From positions 3,410,001-3,474,000 of the forward strand of contig NZ_AP022617.1 in NCBI RefSeq assembly GCF_010731575.1: 64,000 bases of DNA, given 5' to 3'. The translations under genes and the position numbers were made by a program. The notes below the pieces were generated by a model. It searched no databases and was not told where the DNA came from. It saw only the letters and a program-made list of their open reading frames with translations. Origin of the DNA: Mycolicibacterium monacense. GTDB lineage: Bacteria > Actinomycetota > Actinomycetes > Mycobacteriales > Mycobacteriaceae. Every line of letters starts with the position of its first letter. Position 1 is the first letter of the stretch. Shown here in pieces: positions 1 through 64,000 of this stretch.

Positions 1-865
1 GCCGCTCCCGCAACACACTTCGCAGCATCCGGCCCGGCACCTCACGCGCCATCCGGACGATCGGGACGAGCAACAGTGCGGCGCCGATGCCCGCGACGAG
101 CCGTGGGACGACGGTGGGTTCGCCGTCCTCGTCCATCGTGAACGTCACGATCACCGCGAACCCCACGATCAGCACCAACCACGCCCACCGGCGCAGCAGC
201 CCGGCGAGGACCTCGCCGACGTTCTGCCGCACCACCTCCCGGTACGACGGGTCGAGCCCCTCCACCCGGAGAAAGCCGCGCACCGCACTCCACCGCCTGC
301 CGCGCGCGTGGTCGAGCAACGCGGAGCCGTGGATGGCCTCGGCGTCTGCCGGGTTCAGGCGCAACGCCGCCCGATAGTCGGCTTCGGCCGGTCCGTGCTG
401 CTTGACGGCGACGGAGAGGTTCCCGCGCAGCACCAGGGAGTCGGCATCCGCCGGATTCAGCCGCAACGCCTCGTTGACCGCCGTCAACGCCTCGGCAGTC
501 CGGCCTGTCGCCTCGAGCAGTCGCGCGTGACCGTAGTGCGCCTGGTGGCTGAGCGGATGCATCGCCACCGTCCGACCCGCCGTCCACAGCGCCTCGTCGA
601 GTCGACCCTGCATCTCGAGCGCTCGGGCGTACACCCGCAGCGCGTGCTCGTTGTGGGGATCGCCCGACAGCGCGGCGTGCGCACTCGCGGCCGCCGCCGC
701 CCAGTCCGACTGTCCGAGCTTTGCGCGCGCGTATGCCGTCAGCAGCCGTGGATGGTGCGGATCGGACGCGAGCGCAGTGCGTAGGATCTCCTCGGCGCGC
801 GCATGATCACCTGCCGCAAGGCAGCTTTCGACCGCGTCCAGAACCCCTCCGGTGTCACCGGCCAT
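1..865 (-). CDS. TPR-repeat protein with C-terminal membrane segment (3' end outside window)
   Basis: The reading frame starts at an ATG at 865 and runs without a stop to the window edge, so the C-terminus is missing. The first ~200 residues are helical, Ala/Leu-rich repeats spaced like tetratricopeptide repeats; segments such as ALRLNPADADSL and ALRLNPADAEAI show the TPR spacing and the Pro-Ala-Asp turn. After about residue 225 come hydrophobic stretches (WLVLIVGFAVIV and LVAGIGAALLLVPIV), predicting a membrane-anchored C-terminus. TPR proteins are scaffolds; no partner can be named. It lies 65 bases downstream of an ANTAR-GAF gene on the same strand and may be co-transcribed with it. Confidence 0.7.
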   Translation of the reverse strand, partial: MAGDTGGVLDAVESCLAAGDHARAEEILRTALASDPHHPRLLTAYARAKLGQSDWAAAAASAHAALSGDPHNEHALRVYARALEMQGRLDEALWTAGRTVAMHPLSHQAHYGHARLLEATGRTAEALTAVNEALRLNPADADSLVLRGNLSVAVKQHGPAEADYRAALRLNPADAEAIHGSALLDHARGRRWSAVRGFLRVEGLDPSYREVVRQNVGEVLAGLLRRWAWLVLIVGFAVIVTFTMDEDGEPTVVPRLVAGIGAALLLVPIVRMAREVPGRMLRSVLRER

Positions 866-930
866 CGCCCCAGCGCGCCCTTGCCCTAGATGCCGTCATC
901 ACTGACGAACTCTACGACACCTTCGCTGGG

Positions 931-1752
931 TTACGCCGAGACCGCCGCGCTGCCCGTCTCCGCGACGAGGGCCGCGGCGACCTCATGCACCGCGTCGACC
1001 AGCGTCGGCATGACCTCACTGTCGTACCACCGCAGCCACTGCGCGCACGAGTCGGCGTGGCCGTGCAGCATCTCCACGGCGAACGGGTCGATACGCGGCC
1101 GGCGCGTGTCGAACATGACCGTGACCGCGCCCCAGTTGCGGCCGTCCTCGTCGCACATCGGGATGGCGACTTCAGCCCGAACACCGGACTGGGCAAGCAC
1201 TTCCATGTCGGTGAAGTTGTACAGCGGTGAGGCCGCGACATCATCGACACGCACCACCTCGCAGTGGGCCGTCGCATACGCGGCAGCCGAGCCCTCGTCC
1301 TCCACGTAGCCGAAATGGTGGCGGAACCGCTCGGCCAGACCGGTGTGGCTCTCGATGCACACCCCGCCGAACACGGCGTCGCGCAGCTGCACGGCGGCCG
1401 CGGGCGCGGAGAACAGCTCGACCGCGGCGGTGACCAGGTCGGCGAACACATCCGACCGCTTCGGCGCCCTACCGCGACCGCGCAGTGAGAACGACAGCGG
1501 CGGCGCACTCGTGACGCGCCGGGTGCCCGCTTCCGCGCCGGCGACCGCCGCCGACAGATGCCGCAGCTTGACGTCGTAGCGCCTCGAAACCGTCAGCAGT
1601 GCGCGAAAGGCCTTGTCGGCGTCGGTGATTCCGTGGTCCTCCTGCAGCCGGGCGACGGCGTTGCGTACGGCCACGTGCGAGATCAGATTGATCGGCGCGA
1701 CGAGCGCCGACTCATTGAACGTCTGCTCGTCACCGATATGCACGTCGGCCAT
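931..1752 (-). CDS. ANTAR- and GAF-domain putative RNA-binding regulator
   Basis: The 273-residue product begins at an ATG preceded by GAGGAGAGG. Residues ~22-70 resemble an ANTAR domain (pattern A.ARL.E.HGI...AFRAL..VSR, then VKLRHLSAAV), which in known proteins binds paired hairpins in nascent RNA as an antiterminator. Residues ~100-255 look like a GAF sensor domain (AVQLRDAVFGG, AIPMCDEDGRNWGAVTVMFD). In most actinobacterial proteins the GAF precedes the ANTAR; here the order is reversed. No dual-hairpin target was located by eye. The next gene on the strand is the TPR protein. The ANTAR call is by motif only, and the GAF call is somewhat weaker. Confidence 0.72.
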   Translation of the reverse strand: MADVHIGDEQTFNESALVAPINLISHVAVRNAVARLQEDHGITDADKAFRALLTVSRRYDVKLRHLSAAVAGAEAGTRRVTSAPPLSFSLRGRGRAPKRSDVFADLVTAAVELFSAPAAAVQLRDAVFGGVCIESHTGLAERFRHHFGYVEDEGSAAAYATAHCEVVRVDDVAASPLYNFTDMEVLAQSGVRAEVAIPMCDEDGRNWGAVTVMFDTRRPRIDPFAVEMLHGHADSCAQWLRWYDSEVMPTLVDAVHEVAAALVAETGSAAVSA

Positions 1753-1840
1753 CCCGCGTCCTCTCCTCAGGCAATTGTGAGCTGTCAGTACCCCGAGGTT
1801 CTGGACACGAAACGGCGTTCACAGACCCGTAAGATGCGTG

Positions 1841-3163
1841 TCAGAACCGCCCGCAGTTCGACGCCGTCGGCACGCCCTTGAACCGGTCGGCGATCCACTG
1901 CATCGCCGGTTCCGCGTCGACGAGCATCGGCAGCCCGTGATTGACCATCGCCTTGTTCAGGAACGGCGGTTGCTCGTTGGTCCGCGCCTCGATGTCGGCG
2001 CCCTGGGCGCACCAGTCGCGGCCGAGCTGCATGGCCGGAGCCCACGGCACCAGCGGGTCGAACCTGTTGGCGTTGATCAACACCGGGGCGTTCGGCTTGG
2101 ACCGGCCCAGCTTCTGCTCGTCGAACAGCGACGTGAACGGCTCCTGCTCGACGACCGCGAAGATGTCTTGATTGAAGTAGGGCTGCAGGTGGCGGAACAT
2201 GAACTTCGTCAGCGTCTCGGCGACGCACTGGTCCTGCACCTTGAAGAGCAGGTCGGTACCCCGCGGGGTCAGCGTCGCCCGGATCGCCGCCTCGTGTTCG
2301 GGGTAAGCCGCGATCACCCCGTTGAGGGCATAACCCACTGCGCCCACCAGCATGCTGCCGTCGATGAACGGGAACAGCGCCTTCAGGTCGGCGGGCGGCG
2401 CCCCGGCGTAGCTACCGACGACGTCGACCTCCGGGGCGTACGACTGGGCCATCTCCGCTGCGGATGCCGCCGCTCCCCCACCCTGCGAATAGCCCCAAAA
2501 GGCCACGGGCCCATCGGGACTCAATGAAGTGTCCGGCAACCGCTTTGCCGCACGGGCCGCGTCGAGCATCGCGTGCCCCTGCGACACCCGGTTCGCGTAC
2601 GTGTGCAGCCCCGGCGTGCCGAGGCCCTCGTAATCGGTCATGACGATCGCGAATCCGCGCGCCACCATGGTCGCGACGAACAACTCCTCGTAGTTGAACG
2701 CGATGTCCAGATAGGGCGACCAGTGGATACCTTGGTTGAACTGGCGCGACGGTGCGCACTGGTCCCCCTGGCCCTGGGTACCCGGCCCGTAGACGAGCAA
2801 CGGGCGAGGCCCACCGAACGGCCACGGGTTGTGTGGTTCGAAATAGGTTCCGGTCACCGCGACCGGGTTGCCTCGAGCATCGTTGCTGCGGTACATGATT
2901 CGCGTACCGTTCGCCATGATCATGCCGAGTGCGCCCGACGGTTCGAGCACCAGGCGCGACGGTTCCGTGCGGATCAGATCACCAGGGCCGCCCGCCGGCA
3001 GTGGGTCCGGCGGAGTGTAGAACGCCTGGTATTCATCTTCGTTGAAGTACGGGTGGTGGTCGTCGATCGTCGGGTCGTCAGCGGCCGCCGGCGCGGCGCA
3101 GAATCCCGCGAGCACGGCCAGCACCAGGACGACGACGCCCAACCCCCCTGATCCCCGAAGCAC
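1841..3163 (-). CDS. Secreted lipase/esterase of the LIP family (alpha/beta hydrolase)
   Basis: The 440-residue protein starts at GTG with a signal peptide: a hydrophobic core at ~8-22 ending in an AxA-type site (PAAADDP). The nucleophile elbow GYSQGG is near residue 224. Downstream Asp (NRFDPLVPW) and His (NHGLPM) residues fit the rest of a Ser-Asp-His triad. The pattern matches the secretory lipase family (PF03583), common in mycobacteria and acting on acylglycerols or acyl esters outside the membrane. Paired Cys residues (CAPS, CVAE, CAQ, CGRF) suggest disulfides, consistent with export. It stands alone between same-strand neighbours. Substrate unknown. Confidence 0.82.
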   Translation of the reverse strand: MLRGSGGLGVVVLVLAVLAGFCAAPAAADDPTIDDHHPYFNEDEYQAFYTPPDPLPAGGPGDLIRTEPSRLVLEPSGALGMIMANGTRIMYRSNDARGNPVAVTGTYFEPHNPWPFGGPRPLLVYGPGTQGQGDQCAPSRQFNQGIHWSPYLDIAFNYEELFVATMVARGFAIVMTDYEGLGTPGLHTYANRVSQGHAMLDAARAAKRLPDTSLSPDGPVAFWGYSQGGGAAASAAEMAQSYAPEVDVVGSYAGAPPADLKALFPFIDGSMLVGAVGYALNGVIAAYPEHEAAIRATLTPRGTDLLFKVQDQCVAETLTKFMFRHLQPYFNQDIFAVVEQEPFTSLFDEQKLGRSKPNAPVLINANRFDPLVPWAPAMQLGRDWCAQGADIEARTNEQPPFLNKAMVNHGLPMLVDAEPAMQWIADRFKGVPTASNCGRF

Positions 3164-3239
3164 CCCGCGACGTTAACAGACCGCTGCCACGACCCGGTGC
3201 CGGTTTCGTCAAACCCTCACTGCCACAGAGCAACCGGCG

Positions 3240-4508
3240 TCACGCCGCGGCCAGCCAGGCCAGCGCGGCGACCACCATGGCCTGGGTCGCGGCATCGAGC
3301 GTCGGTTGGATGACGGGCGCATAGTGCGGTGAGTGGTTCACCGGGATGTCCTGCTCGACGCGACCGCTTTCCATGGCCTGCCGGAACGCCGCCGGATCGG
3401 TGCCACCCACCCCCCAGTAGGTGTACGGCGCCCCGAGGGCGACCGGGATCTCACTGAAATCCTCACTGGCCGCACCCTGCGGCATGTCCATACACCGGTC
3501 CCCGAAGAACGCCGTGAACGCCTCACGCACCCGCGCGGTCGCACCGGGGTCGTTGTCGGTCAACGGGAACCGGCCGAACATCTCGAACTCGGGCTCGCGC
3601 GGGCACCCCGATGCCATGCACTCGGCCGTCACGATCCGGCGGATCGCGTCGAGGACGGTCGTGCGGGTCTGCTCGCCGTACGTACGAATGTTGAGCTGGA
3701 GCACCGCCCGATCGGGGATGACGTTGCTCTTGTTGCCGGATTCGATGCTGCCCACCGTGAGCACGACGGAGTCGACGGGGGCCACCTCCCGGGACACGAT
3801 CGTCTGCAGCCGGATCACGATCATGGCGGCCAGCACCACCGGGTCGACGGACGACTGCGGCATGGAGCCGTGCGCACCACGCCCGTAGACGGTGATGCGC
3901 ATACTGTCGGCGCTGGCCAGGAAGGGGCCGGAATGGGTGCCGATGATGCCGGCCGGAATGGGGAACACGTGCTGTCCGAGCGCGACGTCGACCGCAGGCA
4001 GCACCGACGCCAGGCCGTCGCGGACCATGGCTCGCGCACCATCGGCCGACTCCTCGGCCGGTTGGAACAACGCGACCAGGGTGCCGTTCCAACGATCGCG
4101 CCCCTCGGCGAGCAGTTGGGCGGCCCCGAGCAGCGCGGTGACGTGGACGTCGTGCCCGCAGGCATGCATCACCGGCACCTCGTGGCCGTCGGCGTCGGCG
4201 CTGCTCACCGTACTGGCGTAGTCCAGTCCGGTGGCTTCCCGCACCGGTAACGCGTCCATGTCCGCCCGCAGCAGCACCGTGGGGCCGGATCCGTTCTCCA
4301 GTACGCCGACGACGCCGGTGCCGCCGATCTTGTCGTGCACCCGATAGCCGTCATCGCCCAGGCGTTCGGCGATCACACCCGCGGTCCTGACCTCGTGATG
4401 CGACAACTCGGGGTGCCGATGGAGGTCGCGATAGCAGTCTTCCTGCCAGCCGCGGATTCCGTCGAGCCGCGAGAGAACGGCCTCCGCGGCGGTCGCCGAC
4501 TTCGTCAT
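3240..4508 (-). CDS. M20-family amidohydrolase (hippurate hydrolase/aminoacylase type)
   Basis: A 422-residue metal-dependent hydrolase of the M20D type (AmiA/HipO/AbgB-like), which removes acyl groups from N-acyl amino acids or similar amides. The metal-binding pattern is visible: RADMDALPV, MHACGHDVH near residue 110, the catalytic Glu pair in QPAEE near 155, and a C-terminal His in VNHSPHYAP. There is no signal peptide, so it is cytosolic. It follows sahH on the same strand but a strong hairpin lies between them (4564-4599), which argues for a separate unit. The amino-acid specificity cannot be read. Confidence 0.85.
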   Translation of the reverse strand: MTKSATAAEAVLSRLDGIRGWQEDCYRDLHRHPELSHHEVRTAGVIAERLGDDGYRVHDKIGGTGVVGVLENGSGPTVLLRADMDALPVREATGLDYASTVSSADADGHEVPVMHACGHDVHVTALLGAAQLLAEGRDRWNGTLVALFQPAEESADGARAMVRDGLASVLPAVDVALGQHVFPIPAGIIGTHSGPFLASADSMRITVYGRGAHGSMPQSSVDPVVLAAMIVIRLQTIVSREVAPVDSVVLTVGSIESGNKSNVIPDRAVLQLNIRTYGEQTRTTVLDAIRRIVTAECMASGCPREPEFEMFGRFPLTDNDPGATARVREAFTAFFGDRCMDMPQGAASEDFSEIPVALGAPYTYWGVGGTDPAAFRQAMESGRVEQDIPVNHSPHYAPVIQPTLDAATQAMVVAALAWLAAA

Positions 4509-4563
4509 GGGGCCTCCTGCTTCGTTGCAGATGGATGGTCCGGGTTACCTCCTCCCACAGACG

Positions 4564-4599
4564 CCGAAACGCCGCGGCGATTGCGCCGCGGCGTTTCGG
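4564..4599 (-). terminator. Strong hairpin between sahH and the amidohydrolase gene
   Basis: A perfect 15-base inverted repeat (4564-4578 and 4585-4599, CCGAAACGCCGCGGC and its complement) flanks a 6-base loop. It starts 17 bases past the sahH stop. No T-run follows on the minus strand, so it would be the U-less terminator form often proposed for mycobacteria, or an mRNA-stabilising end. Confidence 0.65.
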
Positions 4600-4615
4600 T
4601 GTGGAGCGATTGAAC

Positions 4616-6085
<1,470 letters not shown>

Positions 6086-6133
6086 GTGTTTCCTTCTCGT
6101 GCGCGCGTCGCATTTACTTAGCTGAGTGTCAGA

Positions 6134-6787
6134 TTAGCGATCGGGGCGGTGCGTCTTCGCCAGCCGCGGATCCTGCTCGATAACACCGTAGCGCTCCGCG
6201 AAGGGAGTCATCAGCCGGGCCAGGTCACCGGCCACATCGTGGTCGGCCTCCGGCGGCATGGAGACGTAACTCATCGCCAGGCGCACGATCGCCCGGGCCA
6301 GGATTCCGGCGTCCTCGTCGCTGGCCTTGACCCAGCTGTTCCGGAAGGTCGACGTCAACCGGTCCGAGCAGCGGGTGATGATCGGGCCGCTGTCGGTGGT
6401 GATGATCTGCAGCAGGTCCGGTTTGGTGTCCCCCGACAGCAGCGAGATCACCAGCGGATCGGCGGCGGATTCGGTGAAGAACGCGCGGAACCCCTCCAGG
6501 AAGGCGGCGTACACCTCGCCGACGTTGCCTTCGATCGCCTCGTCCACCGCGTCGACGAGGCGGTCCGCCAGGCGCAGGGCATATCCCTGGGCCAGCCCGT
6601 GCCGGGAGCCGAATTCGTTGTAGATGGTCTGACGGCTGATCCCGGCGGCCTTGGCCACATCGGTCAGCGTGATCGACGACCAGTCCCGGCTGCGCAGCAG
6701 GTCGCGCATCCCGTCGAGGATCGAGTCGCGCAGCAGTACCCTCGACGCCTCGGCGTAGGGGACGCGGCGGTCGCGCGGGCTGCTCAC
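6134..6787 (-). CDS. TetR-family regulator of the alkane operon (AlkX-like)
   Basis: The frame is open far upstream, but protein-like sequence begins at the GTG at 6787 (start SSPRDRRVPYAEA), giving 217 residues. A helix-turn-helix fills residues ~41-60 (LTDVAKAAGISRQTIYNEFG), followed by an all-helical ligand-binding domain. It closes the cluster alkB-rubA-rubB-tetR, the same arrangement as Rv3252c-Rv3249c and as the alkX regulators of Rhodococcus and Dietzia, which repress their own alkane operon and respond to fatty acids or alkanes. A good candidate target is the palindrome over the alkB -35 box (8608-8631). Repressor function here is inferred from family and position. Confidence 0.88.
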   Translation of the reverse strand: MSSPRDRRVPYAEASRVLLRDSILDGMRDLLRSRDWSSITLTDVAKAAGISRQTIYNEFGSRHGLAQGYALRLADRLVDAVDEAIEGNVGEVYAAFLEGFRAFFTESAADPLVISLLSGDTKPDLLQIITTDSGPIITRCSDRLTSTFRNSWVKASDEDAGILARAIVRLAMSYVSMPPEADHDVAGDLARLMTPFAERYGVIEQDPRLAKTHRPDR

Positions 6788-6804
6788 ACGCGGAAGACTA
6801 GCCT

Positions 6805-6894
6805 TTCCCGTCGCTTCGCTCGCCCCGGTCGTACTTCCCGTCGCTTCGCTCGCCCCGGTCGCATTTCCCGTCGCTTCGCTCGCCCCGGTCGCAG
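6805..6894. repeat. Three tandem 30-base repeats between rubB and tetR
   Basis: Three head-to-tail copies (6805-6834, 6835-6864, 6865-6894) share the core TTCCCGTCGCTTCGCTCGCC and differ only in the last three or four bases. The array fills the rubB-tetR gap almost exactly. On the minus strand it is translatable as repeated ATGASEATG-type peptides, which extends the tetR frame upstream, but nothing suggests it is expressed as protein. Confidence 0.85.
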
Positions 6895-6897
6895 CGG

Positions 6898-7077
6898 TCA
6901 ACCCCGCGCGACCTCCACCATCTCGAAGTCCGACTTCGCCGCGCCGCAGTCCGGGCAGCTCCAGTCGTCGGGGATGTCGTCCCAGCGGGTGCCCGGCGCG
7001 ATGCCGTCCTCCGGCCACCCCTTGGCCTCGTCGTACTCGAATCCGCATTGCACGCAGACGAACAGTTTGTAGTCCAT
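6898..7077 (-). CDS. rubB: Rubredoxin, second copy
   Basis: A 59-residue rubredoxin. Two CxxC pairs bind one iron: CVQC at residues 8-11 and CPDC at 41-44, with the usual [14 protein letters not shown] stretch between. It passes electrons from a rubredoxin reductase to the alkane hydroxylase AlkB. The ATG at 7077 is preceded by AAGGAA. It follows rubA by 89 bases and matches Rv3250c by position. Having two rubredoxins is normal for this operon; which one serves AlkB cannot be told from sequence. Confidence 0.95.
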
Positions 7078-7166
7078 GGTGATGTTCCTTCCGAAATGTT
7101 GTTGACACTGCGCTGAGGGCCCCTGTCACTTGCACTTTCGCGCCCTGAGCGCAGACTCGACGGCCC

Positions 7167-7328
7167 TCAGATCGCCTCGAAGTCGACCTTCTCGCGCACC
7201 GCGCAGTCCGGGCAGCCCCAGTCCTCGGGGATGTCGTCCCACCGCGTCCCGGCCGGAAAACCCTCCCGCGGAGCGCCTTTGGCTTCGTCGTAGACGTAGT
7301 CACAGCCCGGGCAGCGGTAGGCGGTCAT
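7167..7328 (-). CDS. rubA: Rubredoxin, first copy
   Basis: A 53-residue rubredoxin with iron ligands CPGC (residues 6-9) and CPDC (39-42) around [14 protein letters not shown]. Its start overlaps the alkB stop in an ATGA arrangement, so translation is probably coupled to alkB. It is slightly shorter than RubB and ends in EKVDFEAI, typical of AlkG2-type actinobacterial rubredoxins that can support alkane hydroxylation. It matches Rv3251c by position. Confidence 0.95.
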
Positions 7329-8554
7329 ACCGTCGCGCCGCCGTATCGGGCGAGCACCTTGTCACGCACCCGCGGGTGGATGTTGACCTTGGTGATGTCA
7401 CCGTCGTAGTGCTCGAGCACGCGGTGATCCATCACGTGGCGCCACAGCGGCGGGAAGTAGGTCAGCGCGATCATCGACGCATACCCGCTCGGCAGGTTCG
7501 GCGCGCCTTCCATGCTGCGCAGCGTCTGGTAGCGCCGGGTGGGGTTGGCGTGGTGGTCGCTGTGCCGCTGCAGGTGGTACAGGAACAGATTGGTCACGAT
7601 GTGGTCGGAGTTCCAGCTGTGCACCGGTGCACACCGCTCGTAGCGACCGCTGTCGAGCTTCGCGCGCAGCAGACCGTAGTGCTCCAGGTAGTTGACCGTC
7701 TCGAGCAGCGTGAAGCCGAACACCGCCGAGATGACGATGTAGGGAATCAGCGCCCAACCGAACACCGCGATCAGCGCCCCGTAGAACACCACCGACATCG
7801 CCCACGCATTGAGGACGTCGTTGGACCAGTACGTCTTCGGATTCCACGGGCTCCGCCCGCTGCGCTCGAGCCTCTTGGCCTCCAGCTCCCAGGCCGACTT
7901 GAGTGAACCCCAGACGCTGCGCGGCAGGAATTCCCAGAACGTCTCACCGAACCGCGCCGATGCGGGGTCCTCGGGCGTCGCGACGCGGACGTGGTGGCCG
8001 CGGTTGTGCTCGATGTAGAAGTGGCCGTACCAGGTCTGCGCCAACGTGATCTTCGACAGCCAGCGCTCCAGCGAATCCTTCTTGTGGCCCAGTTCGTGTG
8101 CGGTGTTGATGCCGACGCCGCCGAGCAGGCCGACCGAGAGCGCCAGGCCGATCTTCGCCGGCCAGCCCAGTCCGCCGTCGAAGCCCAACCACCCGAGATC
8201 GGAGGCGGTGAACAGGTAGGCGCCCATGACCACGCTGGCGTACTGGAACGGCAGGTAGAGGTAGGTGCAGTAGCGGTAGTACTTGTCGTTCTCCAGTCGT
8301 TCCATCACCTCGTCGGGCGGGTTCTGGCCGTCGGGCCCGAACCGCAGATCGAGGGCGGGCAACAGGAGGTACAGCAGGATCGGTCCGATCCAGAACGGCA
8401 CCGCGGCGGCCGCATGCCACCCCTGCTGGTTGAGCGCCCACACCACCGGCAGCATCACGAACAACGCGGTCGGGGCGATCAGGCCCATCAGCCACAGGTA
8501 GCGCTTGCGATCACGCCACTGGCCGACGTCGACGGTTTGCGGGTCTGCGGTCAC
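7325..8554 (-). CDS. alkB: Membrane alkane 1-monooxygenase
   Basis: AlkB is a diiron membrane enzyme that hydroxylates the terminal carbon of n-alkanes using O2 and rubredoxin electrons. Counting from 8554, the histidine boxes are HELGH near 153, EHNRGHH at 182-188 and LQRHSDHH at 328-335, plus the NYLEHYGL segment near 288. Six or so transmembrane segments lie in the first 150 and the 250-290 regions. I prefer the GTG at 8554 over the in-frame GTG at 8560 because GGAGG touches the latter but sits properly before the former. It heads an operon with rubA, rubB and tetR and has a recognisable promoter and operator upstream. Confidence 0.96.
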
Positions 8555-8569
8555 AGCCACCTCCTAGTG

Positions 8570-8590
8570 AAGTCATCACGACGATGACTT
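8570..8590. promoter_or_regulatory. Inverted repeat in the alkB leader
   Basis: AAGTCATC and GATGACTT form a perfect 8-base inverted repeat with a 5-base spacer. It covers the expected transcription start and first leader bases of alkB, just before the ribosome binding site. It could be a second repressor site or an mRNA hairpin. Confidence 0.5.
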
Positions 8591-8591
8591 G

Positions 8592-8620
8592 ACTATAGGA
8601 GTGGTTTTGTCCGCTGTCTA
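8592..8620 (-). promoter_or_regulatory. Predicted SigA-type promoter of alkB
   Basis: On the minus strand a -35 TAGACA (8615-8620) and a -10 TATAGT (8592-8597) are separated by exactly 17 bases, each one mismatch from consensus. Transcription would start near 8585, about 30 bases before the alkB GTG. Confidence 0.65.
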
Positions 8621-8631
8621 GACATTGGACA
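8608..8631. promoter_or_regulatory. Nested palindromic operator over the alkB -35 box
   Basis: A perfect 10-base palindrome TGTCTAGACA (8615-8624) is flanked symmetrically by TGTCC (8608-8612) and GGACA (8627-8631). The 24-base dyad overlaps the -35 box, so a bound dimer would block RNA polymerase. The TetR protein encoded in the same operon is the obvious candidate ligand, by inference. Confidence 0.6.
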
Positions 8632-8649
8632 CTATTTTGTAAAACATCC

Positions 8650-10122
<1,473 letters not shown>

Positions 10123-10198
10123 GACGTTTCCCTTTCGGATGGGGTCGCGATGCGAGTTAGGGCCTGGATTCGGGGAATGTACCGAGTACTGTGCACCG

Positions 10199-11587
10199 AT
10201 GGGGCGGAGTACTAAACACGCGATTGTCATCGGGGGCAGCATCGCCGGGATGTGCGCGGCGCGCGTGCTGTCCGATTTCTACGACCACGTGACCGTATAC
10301 GAACGCGACGAACTACCGGACCGGCCGGTCAATCGTGCCGCGGTACCGCAGGGGCGCCATGTCCATCTACTCATGGCACGCGGCGCCCAGGAGTTCGAGA
10401 ACCTCTATCCCGGACTGCTCGACGGCATGGTCGCCGAGGGCGTGCCGATCCTGGAGAACCGGCCGGACTGCATCCACTTCGGCGCGGCCGGACATGTGCT
10501 GGGCACCCGGCACACCCTGCGCGACGAGTTCACCGCCTATGTCCCCAGCCGTCCGCAACTGGAATGGCAGATCCGGCGGCGCACCATGGCGATTCCGAAC
10601 GTCACCGTCGAACGGCGGTCGGTCGACGAACCGGTCTTCGATCCGGTCGCACAGCGGGTCACCGGTGTGCGGCTCGACACCGACGGTGAACGGGAGACCG
10701 CGGCGGCCGATCTCGTCGTCGACGCCACCGGTCGCGGCACCCGGCTGCCGGTGTGGTTGACGCAGTGGGGTTTCGAACGGCCACCTGAGGACACCGTGGA
10801 CGTCGCCATCGCCTACGCCACCCAGCAGGTGCACATCCCCGAGGGGTTGCTGGCCGAGAAGGTCGTCGTCGCCGGCGCGTCGGCCGAACAGCCGCTGGGC
10901 CTCGGAATGCTGTTCTACGAGGACGGCAACTGGAACATCACGACGTTCGGCGTCGGCAAGGCGGCGCCCCCGCAGGACTTCGCCGAGATCTGCGACCTGG
11001 CCGACACGATCCTGCCCGCCCACGTCGCCTCGGCCGTCCGCGCAGGTACCCCCTTGGGCGACATGGCTTTTCACAAGTACCCGACCAGCCGCTGGCGGCG
11101 CTACGACAAACTCGACCGGTTCCCGGCGGGCATCGTGCCCTTCGGCGACGCGGTCGTGAGCTTCAACCCGACCTTCGGTCAAGGGATGACGATGACCTCG
11201 CTGCAGGCGGATCACCTGCGCCGGGCGTTGCAGCGGCCCCGGGCGGATCTTGCGCGCACACTGAGCAAGGCGACGGCCAGGACCACGTTCCCGGTGTGGC
11301 AGATGAACGCGATCGGCGATCTGACACTGCATCGCGCGAGCGGCCCGATGCCGAAGTGGTACGCCCCTGTGGGCAGCCTGTTCGACCAGTTCCTCGGCGC
11401 CGCGGAAACCGACCCGGTGCTCGCGGAGTGGTTCCTGCGACGGTTCAGCCTGCTCGACAGCCTCTACATGGTTCCCTCGCCGCGGTTGGTGGGCCGCACC
11501 ATCGGCCACAACATGCGGTTGTGGCTGGCGGAGAAACGGGCCGCCCACCGCCGTGGGCACGACCGCGAACTCGTCGGGAGCCGGTGA
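10199..11587 (+). CDS. FAD-dependent oxidoreductase (Rv3254-like)
   Basis: A 462-residue flavoprotein. The dinucleotide motif is at residues ~8-25 (AIVIGGSIAGMCAARVL), followed by an Asp/Glu region (VYERDELPD), VVDATGRGTRLP, and the second FAD motif FGDAVVSFNPTFGQGMTMTS, the pattern of the group A monooxygenase and geranylgeranyl reductase superfamily. Its substrate is unknown. It is divergently transcribed from the permease gene across 76 bases and convergent with manA, as in the M. tuberculosis order. No membrane segment or signal peptide was seen. Confidence 0.85.
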   Translation: MGRSTKHAIVIGGSIAGMCAARVLSDFYDHVTVYERDELPDRPVNRAAVPQGRHVHLLMARGAQEFENLYPGLLDGMVAEGVPILENRPDCIHFGAAGHVLGTRHTLRDEFTAYVPSRPQLEWQIRRRTMAIPNVTVERRSVDEPVFDPVAQRVTGVRLDTDGERETAAADLVVDATGRGTRLPVWLTQWGFERPPEDTVDVAIAYATQQVHIPEGLLAEKVVVAGASAEQPLGLGMLFYEDGNWNITTFGVGKAAPPQDFAEICDLADTILPAHVASAVRAGTPLGDMAFHKYPTSRWRRYDKLDRFPAGIVPFGDAVVSFNPTFGQGMTMTSLQADHLRRALQRPRADLARTLSKATARTTFPVWQMNAIGDLTLHRASGPMPKWYAPVGSLFDQFLGAAETDPVLAEWFLRRFSLLDSLYMVPSPRLVGRTIGHNMRLWLAEKRAAHRRGHDRELVGSR

Positions 11588-11596
11588 GACGGCTCG

Positions 11597-12826
11597 CTAG
11601 ATCCCGACGGTGACGCGGAAGACCGTCGTCGGCACTGCGGCGAGCAACTGAATCGGTCCGTCGTCGGCGGTCACCCAGCCCGCCGCACCTCGCGGCAGTG
11701 TCAGCACGTCGCCGCCTTTCGCGCGGACCTCCGCGCAGCCCTCGGTGCAGACCAGCACCTGCGGTCCGTCGTGGGGCGACGGCGCGTCCAGTTCGTGGCC
11801 GACGTTGTCACCGTCGAGTCGCAGCACCGACACCGCGAACTCCGGCGCCGGGGTCCTGTACTCGAACTCGATTCCTTCCCTGGCGGTTTCGGGACGCAGC
11901 ACGAGGTCGGGGGTCGGCGTGAAGTCGAGCACCCGCAGGAGTTCGGGGACGTCGACGTGCTTGGGCGTCAACCCCCCGCGTAAGACGTTGTCGGAGTTGG
12001 CCATCACCTCCACACCCACACCGTGCAGATAGGCGTGCAGATTCCCGGCGGGCAGGTAGATCCCCTCCCCCGGACTCAGCGTGATGCGATTGAGCAGCAT
12101 TGCCGCCAGCACGCCGGCGTCCCCCGGATAGCGTTCGCCGAGTTCCAGCACCGTCTTGACCTCGGCCTCGAATTCGGTCTGCCCGGCGCGGATGTAATCG
12201 ATCGCACCGTCGAGCACGGCGGGCACCAGCACGTCGAGATCCGGCTGGGGTGCGGTGATCCACGTGGTGAACAACGCGCGCAGACCGTCGGGTTCGGACT
12301 GTCCGTGCAGGAGGTTGACGAACGGGTCCAGTTCGGGCACCCCGAGCGCGCGCATCAGGTCGACGGTGCGCGCGACCGGACGGAACCCGGCCAGCGCCTC
12401 GAACCGGTCGAGCGCGACCAGCAACTCGGGTTTGTGGCTGCGGTCGCGGTAGTTGCGCATCGGCGCCGACACCGGGATGCCGAGGCGCTCCTCGCGGTCG
12501 TAGCCCTCGGCGGCCTGCTGCGCACTCGGATGGGCCTGCAGCGACAACGGCTCGTCGGCCGCGAGCACCTTCACCAGAAACGGCAGCGTCTCGCCGAACC
12601 GGTCCACGACCGCGGCACCCAACTGGCCTGCGGGGTCGGCGCGCAGCGCCTCGAGCAACGAGACCTCACCGGCTTCGCCCTGCAGATACGCCGGATCACC
12701 GGGATGCGCACCGAACCAGAGTTCGGCCTCCGGATGTGGTGTGGGACTTGGCCTTCCGGTGAAATCGGCAATCGCCGTCCGCGAACCCCAGGCGTAGGTC
12801 CGCACTGCTCCCCTCAGCAGATGCAC
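11597..12826 (-). CDS. manA: Mannose-6-phosphate isomerase
   Basis: This 409-residue type I isomerase interconverts fructose-6-phosphate and mannose-6-phosphate, the entry to GDP-mannose for PIM, LM, LAM and mannosylated proteins. The zinc-site region reads LSLQAHPS near residue 97, with WFGAHP near 38 and the cupin segment LPAGNLHAYLHGVGVEVMANSDNVLRGG with its conserved His and Arg. It lies four bases downstream of the SIS gene on the same strand and completes the run pmmA, SIS gene, manA, so carbon goes from manA product to pmmA within one operon. Confidence 0.95.
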   Translation of the reverse strand: MHLLRGAVRTYAWGSRTAIADFTGRPSPTPHPEAELWFGAHPGDPAYLQGEAGEVSLLEALRADPAGQLGAAVVDRFGETLPFLVKVLAADEPLSLQAHPSAQQAAEGYDREERLGIPVSAPMRNYRDRSHKPELLVALDRFEALAGFRPVARTVDLMRALGVPELDPFVNLLHGQSEPDGLRALFTTWITAPQPDLDVLVPAVLDGAIDYIRAGQTEFEAEVKTVLELGERYPGDAGVLAAMLLNRITLSPGEGIYLPAGNLHAYLHGVGVEVMANSDNVLRGGLTPKHVDVPELLRVLDFTPTPDLVLRPETAREGIEFEYRTPAPEFAVSVLRLDGDNVGHELDAPSPHDGPQVLVCTEGCAEVRAKGGDVLTLPRGAAGWVTADDGPIQLLAAVPTTVFRVTVGI

Positions 12827-12830
12827 TCGA

Positions 12831-13922
12831 TCAACCTCGAACCAGTCGCAGATAGACCGCGGTCATCTCCAACCGCACCGCCAATTTCGCCAATTGCTGT
12901 TCCATCCCCCTGCCGCCGGCCGCAGCCCCTCCTGGCTCCGGTCCGTCGGGTACATCTTCGGCGTTGACCAGGTCGAGGTCGTCGTATCCGCTGACCCGCG
13001 CCGTCACGGTCGGACGCTCCGCCTCGGTGGTGAGGACGAACGTCCGCGCGCGCCGTGGCAGTGGCCCGTCGAGTTCCTCGTCATGAAACAGCGAGGCTCC
13101 GCCATGGCCGGACCCGGCGGCGCCGAACCCGCTGCGCAGCGCCACCAGCACGTCGCCGAGGCCGACCGCGGCCACCGTCTCCTGCGCCACCCGCAGCAGC
13201 ACCGCGGCGCCGTGCCGAGCCAGCGCAAGCGTGGTCGCGTTGTCACCGGCGAGGACGACGTCGCGGCCCGACATGCGTTCGGCCAGCGCCTTGGCGGGGT
13301 TCGTGACCAGTTCCCGTGCCGCGCTGTTGCGCAGCGCCTCGGCGTCGAGTTCGTCGGCGAGTTCGCCGAGATCCACCCGCAGACCCGGAGCCACGACCTG
13401 CAGGACGGCCAGGCCCGCCGCGAGATAGCGCGACAGACCGAAGTCGTCGGGCACCCACAGGCGCGGTGCGAGCGCGACCGCGCGCCCGGCCGTCGCGTCC
13501 CGCAGCGGTCCCTCGTAGGGGGCCACCACCACGACGCGGGCACCCCGGCGCACACCGGTCGCGGCCGCCGCCACCAGCGCGGGGTCGGCCGGATCGTCGC
13601 CGGCCAGCACGATGACGTCGAGCGCGCCGATCCAGGGCGGCGCCTCGGCCACCGTGACGATCGGGGCGGCAACGACGGCGCCGAACGCGGCGGCCAGGAC
13701 TGCACCGGCGGTTTCGGCGGTGCCGCGGCCCGCCACCCAGATCACCGTGCGCGGCAGCTGACCCGAGCGCAACGACTCGAGCAGACCCTCGTCGAGCGCG
13801 GCCGCCGTGGCGCGCACCTGCGCACCGGCCATCGCGGCCGCCCTCAGCAGACCGTCGCGGTCGGCGGCCAGCAGGGCCTCTCCGTCGTCGAGGTCCACCA
13901 CGGCAGCCGATGATCCGGTCAC
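12831..13922 (-). CDS. SIS-domain protein, phosphomannose/phosphoglucose isomerase-like (TobH-like)
   Basis: The GTG at 13922 overlaps the pmmA stop (GTGA), giving 363 residues and translational coupling. The N-terminal half carries a SIS-like phosphosugar-binding fold (TVIWVAGRGTAETAGAVLAAAF near residue 55). The C-terminal half matches the bifunctional phosphoglucose/phosphomannose isomerase C-terminal domain (VTNPAKALAERMSGR, SLFHDEELDGPLP). It corresponds to Rv3256c. Whether it isomerises a sugar phosphate or is a divergent accessory protein is unknown; placement between pmmA and manA points to mannose-phosphate metabolism. Confidence 0.8.
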   Translation of the reverse strand: MTGSSAAVVDLDDGEALLAADRDGLLRAAAMAGAQVRATAAALDEGLLESLRSGQLPRTVIWVAGRGTAETAGAVLAAAFGAVVAAPIVTVAEAPPWIGALDVIVLAGDDPADPALVAAAATGVRRGARVVVVAPYEGPLRDATAGRAVALAPRLWVPDDFGLSRYLAAGLAVLQVVAPGLRVDLGELADELDAEALRNSAARELVTNPAKALAERMSGRDVVLAGDNATTLALARHGAAVLLRVAQETVAAVGLGDVLVALRSGFGAAGSGHGGASLFHDEELDGPLPRRARTFVLTTEAERPTVTARVSGYDDLDLVNAEDVPDGPEPGGAAAGGRGMEQQLAKLAVRLEMTAVYLRLVRG

Positions 13923-15316
13923 GTCGATGTCCTGCCCGGTTCGGCGTTCTGGGCCCGCACGGTCTCGGAGACCTGCCCGACCACCTCGTCGACCTCCTCG
14001 GCGGTCCGCGCTTCGACGTTGAGGCGCAGCAACGGTTCGGTGTTGGAGGTGCGCAGGTTGAACCACTGACCGCCGCCGAGGTCGACGGTCACCCCGTCGA
14101 GGTGGTCGATGGAGTGGATGCGGGTACCGAACGACTTGAGCACCGCCTCCACACAGGCGGGCGCGTCGGCGACGGTGAAGTTGATCTCGCCCGACGCCTC
14201 GTAGCGCTGGTAGTCGGCCATGAAATCCGACAGCGGGCGGTCCTGTTCGCTGAGCGCGGCCAGCACGTGCAGGGCGGCCAGCATGCCCGAGTCCGCACCC
14301 CAGAAGTCCCGGAAGTAGTAGTGCGCCGAGTGTTCGCCGCCGAAGATCGCGCCCGTCTCGGCCATCAGCGCCTTGATGTAGGAGTGCCCGACGCGTGAGC
14401 GGACCGCCGTTCCGCCGCGTTCGGCGACGAGTTCGGGAACCGCCCGCGAGGTGATCAGGTTGTGGATCACCGTCGCACCGATCTCGCGGCCGAGTTCGCG
14501 CGCGGCCACCAGCGCGGTGACCGCCGACGGCGACACCGCCTGGCCCTTCTCGTCGACGACGAAGCAACGGTCGGCGTCACCGTCGAAGGCCAGACCGATA
14601 TCGGCGCCGACGGCGACGACGTGCGCCTGCAGATCGATCAGGTTGGCCGGATCCAGCGGGTTGGCCTCGTGGTTGGGGAAGGTGCCGTCGAGTTCGAAGA
14701 ACAGCGGCAGCAGGGTGATCGCCTCGATGGGGCCGAGGACCGCCGGCGTCGTGTGGCCCGCCATCCCGTTGCCCGCGTCGACGGCGACGCGCAGGGGACG
14801 CCGCCCGGGGATCTCCACCAGCGACCGCAGGAACGCGCCGTAGTCGGTCAGCACGTCGCGGTCCGACGCGCTGCCGCGCGGTCCGTCGTGGGCGGGGACG
14901 CCGTCGATGACCTGCTCGGCGATCTGCGCCAGCCCGGTGTCCCGGCCGACCGGTTTGGCCCCGGCGCGGCACAGCTTGATGCCGTTGTAGGCGGCCGGGT
15001 TGTGGCTGGCGGTGAACATCGCGCCGGGGCAGTCCAGCAACCCCGAGGCGAAGTACAGCTGATCGGTGGAGGCCAACCCGATCCGCACCACGTCGAGGCC
15101 CTGGGCCATCGCGCCCTCGGCGAATGCCTCCGACAGCGCGGGTGAACTCGACCGCATGTCGTGGCCGATCACGATCTGGGTCGCGCCGTCGGCGACCAGC
15201 CGTGCGAACGCCGCGCCGACGTCGGCGACGAACCCCTCGTCGAGTTCCTCACCTACCAGGCCACGAACGTCATACGCCTTGATGACGCGATGCACCGCCG
15301 CAGCCGGCCGAGACAT
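13919..15316 (-). CDS. pmmA: Phosphomannomutase
   Basis: A 465-residue alpha-D-phosphohexomutase converting mannose-6-phosphate to mannose-1-phosphate. The active-site phosphoserine is Ser104 in FTASHNP. The metal loop is AFDGDADRCFVVDE near residue 244, the sugar-binding loop GGEHSAHYYFRD near 325, and the phosphate-binding loop FNLRTSNTEPLLRLNVEA near 430. It is the first gene of the GDP-mannose operon, followed by the SIS gene and manA. The same activity in M. tuberculosis is Rv3257c; some databases call this gene manB. Confidence 0.95.
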   Translation of the reverse strand: MSRPAAAVHRVIKAYDVRGLVGEELDEGFVADVGAAFARLVADGATQIVIGHDMRSSSPALSEAFAEGAMAQGLDVVRIGLASTDQLYFASGLLDCPGAMFTASHNPAAYNGIKLCRAGAKPVGRDTGLAQIAEQVIDGVPAHDGPRGSASDRDVLTDYGAFLRSLVEIPGRRPLRVAVDAGNGMAGHTTPAVLGPIEAITLLPLFFELDGTFPNHEANPLDPANLIDLQAHVVAVGADIGLAFDGDADRCFVVDEKGQAVSPSAVTALVAARELGREIGATVIHNLITSRAVPELVAERGGTAVRSRVGHSYIKALMAETGAIFGGEHSAHYYFRDFWGADSGMLAALHVLAALSEQDRPLSDFMADYQRYEASGEINFTVADAPACVEAVLKSFGTRIHSIDHLDGVTVDLGGGQWFNLRTSNTEPLLRLNVEARTAEEVDEVVGQVSETVRAQNAEPGRTST

Positions 15317-15389
15317 ACAACTCCTTGGAGTCGGGGACTTTCCGTCAGCCTATCCGCACCGGAGGGATCGTTCGCGTGGCTATGACGCC

Positions 15390-15812
15390 CTACTCGGCGG
15401 GGTCGGGCAGCACGCGCAGGTGCCCGCGCCTGCGGCCGGTCGGCTCGGGCCGCCGCACCGGCGGCGCCAGCAACGCTCCGCTCTGGGCCCCGCTCGTGGG
15501 ATCGGAGAATCCGGGGACGACCGCGCCTGCGGTCGGCCCGGTCGAATCGCGGCCTTCCCGGACCGCATCGGCCAGGGCGACGAGGTCGTCGTCGTCGGTG
15601 TGTGAGGGCAGCGGTCCGGCGTGGCGGACCAGTTCCCATCCGCGCGGTGCGGTGATCCGGCCGGCGTGGCCGACGCACAGGTCCCACGAGTGCGGTTCGG
15701 ACACGGTGGCCAGCGGGCCGACGACAGCGGTGGAGTCGGAGTAGACGAACGTCAGCGTCGCCACCGCATAGTGGGGGCACCCGGGCCTGCAGCAGCGACG
15801 GGGAACATTCAC
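15390..15812 (-). CDS. DUF3499 protein (Rv3258c-like), zinc-ribbon-like N-terminus
   Basis: The GTG at 15812 begins NVPRRCCRPGCPHYAVATL and gives 140 residues. Cysteines at ~6, 7 and 11 plus a Cys-His pair further on (SWDLCVGHAGRI) resemble a small metal-binding knuckle. The C-terminal third is Pro/Arg-rich and looks disordered. It is conserved next to pmmA across mycobacteria, matching Rv3258c, but no function is known. The start was chosen because the Cys motif begins there; the frame is open further upstream but would run into the divergent gene. Confidence 0.75.
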   Translation of the reverse strand: MNVPRRCCRPGCPHYAVATLTFVYSDSTAVVGPLATVSEPHSWDLCVGHAGRITAPRGWELVRHAGPLPSHTDDDDLVALADAVREGRDSTGPTAGAVVPGFSDPTSGAQSGALLAPPVRRPEPTGRRRGHLRVLPDPAE

Positions 15813-15897
15813 GAACGGAAGGCTATCGCGGGACAAACGCCGCGTGGTGCCGGACACGCGCAGCGGCGGACCCGCCGATAGCCAACCGTTACGATCG

Positions 15898-16368
15898 GTG
15901 ACCGTGGCCGAGCGCAACCGCTGGAGATCACGCCGCGGTCGCGAGATGCGCGGCCCGCTCCTCCCGCCGACGGTGCCCGGGTGGCGCAGCCGCGCCGAGC
16001 GGTTCGACATGGCGGTGCTGGAGGCCTACGAGCCGATCGAGCGGCGGTGGCAGGACAGGGTGTCCGGACTGGACGTCGCGGTGGACGAGATCCCGCGCAT
16101 GGCGCCGAAGGATCCCGAGAGTGTGCAGTGGCCGCCGGAAGTGGTGGCCGACGGGCCGGTGGCGCTGGCTAGGCTGATACCGGCCGGCGTCGATGTCCGC
16201 GGTAACTCCACGCGGGCGCGAATCGTGTTGTTCAGGAAGCCGATCGAGCGCCGGGCCAAGGACTCCGACGAACTCGCCGAACTGTTGCATGAGGTGCTCG
16301 TGGCTCAGGTGGCCACATATCTGGGGGTCGAACCCTCGGTCATCGACCCGACGATCGACGACGACTGA
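15898..16368 (+). CDS. Zincin-like family protein lacking the HExxH motif (Rv3259-like)
   Basis: About 156 residues from the GTG at 15898 (a second GTG at 15904 is equally possible). The C-terminal half follows the small zincin-like metallopeptidase family (PF06262) up to the active-site helix. Where that family has HEIGHHFGI, this protein reads AQVATYLGV, so all three zinc ligands are absent. The N-terminus is basic (RNRWRSRRGREMRG). It is divergent from the DUF3499 gene and convergent with whiB2, the order found around Rv3259. It is probably a non-catalytic relative. Confidence 0.72.
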   Translation: MTVAERNRWRSRRGREMRGPLLPPTVPGWRSRAERFDMAVLEAYEPIERRWQDRVSGLDVAVDEIPRMAPKDPESVQWPPEVVADGPVALARLIPAGVDVRGNSTRARIVLFRKPIERRAKDSDELAELLHEVLVAQVATYLGVEPSVIDPTIDDD

Positions 16369-16398
16369 GGCGGCCCCCACAGAGGGGTCCGGTTGGGA

Positions 16399-16788
16399 TC
16401 AGATGATGCCGCGCTTGAGGCGACGGCGCTCGCGCTCGGAGAGCCCGCCCCAGATTCCGAAGCGCTCGTCGTGGGCCAGCGCGTAGTCGAGGCACTCGTC
16501 CTTGACCTCGCAGCCCATGCAGATCCGCTTCGCCTCGCGAGTCGAACCACCCTTCTCGGGGAAGAACGCCTCGGGATCGGTCTGAGCGCACAGGGCGCGC
16601 TCCTGCCACAGATCGTCGGCGTCCTCGGGTTCGGCGTCGACGCGTTCCGGAACCAGACTCAGCTGAGGCCGACTCATGGCCCCCATCGGTGCGGCTCCGG
16701 TGTCGGTGTGTGGCGCCCCGCCGACGGAGCCGAGTAGCCGGTTGTCGAACCGGACTACGCGATCGAATTCGCTTTGCTCAAAAGACAT
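16399..16788 (-). CDS. whiB2: WhiB2/WhmD septation regulator, [4Fe-4S] protein
   Basis: The ATG at 16788 begins MSFEQSEFDR and gives 129 residues, the length I recall for WhmD of M. smegmatis. Four cysteines for the [4Fe-4S] cluster are present (ALCAQT, then RICMGC and DECLDY), followed by the G(I/V)WGG turn and the basic tail RERRRLKRGII that binds DNA. WhmD is essential for septation in M. smegmatis; WhiB proteins act as cofactors bound to the principal sigma factor. Fifteen further codons upstream are open but add nothing family-like. Confidence 0.95.
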   Translation of the reverse strand: MSFEQSEFDRVVRFDNRLLGSVGGAPHTDTGAAPMGAMSRPQLSLVPERVDAEPEDADDLWQERALCAQTDPEAFFPEKGGSTREAKRICMGCEVKDECLDYALAHDERFGIWGGLSERERRRLKRGII

Positions 16789-17104
16789 TTCCCGCCCCTC
16801 CTCACTCGGTGTCGTAGATCCACGTGGCCCCACTCAGGACTGAAGGGCCGGCCCAATTCGAACAAGTGATCGAATCTCGGTCTGCGACACCGAAATCGGC
16901 TGGCCAAACCGGGAAATGACACTGGTGTGATTACACACGGGCGGAAGGCTGCGGTCAAGCGCTGGAACAGGAATTCATACCACCTCGTGACACTTCCGCG
17001 GCGCGTCGGAAATCACGGCGTGTCCCGCCCGTGACGTACGGCATCCCCGGCGGCCGCGGGAGCGGTGCGACCCCACGGTTGGCGAGCGCCTAGTCTCGTT
17101 CGAT
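16789..17104. other. whiB2-fbiA divergent intergenic region
   Basis: These 316 bases hold the promoters of two divergent genes. Base composition drops around 16900-16980. The only clear symmetric element is the CRP-like palindrome at 16925-16938. No small gene with convincing codon use was seen. Confidence 0.6.
16925..16938. promoter_or_regulatory. CRP-like palindrome upstream of whiB2
   Basis: GTGTGATTACACAC is symmetric over its outer five bases on each side and fits the GTG-N8-CAC core of actinobacterial CRP/GlxR sites. It lies about 137 bases before the whiB2 start. The inner bases deviate from the usual TGTGA-N6-TCACA. Confidence 0.35.
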
Positions 17105-18100
17105 GTGAAGGTCACGGTTCTGGTCGGCGGCGTCGGTGGGGCACGCTTTCTGCTCGGGGTGCAGCACCTGCTCGGTCTCGGCCAGTTCGCCCGCGACGAC
17201 GCCCGGGACCCCGACGCCCACGAGTTGACCGCGGTGGTCAACGTCGGTGACGACACGTGGATGTTCGGTGTGCGGATCTGCCCGGACCTCGACACGTGCA
17301 TGTACACCCTGGGCGGTGGCATCGACCCCGACCGCGGATGGGGTCACCGCGACGAAACGTGGCACGCCAAGGAGGAACTCGCCGCCTACGGCGTCCAGCC
17401 GGACTGGTTCGGACTCGGTGACCGCGACCTGGCCACCCATCTCGTCCGCAGCCAGATGCTGCGCGCCGGCTATCCGCTGTCCCAGGTGACCGAGGCGTTG
17501 TGCGACCGATGGAACCCCGGTGCCCGTCTGCTGCCCGCCAGCGACGACCGCAGCGAGACCCACGTGGTGATCACCGACCCCGACACCGACGAACGCCGCG
17601 CCATCCACTTCCAGGAGTGGTGGGTGCGGTACCGGGCGAAGGTGCCCACCCACAGCTTCGCGTTCGTCGGCGCCGACAAGGCCACCACCGCACCCGGCGT
17701 CACCGACGCCATCGCCGACGCCGACGTCGTACTGCTGGCGCCGTCCAACCCGGTGGTCAGCATCGGCTCGATCCTGGCCATCCCCGGCATTCGCGGCGCC
17801 CTGCGGTCCACATCGGCCAAGATCATCGGCTACTCGCCGATCATCGCCGGAAAACCGTTGCGCGGCATGGCTGATGAGTGTCTGTCCGTGATCGGCGTCG
17901 CATCGACCTCCGAAGCGGTCGGCCGTCACTACGGCGCCCGGTCGGGCACCGGCATCCTGGACGGATGGCTGGTGCACGAGGGTGACAGCGCGCAGATCGA
18001 CGGCGTGCAGGTCGAGGCGGTGCCGCTGTTGATGACCGATCCGGCGACCACCGCCGAGATGGTCCGCGCCGGTGTGCGCCTGGCCGGGGTGACGCTGTGA
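17105..18100 (+). CDS. fbiA: Phosphoenolpyruvyl/2-phospho-L-lactate transferase of F420 synthesis
   Basis: FbiA (CofD) joins the deazaflavin Fo to the lactate-type moiety, giving (dehydro)F420-0. The 331-residue product starts at GTG with the family N-terminus [14 protein letters not shown], then [22 protein letters not shown] and the [11 protein letters not shown] stretch. It overlaps fbiB by four bases (GTGA). F420 serves deazaflavin reductases in mycobacteria, including those that activate nitroimidazoles. Matches Rv3261. Confidence 0.96.
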
Positions 18101-19464
18101 CCGCACACGGCGGCTCCGCCGCGCCGACCGACCACGGCTCGGCCGCGGCGGTGGAGATCCTGCCGGTGCCGGGGTTGCCGGAGTTCCGGCCCGGTGACGA
18201 CCTGGCCGCCGCACTGGCAGCCGCCGCACCCTGGCTGCGCGACGGCGACGTCGTGGTGGTCACCAGCAAGGTGGTGTCCAAGTGCGAGGGCCGCATCGTC
18301 GCCGCACCGGAGGACCCTGAGGAGCGGGATGCGTTGCGCCGCAAACTCGTCGACGACGAAGCCGTGCGCGTCCTCGCCCGCAAGGGACGCACGCTGATCA
18401 CCGAGAACGCCATCGGGCTCATCCAGGCGGCCGCCGGAGTCGACGGTTCCAACGTCGACACGACCGAACTCGCCCTGCTGCCGGTCGACCCCGACGGAAG
18501 CGCCGCACACCTGCGGACCGGCCTCGCCGAACGACTCGGTGTCACGGTGGGAATCGTCATCACCGACACCATGGGACGCGCGTGGCGCAACGGTCAGATC
18601 GATGCGGCGATCGGCGCCGCCGGCCTGGCCGTCCTGCACGGATACGCCGGCGCGCGTGACGCGCACGGCAACGAACTGCTGGTCACCGAGGTGGCCGTCG
18701 CCGACGAGATCGCCGCCGCCGCGGACCTGGTCAAGGGCAAGCTCACCGGCATACCGGTGGCCGTGGTGCGCGGATTGACGTTGGCGGACAACGGATCAAC
18801 GGCGCATGATCTGCTGCGCCCCGGCGAGGACGACCTGTTCTGGCTGGGCACCGAGGAGGCCATGGCGCAGGGCCGCGCCGAGGCTCAGCTGCTCCGGCGT
18901 TCGATACGCCGGTTCAGTGCCGACCCCGTGGCTCCCGAGATGATCGAGGCCGCCGTCGCCGAGGCGCTCACGGCTCCCGCGCCGCACCACACGCGGCCCG
19001 TCCGCTTCGTCTGGGTGGGCGACCACGCCACCCGCATCCGTCTGCTCGACCGGATGAAGGACCGCTGGCGCGACGATCTACTCGCCGACGGGCTTTCGGC
19101 GGACGCCGTCGAACGCCGGCTGGCGCGTGGCCAGATCCTCTACGACGCACCGGAACTCGTCATCCCGTTCCTGGTGCCCGACGGCGCGCACGACTATCCG
19201 GACGACACCCGCACCGCGGCCGAGCACACCATGTTCACCGTGGCGGTGGGCGCCGCCGTCCAGGCGTTCCTCGTCGCGCTGGCGGTGCGCGAGGTCGGCA
19301 GCTGCTGGGTCGGCTCGACGATCTTCGCCGCGGATGCGGTGCGCGCGGAACTGGACCTGCCCGCCGAGTGGGAACCGTTGGGCGCCGTCGCGGTCGGCCA
19401 CCCCGCCGAGCCGCAGGGCCCCCGCGATCCTGTTCTGCCAGAAGGGCTCCTGGTGCGCCGGTGA
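18097..19464 (+). CDS. fbiB: F420-0:gamma-glutamyl ligase / dehydro-F420 reductase
   Basis: A 455-residue two-domain enzyme. Residues 1 to ~250 are the CofE-type gamma-glutamyl ligase ([42 protein letters not shown]) that adds the poly-glutamate tail of F420. Residues ~260-450 are a nitroreductase-like FMN domain ([22 protein letters not shown]) that, in mycobacteria, reduces dehydro-F420-0. The fused form is the standard actinobacterial arrangement. It is coupled by overlap to fbiA upstream and to a NUDIX gene downstream. Confidence 0.96.
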
Positions 19465-20015
19465 GCCTGCACGCATCGGCGGTCGACATCCTGACCGACT
19501 GGGTCGCCCCCGACCCGGCGCAGGATTCGTTGCGTCACGCCGTGATCGCATTCCTCGCCGCACGACCCGACGGATGCCTGCGCGCCTGTGTGCCCGGCCA
19601 CGTCACCGCCTCGGCGCTGGTGCTCGACCATGCCGGCACCCACGCGGTGCTGACGCTGCACCCACGGTTCGGCCGCTGGCTGCAGTTGGGCGGACACTGT
19701 GAACCCGACGACCCGGACATCGTCGCCGCCGCGCTGCGTGAGGCCGCCGAGGAATCCGGCATCGACGGGCTGGTCATCGACCCCCGGCTCGCGACCGTGC
19801 ACGTTCATCCGGTGACCTGCTCGCTGGGCGTACCGACACGTCACCTCGATCTGCAGTTCCTCGTGCGCGCACCGGAGGGGGCGCAGATCGCGCGCTCGGA
19901 CGAGTCGCTGGATCTGCGGTGGTGGCCGCTCGACGCGCTGCCCCCGGACACGGACTTCGGGTTGGCGCAGCTGGCCGCCGAGGCGCGACGTCGCGGTCAG
20001 ACGTCGGTCGAGTAG
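19461..20015 (+). CDS. NUDIX hydrolase coupled to fbiB
   Basis: The GTG at 19461 overlaps the fbiB stop, so the 184-residue protein is the third gene of the F420 operon. The Nudix box reads GGHCEP followed by [11 protein letters not shown]; the REAAEESG part is canonical, but the upstream Glu position is displaced. Nudix enzymes hydrolyse nucleoside-diphosphate-linked compounds. The substrate cannot be read; linkage to fbiA-fbiB suggests housekeeping of a nucleotide by-product, as inference. Its 3' end overlaps the convergent manB end by 19 bases. Confidence 0.88.
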
Positions 20016-21076
20016 CGGATGCCGCCGTCGGGGATCTTCACTCCCGGCCACACCCGCGCCCCACGCAACAACTCACAGCGCGCGCCGATGTCGGCGCCGT
20101 CGCCGATGACCGCGTCGCGGATCAGGGCCCGCGGACCGATCCGCGCGCCGAACCCGATGATGGACCGCTCGATCACCGCGCCGGCGCCGACGCGCACACC
20201 GTCGAAGATCACCGCGCCGTCGAGCCGCGCGCCCGCACCCACCTCGGCGCCCCGACCCACCACGGTGCCGCCGATCAGCAGCGCGCCGGGTCCGACGGCC
20301 GCACCGTCGTGGACGAGGTTTTCGCCGCGGTGTCCCTCCAACGCCGGCGACGGTGCGATCCCGCGAACCAGGTCGGCCGAACCGCGCACGAAGTCCTCGG
20401 GGGTGCCCATGTCCCGCCAGTACGTCGCGTCGACGTACCCGCAGACCCGCAGGCCGTCCGACAGCAGACCGGGGAACACCTCCCGTTCGACCGAGACGGC
20501 GCGGTCGCGCGGAATGCGGTCGATGACGGAACGCTTGAACACATAGCAGCCGGCGTTGATCTGGTCCGTCGGCGGATCCTGCGTCTTCTCCAGGAACGCG
20601 GTGACCACACCGTCGGCGTCGGTCGGCACGCAACCGAAGGCCCGGGGGTCGCCCACCCGCACCAGGTGCAGGGTGACGTCGGCGTCCTTGCTCACGTGGC
20701 TGTCCAGCAGCGCGCGCAGGTCACAGCCCGACAGCACATCGCCGTTGAACACCATCGCGGTGTCGTGGCGCAGCTTCTCGGCGACGTTGGCGATCGCACC
20801 GCCGGTGCCCATCGGCTCGGATTCGTACACGTACTCGATCTGCAGGCCGAGCTTCGAGCCGTCACCGAACTCGGCCTCGAAGACCTCCGCCTTGTAGGAC
20901 GTCCCGAGTATGACGTGCTCGATGCCCGCCGCGGCGATGCGCGACAGCAGGTGGGTCAGGAACGCCAACCCGGCCGTCGGCAGCATCGGTTTGGGCGCCG
21001 ACAGCGTCAGGGGACGCAGCCGGGTGCCCTGCCCGCCCACCAGTACGACGGCGTCGACCTCAGCCGGATTCACCAT
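19997..21076 (-). CDS. manB: Mannose-1-phosphate guanylyltransferase
   Basis: This 359-residue enzyme makes GDP-mannose from mannose-1-phosphate and GTP. The nucleotide-binding signature is at the N-terminus (VVLVGGQGTRLRPLTLSAPKPMLP shortened: GGQGTRLRPLT), with the catalytic Asp in VFNGDVLSG near residue 114. After about residue 255 a left-handed beta-helix of hexapeptide repeats follows (IGGTVVGRGAEVGAGARLDG). It corresponds to Rv3264c, called manB there. It overlaps wbbL by one base and forms the unit rmlD, wbbL, manB with it. Confidence 0.93.
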   Translation of the reverse strand: MVNPAEVDAVVLVGGQGTRLRPLTLSAPKPMLPTAGLAFLTHLLSRIAAAGIEHVILGTSYKAEVFEAEFGDGSKLGLQIEYVYESEPMGTGGAIANVAEKLRHDTAMVFNGDVLSGCDLRALLDSHVSKDADVTLHLVRVGDPRAFGCVPTDADGVVTAFLEKTQDPPTDQINAGCYVFKRSVIDRIPRDRAVSVEREVFPGLLSDGLRVCGYVDATYWRDMGTPEDFVRGSADLVRGIAPSPALEGHRGENLVHDGAAVGPGALLIGGTVVGRGAEVGAGARLDGAVIFDGVRVGAGAVIERSIIGFGARIGPRALIRDAVIGDGADIGARCELLRGARVWPGVKIPDGGIRYSTDV

Positions 21077-21966
21077 TACCTACCCCCCTTTGGCCTGATT
21101 TCGCCCTGACTGCGCCGCGCTTTGCGCACCACCAGACCTGCTCGCACGGCCAGCGCGCCCTTCATCGCTCCGCGCAGCGGCGCCTGCCACCGGCGCGGAT
21201 ATCGATCAGACAAGAAAGTGTAGGTGCTGCGATGGTGGGCAGCCAGGTTGCGGGCCGGGTCCCGGCCGGTCGAATGCCCCTTGTCGTGGAGGATCTCCGC
21301 CGACGGCACGTACACGTTGAGCCATCCGGCCTTGCCGAGACGATCACCAAGGTCAACGTCCTCCATGTACATGAAGTACCGCTCGTCGAACCCGCCGATC
21401 TCGGCGAACGCCGCCCGGCGCAGCAGCAGGCAACTCCCCGACAACCAGCCGACGGGCCGTTCGCTGGGCTCGGCGCGGTCCTGGCGGTAGGCCGCGGTCC
21501 ACGGATTGGACTTCCAGAACGGGCCGACCACGGCGTGCATCCCGCCGCGGATCAGGCTGGGCAGGTGCCGCGCGGACGGATACACCGAACCGTCGGGGTC
21601 GCGGATCAGCGGTCCGAGCGCACCGGCCCGCGGCCACCTGTCCGCGGCCTCCAGCAGCAGATCGATGGAGCGGGGGCCCCACTGCACATCCGGGTTGGCG
21701 ACGATGAGAAATTCCGACCGTTCCGAGTCGAGCGAGGCGACCGCCCGGTTGACCGCGGTGCCGTAGCCGAGGTTGCCCCCGGTGCGCAGAAGCCGGGTGT
21801 TCGGATAGCGCTGCACTGCCTGCTCCGGCGCCCCGTCGGTGGATCCGTTGTCGGCCATGACGACCGAGACCGGCCGATCGGTGGCATGCGCCAGCGTGGC
21901 CAGGAACCGGTCGAGGTGCGGGCCCGGCGAGTACGTCACCGTGACGACGACCAACTCGTCACTCAT
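21076..21966 (-). CDS. wbbL: Rhamnosyltransferase of the arabinogalactan linker
   Basis: A 296-residue GT2 enzyme transferring rhamnose from dTDP-rhamnose to decaprenyl-PP-GlcNAc, the linker joining arabinogalactan to peptidoglycan; essential in mycobacteria. Visible are VVVTVTYSPGPHLD at the start, MADNGSTDGAPE near residue 40, and the acceptor-side motif YFMYMEDVDLGDRL near 198. It is cytosolic and membrane-associated, without true helices. It lies 47 bases after rmlD, which makes its donor, on the same strand. Corresponds to Rv3265c. Confidence 0.95.
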   Translation of the reverse strand: MSDELVVVTVTYSPGPHLDRFLATLAHATDRPVSVVMADNGSTDGAPEQAVQRYPNTRLLRTGGNLGYGTAVNRAVASLDSERSEFLIVANPDVQWGPRSIDLLLEAADRWPRAGALGPLIRDPDGSVYPSARHLPSLIRGGMHAVVGPFWKSNPWTAAYRQDRAEPSERPVGWLSGSCLLLRRAAFAEIGGFDERYFMYMEDVDLGDRLGKAGWLNVYVPSAEILHDKGHSTGRDPARNLAAHHRSTYTFLSDRYPRRWQAPLRGAMKGALAVRAGLVVRKARRSQGEIRPKGGR

Positions 21967-22013
21967 CCGGCGACCGCCCGTTCACGCAACACGGCGTAGA
22001 GGGTAGCGGCACG

Positions 22014-22877
22014 TCACCGGCTCTCGCGCAATGCCGAGACCAGGGCCTCACGCCACGGCCGGAGCGCCGTCAGGCCGCACGCCGCCGAGCCGGCGCCGGA
22101 CAGCGCCGAGTACGCGGGCCGGGGGGCCGGTCGCGGGAAGCGGTCACTGCCGACCGGTCGCACCCGCTCGGGGTCGGCGCCCACCGTCTCGAAGACCGCG
22201 CGGGCCTGGTCGAAGCGGCTGGCCTGACCGTCGTTGGCGGCGTGCAGCAGCGGTCCGCGCACTCCCCCGTCGGCGATCTCGAGCAGCGCCGCGACCAGGT
22301 CGTGCGCGCTGGTGGGTGAGCCGATCTGGTCGGCCACCACGTCGACGGTGTCCGCACCGAGTGCCTTGCGGCGCATCGCGGCAACGAAGTCGGTGCCGTC
22401 GGCGCCCGCGTAGACCCAGGCGGTCCGCACGACGTACCCGTGCGGCAGCGCGTCGAGCACCGCCCGCTCTCCGGCGAGCTTGGTGCGCCCGTAGACGCTC
22501 AGCGGCGCCGGCGCATCGTCGATCTCATAGGGGTGCGGCGACGCCACGCCGAAGTCTCCGCTGAAGACGTAATCGGTCGAGACGTGGATCAGGCCGGCGC
22601 CGACCCGCGCGCAGACGGTCGCGAGGATGCCCGGACCGACGGCGTTGACCGCGTGTGCGCGCTCGGGTTCGGCCTCGGCGCGGTCGACGTCGGTGTAGGC
22701 CGCGCAGTTGACCACCACGTCACCCGCAGCGACCGCCCGCGCGACAACGTCGGCGTCGGTGATATCGCAGTCGGCCGACGTGAGCGCCGACACGTCGCGC
22801 CCCTGCCGGCGCGCCTGAGCAGCCAGGATGCGCCCGACCATGCCGCCGGCACCGGTGATCACGAGACGTTGCGGCAT
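22014..22877 (-). CDS. rmlD: dTDP-4-dehydrorhamnose reductase
   Basis: RmlD performs the last step of dTDP-L-rhamnose synthesis. The ATG at 22877 (MPQRLVITGAGGMVG) gives 287 residues, the normal length. The Rossmann motif is at residues 7-14, the segment STDYVFSGD near 98, and the catalytic YxxxK in VYGRTKLAGE near 127. The frame is open upstream of this ATG but overlaps the divergent lcp1 gene, so the shorter start is right. First gene of the rmlD-wbbL-manB unit. Confidence 0.95.
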   Translation of the reverse strand: MPQRLVITGAGGMVGRILAAQARRQGRDVSALTSADCDITDADVVARAVAAGDVVVNCAAYTDVDRAEAEPERAHAVNAVGPGILATVCARVGAGLIHVSTDYVFSGDFGVASPHPYEIDDAPAPLSVYGRTKLAGERAVLDALPHGYVVRTAWVYAGADGTDFVAAMRRKALGADTVDVVADQIGSPTSAHDLVAALLEIADGGVRGPLLHAANDGQASRFDQARAVFETVGADPERVRPVGSDRFPRPAPRPAYSALSGAGSAACGLTALRPWREALVSALRESR

Positions 22878-22956
22878 GCGTGTGAGTTTGACACGCGGCC
22901 TGGCGCGCCGACGATCGCTACCCCGTCTGCGCTGCCCTCGCCAGTAGCCTGGGCTG

Positions 22957-24429
22957 ATGCCCTTCCGAGTCCTTCGTGCCGTCGCCGTGACGGTCACCCT
23001 TGCCGTGGTGCTCGGGACCGGTGTGGCCTGGAGCCGGATCCGGTCCTTCGAGGAGGGCATCAACCACATCAGCTCCCCGGCCCTCGGCGAAGGCGGCGAG
23101 GACGGTGCGATCGACGTCCTGCTGGTGGGGTCCGACAGCCGTACCGACGCGCACGGCAACCCGCTGTCGGAGGAAGAGCTGGCCGTGCTGCGCGCCGGCA
23201 ACGACGTGTCCACCAACACCGACACCATCATCTTGATCCGTATCCCCAACAACGGGCAGTCGGCGACGGCCATCTCGATCCCGCGCGATTCCTACGTCCA
23301 GGCCCCCGAGCTGGGCAAGATGAAGATCAACGGTGTGTACGGGTCGGTGCACCTCGAGAAGCTCAAAGAACTCGTCGAGGAGCAGGGGATGGACCCCGCC
23401 GAGGCGGAGCCGCTGGCGGTCGAAGACGGTCGCGAGGCGTTGATCAAGACGGTCGCGAACCTCACCGGGGTGACCGTCGACCACTACGCCGAGATCGGGC
23501 TGCTGGGCTTCGCGCTGATCACCGACGCCCTCGGCGGTGTCGATGTCTGCCTCAAAGAACCTGTCTACGAACCGCTTTCGGGTGCGGACTTCCCGGCCGG
23601 CTGGCAGAAACTGAACGGGCCGCAGGCGTTGAGCTTCGTGCGTCAGCGCCACGATCTGCCGCGCGGCGACCTCGACCGGGTGACCCGCCAGCAGGCGGTG
23701 ATGGCGTCGCTCGCCCACGAGGTGATCTCCAGCAAGACGCTGTCGAGCCCGGCGACGCTGAGCCGGCTGGAGGCGGCCGTGCAGCGGTCGGTGGTGCTCT
23801 CCGACGGCTGGGACATCATGGATTTCGTCGATCAGCTGCAGAAGCTGGCCGCCGGCAACGTCGCCTTCGCCACCATCCCGGTGGTGCGTGAGGACGGCTG
23901 GAGCGACGACGGTATGCAGAGTGTGGTGCGTGTCGACCCGGCGGCGGTCCAGGAGTGGGTCACGGGTCTGCTCAACGAACAGGACGAAGGCAAGACCGAG
24001 GAACTGGCCTACACACCGGACAAGACGACCGTCGAGGTCGTCAACGCCACCGACATCAACGGTCTGGCCGCTTCGGTGTCGACAGTGCTGTCGCAGAAGG
24101 GATTCACCCCCGGCGCGACCGGCAACTTCGAGGGCGGTGCCGTCACCGGCAGCCAGGTGCGGGCGGCCAAGGCCGACGATCTCGGCGCCCAAGCGGTGGC
24201 GAAGGATCTGGGCGGACTCACCGTCGTGGAGGACGGTTCCGTGGCGCCGGGCACGGTGCGGGTGGTGCTCGCCGACGACTACACCGGCCCCGGCTCCGGA
24301 CTCGACGGCACGGACCCGACGCTGCTGGCCGCCGACCCGGTCGCCACCGGGGCCACCGATCCGGCCGCACCACCGCCGCCCCCGCAGATCATCACCGCCG
24401 GTTCCGATGACCCGGAGTGTGTGAACTGA
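22957..24429 (+). CDS. lcp1: LytR-CpsA-Psr ligase (Lcp1-type)
   Basis: LCP proteins transfer lipid-linked glycans to peptidoglycan; Lcp1 attaches arabinogalactan in mycobacteria. The 490-residue protein has an N-terminal membrane helix (~7-27), an LCP domain (NTDTIILIRIP near 86, SIPRDSYVQ, KINGVYGS, and the Arg-rich FVRQRHDLPRGDLDRV near 228) and a LytR_C domain at ~355-435 (VEVVNATDINGLAASV). A Pro/Ala-rich tail follows. It is divergent from rmlD and overlaps the next gene by 13 bases. It may also attach the EPS made by the neighbouring locus, which is speculation. Confidence 0.93.
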   Translation: MPFRVLRAVAVTVTLAVVLGTGVAWSRIRSFEEGINHISSPALGEGGEDGAIDVLLVGSDSRTDAHGNPLSEEELAVLRAGNDVSTNTDTIILIRIPNNGQSATAISIPRDSYVQAPELGKMKINGVYGSVHLEKLKELVEEQGMDPAEAEPLAVEDGREALIKTVANLTGVTVDHYAEIGLLGFALITDALGGVDVCLKEPVYEPLSGADFPAGWQKLNGPQALSFVRQRHDLPRGDLDRVTRQQAVMASLAHEVISSKTLSSPATLSRLEAAVQRSVVLSDGWDIMDFVDQLQKLAAGNVAFATIPVVREDGWSDDGMQSVVRVDPAAVQEWVTGLLNEQDEGKTEELAYTPDKTTVEVVNATDINGLAASVSTVLSQKGFTPGATGNFEGGAVTGSQVRAAKADDLGAQAVAKDLGGLTVVEDGSVAPGTVRVVLADDYTGPGSGLDGTDPTLLAADPVATGATDPAAPPPPPQIITAGSDDPECVN

Positions 24430-25148
24430 CTGTCACCGCGGCACTGCTGGGCCCGCTGCTGGATTCCGACCCCGCCGGGCCGAGCATCACCTACTACGAC
24501 GACGCGACCGGCGAACGCATCGAAGTGTCCCACGTGACGCTGGCGAACTGGGCGGCCAAGACCGGCAACCTGCTTCGCGACGAACTCGGGGCGGGCCCGG
24601 CGAGCCGGGTGGCGATCCTGCTTCCCGCGCACTGGCAGACCGCGGCGGTGTTGTTCGGCCTCTGGTGGATCGGCGCCGAGGCGCTCGTGGGCGGTCCGTC
24701 GGATGTGGACGGCGCCGACCTGGCGCTGTGCACCGCCGGACGCATCGACGAGGCGGATGCCGCGGCGGGGATGGGCGAGATCGCCGTGCTGTCTCTGGAT
24801 CCGTTCGGCCGACCGGTGCCCGATCTGCCGGTCGGCGTCACCGACTACGCCACGGCGGTGCGCGTGCACGGCGACCAGATCGTCCCCGAACGCGCACCGG
24901 GCCCGGCGCTGAACGGACGCCCCGTCGACGAGGTCCTCGCGGCGGCCGGCCGGGCCGCCACCGCGGCCGGGCTCCAGCCACGGGACCGGGTGCTGTCCAC
25001 GGCCGACTGGGCCACGGCCGACGACGTGGTCGAGGGCCTGCTCGCGGTCTATGCGGTCGGCGGGTCCCTGGTACAGGTCGCACACCCGGATCCGGCCGTC
25101 CTCGAGCGGCGCCGCGCGATGGAGAAGGTCACCCGCGACCTGTGCTGA
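24417..25148 (+). CDS. TIGR03089-type protein, truncated AMP-binding-like (Rv3268-like)
   Basis: About 243 residues from a GTG inside the lcp1 end. The sequence resembles the N-terminal half of acyl-adenylating enzymes (YYDDATGERIEVSHVTLANWAAKTGNLLRDELG, RVAILLPAHWQTAAVLFGLWWIGAEAL) but stops before the catalytic ATP motifs, so adenylation is unlikely. Family members of this size occur next to lcp1 across actinobacteria; function unknown. It probably is translated with lcp1. The exact start is uncertain because of the overlap. Confidence 0.78.
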   Translation: MCELTVTAALLGPLLDSDPAGPSITYYDDATGERIEVSHVTLANWAAKTGNLLRDELGAGPASRVAILLPAHWQTAAVLFGLWWIGAEALVGGPSDVDGADLALCTAGRIDEADAAAGMGEIAVLSLDPFGRPVPDLPVGVTDYATAVRVHGDQIVPERAPGPALNGRPVDEVLAAAGRAATAAGLQPRDRVLSTADWATADDVVEGLLAVYAVGGSLVQVAHPDPAVLERRRAMEKVTRDLC

Positions 25149-25230
25149 CCCTCGCGGGTCAGCACAGCAACGGCCATTGAGTTCTAAGCCTTTTCTCAAC
25201 GTGGCCAAACAGAGTAGTGCCCGCTGAGTG

Positions 25231-25282
25231 GTAAATTCGTCTGCGACACGGCCGGCCGTCGTGTGATGCCTTGACGAGCAGA
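25231..25282 (+). promoter_or_regulatory. Leader motif pair before the small membrane gene
   Basis: GTAAATTCG (25231-25239) and TTGACGAGCAGA (25271-25282) precede the ATG at 25292. The same two words occur in the same order before the gene at 26911. The second word runs into the AGAGG ribosome binding site here. Confidence 0.35.
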
Positions 25283-25291
25283 GGTGGTTCG

Positions 25292-25618
25292 ATGACCGAA
25301 CCCGCCACCGCAGTGGTCACCCTGGTGTTGCTCGGGCTCTGGCATCTGTCCAACCGTCGCCACCCCGGGTGGCAGGTCAGCGCCGACGGCAGGTTCTTCA
25401 TCCTGTCCGGCTATCCGACGCTGATGATCGCCGTGTACTGGTTGACCACCGCCCCGAGCAACACCGCCTGGGAGTGGGCGCTCGGCAACGCGTGGACCAT
25501 CGTGGCGATGGTGTCGTTCGTCTACGGGTTCAACGCGCTCAACGCGGTCCCGCTCAGGCAGCAGTCGGTGTCCGAGGCGATCGAATCCCTCTCCCTGACC
25601 ACCGATCACACGTCCTGA
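25292..25618 (+). CDS. Small membrane protein of unknown function
   Basis: A 108-residue product with an ATG preceded by AGAGGTGG. Two or three hydrophobic segments are visible: TAVVTLVLLGLWHL (~5-20), FFILSGYPTLMIAVYWLT (~33-51) and WTIVAMVSFVYGFNAL (~68-85). No known family was recognised. It is convergent with wecB, leaving only 19 bases, and shares leader sequence with the EPS operon at 26911, which suggests common regulation with polysaccharide genes. Function not assigned. Confidence 0.65.
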   Translation: MTEPATAVVTLVLLGLWHLSNRRHPGWQVSADGRFFILSGYPTLMIAVYWLTTAPSNTAWEWALGNAWTIVAMVSFVYGFNALNAVPLRQQSVSEAIESLSLTTDHTS

Positions 25619-25637
25619 CGGCGGGCGCCGCCCCCGA

Positions 25638-26801
25638 TCAGAACCGGAATTCGGCCGGGCGCCCGTCGGTCCGTCCGAGCATCCAGGCGATCGCCGCGGC
25701 GGACCGTTCCGCTGCCCGGCCGTCCCCGAACGGATTGCCCTTCGAGACCATCGCCGTCCGCTCGTCGGGATCGTCGAGCAGGCGACAGGCGTTGCCCAGC
25801 ACCGCATCGCGATCGGTGCCGACGAGGATGGCGCACCCCGCGTCGACGGCCTCCATCCGCTCGGTGACCTCCCGCAGGACGATGACCGGAACGCCGAAGC
25901 TGGGCGCCTCCTCCTGGATACCTCCGGAGTCCGACAGCACCAGCGTGGACGCCGCGAGCGCCCCGACGAGCACCGGATACGCCAGGGGCTCGGTCACCAG
26001 CACCCGGGGATGAGCCCCGAGCACGGCCCGGACCTGTTCTGCGACGACGGGATTGGGATGAGCGGGCAGCACCACCTCGACGTCGGAGTACTTCTCGAGC
26101 AGGAGCGCGACGGCGTTCAGCACGCGGTCGAGCGGTTCACCCCAGGATTCGCGACGATGCGCCGTCACCAGCACCAGCCGGCTGGCGCCGGTCCGGGCCC
26201 GCTCGACGAACGCCGCCACGCGGGAATCGGTGACCCGCCCGCCTCGCGCGGCGATGCCGAGCACCGCGTCGATCACGGTGTTGCCGGTGACGACGATGTC
26301 GGCCGCCGGGGTGCCTTCCCGCTCGAGGTTGGCCCGCGCCCGCGCGGTCGGCGCGAGATGCAGCCGGCTGATCTGGCCGACCAGCTTGCGGTTGCCCTCC
26401 TCGGGGAACGGCGCCGCCAGGTCGTGTGAGCGCAGGCCCGCTTCGAGGTGGGCGACCGGCAGCTTCGCCCAGAAGGCGACCATCGCCGCGGCCAACACCG
26501 TCGTGGTGTCCCCCTGAACCACCACCGCCGCGGGAGTCCGCTGCTGCCAGAGCTTTTCGAGCTTCATCGTCAGCGCAGCCATGAGTTCGGCCTGACTTCC
26601 GCTGCCGCGGTCGATGCTCAGCGTGACGTCCGGTTCGAGGCCGAACGCATTCAGGGCCTGATGAACCATCGTCGGATGTTGCCCGCTGGCGACGAACACC
26701 GGCGTCATGCCCTGCGCCCGCAGGGCAGGCACCAACGGTGCCAGCTTGATGGCCTCGGGGCGGGTCCCTGCTACCAGGTGGACTTCGGTCACGCCGCCCA
26801 C
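25638..26801 (-). CDS. wecB: UDP-N-acetylglucosamine 2-epimerase (non-hydrolysing)
   Basis: A 387-residue WecB/MnaA-type enzyme interconverting UDP-GlcNAc and UDP-ManNAc. Signatures: VAGTRPEAIKLAPL at the start, GDTTTVLAAAMVAFW near 97, HLEAGLRSHDLAAPFPEEGNRKL, the TAHRRESWGEPL segment, and SDSGGIQEEAPSFG with its catalytic Glu near 290. It would supply ManNAc (or a derived sugar) to the adjoining EPS pathway. It is transcribed away from the EPS operon at 26911 across a shared 109-base promoter region. No UDP-ManNAc dehydrogenase was seen in the window. Confidence 0.92.
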   Translation of the reverse strand: MGGVTEVHLVAGTRPEAIKLAPLVPALRAQGMTPVFVASGQHPTMVHQALNAFGLEPDVTLSIDRGSGSQAELMAALTMKLEKLWQQRTPAAVVVQGDTTTVLAAAMVAFWAKLPVAHLEAGLRSHDLAAPFPEEGNRKLVGQISRLHLAPTARARANLEREGTPAADIVVTGNTVIDAVLGIAARGGRVTDSRVAAFVERARTGASRLVLVTAHRRESWGEPLDRVLNAVALLLEKYSDVEVVLPAHPNPVVAEQVRAVLGAHPRVLVTEPLAYPVLVGALAASTLVLSDSGGIQEEAPSFGVPVIVLREVTERMEAVDAGCAILVGTDRDAVLGNACRLLDDPDERTAMVSKGNPFGDGRAAERSAAAIAWMLGRTDGRPAEFRF

Positions 26802-26824
26802 TATGCCGGATTCAGTGAAGTGTT

Positions 26825-26893
26825 GTAAATTCGCTTAGCAAAGTGCAGGCTGTTCTCGGCGGACATCGGCCGCCGTCCCGGTTGACGAGCAGA
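26825..26893 (+). promoter_or_regulatory. Leader motif pair before the first EPS operon
   Basis: GTAAATTCG (26825-26833) and TTGACGAGCAGA (26882-26893) lie between wecB and the divergent EPS operon, in the same order as at 25231-25282 but 17 bases further apart. Confidence 0.35.
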
Positions 26894-26910
26894 AATGGCA
26901 GGTTTACACG

Positions 26911-27771
26911 GTGTTCGCCCATGTGTTGCTCGCAGTCTCGACACTTTTGTACGCTGTCGGGCTGATTCTGCAAAGCATGGCTGCTCGCCGTACTCGTCTC
27001 AGCAACACCATTGAGTTGAGCATCGTGAAGCGCCTCGCGGCCGACCGGAGTTACGCCGCCGGGCTGGCCGCCCAGGTCGCCGGCTTCCTGCTGGCCTTCT
27101 TCGCCCGCGAAACGCTGCCGGTGTACCTGGTCCAGGCCGCCGCCTGCGCCGCGGTCGGCGTCGCGGCGGTGCTGGGCGCAGTCGTGCTGGGGTGGCGGGT
27201 GACCCGCCCGGAGATGGCCGTGCTCGCCGTGCTGACGGTCGCACTGGTGCTGCTCGCGGGCGCCGCCGAACCGTCCCGGGTCGCCTCGGTGCCACCGGCC
27301 ACGGGCTGGGTGCTCGCCGCGGTGCTGGCCGCCTGCGCCGCTCTCGCGCCGACGGCCTGGCGAGCCCGGGGCGCGGTGCCCCTGGCCGGTCTCGCCGGGG
27401 CGGCGTTCGCCGTCCTCGCCGTGGCGAGTCGCCCGCTGCCGTCCCTTGATTGGACGGCGCTGCCGCTGCACCCACTGGCGTGGCTGGCGCTGGTATCCGC
27501 CGCCGCAGGCCAGGTCCTGCTGGCCGCGGCACTGCAGCGTGGGTCGACGACATCGGCAGGCGCGGCGATGGACGCCGTGACCATGGTGGTCGCCGCGGTG
27601 GCCGGGCTCGCACTGGTCGGCGATCAGATCACCGACGGCCGGACGGGGTGGTTGATCGCCGGGTTGATCCTCATCGTCGCCGGTGTGCTGGCCATGGGCC
27701 GGGTCGGCACCGTCGTCACCGAGGACGACCGGCACACCGACGCCCGAGTCCCCGAGTGGAGACCCGTATGA
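26911..27771 (+). CDS. Multi-pass membrane protein, DMT/EamA-like
   Basis: A GTG-started 286-residue product with about nine membrane helices, Ala/Val/Leu-rich throughout, resembling drug/metabolite transporter-superfamily proteins (for example AAALQRGSTTSAGAAMDAVTMVVAAVAGL, here quoted only in part: AAALQRGSTTSAGAA). It is the first gene of a five-gene plus-strand unit with deacetylase, beta-helix protein and two glycosyltransferases; its stop overlaps the deacetylase start (ATGA). A role in exporting or flipping a sugar precursor is possible but not shown by the sequence. Confidence 0.7.
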   Translation: MFAHVLLAVSTLLYAVGLILQSMAARRTRLSNTIELSIVKRLAADRSYAAGLAAQVAGFLLAFFARETLPVYLVQAAACAAVGVAAVLGAVVLGWRVTRPEMAVLAVLTVALVLLAGAAEPSRVASVPPATGWVLAAVLAACAALAPTAWRARGAVPLAGLAGAAFAVLAVASRPLPSLDWTALPLHPLAWLALVSAAAGQVLLAAALQRGSTTSAGAAMDAVTMVVAAVAGLALVGDQITDGRTGWLIAGLILIVAGVLAMGRVGTVVTEDDRHTDARVPEWRPV

Positions 27772-28721
27772 CGAACGTCCTCCCCGTGGCCAGCGTGTCG
27801 TTCGACCTCGACAACGTCTGGTCGTTCCTCAAGACCCACGGCGATCCCTCCTGGGAGTCCCGGCCCAGCTACCTGAAGACCGCGACACCGCGGATCGTCG
27901 AGTTCCTCGGCGAGATGAACCTTCGGTCAACCGTTTTCGTCATCGGTGCGGATGCCGCCCGCGACGACGGCGCCGAGTCGGTGCGCGCGTTCGCCGCCGC
28001 CGGACACGAGATCGGCAATCACTCCTACGAACACGAACCGTGGCTGCATCGCTACCGTGCCGACGAACTCGCCGCCGAGATCGATCGCACCCACTCGGCG
28101 ATCGTCACGGCCGGCGCACCGGCACCCACCGGGTTCCGCGGTCCCGGTTACAGCACCAGCCCCACGCTGGAACGTCTGCTCGTCGAACGCGGATACACCT
28201 ACGACGCCAGCACCTTTCCCACCTGGATCGGCCCGCTCGCACGCGCACATCACCTGCGCACCGCGCAGCTGAGCGCAGAACAGCGGGAAGAACGCGCAGA
28301 CCTCTTCGGCGGGGTGGACCGGGCGTTGCTGCCCTTGCGGCCCCACCGGACCCCGAGCGGGATCGCCGAACTGCCCGTCACCACCATGCCGCTGCTGCGG
28401 CTCCCGATCCACGGGTCCTATCTGATGCAGCTGTACTCGCTGTCCCCCAGGGTGGCTCGGCTGTACTTCGCCACCGCCGTCCGGCTCTGCCGGGTGCGCC
28501 ACGTCGGCATGACGATGCTGTTGCACCCCACCGACCTGCTCGACCGCCGCGACGCGCCGGCACTCGACTTCTTTCCCGGCATGGCCGTACCGGCCCGCGA
28601 GAAGTACGCGTTCATGCAGTGGGTGATGGCGACGATGCAGCGCCACTTCACCGTGCTCGGAACGCGGGACCACGTCATCAATGCGCTCGAGGCGGGAAGT
28701 ATCCATGCGCCGGCGGCGTGA
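27768..28721 (+). CDS. Polysaccharide deacetylase (NodB-homology, CE4)
   Basis: A 317-residue protein of the carbohydrate esterase 4 fold. Motif 1 is SFDLDN near residue 10 with the metal-binding Asp, motif 2 is HSYEHE near 85 with both His ligands, motif 3 is GFRGPGY near 120, and motif 5 is MLLHPTDL near 255. These enzymes remove N-acetyl groups from GlcNAc- or ManNAc-containing glycans. There is no signal peptide, so it acts in the cytosol or on a lipid-linked precursor, unlike secreted PgaB-type enzymes. Translationally coupled to the genes on both sides. Confidence 0.85.
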   Translation: MTNVLPVASVSFDLDNVWSFLKTHGDPSWESRPSYLKTATPRIVEFLGEMNLRSTVFVIGADAARDDGAESVRAFAAAGHEIGNHSYEHEPWLHRYRADELAAEIDRTHSAIVTAGAPAPTGFRGPGYSTSPTLERLLVERGYTYDASTFPTWIGPLARAHHLRTAQLSAEQREERADLFGGVDRALLPLRPHRTPSGIAELPVTTMPLLRLPIHGSYLMQLYSLSPRVARLYFATAVRLCRVRHVGMTMLLHPTDLLDRRDAPALDFFPGMAVPAREKYAFMQWVMATMQRHFTVLGTRDHVINALEAGSIHAPAA

Positions 28722-29835
28722 CCCCCGGCGGCGCAGGCGGATGCCCACCGCACCGGTGACGGCGATTGTGGTGGCCGGCGTGGTGGCGGCAGCCCTGGCG
28801 GTGGTGGGCGTTCAGGCGGCCCACAGCGCCGGGCCCGACGAAACCGCCTCGCTGCAGGCGCAATTCGACCGGCTCCAGCCCGGGGAAACCATCCGGCTCG
28901 ACCGGCGGGAGTACTTCCACGGGGGCGTTCTCCGCGTCACGGTGCCCGGGGTCCGGATCGAGGGCAACGGGGCGACGCTGGCCGCGACGAACGCGGCGGC
29001 CTCGGCGGTGCAGATCGACGCGCCCGGCGTGAGCGTGTCCGACGTGACGCTGAGCGCACCCACCGACGGTCCCCGTCTCGGCGGTCTCGACCACCACAAG
29101 CTCGTGCTCGCCGGTGACGACGTCTCACTCACCGACGTGACGGTCGACGGGTCGGCCGCCGCCGGGGTGTTCGTCGACGGCGCCGACGGCTTCCGGCTCA
29201 CCCGCGTCACCGTCCGCGACACCCTCGCCGACGGGATCCACATGACCGGCGGCGCCACCAACGGTCGGCTCGACAATCCGAGGACCCAACGCACCGGCGA
29301 CGACGGCGTCGCCGTGGTCTCCTACGGCACCGACAGACCCTGTGCCGGGATCACCATCACCACACCCGTCGTCGAGGGAACCCGGTGGGGCCGCGGCATC
29401 TCGGTCGTCGGCGGCCGTGACGTGTGGATCCGTGACATCGCGGTGTCCCGGACCAACGGCGCCGGGCTGTACATCGCGTCCGAAGGCGCACCGTATTTCA
29501 CCGACTCCGTCAGCGGAGTGCGTGTCACCGGGGGCACGATCACCGCGGCGAACACCGATCCCGCGGTGGTGCACGGCGCGGTGCTGGTCTATTCGGGCAA
29601 CACGGGCCAATCGGTCAGCGACGTCGCGATCTCTGACCTGACCATCGCCGCGACACCGCCGACCGCACAGCGCACCATCGGCGTGGTGGCCCAGCGCGGC
29701 ACCGTCGACGCCATCACATTCGCCGGTATCCAGTTGCGCGACAACGCTGTCCGCCCCCTGCTGGTCGATGCGGCCGCGGGAACCGTTCAGACCTCCGACT
29801 TCACCGTCGATGGCAAACCGGTCGATGTCCGTTGA
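28705..29835 (+). CDS. Membrane-anchored right-handed beta-helix protein (pectate-lyase-like fold)
   Basis: The ATG at 28705, 17 bases inside the deacetylase end and preceded by GGCGGGAAG, gives 376 residues. A very basic N-terminus and a hydrophobic segment (~22-42) make a signal anchor, then the chain is built of short beta-turn repeats rich in Gly, Asp and Val (VRIEGNGATLAAT, VSDVTLSAP, VSLTDVTVDGS, ISDLTIAATP), the pattern of polysaccharide lyases, epimerases and glycosidases. Catalytic residues cannot be fixed. In EPS loci such proteins trim or modify the polymer outside the membrane, so an EPS lyase or epimerase is the best guess. Confidence 0.75.
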   Translation: MRRRRDPRRRRRMPTAPVTAIVVAGVVAAALAVVGVQAAHSAGPDETASLQAQFDRLQPGETIRLDRREYFHGGVLRVTVPGVRIEGNGATLAATNAAASAVQIDAPGVSVSDVTLSAPTDGPRLGGLDHHKLVLAGDDVSLTDVTVDGSAAAGVFVDGADGFRLTRVTVRDTLADGIHMTGGATNGRLDNPRTQRTGDDGVAVVSYGTDRPCAGITITTPVVEGTRWGRGISVVGGRDVWIRDIAVSRTNGAGLYIASEGAPYFTDSVSGVRVTGGTITAANTDPAVVHGAVLVYSGNTGQSVSDVAISDLTIAATPPTAQRTIGVVAQRGTVDAITFAGIQLRDNAVRPLLVDAAAGTVQTSDFTVDGKPVDVR

Positions 29836-29857
29836 CCAGCCCACTCAGAGGAGCACC

Positions 29858-30919
29858 GTGACAGGAGCGTTCACCGTCGTACACGTGACCGAGTCGTTCG
29901 CCAGCGGCACCGCCGCGGCGATCCGCGACTACGTGCGCAACTACCCCTCGGCCGAACACCACCTGGTGTACGCGCGCCGGGCCGAGGCATCGGTCAGCCC
30001 AACGGAATTCGTCGGATTCACCGGTGTGACCGAACTGCCCGACGGCCACCTCGCCCGGTTGCGGTTCCTCCGCCGCTACGCCGAGGACCTGACCGGACCG
30101 GTCGTGATCCACGCCCACTCCAGCAAGGGCGGGGTGTACGCGCGGGTCGCGCTGCGTCGTTCCGCCCGCCGTCCGATCGTCTACTCACCGCACTGCTACG
30201 CCTTCGAACGCCGAGATGTCGGCATGCCGGTTCGCGCGGCGTTCCGGGCCGCCGAGTGGGCGCTTTCGCTGAACACCAGCGGCTACGGCGTCTGCTCCCC
30301 GCGCGAGGCGGCCCTGTCCCGGTGGCCGATGACCAAGCCGCGGGTGGTGACGGTCCCCAATGTGGCCGGACCGTGCGCGGTCCCGTCGGGCGGCGAATCC
30401 GCATCGGTGACACCCCTGTGCGTGGTCGGCAACGGCAGGCTCGGACCACAGAAGGACCCCGAGTTCTTCGCCGACGCGGTCACGCACGCGCGGGCGACCC
30501 ACCCGGAGCTGCGAGCGGTGTGGATCGGCGACGGCGACCCGAAATACACGCAGTACCTTGCCGATCGCGGGGTCGAGGTGACCGGGTGGCTGCCACGGAC
30601 GCAGGCACTGGCCGAACTCGCCCGCGGCGACGTCTACCTGCACACCGCGGCGTGGGAGGGACTGCCGATATCGATCCTCGAGGCCGACGCGGCCGGCCTG
30701 CCGGTCGTCGCCCGCGCCATGCCCTACCTCGACGGGTTGCCGATGCCGTTGACCGTCGCGGCGCCCACCGACTTCGCCGAGGTGTTGTCGCGGCTCCACA
30801 CGGCCGGTGCGCGGGCCGCCGTCCGCGACGCCACCAGGGTCGCGTTCGCCGACAACTGCGACGGCAGCCAGCAGGTGGCGCTCAAGGAGCTCTACGGTCC
30901 GTATGCCGGGGCCCGGTGA
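29858..30919 (+). CDS. GT4-type glycosyltransferase
   Basis: The GTG at 29858 follows a strong AGAGGAG site and gives 353 residues. N-terminal Rossmann features (VVHVTESFASGTAAAI) and the C-terminal donor site with an E-x7-E pair (EGLPISILE near residue 268) place it in GT-B family GT4, retaining transferases that use nucleotide sugars. The segment CVVGNGRLGPQKDPEFFADAV is the usual linker-to-donor region. Cytosolic face of the membrane. Sugar and acceptor unknown; it probably adds one residue of the EPS repeat unit. The stop overlaps the next ATG by one base. Confidence 0.88.
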   Translation: MTGAFTVVHVTESFASGTAAAIRDYVRNYPSAEHHLVYARRAEASVSPTEFVGFTGVTELPDGHLARLRFLRRYAEDLTGPVVIHAHSSKGGVYARVALRRSARRPIVYSPHCYAFERRDVGMPVRAAFRAAEWALSLNTSGYGVCSPREAALSRWPMTKPRVVTVPNVAGPCAVPSGGESASVTPLCVVGNGRLGPQKDPEFFADAVTHARATHPELRAVWIGDGDPKYTQYLADRGVEVTGWLPRTQALAELARGDVYLHTAAWEGLPISILEADAAGLPVVARAMPYLDGLPMPLTVAAPTDFAEVLSRLHTAGARAAVRDATRVAFADNCDGSQQVALKELYGPYAGAR

Positions 30920-31980
30920 TGGATCCGGTACACGTCAACGGCAAATGGCTGGCCCAACCGCTGACCGGCACCCAGCGGTACGCCACCGAGATGGTGCGCC
31001 GACTGGTCGCCGCCGAGGCGGTGGACCTGGTGCTCCATGTGCCCAGGGGCGTCGATGCCCCGCCGTGGGCGTCGGCACCGCGCGTGCTGACCCGCCACGC
31101 CCCGGTGGGCGGCGTCGTGTTCGAACAGCTGTACCTCCCGGTCGTGACAGCCGGGCGGTTGCTGCTCAACTTCGCCGGTCCCGCACCGCTTCTCAAACGC
31201 CGCCAGCTGGTGACGATGCACGATGCGACGGCGTTCCGCCATCCCCACACGTTCCGCCGCCTCTTCGTGGCGTTCTACTTCGTGATGTACATGCTGCTGG
31301 CCCGCACGGCGCGGCAGGTTGTCACCGTCTCCGAGTTCAGCGCCGGTGAACTGGCCACCGTGTTGCGCGTCGACCGGCGGCGATTCCGGGTGATCCCCTG
31401 CGCCGCAGACGGTTTGGCCCGGATCACCCCGGTGCGCCGCGATCTCGACGTCGACGGTGGACAGTACCTGGTCGTCGGGACCCTGGCCAGGCACAAGAAC
31501 CTCACCGGCGCCGTGGCGGCACTGACCGCATCGGGACGTGACGTCGTGGTCGTGGGGGCCGCCGGGCGTGAGCAGGTCTTCTCCGCAGCCTCCGGACTCG
31601 AGTCGGCGGCCACGGTGGCCGGTCGGCTCACCGACGCCGAACTGGCGTGGCTCTACCGGAACTCGCGCGCCCTGGTGTTCCCCTCGAAGTACGAGGGCTT
31701 CGGGTTACCCGTCCTGGAGGCGCAGATCCTGGGCTGTCCGGTCATCTGTTCGTCGGCGGCCGCCCTGCCGGAGACCGGTGGCAGCGGCGCCCTCTACTTC
31801 GATCCCGACGACACCGATGACCTGCTGCGGAGAGTCGAAGAGTTCGAGGCCGGCGACGATTTGGCCGGCCTGCTGCGAGACCGTGGCCGAGCGAACGCCC
31901 AGCGGTTCTCCTGGCAGATGTCGGCCGACCAACTCCTCGGCTGGCTCGGCGCCGGATCGGTAGTGGCGCTACAGCGTTGA
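30919..31980 (+). CDS. GT4-type glycosyltransferase
   Basis: A 353-residue GT-B transferase beginning MDPVHVNGKWLAQPLTGTQRYATE, a start typical of mannosyl- and rhamnosyl-transferases in EPS loci. Further features: VTMHDATAFRHPHTF near 96, VSEFSAGEL near 138, VGTLARHKNLTGAV near 186, and the E-x7-E pair EGFGLPVLE near 259. It ends the five-gene unit and runs 12 bases into the convergent polymerase gene, so both transcripts overlap at their 3' ends. Specific sugar unknown. Confidence 0.88.
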   Translation: MDPVHVNGKWLAQPLTGTQRYATEMVRRLVAAEAVDLVLHVPRGVDAPPWASAPRVLTRHAPVGGVVFEQLYLPVVTAGRLLLNFAGPAPLLKRRQLVTMHDATAFRHPHTFRRLFVAFYFVMYMLLARTARQVVTVSEFSAGELATVLRVDRRRFRVIPCAADGLARITPVRRDLDVDGGQYLVVGTLARHKNLTGAVAALTASGRDVVVVGAAGREQVFSAASGLESAATVAGRLTDAELAWLYRNSRALVFPSKYEGFGLPVLEAQILGCPVICSSAAALPETGGSGALYFDPDDTDDLLRRVEEFEAGDDLAGLLRDRGRANAQRFSWQMSADQLLGWLGAGSVVALQR

Positions 31981-33321
31981 GGCGGCGGCGGCCTCGACGC
32001 GGACCGGCGGGAGTCTGCGCGAGTCGGCCAGTCGGGCCCGCCGGGTGCACCGGTTGAGCCAGACGGCCACGCCGATCAGCACCACGATTGCCGGGAACGC
32101 CCGGCCCTGCGTCCAGTGCATGTACCGCGGCAGTTCCAGCAGGCCGACGAACAGCACCGGGTAGAGGAGCAGTCCGGCGGAATGTCCCTCGCGGAAGGCG
32201 CGGTACAGCAGTCCGGCCACCACTCCCACGATCAGGAAGTAGATCAGTCCACCGGTGTAGCCGTAGTCGAGCAGTGGGACGGCGTAACCCGAGGAGTTGT
32301 TGAACTCGAGGTTGCCGAAGTGTTCGAGCACGAATCCGTAGTCGGCGTCCTGGACCGGCCCGTTGCGTCCGGGGAACCTGCCCGCGAGTTGATCGTAGAG
32401 CCCGAGACCGCGCACTCCCGGTGCGTCCCAGAGGAATTGGAGGGTGGTCAGCGGTCGACGCGTGGGCACGTTCAGATGGGTGTACTCCAGGTAGCCGTTG
32501 TTGAGCGCAGTCGCGTAGTACCCGGCCACCCGTTCGGTGGAGAACTGCCAGAAGCTCTCGCCGGTGGTACGGAAGAACTCCCAGCTGCGGAAGTACTCGA
32601 ACACCGAGAAGAACAGCACCACCGCCGGGATGGCGAGCACCGGCAGAAACTGCAGCAATCGGGCCCAGCGCGGGGACTGGGCGGCGCGGAAGCAGACCAG
32701 CACCGCGATCGGCACCACCAGTTCGAGGATCGCCAGACGTTCGGTGAAGATGTAGGCGCGCGGAAGCGCCGCGCCCACCACGAGTAGCAGCTTCACCAGT
32801 TCGACCCGGTCGAAACGTTGCGTCAGGACGAGGGTGGAGACGATCACCGACGCGATCCCGAACTGCGTCATCGTGGTGACACCCGGGATCGTCCCGACCG
32901 CGTCCTTGACGGGCGTCGCGCCGTCGTACCCCGCCGCACCCGCCAGATCGGCCCAGCCGATTCCGGCGCGCACCGTCAGGAATCCGAAGCCGGCGTAGCC
33001 CACCAGGGTCAGAGTCACCAGGACGGTGCTGATCCGCCGCAGGCCGGATACCGCCGCCTCGGGCAGGTCGGGCCACGGACCGGCGGTGACCCTCGTGGGT
33101 CGCAGCGCACCCACCACGAGCGCACCGAGCGCCATCGCCAGAGCACCGCAGAACATCACCACCAACATCGAATCGGTGATCGATTTCGGTGTGTTCCACA
33201 GCGCGCGGAAGCGCTCGTCGCCGACGGTCGCGGTCAACCCGATCGCGATGGCGGCGACCGTGACCGTGACGGCGGTCGGCGACAACCACCACAGCCGGGG
33301 CGTCACCCGCCGGTCGGTCAA
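31969..33321 (-). CDS. Wzy-like EPS repeat-unit polymerase
   Basis: A ~450-residue membrane protein with about eleven hydrophobic segments and one long extracytoplasmic region between ~225 and 345 (containing FNNSSGYAVPLLDYGYTGG), the layout of O-antigen/EPS polymerases. Such proteins link flipped repeat units at the outer face of the membrane. The likely start is the TTG at 33321 overlapping the upstream stop (TTGA); a GTG at 33306 is the alternative. Sequence identity among Wzy proteins is very low, so the call rests on topology and on location directly after a Wzz-like gene and near a flippase. Confidence 0.72.
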   Translation of the reverse strand: MTDRRVTPRLWWLSPTAVTVTVAAIAIGLTATVGDERFRALWNTPKSITDSMLVVMFCGALAMALGALVVGALRPTRVTAGPWPDLPEAAVSGLRRISTVLVTLTLVGYAGFGFLTVRAGIGWADLAGAAGYDGATPVKDAVGTIPGVTTMTQFGIASVIVSTLVLTQRFDRVELVKLLLVVGAALPRAYIFTERLAILELVVPIAVLVCFRAAQSPRWARLLQFLPVLAIPAVVLFFSVFEYFRSWEFFRTTGESFWQFSTERVAGYYATALNNGYLEYTHLNVPTRRPLTTLQFLWDAPGVRGLGLYDQLAGRFPGRNGPVQDADYGFVLEHFGNLEFNNSSGYAVPLLDYGYTGGLIYFLIVGVVAGLLYRAFREGHSAGLLLYPVLFVGLLELPRYMHWTQGRAFPAIVVLIGVAVWLNRCTRRARLADSRRLPPVRVEAAAASTL

Positions 33322-34697
33322 TGCGCGACCACTGTCTCGGCCGCGGTCGCGGTCCGCGCGGAAGCCGTCGCGGGTTCTTCGGTCTCCGGGTCGGCGACGG
33401 GCGCCGCGGGCGCGGTCGGCGAGCCGGATCGCATTGCCGTCCACCATGGTTGGAAGGTGAGCACCGCCTTGACGGCCGTCCCCGTGACGTGCGCCGTGGA
33501 CGCGAGGGCCGCCACGGTGTCCACGGTGTCGACGTTGAGCCGGGCGACGAGGATGACCTCGGTGGCCGCGGCGATCACGTCGCCGGTGAACGCCGACTCG
33601 CCCGTGGTTCCGGCCTCGACGATCACAGTGCGGTCCGCGTGGCCCGGTGCGGTCACCGGTCCGTCGCTGAGGGTGACCAGGGTGGCGTCTCCGCTCTCGG
33701 CGGCCGCGCCGTGCAGGAGGGCCGCGACGTCGGTGCTGCCCGACTTGGCCGAGGCACCGATCACCACGATGAGCCGCCCGCCCTGCCCGCCGGAAGGCCG
33801 TTCGCACTGGGCGAAGAGCGTGCGCCCCAGGCGAGCTCGGGTAACACGCGACCGTTCATCCGTCCGGCGGATCTGCGGGAGGCTCACCTCGGGGGTCAGC
33901 ACGGCGTCGACCGAACCGGCACCCACGAATTCGGCCACGTCGAATGCGGACCGGAGCCGGCCGCTACGGGCCCGGGAACCGATCAGCGCCGCGAGGGCCA
34001 CCACACCGCCGAGCAGACCTCCGAAGACCGCGCCGAACGGCCAGTGCCCGCCGGTGTGCTGGTCGGCGCTCGGCGCGGCCAGTACGTCGAGCCCGCCGGG
34101 CCGGGTGGCCTGTAGTTCGATGTTCGCGCGCAGCGCAGCGATCTGGTTGCGGCGCGCGGGATCCCGGGGCGCCTCGGCGGTCCAGCGTTTGAACGCCTCG
34201 AGCACACCCCTCAGTTGCCGATCGGTACGGGCGCGCAGTCCGGCGGCGTACAGGTCGACCGCCGCCTGGACGGTTCTGGTCGCCTCGGCCGGTGTCGCGC
34301 CGGATGCCTGCAGCGTCAGCACCGGTGACATGGCGTTCTGCGTGACGGTGAAGTCGACCAGCTCCGGCCTGCGCAGGCGCGCGGTGAGCGTCTGGGCGAA
34401 GCCCTTGCCGGACAGGTATGCCACCTCACCGGCCACGTAATCGGCTGCGGTGGCCGTTGATTGGTCGGTCGGTGCGCCGGTGGCCATCGCCATCAGGTCC
34501 ACCGGCGGGCCCAGCCGGATCTGGGCGGTGGCGGTCGGCTCCTCGTCCTGCGGGTGGTACATCGTGCTGCCCAGGACGGCACCGACCGCGATGCCGACGA
34601 GCGCCACCACCGTCATGGTCACCAGCCAGGCATTCGCCGAACGTCTGGTCGCCGCCGCCAGCGCCGCGGTGTTCGCGGCCGGGTGTGTGTCGCGCAA
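33318..34697 (-). CDS. Wzz/Wzc-like chain-length protein with degenerate ATP site
   Basis: The TTG at 34697 has GGAGGG ten bases before it and gives 459 residues. A first membrane helix (~24-45) and a second (~221-240) bracket a periplasmic region with coiled-coil character, the architecture of polysaccharide co-polymerases. The C-terminal part follows the CpsD/BY-kinase fold, but the Walker A position reads GASAKSGSTD (314-323) and lacks the invariant Lys; the tail (~440-459) has no Tyr cluster. It probably controls chain length without kinase activity. Coupled to the polymerase gene downstream. Confidence 0.78.
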   Translation of the reverse strand: MRDTHPAANTAALAAATRRSANAWLVTMTVVALVGIAVGAVLGSTMYHPQDEEPTATAQIRLGPPVDLMAMATGAPTDQSTATAADYVAGEVAYLSGKGFAQTLTARLRRPELVDFTVTQNAMSPVLTLQASGATPAEATRTVQAAVDLYAAGLRARTDRQLRGVLEAFKRWTAEAPRDPARRNQIAALRANIELQATRPGGLDVLAAPSADQHTGGHWPFGAVFGGLLGGVVALAALIGSRARSGRLRSAFDVAEFVGAGSVDAVLTPEVSLPQIRRTDERSRVTRARLGRTLFAQCERPSGGQGGRLIVVIGASAKSGSTDVAALLHGAAAESGDATLVTLSDGPVTAPGHADRTVIVEAGTTGESAFTGDVIAAATEVILVARLNVDTVDTVAALASTAHVTGTAVKAVLTFQPWWTAMRSGSPTAPAAPVADPETEEPATASARTATAAETVVAH

Positions 34698-34902
34698 GGG
34701 TCGTGCTCCCTCCGGGTCGCAGGCCGTGAAGACCGAACGTGACCGTCCGTGACCGTCGCCGCCGCCATTGCATGGTGGCGTTGCCAAATCTACTTCGGCA
34801 TACTAACTCACCCAGAGCCGATCTGTGCATTCGGCCGCGATTGTCGGGTATTGATCCATGTCAGGACCGTGATATCCGTCGATCCGGCGTCGGCTGGCGT
34901 GT

Positions 34903-36234
34903 TCACCGCGAATTAGCGAGAATTTGCCATGCTCGGCCGATGCGGATGCGGGCTCGCGGAGCCATTCCGACGGTGACCCGAGCGCAGCGCCACTGGGCGA
35001 GTGCGGTCGCGGTGAGCGACAGCGCCGAGACCACGGCCAACGCGAGCGGTCCGCCGATGACCGCGGCGGCGATGGCCGCGGGTACCGACACCGCCAGCAC
35101 CGCCAGCGCGGTACGCGAGGCCTCGGTCAGGTGGCCGCTGACGATCAGCACGGTGATGTTCACCCCGAAGGCCGTCTTCGCCAACCCTCCGGCCGCCATG
35201 ATCACCAGGAGCAGGCCGGCCCCCCGCATGGATTCGCCGTACGCGAACCCCAGCAGGGCGGGCCCGGCGATCACGAGGACCAGCACCACCGCGGCGGTGA
35301 CGGCGGTGCCGAGCGTCGCCACCGCCGACAGGATCCCGACGACCTCGTCGCGCCTGCCCGCCGCCCACATCCGCGCTGCCGGTGGTGTGACAGCCAGTGC
35401 GGCAAGGCTTTCCAGAATCGTGACCTGCAGGGCCAGGGTGGCGGCCGCCGAGTACTGAGCCGCCGCCGCGGGGTCGAAGACGATGGCGGACAACCACACC
35501 GTTCCCGAGAGTCCGAGGAACACGGCGAGGTCGAGGGTGAAGAGCTTCGACCCGGATGCGATGGCACCCCGCAACGAGGCGGCCCCGGCGCCGCGGTGCC
35601 GCCCGACGTCGTGCCGCGCCCCGATCAGGGCGATGCCCAGCTGCACACAGGCGACCGCCGTATAGGCCGCCATCACCTCGAGCAGCGTCGGCGCCGCCAC
35701 CGCCAGCGCAGCGATGCCGACCAGCGGCAGGACCACCATGCTCCGGACGTGGTGAGTGGTCGCGACGGAGGCGCGCACCCGGCCGGTCGCCGCGAAGACG
35801 TCGCTGAGGGTCAGGCGGACGGATTCGGCGGTGATCGCCAGCGCGGTGAGCCCGAGCACCGGCAGGTAGTGCGACTGGCCACGCAGCGACCAGGTGGCGA
35901 TGACCGCGACCGCGGGCGCGCTCGCCATGGACAGCAACGCGGTCGCCACGAGGTGGGACGACGCGATGGCCCGCCGACGGTCCTGCCGACCTTCGGCGGC
36001 GAGCAGGCGGATCACGTTGGGGCCCAGACCGAGTCGCCCCATCAGCGGACCGATCGAGAGGGCGGCCAGGATGGCGAAGAAGACCGCCGCGTCCCGCGCG
36101 TCCAGCGTGCGGTAGACGATGACCGTCAACAGCAGCGTCGACAGCAGGCCACCGGCCGCCGCGACCGTGCGCCACCCAAAGCTGCGCCTCAGCTCGGCAT
36201 GCGCACGGTGATCGTGGGAGGTCGCCGCGGTCAT
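34903..36234 (-). CDS. Wzx-like polysaccharide flippase (MATE/MOP superfamily)
   Basis: A 443-residue protein with about 12 membrane helices, beginning with the amphipathic RRSFGWRTVAAAGGLLSTLLLT typical of the polysaccharide synthase/MurJ superfamily (partial quotation: SFGWRTVAAAGGLLSTLL). It would move lipid-linked repeat units to the outer leaflet. Its ATG overlaps the stop of the upstream GT2 gene (ATGA). A 205-base gap separates it from the Wzz-like gene, probably containing that gene's promoter. Specificity cannot be read. Confidence 0.82.
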   Translation of the reverse strand: MTAATSHDHRAHAELRRSFGWRTVAAAGGLLSTLLLTVIVYRTLDARDAAVFFAILAALSIGPLMGRLGLGPNVIRLLAAEGRQDRRRAIASSHLVATALLSMASAPAVAVIATWSLRGQSHYLPVLGLTALAITAESVRLTLSDVFAATGRVRASVATTHHVRSMVVLPLVGIAALAVAAPTLLEVMAAYTAVACVQLGIALIGARHDVGRHRGAGAASLRGAIASGSKLFTLDLAVFLGLSGTVWLSAIVFDPAAAAQYSAAATLALQVTILESLAALAVTPPAARMWAAGRRDEVVGILSAVATLGTAVTAAVVLVLVIAGPALLGFAYGESMRGAGLLLVIMAAGGLAKTAFGVNITVLIVSGHLTEASRTALAVLAVSVPAAIAAAVIGGPLALAVVSALSLTATALAQWRCARVTVGMAPRARIRIGRAWQILANSR

Positions 36235-37160
36235 GACTCGGTGCCCAGCCAGCCCCTCAGCTGACCGGACAGATAGGCCAGATCCGCGCGGGCGAGCACC
36301 GGTTCCCGCCGTACCGTGTGCAGCCCCGCACCGACCAGTTTGCGCGCCGAGTAGTAGGCCAACCGGTGGGGCGCGAGCCGGTGCCTGCGCCACAGATGGC
36401 CGTTGCCGACCCCGTACTTGTGCATCTTCTCGATGAACGCCTCGGTGGGCTCGTCGCGGTGATCGTCCTGGTAGATCTTCAGCTCCGGCCGGTAGCCCAG
36501 GGTGTGCCCGGCGGCGATGATGCGCAGCAGCAGGTCGGATTCCTCCCCCGCACCGCGCCGGCCCGGTGAGCCGGTGCCGATCCACTCGTCGAACGGTGCG
36601 GCCGACGGCAGGGCGGTGCGGCGCAGGAACACCGTCGAACAGATCGAGGTGTGCATGAAGTTGCGCCTGGTGATCACGTCGGGACGGTCGCGCCACCGCA
36701 GCATCGACGGCCGGCCGTCGGCGGTGATCTGGATTCCCCCGACACCGCTGAGCTCCGGATGTTCTGCGAGGGTCTCGACCACCGCGCGCAGCGTCTGCGG
36801 CGGATACCAGCAGTTGTCGTCGGGGTAGCCCAGGATCGGCGCGGTCGCCAGCGGCGTACCGGCGTTGCGTCCGGCCGAGGCGCCCCGCCCGCTGGTCGTT
36901 ACGTGTACCGGACCCGGCAGGTTCATCGCACGGATGACCTCGGTGCACGACTGGTCGACGCTCTGGTCGACGAGGACGAACTCGACGCGTTCTGCCATCT
37001 CGCTCGCGGCGACCGACGCCGCGAGCCACCGCAGCGCCTCTGGCCGCCCGACCGTGGTGCACACCAGGGACAGCACCGGATCGGCGTCGGAGCTGGCAAA
37101 GTCGCCCGTGTTGCCTTGCGCGTCGGCGGTCATCGTCGGCCGGCCCGCTTCCGTCGGCAT
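36231..37160 (-). CDS. GT2-type glycosyltransferase
   Basis: A 309-residue GT-A transferase. N-terminal features SLVCTTVGRPEALRWL and EFVLVDQSVDQS, then a metal-binding region with GYPDDNCWYPP near residue 110, and the acceptor-side Glu/Asp in GAGEESDLLLRI near 210. The ATG at 37160 is chosen because family-like sequence starts soon after; a second ATG at 37133 is possible and has GGAAG in good position. Frame upstream is open but not protein-like. It is the first gene of the minus-strand EPS unit and divergent from the GT87-like gene. Confidence 0.85.
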   Translation of the reverse strand: MPTEAGRPTMTADAQGNTGDFASSDADPVLSLVCTTVGRPEALRWLAASVAASEMAERVEFVLVDQSVDQSCTEVIRAMNLPGPVHVTTSGRGASAGRNAGTPLATAPILGYPDDNCWYPPQTLRAVVETLAEHPELSGVGGIQITADGRPSMLRWRDRPDVITRRNFMHTSICSTVFLRRTALPSAAPFDEWIGTGSPGRRGAGEESDLLLRIIAAGHTLGYRPELKIYQDDHRDEPTEAFIEKMHKYGVGNGHLWRRHRLAPHRLAYYSARKLVGAGLHTVRREPVLARADLAYLSGQLRGWLGTES

Positions 37161-37485
37161 GTTCCGTTCACGGGAAGTGACTTCCTTTCCGGCCCACCGG
37201 GCGTCCACGATCGGCTGCGAGCCACGTCGATGCGGCAGCTTACTGCATGTTTCGCCGAGGGGATACTTGCGTCGCGCCCGCCGCTGCGCCGCCCCCTCCA
37301 CGTCGCGGGGTGGGGACGGCGACCGGCGTGCGCGCATCGTGGAAACTCCTGTCCGACCGCTGACATCATTGCCAAACATGTCTTCCGCGAACCACTTCGA
37401 TGTGGCTCTCCGGCCCTCGACGCGTATTGTCGGGCCCGTCACCGGCCCGCGCAGACGGTGAGGAGGCCGTACGGAAGGAGACCAC
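37161..37485. other. Divergent EPS promoter region
   Basis: 325 bases between the GT2 gene (minus) and the GT87-like gene (plus). It contains two short inverted words, CATGTTT near 37246 and AAACATG near 37374, and no convincing -10/-35 pair or small gene. Confidence 0.5.
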
Positions 37486-38796
37486 GTGGCCCGACTCGTA
37501 CCGGAGTCTCGAGCCGTACGACACGCCGCGGTTGCCGCCGCGGTGGGCGCCGCCGTCCTGCTCACGGTGTTCTATGCCGGCAAGGTGTGGCGGGAACGCA
37601 CCCGGTGGGACGCGGTGGCGCCGTGTCCGGTCCCCGGCTGCCGGGATGCGGCCATGGTGGACTTCCGCGACACGATCTGGCTGCCGACCAAGTGGCTGCT
37701 CGCCGGCGGCGACCCGTACGACGGTGCCGCGTACGCCGCTCAGTTCCCCTTCGCCCAGGACTTCCCCACCTACACCCCAGGTCACCTGGCCCTGTGGCTG
37801 CCGTTCGGCGCACTCCCGTGGCAGGCGGCGGTCGCGCTGGCGATCATGGTCAACGTCGCCGTCGTCGTGGCCGTCGGCGCATGGGCCGGCGGGCGGTTGG
37901 TGCGCGAATGGCGCTCACCTGCGGCTGCCACCCGCGCCGAATGGATCGCAGGCGCGGCCGTCGGGATCGCGGTGTTGTGGTTGGCGCGCACCGTCGCCGA
38001 TGCGATCGGTTACGGACAGCCCTCGGTGCTCTACGGCCTGCTGGCCGCACCTGCGCTTCTCGCCAAACGGCCTTCGACTGCGACGTTGTGCACGGCGGTC
38101 ACCTGCCTCAAACCCCATATCGGGGTGTTCGTGGTCATCATCCTGATCGCCCAGAGACGTTGGCGCACAGCCTTTTCCGGCATGCTCCTGGCCTCCGCCG
38201 TATCGCTCCCGATCGCGCTGTGGGCTGCCGGCGGCCCGTCCGGGCTGATGCGTTGGCTCGAGACGCTCGGCGGCAACGTCAGCGGCTCCTCCGCGCGCCG
38301 CACCGTGGAGTACCTCGGTGAGCGCATCGACGTCGTCGGCAGCGCACTGGATTTCGGCGTACCGCTTGGGTCCTGGGCGACGATGCTCGTGCTGGCGGTC
38401 GGCGTGATCGCGGTGATCCTCGCCGTCCGGTCGGCCGAGCGACTCGACCAGCCCCTCATCGGCATCGCGCTCGCCTCGTGCATCGCGCTGCTGGCCTTCT
38501 ACCACATCAGCTACGACGCCATGTGGCTCCTCGTGCCGACCGCGTTCGCCATCGCCGCGGTGTGCAAGGCCGGCGACCGTCGCGTCGCCGTCGCGACGCT
38601 CCCCGGCCTCGCGGCCATCGGTGCGGCGGCGTGGGCGTCGCGATGGCATCCGGTCGACGTCGTCCTCGGGCCCGGCACCACCATCACGGTGATGCGCGCC
38701 ATGTTGATCCTCGGCACAGTCGCCGTCGCGGTCGGCCTCTGGCGCATCCGGATCCCGGCGGATACGGAATCGAGGGTCACCGCCCGCGGGACCTAG
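37486..38796 (+). CDS. GT87 (DUF2029)-family membrane glycosyltransferase, PimE-like fold
   Basis: A 436-residue membrane protein with about ten helices. The first loop carries the DPYDGAAYAAQFPF and FPTYTPGHLALWLPFG segments typical of GT-C family GT87 polyprenyl-phosphate-mannose-dependent transferases, whose catalytic Asp lies in this loop. A second signature is IGYGQPSVLYGLL near 180. GT87 enzymes work on the outer side of the membrane, for example alpha-1,2-mannosylation in PimE. In this context it could decorate the exported EPS. The next gene, birA, follows after 10 bases. Confidence 0.83.
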   Translation: MARLVPESRAVRHAAVAAAVGAAVLLTVFYAGKVWRERTRWDAVAPCPVPGCRDAAMVDFRDTIWLPTKWLLAGGDPYDGAAYAAQFPFAQDFPTYTPGHLALWLPFGALPWQAAVALAIMVNVAVVVAVGAWAGGRLVREWRSPAAATRAEWIAGAAVGIAVLWLARTVADAIGYGQPSVLYGLLAAPALLAKRPSTATLCTAVTCLKPHIGVFVVIILIAQRRWRTAFSGMLLASAVSLPIALWAAGGPSGLMRWLETLGGNVSGSSARRTVEYLGERIDVVGSALDFGVPLGSWATMLVLAVGVIAVILAVRSAERLDQPLIGIALASCIALLAFYHISYDAMWLLVPTAFAIAAVCKAGDRRVAVATLPGLAAIGAAAWASRWHPVDVVLGPGTTITVMRAMLILGTVAVAVGLWRIRIPADTESRVTARGT

Positions 38797-38806
38797 GCTC
38801 GACCGG

Positions 38807-39619
38807 GTGAACACCGAGCATCGCCCGCCACTGGACGTCACCCGCCTGCGGGCCTCCCTCGGCGAGGGCTGGCGGACCTTCGATGTCGTCGACGAAACCG
38901 GGTCCACCAACGCCGACCTCCTCGCCCGCGCGGCCGCCGGGGAAGACGTGGCGGGCAGTGTCCTGCTCACGGAATTTCAGAGTGCCGGCCGCGGCAGGCA
39001 CGGCCGCCAGTGGACGGCGCCCCCGCGCTCACAGGTGGCGATGTCGGTCGCCGTCGACGCCGGCGGTGTGCGGCCCGACGCCTGGGGGTGGTTGCCGCTG
39101 TTGACCGGGGTGGCGGTACGCGACGCCGTCGCGGAAGTGTCCGCGGTCGAGGCCGGCCTCAAGTGGCCCAACGACGTACTCGTCGGCGAAGGCAAGCTGG
39201 CCGGCATCCTCGCCGAGGTCGCCGCCCCGCAGCATGTGGTGATCGTGGGCATCGGCCTCAATGTGACGTTGAGCGCGGCCGAGGCACCCGATCCGCGCGC
39301 GACCTCGTTGACCATGCTCGGCGCCCGGAATCACGACCGCACCGCGCTCGCCGCGGCGCTCCTGCGCAACCTCGGCACCCGGATCGCCCGGTGGCGCCGC
39401 GCTGGAGGCGCCGACGAGGGCCTCATCGCCGACTACCGCAGGCACAGCCTGACCCTGGGGCGGGAGGTGACCGCCACCCTGCCCGGCGATCGACGTCTGG
39501 ATGGGACGGCGACCGACATCGACGACCTCGGCAGGCTGACCATCACCACCGGACGGGATTCGGTCACGGTCGCCGCCGGTGACATCACCCATCTGCGGCC
39601 CGGGCCCGCACGCGCGTAA
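38807..39619 (+). CDS. birA: Biotin-[acetyl-CoA-carboxylase] ligase
   Basis: A 270-residue class I biotin protein ligase without an N-terminal DNA-binding domain. The biotinyl-AMP loop is GRGRHGRQW at residues 61-69, and KWPNDVLVGEGKLAGIL near 122 carries the catalytic Lys. The C-terminal SH3-like domain (GREVTATLPGDRRLDGTATDIDDLGRL in part: LDGTATDIDDLGRL) is complete. It biotinylates carboxylase subunits such as AccA3 encoded at 54165. In M. tuberculosis birA (Rv3279c) lies beside accD5; here it sits 11 kb away on the other strand, inside the EPS locus. Confidence 0.94.
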   Translation: MNTEHRPPLDVTRLRASLGEGWRTFDVVDETGSTNADLLARAAAGEDVAGSVLLTEFQSAGRGRHGRQWTAPPRSQVAMSVAVDAGGVRPDAWGWLPLLTGVAVRDAVAEVSAVEAGLKWPNDVLVGEGKLAGILAEVAAPQHVVIVGIGLNVTLSAAEAPDPRATSLTMLGARNHDRTALAAALLRNLGTRIARWRRAGGADEGLIADYRRHSLTLGREVTATLPGDRRLDGTATDIDDLGRLTITTGRDSVTVAAGDITHLRPGPARA

Positions 39620-40267
39620 TCTGGTGTGACTTTGCTGAAATCGCATCCCGATGTGCGGTAAGCGGACATAACCCCTGTCGACCGGAATACCCAGGCGGAT
39701 TCCGCAGCCGATCGTCAGGCACATCGACCCCGTCCGCCCCAGCATGACGGCTGAACAGTGCTGACAGCGATCGGACTCTGCGGAGTCAGCGAGTCAAGAT
39801 CGTGTGGTCTGCGCGAAAAATTGACGGGTACGTACACATCTGGCAATCGGACTCTAGACCCCATGCGGCAATAAATCCCACTTCACAGGCGACTTTTTGC
39901 GAAAGGCGCAAATTCTCCCGGCCCCAGATCCTGTGACATAGGTCTCACGCCTGTGCGGTGAAGCTTCGATTGGTGTACTTATTAGCTGTGTTTGCACGAG
40001 CGAACACAAAACTACAAGCGTCACACGGTCGGTACCGACGGCCGCGGTTCGACGAGGGTGGGCCCCATCCGCGTCGGCCGGCGACGTCGGCGCCGGCGAG
40101 GGACCTCTCGGCTGAGGGTCTGAACGTTGCCATGACCGGCCCGGATCAGCTGAAGGGGTGACCGACACCGAGTCCACGAGGACACCACGACCCATCCGCG
40201 CGCCTGCGCCCGGCAGACCATCCGCACCGTCACGTCCACGCGTGGCGCCGAACACCGAAGGATCCCC
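39620..40267. other. Long non-coding leader before the second plus-strand EPS operon
   Basis: 648 bases without a convincing gene. Visible items: a direct repeat ATCGGACTCT at 39770 and 39846; TTGACG at 39821 followed by the palindrome GTACGTAC; a short hairpin TTTGCG-AAAGG-CGCAAA at 39896-39912; and the near-perfect dyad at 39987-40008. AT content is raised at 39880-40010. It probably holds the promoter and a long leader of the operon starting at 40268. No known riboswitch was recognised. Confidence 0.55.
39987..40008. promoter_or_regulatory. Inverted repeat in the EPS leader
   Basis: TGTGTTTGC and GCGAACACA form a 9-base inverted repeat with one mismatch and a 4-base spacer. It is a plausible operator about 260 bases before the glycosyltransferase start. 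Confidence 0.4.
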
Positions 40268-41065
40268 ATGACAGACACGCTCGTTCGCGACCACGTCGGC
40301 ACCGCGGTCCGCGTCGGACAGGTGCACATCGTGTTGCCGGCCTACAACGAAGAAGGATCCCTGCGCCCACTCCTCGAGCGCATCGACCGCCTGGCCGCGT
40401 CTCAACCGCTCACCGTCTGGGTGATCGATGACGGTTCCGCGGACAGGACCGCCGCGGTCGCCGCGAGGGGTCCCGCGGGTCTCGATGTCAACGTGGTGAC
40501 CCACGAGGTGAATCTCGGCCTCGGACAGGCCATTCAGACCGGCCTGCGGTCGGTCCTCGCGGTTGCCGCCGACGACGACGTGCTCGTGGTGATGGACGCC
40601 GACGACACCCACGACCCCACTCTCGTCGCCGCGCTGGTCGGCGAGATCGACAAGGGTGCCGACATCGCCATCTGCTCACGGTTCACCAACGGAGGTGACG
40701 ACACCACGGCCCCGCCCCTGCGGCGTCTGATGTCGCGGGGGGCGGCGCACATGTTCCGCGTGGTCGCGAAGGTCGACGGTGTCCGCGATTTCACCAGCGG
40801 TTATCGCGCATACCGGGTTTCGCTGCTGCGCCGTGCCACCGGCCACTGGGGTGAGCGGCTCGTCGTCGAGCAGGGCTTCGCCTGCATGGTGGAACTCCTC
40901 CTCAAGCTGCGGCACTGCAATCCGCGCATCGCCGAGGTGCCGCTGGTCCTGCAGTACGACCGCAAGCAGGGTGCGAGCAAGCTGAAGTTGGCACGCACGC
41001 TCAAGCAGTACTTCAAACTGCTTGTCCGTGAGTCCTTCACCCCCGCGCCCTACCGGCAGGTCTAG
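40268..41065 (+). CDS. GT2 glycosyltransferase, dolichyl-phosphate-mannose-synthase-like
   Basis: A 265-residue GT-A enzyme: VLPAYNEEGSLRPLLERI at residues ~23-40, VIDDGSADRT near 54, and the metal-binding VMDADDTHDP near 108, then a SGYRAYR segment near 178. It lacks the C-terminal membrane helices of larger homologues. Such enzymes move a hexose from a nucleotide sugar to polyprenyl phosphate or to a growing lipid-linked glycan. It opens a three-gene unit with an FAD oxidoreductase (starting directly after its stop) and a phosphoglycosyl transferase. Confidence 0.87.
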   Translation: MTDTLVRDHVGTAVRVGQVHIVLPAYNEEGSLRPLLERIDRLAASQPLTVWVIDDGSADRTAAVAARGPAGLDVNVVTHEVNLGLGQAIQTGLRSVLAVAADDDVLVVMDADDTHDPTLVAALVGEIDKGADIAICSRFTNGGDDTTAPPLRRLMSRGAAHMFRVVAKVDGVRDFTSGYRAYRVSLLRRATGHWGERLVVEQGFACMVELLLKLRHCNPRIAEVPLVLQYDRKQGASKLKLARTLKQYFKLLVRESFTPAPYRQV

Positions 41066-42403
41066 ATGTCCACACCGGTCGAGCCGGGGCCCGTCGTGGT
41101 CATCGGCGGCGGGATATCGGGTCTGACGGCGGCCTACCGGCTGGCCCGCGCGTCGATTCCGGTCCGCCTCGTCGAAAGTGCCGGACAGCTCGGCGGATTG
41201 GGTATGGGTGGCGAGATCGGCGGCGTCGAGATCGAACGCTTCTACCACTGTGTGATGCCCACCGACGAACATCTCCTTCCCCTGCTCGAGGAGCTCGGGC
41301 TCGCCGCGGACATCGGCTGGCAGCAGACGACGATGGGTATGAACATCGACAGCCGCCGATATCCCTTCAACAGCGCCGTGGACCTGCTGCGGTTCACCCC
41401 GCTGCGGTTCACCCAGCGGATCCGGTTCGGAGCGGTCTCGCTGCTGTTGCGCCGGCTCGGGCGCGGGAAGGACCTCGACAACACCAGAACCGAGGACTGG
41501 CTGCGCGGCGTGTACGGCCCCACCGTGTGGCAGCGCCTGCTCAGACCGTTGTTCGGCGCGAAGTTCGGTGACGCCTTCGGTGAGGTCCCCGCCCGCTACC
41601 TCTATCAGCGCCTCGGCCGGGAGAGCAACGTCGCCACCCGCGGCTATCCGCTGGGTACGTACCGCTCGATCGTCGACCGCTTGAGGGAGTCCATCGAATC
41701 CGACGGCGGACGTGTCGATTTGGGCGTGGGGGTGCAGAGCGTGAGGGCCGACGGCGACGGCGCGACCGTTCGTCTGGACACCGGCGAGGAGATCGCCGCG
41801 CAATCGGTCGTGTCGACCGTGCCGATCCCGCTGCTGCGCTCGCTGTCGGACGAGCCGCTGCGGGCCGAGCTGCCCGAGATCCGACTCGACTACCAGGGCG
41901 TGGTGAACGCGGTCTTCCTGCTCGACCGGCCACTCGACGGGCACTACTGGGCGCCGGTGATCAACTGCGGCACCGACTTCGACGGTGTGGTGGAGATGTC
42001 GGCGCTCACCGGCACCGAGCGCTACGGCGGACGGACGCTGGTGTACGTGATGCACTACTGCGGACGGGACTCGGCGTTGTTCGCCGAACCGGACACCGAG
42101 ATCGCGCGCCGCTGGACTGCCCAACTGCGGGCGCTCTACCCCGACCGGCTGGCCGACGCCGGGGCGGTCGAACAGGTGCGCGTGTTCAAAGCGCCCTTCG
42201 TGGAGCCGATTCCGACACTGGGTTACCACGCACGCATGCCCATGAGCCGGGTCAGTGACACGAACGTCTTCCTGGCCACCACGGCGCAGATCTACCCCGA
42301 GGTCACGAGCTGGAATTCGTCGGTGGGACTCGCCGGCCGCGTGGTGCGCGAGGTGATCGACAACCGCGAGTCGGCCAGGCGCCGGACGGTGGCCAATGCT
42401 TGA
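41066..42403 (+). CDS. FAD-dependent amine-oxidase-fold oxidoreductase of the EPS locus
   Basis: A 445-residue flavoprotein beginning VVVIGGGISGLTAAYRLARAS (first 20 shown: VVVIGGGISGLTAAYRLARA), with the second-strand Glu (VESAGQLGG) typical of FAD binding. It belongs by pattern to the protoporphyrinogen-oxidase/UDP-galactopyranose-mutase superfamily (COG1232). The LFGAKFGD and WNSSVGLAGRVV segments are characteristic of homologues paired with GT2 genes in EPS loci. It may alter a lipid-linked or nucleotide sugar; the reaction is unknown. Its end overlaps the phosphoglycosyl transferase start by eight bases. Confidence 0.82.
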   Translation: MSTPVEPGPVVVIGGGISGLTAAYRLARASIPVRLVESAGQLGGLGMGGEIGGVEIERFYHCVMPTDEHLLPLLEELGLAADIGWQQTTMGMNIDSRRYPFNSAVDLLRFTPLRFTQRIRFGAVSLLLRRLGRGKDLDNTRTEDWLRGVYGPTVWQRLLRPLFGAKFGDAFGEVPARYLYQRLGRESNVATRGYPLGTYRSIVDRLRESIESDGGRVDLGVGVQSVRADGDGATVRLDTGEEIAAQSVVSTVPIPLLRSLSDEPLRAELPEIRLDYQGVVNAVFLLDRPLDGHYWAPVINCGTDFDGVVEMSALTGTERYGGRTLVYVMHYCGRDSALFAEPDTEIARRWTAQLRALYPDRLADAGAVEQVRVFKAPFVEPIPTLGYHARMPMSRVSDTNVFLATTAQIYPEVTSWNSSVGLAGRVVREVIDNRESARRRTVANA

Positions 42404-43820
42404 CAGCAGCGCCAGAGTGCAGGCCGCCGAAATACTCAGTGTGCTCGGCGGAACCACGTTCGCGGTCGCGGTCAGCTCCGACGTCGCCGTGCACCGGGAG
42501 ACCTGGGTACGCGTCATCTTCGGTGTCGGCATGGTGGCGGCGTGGGCGGTGTTGCTGACCGCGCAGAGGTCCAGCGACCCGAAGATCCTGGGCCGCGGAT
42601 TCGAGGAGTACAAGCGCGTCCTGGTGGCCACCGGCAAGCTCCTCGGCCTCGTCGCCGTGGTCCTCCTGGTCACCGGCAGCCCGCTTCCGCGCCAGACCCT
42701 GCTGATCGCGATCGCCACGGGCCTCGGCGGATGCATGCTGGCGCATCTAATGAGCACCGTCGTCCTCCTCCGGCAGCGGATCCACCCGGACGGGCAGCGC
42801 ACCCGCCTCCTCCTGGTCGGCACCCGCGCCGAGGCGGACCGCGTCGCGGCCGCGGTGGCCGAGGACGCCCGCGCGGGCTACGAGGTCGTCGCGTTCCACG
42901 CACTGGGTGCCCGCTCGAACGAATTGGTCAGCGTCACAGGCGGTTCCGAGGTACCCGGCGAGAGCCCCGAGGAACCGGTGGTGGACACCGCCGAGATCAC
43001 GGAGTTGGCCAGGGTGCATCAAGCGCAGTCGGTGGTCATCACCTCCGCCGACCGGTTGAGCGACGAGTGCCTGCGCGATCTGCGGTGGGCGCTGCATCCG
43101 TACGGCATCGACCTGATGGTGGTGCCGGGCGTGGCCGCGGTCGCCCAGCCGAAGCTCAGTCTGGAACGGCTGAACGGACTTTCGCTGCTACGGGTGGACG
43201 AACCGGGTTACTCGTCGTTGTCCGCACTGGGCAAGGCACTGTTCGACCGCCTTCTGTCGCTGGTCCTGCTCGTCGTGGCCGCACCTCTGTTCGTGGTGGT
43301 CGCCGCCCTGATCAAACTCGAGGACGGTGGTCCGGTGTTCTACCGGCCAGCCCGCGTCGGGCGGCACGGGGAACCCTTCCGGATGTGGAAGTTCCGGTCG
43401 ATGCAGCCCGAGGCCGACGCACGCCTGGCCGAGGTGCGCGCACTGTCCGGCAAGTCCGGCGACGCGTTCTACAAGTGGGCGCACGACCCACGGGTCACCC
43501 GGATCGGCAGGGCGCTGCGCCGCACCAGCCTCGACGAACTGCCCCAGCTCATCAACGTCGTCGTCGGTGAGATGAGCCTGATCGGACCCCGGCCGATGGT
43601 CGACGGCGAGGGCGCCGAGTTCCCCGGGTTCGTCGAGCGCCGACTCCTGGTGAAACCGGGGATGACCGGTCTGTGGCAGGTGTCGGGCCGTTCGGACATC
43701 AGCGAACAGGACCGCGTCCGGCTCGACCTGTACTACGTGGAGAACTGGTCGATGGATCAGGACCTGCGGATCCTGGCCAGGACCGCGGTGACCGTTGCCC
43801 GCGGCCGCGGCGCCTACTGA
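42396..43820 (+). CDS. Polyprenyl-phosphate phosphoglycosyl transferase (WcaJ/WbaP type)
   Basis: A 474-residue membrane enzyme that starts EPS assembly by moving sugar-1-phosphate to polyprenyl phosphate. The N-terminal ~125 residues contain three to four hydrophobic segments; a CoA-binding-like Rossmann domain follows (~130-260, [14 protein letters not shown]). The catalytic domain (PF02397) fills ~284-470: [17 protein letters not shown] membrane re-entrant helix, [31 protein letters not shown], and [10 protein letters not shown] second paralogue lies at 48095. The sugar (Glc, Gal or GlcNAc) is not readable. Confidence 0.92.
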
Positions 43821-43830
43821 CCGTGACGGC

Positions 43831-44997
43831 TCAGCGCAGCAGCGCCCGCGACATCACCACGCGCTGAATCTGATTCGTGCCCTCGTAGATCTGGGTGATC
43901 TTGGCGTCGCGCATCATCCGCTCGACCGGGAAGTCCACGGTGTAGCCGGCGCCGCCGAACAGCTGCACCGCATCGGTGGTCACCTCCATCGCGACGTCGG
44001 AGGCGAAGCACTTGCTCGCCGCGGAGATGAAGCCGAGATTGCCCTCACCGCGTTCGGCGCGGGCGGCGGCCGAGTACACCATCAGCCGGGCGGCCTCCAC
44101 CTTCATCGCCATGTCGGCGAGCATGAACTGCACACCCTGGAAGTCGCTGATCGACGTGCCGAACTGCTTGCGGTCCTTGGTGTAGGCGATCGCCGCGTCG
44201 ACCGCGCCCTGGGCGATGCCGACGGCCTGGGCGCCGATGGTCGGGCGGGTGTGGTCGAGTGTCGCGAGTGCGGTCTTGAAGCCGGTGCCCGGCTCGCCGA
44301 CGATCCGGTCCCCCGGGATGCGGCAGTTCTCGAAGTACAGCTCGGTCGTGGGCGAACCCTTGATGCCGAGCTTGCGCTCCTTGGGGCCGACGGTGAAACC
44401 CTCGTCGTCGATGTGCACCATGAACGCCGAGATGCCGTTGGCGCCCTTGTCGGGATCGGTCACCGCCATCACGGTGTACCAGGACGACTTGCCGCCGTTG
44501 GTGATCCACGCCTTGGCGCCGTTGAGGATCCAGTCGTCGCCGTCGGCCTTGGCGCGGGTGCGCATCGACGCGGCGTCGCTACCCGCCTCACGTTCGGACA
44601 GCGCATAGGAGGCCAACTGGCCCTCGACGAGGTCCGGCAGCACCTTCTGCTTCAACTCCTCGGAGCCGCGCAGGATCAGGCCCATGGTGCCGAGCTTGTT
44701 GACCGCGGGGATCAGCGACGCCGACGCGTCGATCCGCGCGACCTCCTCGATGACGATGCACGCCGCCACCGAATCGGCGCCCTGGCCGCCGTACTCCTCG
44801 GGTACGTGCACCGCGTTGAAGCCCGAGGCGTTGAGAGCGTCCAACGCCTCCTGCGGGAACCGCATCTGCTCGTCGACGTCCGCCGCGTACGGGGCGATCT
44901 CCTTCTCGGCGAGTGCGCGGATCGCCGCGCGCAGCTCCTGGTGTTCCTCGGGCAACTGGAACACGTCGAAGGACGGGTTTCCGGTCCAACCAGCCAT
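43831..44997 (-). CDS. fadE25: Acyl-CoA dehydrogenase FadE25
   Basis: The ATG at 44997 has AAGGAGG at correct spacing and starts MAGWTGNPSFDVFQLPEEH, giving 388 residues. The family features are present: YALSEREAGSDAASM (FAD site, residue ~128), WITNGG, and the C-terminal catalytic Glu region QIYEGTNQIQRVVMSR. The best-known homologue is Rv3274c, an abundant short/branched-chain acyl-CoA dehydrogenase. It is the last gene of purK-purE-fadE25 on the minus strand. Substrate likely a short-chain acyl-CoA; isobutyryl- or butyryl-CoA cannot be told apart. Confidence 0.94.
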   Translation of the reverse strand: MAGWTGNPSFDVFQLPEEHQELRAAIRALAEKEIAPYAADVDEQMRFPQEALDALNASGFNAVHVPEEYGGQGADSVAACIVIEEVARIDASASLIPAVNKLGTMGLILRGSEELKQKVLPDLVEGQLASYALSEREAGSDAASMRTRAKADGDDWILNGAKAWITNGGKSSWYTVMAVTDPDKGANGISAFMVHIDDEGFTVGPKERKLGIKGSPTTELYFENCRIPGDRIVGEPGTGFKTALATLDHTRPTIGAQAVGIAQGAVDAAIAYTKDRKQFGTSISDFQGVQFMLADMAMKVEAARLMVYSAAARAERGEGNLGFISAASKCFASDVAMEVTTDAVQLFGGAGYTVDFPVERMMRDAKITQIYEGTNQIQRVVMSRALLR

Positions 44998-45036
44998 CGT
45001 GGCCTCCTTGCTACTCACCGGTAACTTTACCTGCGC

Positions 45037-45549
45037 TCAGTCCGCACCGAGTAGCCGGTTCCGCAGCGCTTCATCCTTCTCGAGCACCATCTGTTCGAGG
45101 TCCGCCTGGAACCGGACCATGCGCGCCCGCAGCGCGCGGTCGGCCGAAGCGAGGATCCGCACGGCCAGCAGTCCGGCGTTGCGCGCGCCGCCGATCGACA
45201 CCGTGGCCACCGGCACCCCGGCGGGCATCTGCACGATCGACAGCAGCGAATCCATCCCGTCCAGCCGGGCCAACGGCACCGGCACGCCGACGACCGGCAA
45301 CGGTGTCGCCGAAGCCACCATGCCCGGCAGGTGGGCCGCCCCGCCGGCACCGGCGATGATGACCTCGATCCCCCGGTCGGCGGCGGTGCGCGCGTAATCC
45401 AGCATGCGGCCGGGGGTGCGGTGCGCGGAGACCACGCCGACCTCGAAGGCCACCTCGAACTCGGCGAGCGCTTCGGCGGCGTCGGCCATCACCGACCAAT
45501 CGCTGTCGCTGCCCATGATGACCCCGACGCGTGGGGCGGGTGCGTTCAC
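45037..45549 (-). CDS. purE: N5-carboxyaminoimidazole ribonucleotide mutase
   Basis: PurE converts N5-CAIR, made by PurK, to CAIR in purine synthesis. The GTG at 45549 overlaps the purK stop (GTGA), giving 170 residues. The phosphate-binding loop [11 protein letters not shown] is at ~11-21, [11 protein letters not shown] near 47 carries the catalytic His, and [13 protein letters not shown] near 75 is canonical. Class I PurE, as expected where purK is adjacent. Confidence 0.96.
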
Positions 45550-46781
45550 CTCGAGATTCCTTCCCTGACTTCGGCGTGCGGATCCCATCCGTCGGTCCAC
45601 TCGGCGTGGGACAACCAGTGCGCGGCCCGCTCGGCCCGCTCACGCAACACCGCCGGATCGTCGCCGGTGAGGTTGACGTGGCCGATCTTGCGGCCGGGCC
45701 GCTCGCCCTTGCCGTACAGGTGCACCTTGGCGTCCGGCATGCGGGCGAAAAGGTGGTGCACCCGTTCGTCCATCGTCATCGCCGGAGTCTGCGGCGCCCC
45801 GAGGACATTGGCCATCACGGTGGCCGGGGCGAGCAGCGAGGTGTCGCCGAGCGGATAGTCCAGCACCGCGCGGACGTGCTGTTCGAACTGGCTGGTGACC
45901 GCGCCGTCCATGCTCCAGTGCCCGGAGTTGTGCGGCCGCATCGCCAATTCGTTGACCAACAGCCGGCCGTCGATCGTCTCGAAGAGTTCGACGGCGAGCA
46001 CCCCGACCACGCCGAGTTCGGCGGCCAGCTTCAACCCCAGCTGCTGGGCGCTCGAGCCCAGGTCGTCGGACAACTCCGGCGCCGGGGCCAGCACCACGAC
46101 GCAGATGCCGTCGCGCTGCACGGTCTCGACCACCGGCCACGCCGCACCTTGCCCGAACGGTGACCGGGCCACCACGGCCGCGAGCTCGCGGCGCATGTCG
46201 ACACGCTCCTCGGCCAGGATCGGCACACCGTCGGCGAGATAGCGGGCGGCCACGTCGCGCGCCTCGTCGGCGTCGGCGGTCAGCACCACACCGCGGCCGT
46301 CGTATCCCCCGCGGACCGTTTTGAGCACGACCGGGCCACCGACCTCGGACGAGAAGGCCACGACGTCGTCGACGGTGTCGACGGCGGTGTAGCGCGGGAT
46401 CGGCGCACCCATCGCTTCGAGTCGCCTGCGCATCACCAGCTTGTCCTGCGCGTGCACCAGCGCGGCCGGCGGCGGCGCCACGTTCACCCCCTCGGCAACC
46501 AGCGTCTCGAGGGCTTCGGTGGGGACGTGTTCGTGGTCGAAGGTCAGTACGGTCGCGCCGGCGGCCGCGCGGCGGAGCGCGTCGAGGTCGGTATGCGATC
46601 CGATCACCACGTCGGGGGTCACCTGGGCGGCCGGCTCCTGCGGGCCGGTGGCGAGCACCCGCAGGGTCTGGCCGAGCGCGATCGCCGCCTGATGGGTCAT
46701 CCGGGCGAGTTGACCCCCGCCGATCATCGCCACCACTGGTGGCGAAGAGGCCGAAGAGGTGGAAGGAGTATGTCTCGGCAC
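45546..46781 (-). CDS. purK: N5-carboxyaminoimidazole ribonucleotide synthase
   Basis: An ATP-grasp enzyme of 411 residues that carboxylates AIR with bicarbonate and ATP. It starts at GTG ([10 protein letters not shown]), then [16 protein letters not shown] near 22, the ATP-grasp segments [16 protein letters not shown] near 160 and ILAEERVDM, and the metal-binding [14 protein letters not shown] near 288. Longer open frame upstream overlaps the divergent GtrA gene and is not family-like. Coupled to purE. Confidence 0.96.
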
Positions 46782-46887
46782 GCCGCCTATCGTGTCATGG
46801 CCCGGGTGGGGTGCATTGACCAGGAACGAAGCAGCGATACGGCGGCGATACGACAGGGGCCCCCTCGGTTCCGTAGACTTCTTCCTT

Positions 46888-47577
46888 GTGTCTTTCGCCG
46901 ATGCGACGATCAAGCGACTGCCGGGGCCCATCCGGCCGTACGCCGAGCAGCACCATGAGCTGATCAAGTTCGCCATCGTCGGCGCGACCACGTTCGTCAT
47001 CGACTCGGCCATCTTCTTCACGCTCAAGCTGACGATTCTCGAGCCCAAGCCGGTGACGGCGAAGATCATCGCCGGCATCGTCGCGGTGATCGCCTCCTAC
47101 ATCCTCAATCGGGAGTGGAGCTTCCGCGACCGCGGTGGACGTGAGCGACATCACGAGGCGCTGTTGTTCTTCGGGTTCAGCGGTGTCGGCGTCCTGCTGA
47201 GCATGCTTCCGCTGTACTTCTCGAGCTACGTGCTGGGACTGCGCGTCCCCGAGGTGTCGCTGACGATCGAGAACATCGCCGACTTCGTCTCCGCCTACAT
47301 CCTGGGCAATCTCCTGCAGATGGCCTTCCGGTTCTGGGCGTTCCGGCGGTGGGTGTTCCCCGAGGAGTTCGGCCGCAACCCGGACAAGGCGCTGGAGTCC
47401 ACCCTCACCATCGGGGGGATCGCCGAGGCGATGGAGGATGCCGCCGCGCACCACACCGCCCCGCACGGCGATGCGCCCGGGGAGGGCACGGTCACCCCGT
47501 TACGGCGGTCCCGCCGGCGGTCCGGCCTCGATCAGCTCGGCGACTCTTCGGACCCCAGGGTGTCGAAGACCTCGTGA
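46888..47577 (+). CDS. GtrA-family membrane protein
   Basis: A 229-residue protein from the GTG at 46888 (SFADATIKRLPGP). Four membrane helices form a GtrA/DPMS3-like domain: IKFAIVGATTFVIDSAIFF (~25-43), TAKIIAGIVAVIASYIL with the conserved NREWSFRDR after it, FGFSGVGVLLSMLPLYFSS, and a final helix with FRFWAFRRWVF. GtrA proteins are thought to help move polyprenyl-linked sugars across the membrane. The soluble C-terminal ~60 residues look disordered. It corresponds to Rv3277 and overlaps the convergent gene by 46 bases. Confidence 0.88.
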   Translation: MSFADATIKRLPGPIRPYAEQHHELIKFAIVGATTFVIDSAIFFTLKLTILEPKPVTAKIIAGIVAVIASYILNREWSFRDRGGRERHHEALLFFGFSGVGVLLSMLPLYFSSYVLGLRVPEVSLTIENIADFVSAYILGNLLQMAFRFWAFRRWVFPEEFGRNPDKALESTLTIGGIAEAMEDAAAHHTAPHGDAPGEGTVTPLRRSRRRSGLDQLGDSSDPRVSKTS

Positions 47578-48050
47578 TAGAGCAGCGAGTGGACCTGTTC
47601 CACGCGGGGGATGTCGTGGAACTCGAGTGGGTCCTGCGCCGCTGACTCGATGACGAGCGTGCCAGTGCGCAGGATCCGATCCAGCAGGCCGTGCCGGAAC
47701 TCGACACTGTTGATCCGTGCCAGCGGGATGTCGATCCCCGCGCGGGTGACCAGACCGTGGCGGAACATCACCCGCCGGTCGGTGATGACGAAGTGCGTCG
47801 TCCACCAGTTGAGGAACGGCCACACCGTCAGCCAGCCGACGAGCACCAGCCAGATGCCGCCGATGACGAGGAAGATGACGTTCTTGGCGGTGGCGTCCCA
47901 CGCGAGTGTGTTGACGTATCCGGCCACGAAGGCGGCCGCCGCGCTGGTGAACAGCAGCACGAGCACCGCGCCGATCAACCGCTTCCAATGCGGATGCCTG
48001 TGCAGGACCACCTGCTCGTCTCTGGCCAGCACGTTGTCGGGGTATCCCAC
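47532..48050 (-). CDS. PH-domain (DUF304) membrane protein (Rv3278c-like)
   Basis: A 172-residue protein with two membrane helices (~25-48 and ~57-80) and a C-terminal bacterial PH-like domain (THFVITDRRVMFRHGLVTRAGIDIPLARINSVEF, in part ITDRRVMFRHGLVTRAG) typical of YdbS/DUF304 proteins. Function unknown; family members are often near cell-wall or lipid genes. It is the neighbour of the purK/GtrA region in mycobacteria. In M. tuberculosis birA follows next; here a second phosphoglycosyl transferase occupies that place. Confidence 0.82.
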   Translation of the reverse strand: MGYPDNVLARDEQVVLHRHPHWKRLIGAVLVLLFTSAAAAFVAGYVNTLAWDATAKNVIFLVIGGIWLVLVGWLTVWPFLNWWTTHFVITDRRVMFRHGLVTRAGIDIPLARINSVEFRHGLLDRILRTGTLVIESAAQDPLEFHDIPRVEQVHSLLYHEVFDTLGSEESPS

Positions 48051-48094
48051 GGCAGCACTTTACTCAGCCGCGCGTGCGCCCCGCCGGTTTCGGC

Positions 48095-49585
48095 TCAGTA
48101 CGCGCCGGAATGTCGCAGCATCGCCTTGACGGTCTTGAAGGCGATCTGGAGGTCGGAGATCATCGACCAGTTCTCGACGTAGAACAGGTCGAGCCGGACC
48201 GAATCCTCCCACGACAGGTCGGAGCGGCCGCTGACCTGCCACAGCCCGGTGATACCCGGCCGGACCAGCAGGCGGCGCTTGACGTGGTCGTCGTAGGTCT
48301 TGACCTCGCCGGCCAGCGGCGGCCGGGGCCCGACGACGCTCATATCGCGTTTGAGGACGTTGATGAACTGCGGCAGCTCGTCGATGCTGTACTTACGCAG
48401 CACCCGGCCGAGCGGGGTGACCCGGGGATCTTCGCGGATCTTGAACAGGACCCCGCCGTCGCTTTCGTTGAGAGCGGCGAGCTCGGGCAGCATCCGGTCG
48501 GCGCCCTCGACCATGGTGCGGAACTTGATCATCTCGAACGCCCGACCGTCGAGGCCGATGCGCTCGGAGCGGTAGAAGACCGGACCCCGGCTCGTCAGCT
48601 TGACCGCGATCGCGACGGCGATCAGGATCGGCGCGCCGAGCAGCAGGACGGTGCTGGCGAACACCATGTCGAAGAGCCGCTTCTGGAACCGCTTGGCCCC
48701 GTTGTACTGCGGTTTCTCCACGTGGATCAGCGGAAGCCCGGCGACCGGACGCATGGTCAGGCGCGGCCCGGCGACGTCGACGACACCCGGGGCGACGAGC
48801 AGGTCGATGTCGAGCTTCTCGAGCTCCCAGGACAGATCGCGCATACCGCGTCCGTCGAGCCGCTCGGTGGCGGTCACGGCCACGGCATGGCTCTTTGTCG
48901 CGGTCACCGCTCCGACGACGTTGGTCTCGTCACCGAAGGTGGGGATGGAGCCGACACCGGGCACCTCGAGCTCGGACTTGGCGAATCCGCTGGGGACGCA
49001 GGCGCCGACCACCAGGTATTCCGACTTCGTCTCGCGGGCAAGAGATTTGGTGAGGTCCCGGATGGCGTGCGGGTTGCCGACCACGAGCAGTCGGGTGATG
49101 CACCGACCGTACTTCTCCCGCACCGAGGCGACGACGCGGCGCGCGATCCACCGGAAGAGGATCAGCGCTACCAGGCCGATCGGCAGGGCGATCATCAGGT
49201 AACCGCGGGCGATGTTCAGCTTGAACAGCATCGAGACGATGGCCACCCCGCCGAAGACCGCCAGTGTGGCCAGCCACACCCGCCGGTACTCCTCGGCGCC
49301 CGAACCGATCACGCGAGGCGAACGGGCCCGGTTGATCGACATTGCCAGCATCCACGCGACGGCGATGATGACCGACAGGATCGAGTAGGCGAAGTTCGGG
49401 TAGGTGTTGGTCTCGCCGGGCAGGCTGCCGAAACGGAGCCACTGAGCTGCGCCGACGGCGAGAACGACGGCAACGAAGTCCAAGACGACCAGTCTGCGCG
49501 CATAGCCGCGCTGCCAGAGCGGCACCCTCCCCGGCTCGGCCGCCACCTTTGCTGTCAGATCGACATCGTCATTCACCGCGGTCAT
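48095..49585 (-). CDS. Polyprenyl-phosphate phosphoglycosyl transferase, second copy
   Basis: A 496-residue full-length WbaP/WcaJ-type enzyme. The ATG at 49585 follows a run of seven G and is preferred to the TTG 21 bases upstream. Four N-terminal helices lie between ~30 and 150, a Rossmann-like domain at ~160-290 (RLLVVGNPHAIRDL), and the catalytic PF02397 domain at ~300-490 with MIKFRTM, YSIDELPQFINVLKRDMSVVGPRP and GLWQVSGRS. It closely parallels the enzyme at 42396 in its active-site words. It sits at the usual birA position beside accD5, alone on its strand. Substrate sugar unknown. Confidence 0.92.
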   Translation of the reverse strand: MTAVNDDVDLTAKVAAEPGRVPLWQRGYARRLVVLDFVAVVLAVGAAQWLRFGSLPGETNTYPNFAYSILSVIIAVAWMLAMSINRARSPRVIGSGAEEYRRVWLATLAVFGGVAIVSMLFKLNIARGYLMIALPIGLVALILFRWIARRVVASVREKYGRCITRLLVVGNPHAIRDLTKSLARETKSEYLVVGACVPSGFAKSELEVPGVGSIPTFGDETNVVGAVTATKSHAVAVTATERLDGRGMRDLSWELEKLDIDLLVAPGVVDVAGPRLTMRPVAGLPLIHVEKPQYNGAKRFQKRLFDMVFASTVLLLGAPILIAVAIAVKLTSRGPVFYRSERIGLDGRAFEMIKFRTMVEGADRMLPELAALNESDGGVLFKIREDPRVTPLGRVLRKYSIDELPQFINVLKRDMSVVGPRPPLAGEVKTYDDHVKRRLLVRPGITGLWQVSGRSDLSWEDSVRLDLFYVENWSMISDLQIAFKTVKAMLRHSGAY

Positions 49586-49683
49586 GCGGTCCCCCCCAGT
49601 GTTCAATTACTCCCGCCCGACTTTAACCGACCTCACACGATCATCTCAAGATGATCACGAAACCGCTCGGCGGTCGGGCAATC

Positions 49684-49695
49684 AATTTGTAAATT
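49684..49695. promoter_or_regulatory. AT-rich palindrome near the second phosphoglycosyl transferase
   Basis: AATTTGTAAATT is a perfect 5+5 inverted repeat in otherwise GC-rich DNA, about 100 bases upstream of the transferase start. Its right half, TTGTAAATTC, is also found before the EPS operon at 26911. Confidence 0.35.
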
Positions 49696-49791
49696 CATGT
49701 TTCTTGTTCGGCGGACGGCATCCACCAGCGCCCCGATCGCCGCAAAAGGTGTCGCTACGCTGCGACATTTCCGATCGCATGCCCACCTAGG

Positions 49792-51731
<1,940 letters not shown>

Positions 51732-51755
51732 GTCGCCGGCAGAGGAGTAACGCAC

Positions 51756-52034
51756 ATGTCGCAGGACACCGACATCACCGAGGTCAGCGATCACCGTCAG
51801 CTGACCATCGACCTACCTCCCGCCCCTGACCCGCACATCCACGTGCTCAAGGGACAGCCGTCCGACGAGGAGATCGCCGCGCTTGCCGCGGTGCTCGCCG
51901 GCGCCGGCGGTGGCCACACCGAACCGGGGCCGCAGGAGTTCAACCCGTGGGGCCACCCGGCGGACAAGCTGCGTTACGACGTGACCAGCTGGCAGAGGGT
52001 GACGCTGCTGGAACGCACCCACATGCGCAGGTGA
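51756..52034 (+). CDS. accE5: Acyl-CoA carboxylase epsilon subunit
   Basis: A 92-residue actinobacterial epsilon subunit, which stabilises the AccA3-AccD5 complex and raises its activity. It has an acidic, flexible N-terminus and the family core [21 protein letters not shown] followed by the basic RTHMRR end (core quoted: [18 protein letters not shown]). Preceded by AGAGGAG. The stop overlaps the maf start (GTGA), so maf translation is coupled. Confidence 0.94.
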
Positions 52035-52663
52035 CCACCAGGGTCGTCCTGGGATCCGCCTCGTCTGGTCGGCTGAAAGTGTTGCGCCAGGCCGGAATCG
52101 AACCACTCGTCGTCGTCTCCGGGGTCGACGAGGATGCGATCGTCGCGGCCCTGGGTGCGGCGGCACCGCCGGATCAGGTGGTGTGCGCGCTGGCCGCGGC
52201 CAAGGCCGCGAGCGTCGTGGAGTCCCTACCGACCGAGGTCGCGACCGACTGCGTGGTCATCGGCTGCGACTCGATGCTCCAGCTGGACGGCCGCCTGACC
52301 GGTAAGCCGGGAACGCCGGCGGCCGCGCGCGCACAGTGGCAGCAGATGGCGGGCCGCAGCGGCGAACTCTATACCGGCCACTGCCTGGTCCGGGTCCGCG
52401 ACGGTGTCGCCGGGCGACGCGAGGTCGAGGCGGCCGCCACCACCGTCCGGTTCGGCACCCCGCCGCCGGCCGACCTGGCCGCCTACGTCGACAGCGGTGA
52501 ACCCCTCGGTGTGGCAGGCGCTTTCACGCTCGACGGCCTCGGCGGCTGGTTCCTCGACGGCGTGGACGGCGACCCCTCCAACGTCATCGGGCTGAGCCTT
52601 CCGCTCGTGCGCCGCATGCTGGACCGGCTCGACCTGTCGGTCCCGGCGCTCTGGACGCGCTGA
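52031..52663 (+). CDS. maf: Maf-family nucleoside triphosphate pyrophosphatase
   Basis: A 210-residue Maf/YhdE-type enzyme that hydrolyses dTTP, UTP or modified nucleotides. Family words: [19 protein letters not shown] at the N-terminus (S-x-R motif), [10 protein letters not shown] near residue 77 with the catalytic Asp, [13 protein letters not shown], and the C-terminal [32 protein letters not shown] (partly quoted: [19 protein letters not shown]). Position between accE5 and sseA is the same as Rv3282. Confidence 0.94.
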
Positions 52664-52706
52664 CCAGGGACCCGCCGAACCCGCGTCCGGCGGTAGGCTC
52701 GTTTCC

Positions 52707-53603
52707 GTGCCGCTGCCACCTGATCCCAGCCCGAAACTCGCCGACTACGCCCATCCGGAACGCCTCGTCACCAGCGACTGGCTGGCCGGCAATCTCGGCC
52801 GCCCCGGCCTGGCCATCGTCGAGTCCGACGAGGACGTCCTGCTCTACGACACCGGCCACATCCCCGGCGCGGTGAAGATCGACTGGCATGTCGACCTCAA
52901 CGATCCGAACGTCCGCGACTACATCAACGGTGAGCAGTTCGCCGCGTTGATGGACCGCAAGGGCATCAGCCGCGACGACACCGTGGTGATCTACGGCGAC
53001 AAGAGCAACTGGTGGGCGGCCTACGCGTTGTGGGTCTTCACGTTGTTCGGGCATCCCGACGTCCGCCTGCTCGACGGCGGCCGCGATCTGTGGATCTCCG
53101 ACGGCCGCGACACCACCCTCGACGTACCGTCCAGGCAGACCAGCGGCTACCCCGTCGTCGAACGCGACGACGCCCCGATCCGCGCCTTCCGCGAGGACGT
53201 CCTGGGGATCCTGGGCAAGCAGCCGCTGATCGACGTCCGCTCGCCCGCCGAGTACACCGGTGAACGCACCCACATGCCCGACTATCCGGAGGAGGGGGCG
53301 TTGCGCGGCGGGCACATCCCGACCGCGCGGTCGATCCCGTGGAGCAAGGCGGCCCGGGACAACGGTCAGTTCCGCACCCGCGCCGAACTCGAGGAGCTCT
53401 ACGGCTTCCTCGAGCCCGACGACGAAACCGTCGTCTACTGCCGGATCGGGGAACGCTCCAGCCACACCTGGTTCGTCCTGACCCACCTGCTCGGGCTGCC
53501 GGGTGTGCGCAACTACGACGGCTCGTGGACCGAATGGGGCAACGCGGTGCGTGTCCCGGTCGCGGTCGGCCCCGATCCGGGCGAGGCACCCGCGTCGTCA
53601 TGA
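52707..53603 (+). CDS. sseA: Thiosulfate sulfurtransferase (rhodanese)
   Basis: A 298-residue tandem-rhodanese enzyme moving sulfur from thiosulfate or mercaptopyruvate. The active Cys is near residue 245 in [13 protein letters not shown]. The N-terminal, inactive rhodanese domain has [14 protein letters not shown] and [14 protein letters not shown]. It starts at GTG after a 43-base gap from maf. The end overlaps the sufE start (ATGA), suggesting the product works with SufE, as in the Rv3283-Rv3284 pair. Confidence 0.94.
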
Positions 53604-54016
53604 CCATGCCGACCCCTCTCGCCGAGGTCGTCTCCGAGTTCCAGGAGGTGCAGGGACAGGACAAGCTCCGGCTGCTCCTCGAGTTCGCCGACGACCTGCC
53701 CGCGCTGCCCTCCGAGCTCGAGGAGGCGGCGATGGAACCGGTGCCCGAATGCCAGTCGCCGTTGTTCCTGCATGTCGACGCGGGCGATCGCGACCGGGTG
53801 CGGCTGTACTTCAGCGCGCCGGCCGAAGCGCCGACCACGCGCGGTTTCGCGGCGATCCTGGCGACCGGGCTGGACGAGCAGGCGGCGGAGGACATCCTCG
53901 GCGTGCCCGACGACTTCTACACCGAGTTGGGGCTGGCGGCGCTGATCAGCCCGCTGCGGCTGCGGGGGATGTCGGCGATGCTGACGCGGATCAAACGCCG
54001 GTTGCGGGACGGCTGA
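53600..54016 (+). CDS. sufE: SufE-family sulfur-acceptor protein
   Basis: A 138-residue SufE-like protein. The sulfur-accepting Cys is residue 51 in [11 protein letters not shown]. SufE proteins take persulfide sulfur from a cysteine desulfurase; here the close coupling to sseA suggests a rhodanese partner, as inference. The conserved C-terminal helices ([19 protein letters not shown]) are complete. The symbol is by family; a dedicated SUF operon is not in the window. Confidence 0.85.
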
Positions 54017-54054
54017 CCAATCCCGAACGGGCCCAACGCGCAACTTACTTACGA

Positions 54055-54072
54055 GTAACCGATACCGGTTAC
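54055..54072. promoter_or_regulatory. Inverted repeat upstream of accA3
   Basis: GTAACCG and CGGTTAC are perfect 7-base half-sites with a 4-base spacer, overlapping the shorter dyad TTACGAGTAA (54049-54058). It lies 93 bases before the accA3 start and looks like a TetR- or GntR-type operator. Confidence 0.45.
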
Positions 54073-54110
54073 CGACCGCCTCAGGGGCGACGCTTAAACT
54101 CCCCCATTAG

Positions 54111-55973
<1,863 letters not shown>

Positions 55974-55988
55974 CCCTTCCGCTTCACC

Positions 55989-56038
55989 CCCGGCGCAGTC
56001 GGTTCGGCCCAGGTCGAGCGACTGCGCCGGGTTTTTTT
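55989..56038 (+). terminator. Rho-independent terminator of accA3
   Basis: A perfect 13-base stem (55989-56001 CCCGGCGCAGTCG, 56019-56031) with a 17-base loop is followed by seven T residues at 56032-56038. This is the only textbook U-tract terminator seen in the window. Confidence 0.9.
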
Positions 56039-56797
56039 GTGCCGCCCGGCGCGCCCCGACGGCGGTCCGGTGCGGGCGATGAAGCGTGCCGAGATGTCGC
56101 CGCCAGGGCCGCTTGGACTACTGGATTTTGCTGCGATCCGGCCTTCCTTTGGGTCAGACCCGGCTCGCGAGCGCACACTTCACCGAGATATTGAGTCTCC
56201 ATTGCGCAATGTGCTCTTTACACAGGCAAAGGTAAGTCGGACTATGGAACCGTTCTGCTCGACCGAGGCGGTTTCTCGTTGCCATGTTGCCCCACCCGCG
56301 TGGAGACGCGATCACGACCGACCGGCGACACCACGCCCCGCGACCGTACGGGCAACCGGGTGTCGGTAGGGATGACCATGTAGACGGCGTATTTTGACTG
56401 GTCGACCGCGACTGCGGCGAATCCGGCCGCTACGACGGCCGCAATCGATAGCCAGGACACCGCAGCTGTCCGCGACGCCACGTTCTTTTGCCGACCACCC
56501 CTTTACGGAATGAGGAAATGTCGCCTCAGCGAATATCCCCACCTCTGGAGAATATTTGCCTCACCGTCATTCTCGTGTCCTAAGTTAACAATGGATCTTT
56601 CCAATTGCCTCTAAGGTTGTCCTCAGGTACAGTTTGCTGTGTGCCCGAACGGGCCAGGCAGGGACATGGTCATTGACGGCGGCGTCCCGTCGTCAGGCAC
56701 CAGGTGACGAGGCGGGTAAGGGACAAGTCGCCTCACCATCCGAGGGGGAGCGGTCCCGCTTCTTCGGTGCGAAACCGGAGGAGCGGGGCGCCGCCCG
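56039..56797. other. Intergenic region between accA3 and the phosphonate cluster
   Basis: About 760 bases between two convergent units. It contains a perfect 12-base palindrome CATTGCGCAATG (56200-56211), one candidate small minus-strand gene (56242-56481) and an AT-rich stretch at ~56490-56640 with repeated GAATAT words and GTTAAC. Composition differs from the flanking genes, which fits a junction between the conserved block and the phosphonate insertion. No att site or tRNA was seen. Confidence 0.55.
56242..56481 (-). CDS. Possible small single-helix membrane protein
   Basis: A 79-residue frame starting at GTG with a hydrophobic N-terminal helix (VSWLSIAAVVAAGFAAVAVD, ~8-27) and a hydrophilic tail. 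Third-position GC is high, as in real genes here, but the ribosome binding site is weak (AAAGGGGTGG at 13 bases). The AT-rich stretch upstream could hold its promoter. No family recognised; it may be chance. Confidence 0.35.
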   Translation of the reverse strand: MASRTAAVSWLSIAAVVAAGFAAVAVDQSKYAVYMVIPTDTRLPVRSRGVVSPVGRDRVSTRVGQHGNEKPPRSSRTVP

Positions 56798-57784
56798 TCA
56801 CGGCGCCACCGCGGCGCGGAGCGCGCCGGTCGGCGGGGACGCCAGTACCGAAGCGACGTCGGCGAGACCGACCGGATCGGACACCACTGCGGCCCACGGG
56901 TACGCATCCCGGGTGCGGTTCAGGAAGGCGACCGCCTGCCCGAGGTGGCGCGGCTCGTAGTTGTGCACGCCGCAGATCGTCCACCAGTTGCGCACCACCC
57001 GCTCGGGGTCGAGCGACACCGGACGGCCGGGCATGACCGAGCCGGCCAGGACCAACACTCCCCCGATGTCCAGACGTGCGATCGCAGCCTCGACCGCGTC
57101 CGCGGCGCCGGTGAAGTCGACGGCGACGTCCACCGGTCCGCCCGTGTCCGCAGCGGCGCCGAACTGCGCGGCCAGCCGCAGCCGCTCCGCGACGATGTCG
57201 AGCACGCGCACGTGCGCCCCCGCGTGCGCGCACGCCGCCGCGGCGGTGACCCCGAGCATGCCCGCACCGCAGATCAGGACGCGCCGCCCGGTCAGCACAC
57301 CGGCGGCCTCCAGCGCGGCCATCACCGTGGCCGTCGCGCAGGCCGCGGGCGCGGCCACCCGGTCGTCCAGCCCGGCAGGCACCCGCACGACCGTGACGCC
57401 GTCGGGCAGGGCGATGTACTCGGCGTAGGTGCCCGACAGCGGCCAGTCCCCCTCGACCGGTTCGTGGCCCACCTTGCGCACCACCGCGCATTTCGCGGTG
57501 CGGCCCGCCCGGCATCGGGGACACTGCCCGCACGCGGCGGTCACCGACCAGACCACGCGCTCACCGACGGCCAGACCGCGCCGCGGATCGGGCACCACGA
57601 CATCGCCGACAGCCTCGTGGCCGAGCACGCTCGGACACGGGCTGTGCCGCCGCCCCGCGACGGTGTGCAGATCGCTGCCGCAGACGGTGGCCAGCCTGAT
57701 CCGCACGATCAGCGCGTCGTCGTGTGGCACCGCCACCTCGCGGACCTCGACGCCCTGCCCGGTCCACACCGCGGCCCGGCTCAC
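56798..57784 (-). CDS. Zinc-dependent alcohol dehydrogenase, phosphonate-cluster type
   Basis: The GTG at 57784 overlaps the phnE stop; 328 residues. Catalytic-zinc ligands: Cys in TVCGSDLHTV near 35 and the GHEAVG segment near 55. The structural-zinc cysteines CGQCPRCRAGRTAKC are near 84-98. The NAD(P) motif is ICGAGMLGVTAAAA near 167. It fits the dehydrogenase subfamily recurrent in phosphonate operons (TIGR03366 from memory). It may oxidise or reduce an aldehyde or alcohol produced during phosphonate breakdown. Last gene of the minus-strand operon. Confidence 0.85.
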   Translation of the reverse strand: MSRAAVWTGQGVEVREVAVPHDDALIVRIRLATVCGSDLHTVAGRRHSPCPSVLGHEAVGDVVVPDPRRGLAVGERVVWSVTAACGQCPRCRAGRTAKCAVVRKVGHEPVEGDWPLSGTYAEYIALPDGVTVVRVPAGLDDRVAAPAACATATVMAALEAAGVLTGRRVLICGAGMLGVTAAAACAHAGAHVRVLDIVAERLRLAAQFGAAADTGGPVDVAVDFTGAADAVEAAIARLDIGGVLVLAGSVMPGRPVSLDPERVVRNWWTICGVHNYEPRHLGQAVAFLNRTRDAYPWAAVVSDPVGLADVASVLASPPTGALRAAVAP

Positions 57785-59382
57785 ACCAGGCGCGACCGGA
57801 TCCACCCCGACAACCTCTCGATGGCGTACACCACGACGAAGATCACCAGCACGATCGCGCCGGCCACGTCGAAGTTGAGCGTGCGGATCGACTCGAACAG
57901 CAGATATCCGATACCGCCCGCTCCCACGATGCCGAGAATCGTCGAGGTGCGGACGTTGACGTCCAGCATGTAGAGGCTCGACCCCACCAGGGCGGGCATC
58001 GACTGGGGGATCACGGCGGCGAACAGGGTCTTCCACCACCCGCCGCCCACCGAGCGCACCGCCTCCATCGGCCCCGGATCGATCTCCTCGACCGCGTCGG
58101 CCACCAGTTTGGCCAGGAAACCCACGGACCCGACCGCCAATGCGCACGTCCCGGCGACCGGGCCGAGTCCGAGCGCGGCGACGAACACCACCGCGAGGAT
58201 CAGTTCGGGGACCGAACGGACCAGCAGGATCCACCCCCGGGCGGCCCAGTGACACCACGGGTGCGGGGTGACGTTGCGCGCCGCCAGGAGTCCCACCGGG
58301 ATCGACAGCACGACCCCGATCGCGGTCGACACCACGCCGATCGCGACGGTCTGCACCGCCGCGTCGACCAGGCCGGCGCCCATCGCGCCGAAGTTCGGCG
58401 GGAACATCCGCCCGAACACCTCGATGGACGGGCCGACCCAGGTCACCAGAGCCCACGGGCTGATCCGCAGTTCGATCAGCGCGGCGATGCCGGTCGCGAT
58501 CACCGCACCGGCCAGCAGGATCCGGGCGGCGCGGTCCCGTCGGGGGCGCGACATCGACGGGTCGAGCAGCACCCGACGCACTCCGATCGAGACCACCTCC
58601 ATCGCGGCGATGATGACGAGGATGACCAGGACGATGCCGAGCGCACGGGGATAGACCAGCCCGCGCAACGCGTCCTGCAGAGCGAAGCCGATACCGCCCG
58701 CCCCGACGAAGCCGAGGACCACCGAGATCCGCAGATTGATGTCGATCCGGTAGACGAAAGTGCCGATCCACGACGGAACAACCTGCGGCAGAACGGCATT
58801 GATCATTTCACGGAAGTAGCCGACGCCCGTGCTGCGGACCGCTTCGCGCGGACCCGCATCGCTCTGCTCGATCGCGTCGGCGAACAGTTTGCCGAGCATC
58901 CCGATCGAGTGCAGGGCCAGCGCCAGGATGCCGGGAAGGACTCCGATACCCAGTGCCCGCACGAACAGCACGGCGAACAGCAGGTCGGGCATCGCGCGGC
59001 AGAAGGTGATGACAGCGCGTGCGACGGCGTGGACCGCGGGGTGCGGCGTGGTGTTGCGGGCGGCCATGAACGCCAGCGGTACCGACGCGACAGCGGCCAG
59101 GATCGTGCCGAGCACCGCCATCAGCAGCGTCTCGACCGCCAGCCCGCCGATCCGGCCGGGATCGTCGAGGCGGGGCGGCAGCATGCGTTCCACGAGCGCC
59201 GCGACCTCGTCGAATCCGTCGATCAGCGCGGCCGGTGCGAAGTCGATGTACCAGGCGGCGGCGAGCGTCGCGATCAGCGCGCCGACCGCGATCAGTTGCC
59301 CGGGAAGGGCCCCCGTCGCCGAGCCGGATCCTGGCCGCGGCGGTCCTGCGCCGCGCGGTGGCGCCGACAGTGGGGTGTTCAC
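57781..59382 (-). CDS. phnE: Fused phosphonate ABC transporter permease (PhnE-PhnE)
   Basis: 533 residues containing two complete permease domains in one chain. Each has the EAA-type loop: GPREAVRSTGVGYFREM near 175 with GFVGAGGIGFAL, and GPMEAVRSVGGGWWKTL near 445 with GIVGAGGIGYLL. About 12 helices. In many bacteria these are two proteins (PhnE1, PhnE2). With PhnC and PhnD it forms a phosphonate (or phosphate) importer. GTG start overlaps the phnC stop by four bases, and its own stop overlaps the dehydrogenase start. Confidence 0.92.
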   Translation of the reverse strand: MNTPLSAPPRGAGPPRPGSGSATGALPGQLIAVGALIATLAAAWYIDFAPAALIDGFDEVAALVERMLPPRLDDPGRIGGLAVETLLMAVLGTILAAVASVPLAFMAARNTTPHPAVHAVARAVITFCRAMPDLLFAVLFVRALGIGVLPGILALALHSIGMLGKLFADAIEQSDAGPREAVRSTGVGYFREMINAVLPQVVPSWIGTFVYRIDINLRISVVLGFVGAGGIGFALQDALRGLVYPRALGIVLVILVIIAAMEVVSIGVRRVLLDPSMSRPRRDRAARILLAGAVIATGIAALIELRISPWALVTWVGPSIEVFGRMFPPNFGAMGAGLVDAAVQTVAIGVVSTAIGVVLSIPVGLLAARNVTPHPWCHWAARGWILLVRSVPELILAVVFVAALGLGPVAGTCALAVGSVGFLAKLVADAVEEIDPGPMEAVRSVGGGWWKTLFAAVIPQSMPALVGSSLYMLDVNVRTSTILGIVGAGGIGYLLFESIRTLNFDVAGAIVLVIFVVVYAIERLSGWIRSRLV

Positions 59383-60194
59383 GTCGGCCGGGCGGCCTGT
59401 TCGGCGGCCGCCGCATCGACCCGACGGTAGATGCCCAGCACGTCCTCGCGGTTCATCCCCACGGCCGGCCGGTCGAGCACCTTGCGCCCGTTGCGCAGAC
59501 CGACCAGTCGATGAGCCCACCCGAGCGCGAGGTCCACCTGATGCAGGGTGCACACAACGGTGAGCTTCTCCTCGATGCAGACCCGGAACAGCATGTCCAT
59601 GACCACCCCGGCGTTCTCCGGGTCGAGCGAGGCGACCGGTTCGTCGGCGAGCAGCAGCGCGGGCCGCTGCATCAGGGTCCGGGCGATGGCCACACGCTGC
59701 TGCTGACCGCCAGAGAGGGTGTCGGCCCGCCGGCCGGCGAAGTCGGCCAGGCCGACCCGGTCGAGGTGACCGAGCGCCGCCTCCCGCATCTCGCGCGGGT
59801 AGGTCAGGGCCCCGTAGCGCGGTAGGCGCAGTGCGCCGAGGCCGCCGATGAGGACGTTCTCCAGACAGCTCAGCCGGCCGACGAGGTTGAACTGCTGGAA
59901 GACGAACCCCACCCGGCGGCGCAACCCGCGCAGTTCCGCCCTGGTTGCCGTGTCGACCCGGGTGCCGCCGACCTCGATCCGCCCCGAGGTGACCGGATGC
60001 AGGCCGTTGAGGCAGCGCAGCAGCGTCGACTTACCGGAGCCGGAAAGCCCCAGCAGCACCAGCATCTCGCTTCGGTGGACGTCGAGCGTGACATCGTCGA
60101 GGGCGAGCGTGTCGCCGAACCGCTTGGTGACGTTGCGGACGGCGACCACGACGTCATCGCCGGCGATCGAGTGGTCGGGGTCGGGGCTGCCCAT
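59379..60194 (-). CDS. phnC: Phosphonate ABC transporter ATP-binding protein
   Basis: A 271-residue ABC ATPase with Walker A GLSGSGKST near 50, Q-loop FVFQQFNLVGRL near 97, signature LSGGQQQRVAIARTL near 157 and Walker B ALLLADEP near 177. PhnC-type by sequence pattern and context. It starts three bases after the phnD stop and overlaps phnE. Confidence 0.93.
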   Translation of the reverse strand: MGSPDPDHSIAGDDVVVAVRNVTKRFGDTLALDDVTLDVHRSEMLVLLGLSGSGKSTLLRCLNGLHPVTSGRIEVGGTRVDTATRAELRGLRRRVGFVFQQFNLVGRLSCLENVLIGGLGALRLPRYGALTYPREMREAALGHLDRVGLADFAGRRADTLSGGQQQRVAIARTLMQRPALLLADEPVASLDPENAGVVMDMLFRVCIEEKLTVVCTLHQVDLALGWAHRLVGLRNGRKVLDRPAVGMNREDVLGIYRRVDAAAAEQAARPT

Positions 60195-60197
60195 GGG

Positions 60198-61172
60198 TCA
60201 GGCCTTGCACTTCTCGGATCCCGTGACCTCGCAGACCTTGCGCACCCCGTCGTAGGCGGAGTCGTCGACCGCGACCACCCCCCATGCGCGCTCGTCGGTG
60301 ATCAGGCAGTGGTCGCCCTCGCAGAAGCCCTCGGCCGCCATCACCTTGCCGTTGGCCTTCTCGGTGAAGATCGCCCTGAGCTTGTCGATGGCCTCGGCGC
60401 CCAGCGCGTCGTTGGCCGCGAACACCGATCCGGCGATCATCTCCGACTTCCACACGGTCTTCAGGTCGCCGGGTGCGAGATCGCCCTTCTGGACCATGGT
60501 TTCGTCGACCATGCTGTCGAAGGCGAAGCCCGCGTCGCAGTCACCGTTCTTGATCGACAGCGCCGAGGCGTCGTGACCGCCGGCGTAGATCGGCGTCATC
60601 GCCGCGGAGATGTCGGCCTCCGAACCGGATTGGATCACCCCGGCCTCGATCAGGCCCGCACTCGGATAGAGGAATCCGGAGGTCGATCCGGGATCGACGA
60701 AACACACCTTCTTACCGGCGAAGTCGGCGAGGCTGTTGACCGACGCATTGTCGGAGCGGGCCAGACCGTAGGACTGGTAGCCGGGCTCGGCGCCCTCCTC
60801 CTCGACGACGGCGCCGAGCGGTGTGATCTCGGCGCCGTTGAGGCCGGCGACCACGTAGGCGAAGGGTCCGAAGAACGCGAGATCGACGTTGTCGGCGATC
60901 ATCCCCTCGACCACGCCGGCGTAGTCGGAGGCCTGGACGAACTCGATCGTCGATCCGGTCTCCTTCTCCAGCAGCTTGATCAGCGGGTCGTAGCTGGCGC
61001 GCATGTCGGCCGAGTTCTCCGCGGGCACGGCGGCGAGGGTGATGGTGGCCGGAAAGCCGGAGTCACCGGACGCCTCGGAACCGTCCGAGCCCGAACACCC
61101 GGACAGGGCCAGGGCCGCCGCGGCGACGGCGGCGACGGCGGCGGCGGCGAGGGATGCGTATCGATTGATCAT
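60198..61172 (-). CDS. phnD: Phosphonate-binding lipoprotein of the ABC importer
   Basis: 324 residues from the ATG at 61172 (AAGGAC upstream). A lipobox LALSGC puts the lipid-anchored Cys at residue 26. The mature part has the PhnD/phosphate-binding fold: TITLAAVPAENSADM near 43, DLAFFGPFAYVVA near 96, VDPGSTSGFLYPSAG near 158 and GAFAFDSMVDE-like residues (GFAFDSMVD) near 222. Family members bind 2-aminoethylphosphonate or related compounds; in M. smegmatis a PhnD homologue was linked to phosphate uptake, so ligand is likely but not certain. Confidence 0.92.
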   Translation of the reverse strand: MINRYASLAAAAVAAVAAAALALSGCSGSDGSEASGDSGFPATITLAAVPAENSADMRASYDPLIKLLEKETGSTIEFVQASDYAGVVEGMIADNVDLAFFGPFAYVVAGLNGAEITPLGAVVEEEGAEPGYQSYGLARSDNASVNSLADFAGKKVCFVDPGSTSGFLYPSAGLIEAGVIQSGSEADISAAMTPIYAGGHDASALSIKNGDCDAGFAFDSMVDETMVQKGDLAPGDLKTVWKSEMIAGSVFAANDALGAEAIDKLRAIFTEKANGKVMAAEGFCEGDHCLITDERAWGVVAVDDSAYDGVRKVCEVTGSEKCKA

Positions 61173-61203
61173 GTCGGACAGTCCTTTTCGAATGATGTGG
61201 TGG

Positions 61204-61875
61204 TCAGGCGGAGAGCAGGAGCTCGGGGAGGCGGGCGACGGAGTCCAGCACGTGGGTCGCCCCGGCGGCGCGCAGCGCCCGTTCGTCGTGCGCACCGGTC
61301 AGCACACCGGCGACGGTGACGGCCCCGGCCCGCAGCCCGCAGGTGACGTCGCTCGCCGTGTCACCCACGACGGCGACGCTGCGCACGTCGTCGACACCGG
61401 CGCGCATGAGCGCGGTCAGCACGAGGTCGGGGTGCGGACGGCCGCGCACACCCGGTCCGGGGGCCAGCACCAGGTCGGCGAGCCCGTCCCAGCCGAGCGT
61501 GTCGAGGATGCGCTGCTGGGTGGCCGGGCTGAACCCGGTGGTCAACGCCACCTGGACGCCGGATGCGCGCAGTTGCGAGATCGCCTCCGCCGCACCGGGG
61601 ACGGGTTGGACACCGCCGTCGATGTAGTGGTCGTAGGCCTTCTCGAAGGCGGTGTTGGCCGCCTGCGCGCGGTCATCGCTGCCGAACAGCGCGCGGAAGA
61701 CCTCGATCTTGGATTGGCCCATGGTGTCGACCACGTACCGGCGTGCCCGGTCGCGTTCGGCGCCGTCCTCGGGCACGCCGACGGCGGTCGCCGCTTCGTC
61801 GAAGGCACGGATCACCAGTCCGTCGTCGCGGACCGTCGTGCCTGCCATGTCGAGTACGGCGAGTTCTGTGCGCAT
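61204..61875 (-). CDS. Phosphonatase-like HAD hydrolase (PhnX-like)
   Basis: 223 residues from ATG 61875 with GGAAGGTG before it. HAD motif 1 is DMAGTT at residues 9-14, the DxAGTT form of phosphonoacetaldehyde hydrolase. Lys56 in TMGQSKIEVFRAL lies where PhnX has its Schiff-base Lys (MGxxKxxHxRAL). Motifs 2 and 4 are LTTGFSPAT near 91 and VVGDTASDV near 166. The most likely substrate is phosphonoacetaldehyde or an analogue, giving an aldehyde plus phosphate. Family TIGR03351 by pattern. A PhnF-type operator lies 76 bases upstream, between this gene and the oxidase gene. Confidence 0.85.
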   Translation of the reverse strand: MRTELAVLDMAGTTVRDDGLVIRAFDEAATAVGVPEDGAERDRARRYVVDTMGQSKIEVFRALFGSDDRAQAANTAFEKAYDHYIDGGVQPVPGAAEAISQLRASGVQVALTTGFSPATQQRILDTLGWDGLADLVLAPGPGVRGRPHPDLVLTALMRAGVDDVRSVAVVGDTASDVTCGLRAGAVTVAGVLTGAHDERALRAAGATHVLDSVARLPELLLSA

Positions 61876-61950
61876 GCCGATCACCTTCCGATGTGGTCTG
61901 GGCCAAAGAGTTCCGACGAGTGGAACCGCAGGTGAACAGCTGCCGACAAA

Positions 61951-61964
61951 CTGGTCTATACCAA
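61951..61964. promoter_or_regulatory. PhnF-type operator, downstream copy
   Basis: The core TGGTCTATACCA (61952-61963) is the exact reverse complement of the second copy's core TGGTATAGACCA. It lies between the oxidase and HAD genes, so the HAD-phn genes may have their own regulated promoter. Confidence 0.7.
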
Positions 61965-61970
61965 TCGCGG

Positions 61971-63086
61971 TCACAGGCCGAGGAGGTTGGCGGTCTGTTC
62001 GGCCAGCGCGGGTCCCAGCGTCATCCCGCGACCGCCGGGACCGGTGATCACGTGGACACCCTCGCCCGGCGACCGGCGGCACACAAGCTCGTGCGGGTCG
62101 ACGCACTGGCTGTAGACACCCGCCCAGCGCCGCTCGACCGCGGGCAGCGCACGGCCCAGCAGCTCCTCGACGAGTCCGGTGAGGTAGGCGTACGGGTCCT
62201 CGGAGACGTCGAAGGTGAACGGTTCGCGGTACTCGTGGGTGTCGCCGATGGTGAGTCCGCCGTCCAACCGCTGCACGCACAACAGCTGCATGTGGTGCTG
62301 TTCGGCGACCACGTCCTGCGGTTGGCCGCGTACGAGGTCGTCGGCCGCCGCACCCGTGAAACCCGGGTAGTAGCGCATGCTGTCACCGTCCGCGACAGCC
62401 GTGGGGAGGGTCTCGCCCAGCGGCGCCGTCTGCATCATCTGCAGCCGCACCCGGCGCACCGGCAGGTCGCCCGCCAGCTCGCGCACCAGTCCCCCGTGGG
62501 CCGCACCCGCGCACACGATGACGAGGTCTCCGACGTGGCGCCGGCCGTGGTCGTCGCGCACCGTCTGCCCGGCCACCTCGCGCGCTTCGGTCGAGGACAG
62601 GAAGGTGTACCGCCCGGTGGCGGCGAGATACTCTCGCATCGCCGGGAGCGCGCGGCGAGACTCCACAGCGGCGTCCCTCGAACAGAGCAGTGCGGCAACG
62701 AATTTCCCGCGGAGCGCGGGGTTCAATGCGCGAGCCTGTTCGGGTTCGACGAGGGTGAACCCGCGGACGGCGGCGTCGGGCCGGGCGGCGACCTCCTCGG
62801 CCACCGCGACCTCGGCCGGTGTGCGCAGCACGGTGAGCGACCCGGTGGCACGGAAGCCGATTCCGGGTACGGCAGCGCCGAGTTCCTCCCACAGTTCCCG
62901 CGCGCGCAGTGCGGCGTCGAGTTCCCCAGTGGCCCGCCCGGATACCCACACGAGGCCGAAGTTGCGCACGGTGGCGCCCCGTGCCTCCGGCTCACGCTCG
63001 AGGTGGACGACCTGATGGCCGCGCCGCACCGCTTCGATGGCGTGAGTGGTACCGAGGATTCCGCCGCCGACGATGATGACCCGCAT
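61971..63086 (-). CDS. FAD-dependent amine oxidase of the phosphonate cluster (TIGR03364-like)
   Basis: 371 residues from ATG 63086, preceded by GGAGGG. DAO-fold features: IIVGGGILGTTHAIEAVRRG (residues ~4-23), then a Glu at the end of the second strand (LEREPEARGATVRNFG), and the C-terminal GPGGRGMTLGPALAEQTA. Enzymes of this group recur in phosphonate operons, and some oxidise 2-aminoethylphosphonate or its N-methyl form to phosphonoacetaldehyde. That would feed the HAD gene next door. First gene of the minus-strand operon, opposite the HD gene. Confidence 0.85.
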   Translation of the reverse strand: MRVIIVGGGILGTTHAIEAVRRGHQVVHLEREPEARGATVRNFGLVWVSGRATGELDAALRARELWEELGAAVPGIGFRATGSLTVLRTPAEVAVAEEVAARPDAAVRGFTLVEPEQARALNPALRGKFVAALLCSRDAAVESRRALPAMREYLAATGRYTFLSSTEAREVAGQTVRDDHGRRHVGDLVIVCAGAAHGGLVRELAGDLPVRRVRLQMMQTAPLGETLPTAVADGDSMRYYPGFTGAAADDLVRGQPQDVVAEQHHMQLLCVQRLDGGLTIGDTHEYREPFTFDVSEDPYAYLTGLVEELLGRALPAVERRWAGVYSQCVDPHELVCRRSPGEGVHVITGPGGRGMTLGPALAEQTANLLGL

Positions 63087-63160
63087 GGGCGCACCCTCCC
63101 GCCGTCCGGCGACGGGGCGCCGACGCCGAGGTGGTCGCCAGGCGAACGCCACGTGAACCA

Positions 63161-63174
63161 TTGGTATAGACCAA
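63161..63174. promoter_or_regulatory. PhnF-type operator in the divergent promoter
   Basis: TTGGTATAGACCAA is a perfect palindrome (5+4+5). Its 12-base core TGGTATAGACCA equals the PhnF site I recall from M. smegmatis phnD/phnF. It lies between the oxidase (starts 63086) and HD (starts 63194) genes and could control both. Confidence 0.8.
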
Positions 63175-63193
63175 TCGCTGTTAGGCTGGGCCC

Positions 63194-63724
63194 GTGACGA
63201 TCCGCGAGCAGACGGTCACCCTTCTCGGCTCATTGCGCGGGGTGTGGGACGAGGTGGCCGTCGACGAACTCGACCATGCCCTGCAGTCGGCGGCTCGCGC
63301 CCTCGAGGACGGCGCGGACGACGAACTCGTGCTCGCCGCGGCCCTGCACGACATCGGCCACAGTCCGCTGTTGGCCGGTGGTTCCGCGGCGCACGACCGC
63401 ATCGCCCTGGAGTGGCTGACTCCACGGTTCGGCGCCCGTGTGGGGTGGCTGGCCGGCGCCCACGTCGCGGCCAAACGCCATCTCGCCGCGACCGAACCGG
63501 GTTACGCCGCTGCGCTGAGCGACGTCTCGATCACCTCGCTGCACCGGCAGGGCGGCGCCGCGGTCGACCCCGAACTGGTCGCCCACCCGTGGTGGCACGA
63601 CGCGCTCCGCCTGCGGCGTTACGACGACGCCGCCAAGGACCCTGCAGCACAAGGTGCCGACATCGAGACGGTCGTGACCGTGGCCGAACGTGTCGCAGCG
63701 GGGCAGAATGAGCGTTCGTCGTGA
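63194..63724 (+). CDS. PhnZ-like HD-domain protein of the phosphonate cluster
   Basis: 176 residues from GTG 63194. The HD-fold metal ligands are visible: DHALQSA (His28), LHDIGH (His52, Asp53, His56) and AHVAAKRHL with His89 and His95, then a C-terminal Asp region. It matches the HD proteins of phosphonate operons (TIGR03276; PhnZ), mixed-valence diiron oxygenases that cleave the C-P bond of hydroxylated aminoethylphosphonate. PhnZ's mobile Tyr and Glu appear replaced (Trp18 and a shifted acid), from a remembered alignment, so the exact reaction is unsure. Overlaps the regulator start (GTGA). Confidence 0.8.
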   Translation: MTIREQTVTLLGSLRGVWDEVAVDELDHALQSAARALEDGADDELVLAAALHDIGHSPLLAGGSAAHDRIALEWLTPRFGARVGWLAGAHVAAKRHLAATEPGYAAALSDVSITSLHRQGGAAVDPELVAHPWWHDALRLRRYDDAAKDPAAQGADIETVVTVAERVAAGQNERSS

Positions 63725-64000
63725 CCACCGACGCGATCCGCGTGTCGAAGACCCACCTCATCCGCACCGAACTCGACAGTCTGCTGGCCGGATCGGCCGT
63801 CGGCGATCCGGTGCCGGCAGAGCGCGAACTGGCGGTCCGCTTCGGGGTGGCGCGGGAAACGGTGCGCCAGGCCCTGCACGAGTTACTGGTGGAGGGCCGC
63901 ATCGAACGCCGGGGCCGCGGCACGGTGGTCTCGAAACCCAAGCTCGTCCAACCGCTTTCGCTGAAGTCGTACACCGAGGGTGCGGTGGAGATGGGCCGCA
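63721..64000 (+). CDS. GntR-family regulator, PhnF/HutC-like (3' end outside window)
   Basis: The first 93 residues of a GntR regulator. The winged HTH is complete: PAERELAVRFGVARETVRQALHELLVEGRIERRGRGTVV (in part RELAVRFGVARETVRQALHE). The C-terminal effector domain is cut off; the start of a UTRA-type domain is hinted by LSLKSYTEGAVEMGR. Coupled to the HD gene by a GTGA overlap. The two TGGTATAGACCA palindromes nearby make it the likely PhnF homologue repressing the cluster. Confidence 0.85.
   Translation, partial: MTTDAIRVSKTHLIRTELDSLLAGSAVGDPVPAERELAVRFGVARETVRQALHELLVEGRIERRGRGTVVSKPKLVQPLSLKSYTEGAVEMGR

Follow-up and report, generated by a model that had tools for sequence, protein, structure and literature searches.

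Predicted control of an aminophosphonate-degradation cluster by a PhnF-type regulator, with putative operators and PHO/RegX3-like boxes at two catabolic promoters of Mycolicibacterium monacense

In M. smegmatis, the repressor PhnF acts at two sites and has divergent target genes, and the expression of phnDCE, whose reported cargo is phosphate and not phosphonate, rises at phosphate limitation (PMC7866108). The solved structure 3F8M is that of this protein, in which Arg98 contacts a sulphate; the related regulators DasR and NagR bind the phosphate of their effector through helix ends and a pair of arginines (PMC4918961). Domains of NagR have been crystallised on GTGGTCTAGACCAC (PMC4333415), and double sites at a constant distance were found in 32 of 60 HutC divergons (PMC4494728). 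On the enzymatic side, PbfD1 is annotated as TIGR03364, and outside the PbfD1 subgroup the PbfD oxidase genes occur mostly with phnX alone (PMC10590968). A word search of the main text of that paper returned no mention of mycobacteria, actinobacteria or a regulator, and PhnF control of PbfD is not reported in the titles and abstract openings that were searched, a scope outside which most subscription journals lie.

The 64-kb stretch of DNA analysed here (the window) contains a locus that resembles the PhnF/phnDCE system of M. smegmatis in its GntR-UTRA regulator, its divergent targets and its two sites (PMC7866108), but differs in that the targets include a PbfD-family oxidase, a PhnX-like HAD hydrolase, HpnZ and a PhnZ-like HD gene, and in that there is a second, separate promoter. 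We propose, with a probability of roughly 0.78, that PhnF represses the promoters of PbfD and of HAD-phnDCE-adh as well as its own, and that RegX3-type activation is added. In this way a PhnF-type GntR/HutC repressor would govern two transcription units of aminophosphonate degradation as well as its own unit, binding at one operator (O1, 63160-63175) where PbfD and HD-phnF diverge, and at another O1 (61950-61965) plus a weak O2 (61894-61905) before HAD-phnD-phnC-phnE-adh. Because both catabolic promoters carry a PHO/RegX3-like box close to O1, they are expected to fire when low phosphate has made RegX3 active and an effector, probably a phosphonate or a phosphorylated compound, has displaced PhnF. 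The likely importer encoded by phnDCE appears to be under PhnF control alongside the breakdown enzymes, which would add the predicted degradation of aminophosphonates to the functions of a regulator that has been studied in connection with phosphate transport.

The gene of the regulator starts at 63721 on the plus strand, as the first-pass annotation of this DNA had stated, occupies 63721-64000 and runs on to 64434 outside the window (L007:2221-2934). Its product has a GntR domain (PF00392, 42.2 bits, cut-off 27) and a UTRA domain (PF07702, 99.5 bits, cut-off 23.8), and among solved structures 3f8m scores highest (243.7 bits), ahead of DasR (173.4) and YvoA/NagR (105.3); the full-length protein therefore has the effector domain and the affinity to PhnF on which that annotation had made its identification depend. 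With DasR and NagR/YvoA, which are GntR/HutC proteins with dre sites, the regulator shares domain architecture and operator class, but its scores to them are lower, and their regulons concern amino sugars, whereas the one predicted here concerns phosphonate. The score to 3f8m is well below that of the protein of a close M. smegmatis-type locus, L079 (391 bits). The window regulator also misses the cut-off of the NCBIfam PhnF model TIGR02325 (96.5 of 156.8 bits), as does the L079 protein (110.4 bits), and is therefore termed PhnF-type and left unassigned to TIGR02325. Positions 97 and 128 are among the invariant arginines of the regulator alignment; Arg97 of the alignment would be the counterpart of Arg98 in M. 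smegmatis PhnF, and the arginine pattern fits a phosphonate or phosphorylated effector.

The sites had been described as flanking enzymes of C-P metabolism, and the genes that they serve do belong to such families. The FAD-dependent oxidoreductase (61971-63086, minus strand) exceeds the cut-off of TIGR03364, the family of PbfD1 (347.4 bits, cut-off 285.1; PMC10590968), and its coordinates place it between the two sites, as annotated. Also on the minus strand are a PhnX-like HAD hydrolase (TIGR03351, 61204-61875; 250.8 bits, cut-off 218.9), a phnD-type substrate-binding protein (TIGR01098, 60198-61172; 177.9 bits, cut-off 112.05) that fails to reach the equivalog cut-off for PhnD (174 of 261.1 bits), the phnC ATPase (TIGR02315, 59379-60194; 270.9 bits, cut-off 266.1), a fused, double-length phnE permease matched by TIGR01097 in two stretches (57781-59382; 512.5 bits, cut-off 216.7) and an HpnZ-type alcohol dehydrogenase (TIGR03366, 56798-57784; 372 bits, cut-off 328.1). 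The HAD protein misses the cut-off of the PhnX phosphonatase model TIGR01422 (79.9 of 220 bits) and is hence PhnX-like only. On the plus strand, the first gene of the HD-phnF unit (63194-63724) encodes an HD-domain protein that aligns with PhnZ (4mlm, 64 bits) and misses the cut-off of the Phn-HD oxygenase model TIGR03276 (122.2 of 214.6 bits), hence PhnZ-like only; no 2OG-dioxygenase partner for it is found among the annotated cluster genes. From the known chemistry of PbfD (PMC10590968), the oxidase is predicted to convert N-methyl-AEP or AEP to phosphonoacetaldehyde, from which phosphate would then be released by the PhnX-like HAD. Unlike the described pbfD-phnX clusters, this one is found in an actinobacterium and carries PhnF-type sites, and its HAD is PhnX-like and not PhnX by cut-off.

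The predicted O1 between PbfD and HD-phnF (63160-63175) reads ATTGGTATAGACCAAT and has its core at 63162-63173, while the predicted O1 of the HAD-phnDCE-adh promoter (61950-61965) reads ATTGGTATAGACCAGT on the minus strand and has its core at 61952-61963. The letters agree with the first-pass annotation in showing two 12-mers, which read TGGTATAGACCA at 63162-63173 and TGGTCTATACCA at 61952-61963 on the plus strand. Its "perfect palindrome" TTGGTATAGACCAA is imperfect: an A/G pair close to the centre interrupts the symmetry, which the 16-mer shows at only 7 of 8 pairs. TGGTATAGACCA is probably the published operator of M. smegmatis PhnF, given L079, whose close PhnF has two exact copies at its promoter, 59 bp apart and with GTTAACC between them; the only match to the 12-mer in literature text was in an unrelated paper. 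The stretch L079:4792-9400 contains phnDCE and adh, and no HAD or PbfD match. A degenerate second site of the HAD promoter, the predicted O2 (61894-61905, TGGCCCAGACCA on the minus strand), lies 58 bp from O1 and has 2 mismatches to the pattern TGGTNTANACCA.

This pattern has 2 matches in the window and none in each of 100 dinucleotide shuffles, so that a chance origin of the two sites was rejected. They are perfect complements of each other over 14 nt, and since the match between them is only 14 nt in the region 61860-63260, they were also rejected as ends of a longer repeat. Genome-wide (6.04 Mb), TGGTNTANACCA occurs at 6 places versus 3 for the reversed control, with the exact 12-mer at three of the six, two of which are this locus. 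When up to 2 mismatches are allowed, the 16-mer ATTGGTNTANACCAAT has 3 places versus 2 for its control, namely 63160-63175 (0 mismatches), 61950-61965 (1) and one elsewhere (2). A possible -10 element, TAGGCT, is seen by eye at 63182-63187 on the plus strand, six bases before the GTG start of the HD gene, as for a leaderless transcript, and with this element O1 might cover the -35/spacer; a scan of 61800-63260 returned no sigma-70 consensus promoter.

On the catabolic-gene side of each operator there is a box of the form GTTCAC-N5-GTTC, which the first-pass annotation missed, together with the degenerate second site of the HAD promoter and the recurrence of the HAD-side site and box. The PbfD box (63144-63158, minus strand, GTTCACGTGGCGTTC) lies 3 nt from O1, and the HAD box (61923-61937, minus strand, GTTCACCTGCGGTTC) lies 14 nt from it. 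These two are the only matches to the box pattern GTTCACNNNNNGTTC in the window, versus 0.12 expected, and each stands beside an operator. They are 11-nt direct repeats of GTTCACC type, and appear to fit both the PhoP box, a GtTCAccnnnn repeat in 11-nt direct repeats (PMC6754071), and the quoted RegX3 site, GT/GTCAcc-n4-cG (PMC7884335). The strict box GTTMACCNNNNGTTC occurs at 8 places genome-wide versus 0 for the control, and by eye only three of these are promoter-like (L176, which is the HAD promoter, L177 and L178). A related box, GTTCATTTTCCGTTCACC (GTTCAT-N5-GTTCACC), lies upstream of pstS in the same genome and is not among the 8 strict places.

The geometry recurs in relatives. PhnF homologs (E <= 1e-30) were found in 53 of 151 genomes of the family, the window's own included, and 51 larger stretches (six weaker matches omitted) were joined with 80 named loci, selected as the best of 164 relatives; the closest among the matches listed are Mycobacterium and Mycolicibacterium records. 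The 131 loci gave 112 distinct upstream regions after identical ones were merged; the collections overlap, near-copies remain, and the regions come from kin organisms, so the counts are not independent events. Of the 112 regions, which precede phnF or HD-phnF, 105 contain strict TGGTNTANACCA (106 within 1 mismatch), versus 7 of 22,400 letter shuffles of these regions. The six regions without a site within 1 mismatch belong to L074, L083, L087, L088, L090 and L150, none of which gave a PbfD or HAD match above threshold; the converse fails, given that L153, L161 and L162 carry sites and no PbfD/HAD match in the stretch.

When the box was scored (7 or more of the 8 scored positions) at offsets 0-59 from the first site of the 106 regions, in 6,339 tests, it was found 3 nt from O1 in 93 of the 112 regions and 14 nt from it in 7, and offsets other than 3, 14 and 15 gave only 5 hits. 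A looser pattern counts 12 cases at 14 nt where this tighter score counts 7, one of which is L093, a PbfD-type region with a degenerate first repeat. By the same score 12 of the 112 regions are box-less, including L094 of the window's own clade. Of the 93 regions with the 3-nt gap, 49 have an O2 with at most 1 mismatch at a distance of exactly 47 bp; of the 7 with the 14-nt gap, 6 have one at 58 bp. The PbfD promoter of the window has the 3-nt layout and, like 44 of those 93 regions, lacks the O2 expected 47 bp from O1, and the HAD promoter has the 14-nt, 58-bp layout with an O2 of 2 mismatches. Where phnF directly faces HAD, which is the case in 10 loci, the 14-nt/58-bp layout is found in six (L078, L080, L086, L089, L091 and L092) and the 3-nt, 47-bp layout in the other four (L081, L082, L084 and L085). 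This recurring promoter layout seems to join substrate and phosphate control, and the natural variants, with one or two operators at 47 or 58-59 bp, offer a way to study promoters at which a repressor and a two-component activator act jointly.

The presence of a PHO-like box at both promoters also suits the view that PhnF senses phosphate status, not phosphonate, and that the regulon is simply induced by phosphate starvation, as the behaviour of M. smegmatis phnDCE under phosphate limitation and its phosphate cargo would suggest (PMC7866108). We consider this unlikely, although it deserves some weight: the genes are of aminophosphonate-breakdown families, and a second phosphate sensor would be redundant beside a separate phosphate box. 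Moreover, L109, a locus without phnDCE, has a 2-aminoethylphosphonate-type ABC transporter next to HAD (L109:3605-7526), in the place of phnDCE, which points to AEP-like substrates; its binding protein and one permease are above cut-off (NF011620, 439.5 bits; NF011624, 395.6 bits), and its ATPase and other permease are below.

In the proposed regulon, HAD-phnDCE-adh would be controlled from a promoter of its own. The window's clade in the PhnF tree comprises the window, L042, L093, L094 and L095. The HAD-side core has 0 mismatches in the window and 1 in each of the four relatives, and a box precedes HAD in all, at a distance from the site of 14 nt in the window, L042 and L093 and of 15 nt in L094 and L095. 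An O2 follows in L094 and L095 (TGGTCTGGACCA, 1 mismatch, 59 bp from O1), a poor one is found in L093 (3 mismatches, 58 bp), and none was seen on the HAD side of L042. The gap between PbfD and HAD is 95-106 bp in the four relatives, versus a site-less 24-42 bp in six displayed loci without phnDCE (L096, L097, L098, L102, L109 and L115); L075-L077 do have phnDCE, and their gap, of 38-39 bp, is also without a site. Because site, gap and box are kept in the clade, while the loci with short gaps are site-less, HAD-phnDCE-adh probably has its own promoter there. The first-pass annotation had suggested that these genes could be regulated separately from the oxidase, and this probably holds for the promoter, with its own PHO-like box and a site in all four clade relatives, but not for the regulator, which would be the same. 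Its broader reading, a PhnF-type regulator-operator pair acting on catabolism genes, appears supported by the sequence evidence.

The short, site-less gaps, the single mismatch in the core of the four relatives and the lack of a terminator in a scan of 61800-63260 could alternatively mean that the HAD-side site is a relic, HAD-phnDCE-adh being expressed by read-through from the PbfD promoter and only 63160-63175 being of importance. This is improbable, given that few blocks of the 5-locus alignment are as well conserved as the operator and box, that the wide gap is kept in the four relatives and that the 14-nt and 58-bp spacings are shared with the six loci mentioned above in which phnF faces HAD, even if the other four have the 3-nt, 47-bp spacings.

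As to its origin, the cluster might be a merger of two PhnF circuits, a unit of phnF-HD and divergent pbfD, with its box at 3 nt, and a HAD-phnDCE-adh unit, with its box at 14 nt and O2 at 58 bp, that lost phnF and kept the promoter. The layouts differ by 11 bp, the length of one box repeat and roughly that of a helical turn, and for this reason PhnF would act on RegX3 in a phase-dependent manner (anti-activation) and not by simple occlusion of the polymerase. In the HAD tree, 79 rows without nearby phnC and phnE fall on one side of a branch that excludes the window (SH-aLRT 98), and the window clade is placed with phnDCE-bearing loci (branch support 98). In the PhnF tree, the window's 5-row clade lies within a 49-row group, the other 44 rows of which are without phnC and phnE (SH-aLRT 94), and thus among mycobacterial loci that lack phnDCE; in the PbfD tree, the closest neighbour of the clade is row L151, without phnDCE. 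Grouping of the five window-clade HADs with 39 transporter-less mycobacterial HADs, chosen by locus number after inspection of the tree, was not rejected by the AU test (p-AU 0.077), and neither was their grouping with all 79 (p-AU 0.461). The two layouts do not sort cleanly (6 versus 4 among the 10 loci with HAD opposite phnF), and the 3-nt layout in four of these loci and the 15-nt gap in L094 and L095 make the merger less likely; this hypothesis is only partly supported, and we regard it as doubtful.

The first-pass annotation drew on the 12-mer as the PhnF operator, but as a diagnostic mark of PhnF it was rejected, given that an exact copy at 1100684-1100695 (L008:5685-5696) lies ahead of a second gene with GntR and UTRA domains (G000:C1:1100821-1101576; L008:5822-6580), divergent from an operon of an amino-acid permease, an FGGY kinase and an FAD oxidoreductase. 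Cross-talk is thus possible. A TGGTNTANACCA site is present in 10 of the 11 loci of this second regulator, the window's genome included, and the 12-mer appears to fit the general HutC-subfamily consensus NyGTMTAKACNy (PMC4494728). That another HutC-family regulator, such as this one, also or mainly binds the phn sites is nevertheless very improbable, since the flanks ATTGGT..ACCAAT, common at phn sites, are not kept at its sites, the 16-mer ATTGGTNTANACCAAT within 1 mismatch is confined in the whole genome to the two places of the phn locus, and the phn sites adjoin the gene of their own regulator. The outer ATTGG..CCAAT bases may give specificity to PhnF.

When 296 genomes of the class were searched beyond the family, 91 gave matches, among which were many weaker GntR-UTRA relatives. 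TGGTNTANACCA was absent from 14 regulator loci outside the family (L204-L217) over about 1.5 kb on each side, and therefore the operator pairing is seen in the family only; PbfD lies beside the PhnF-like regulator in 13 of these 14 loci. Among the loci compared, L133, from a record titled Kitasatospora arboriphila, has a layout like that of Williamsia muralis (L130), and possibly represents a mislabelled strain.
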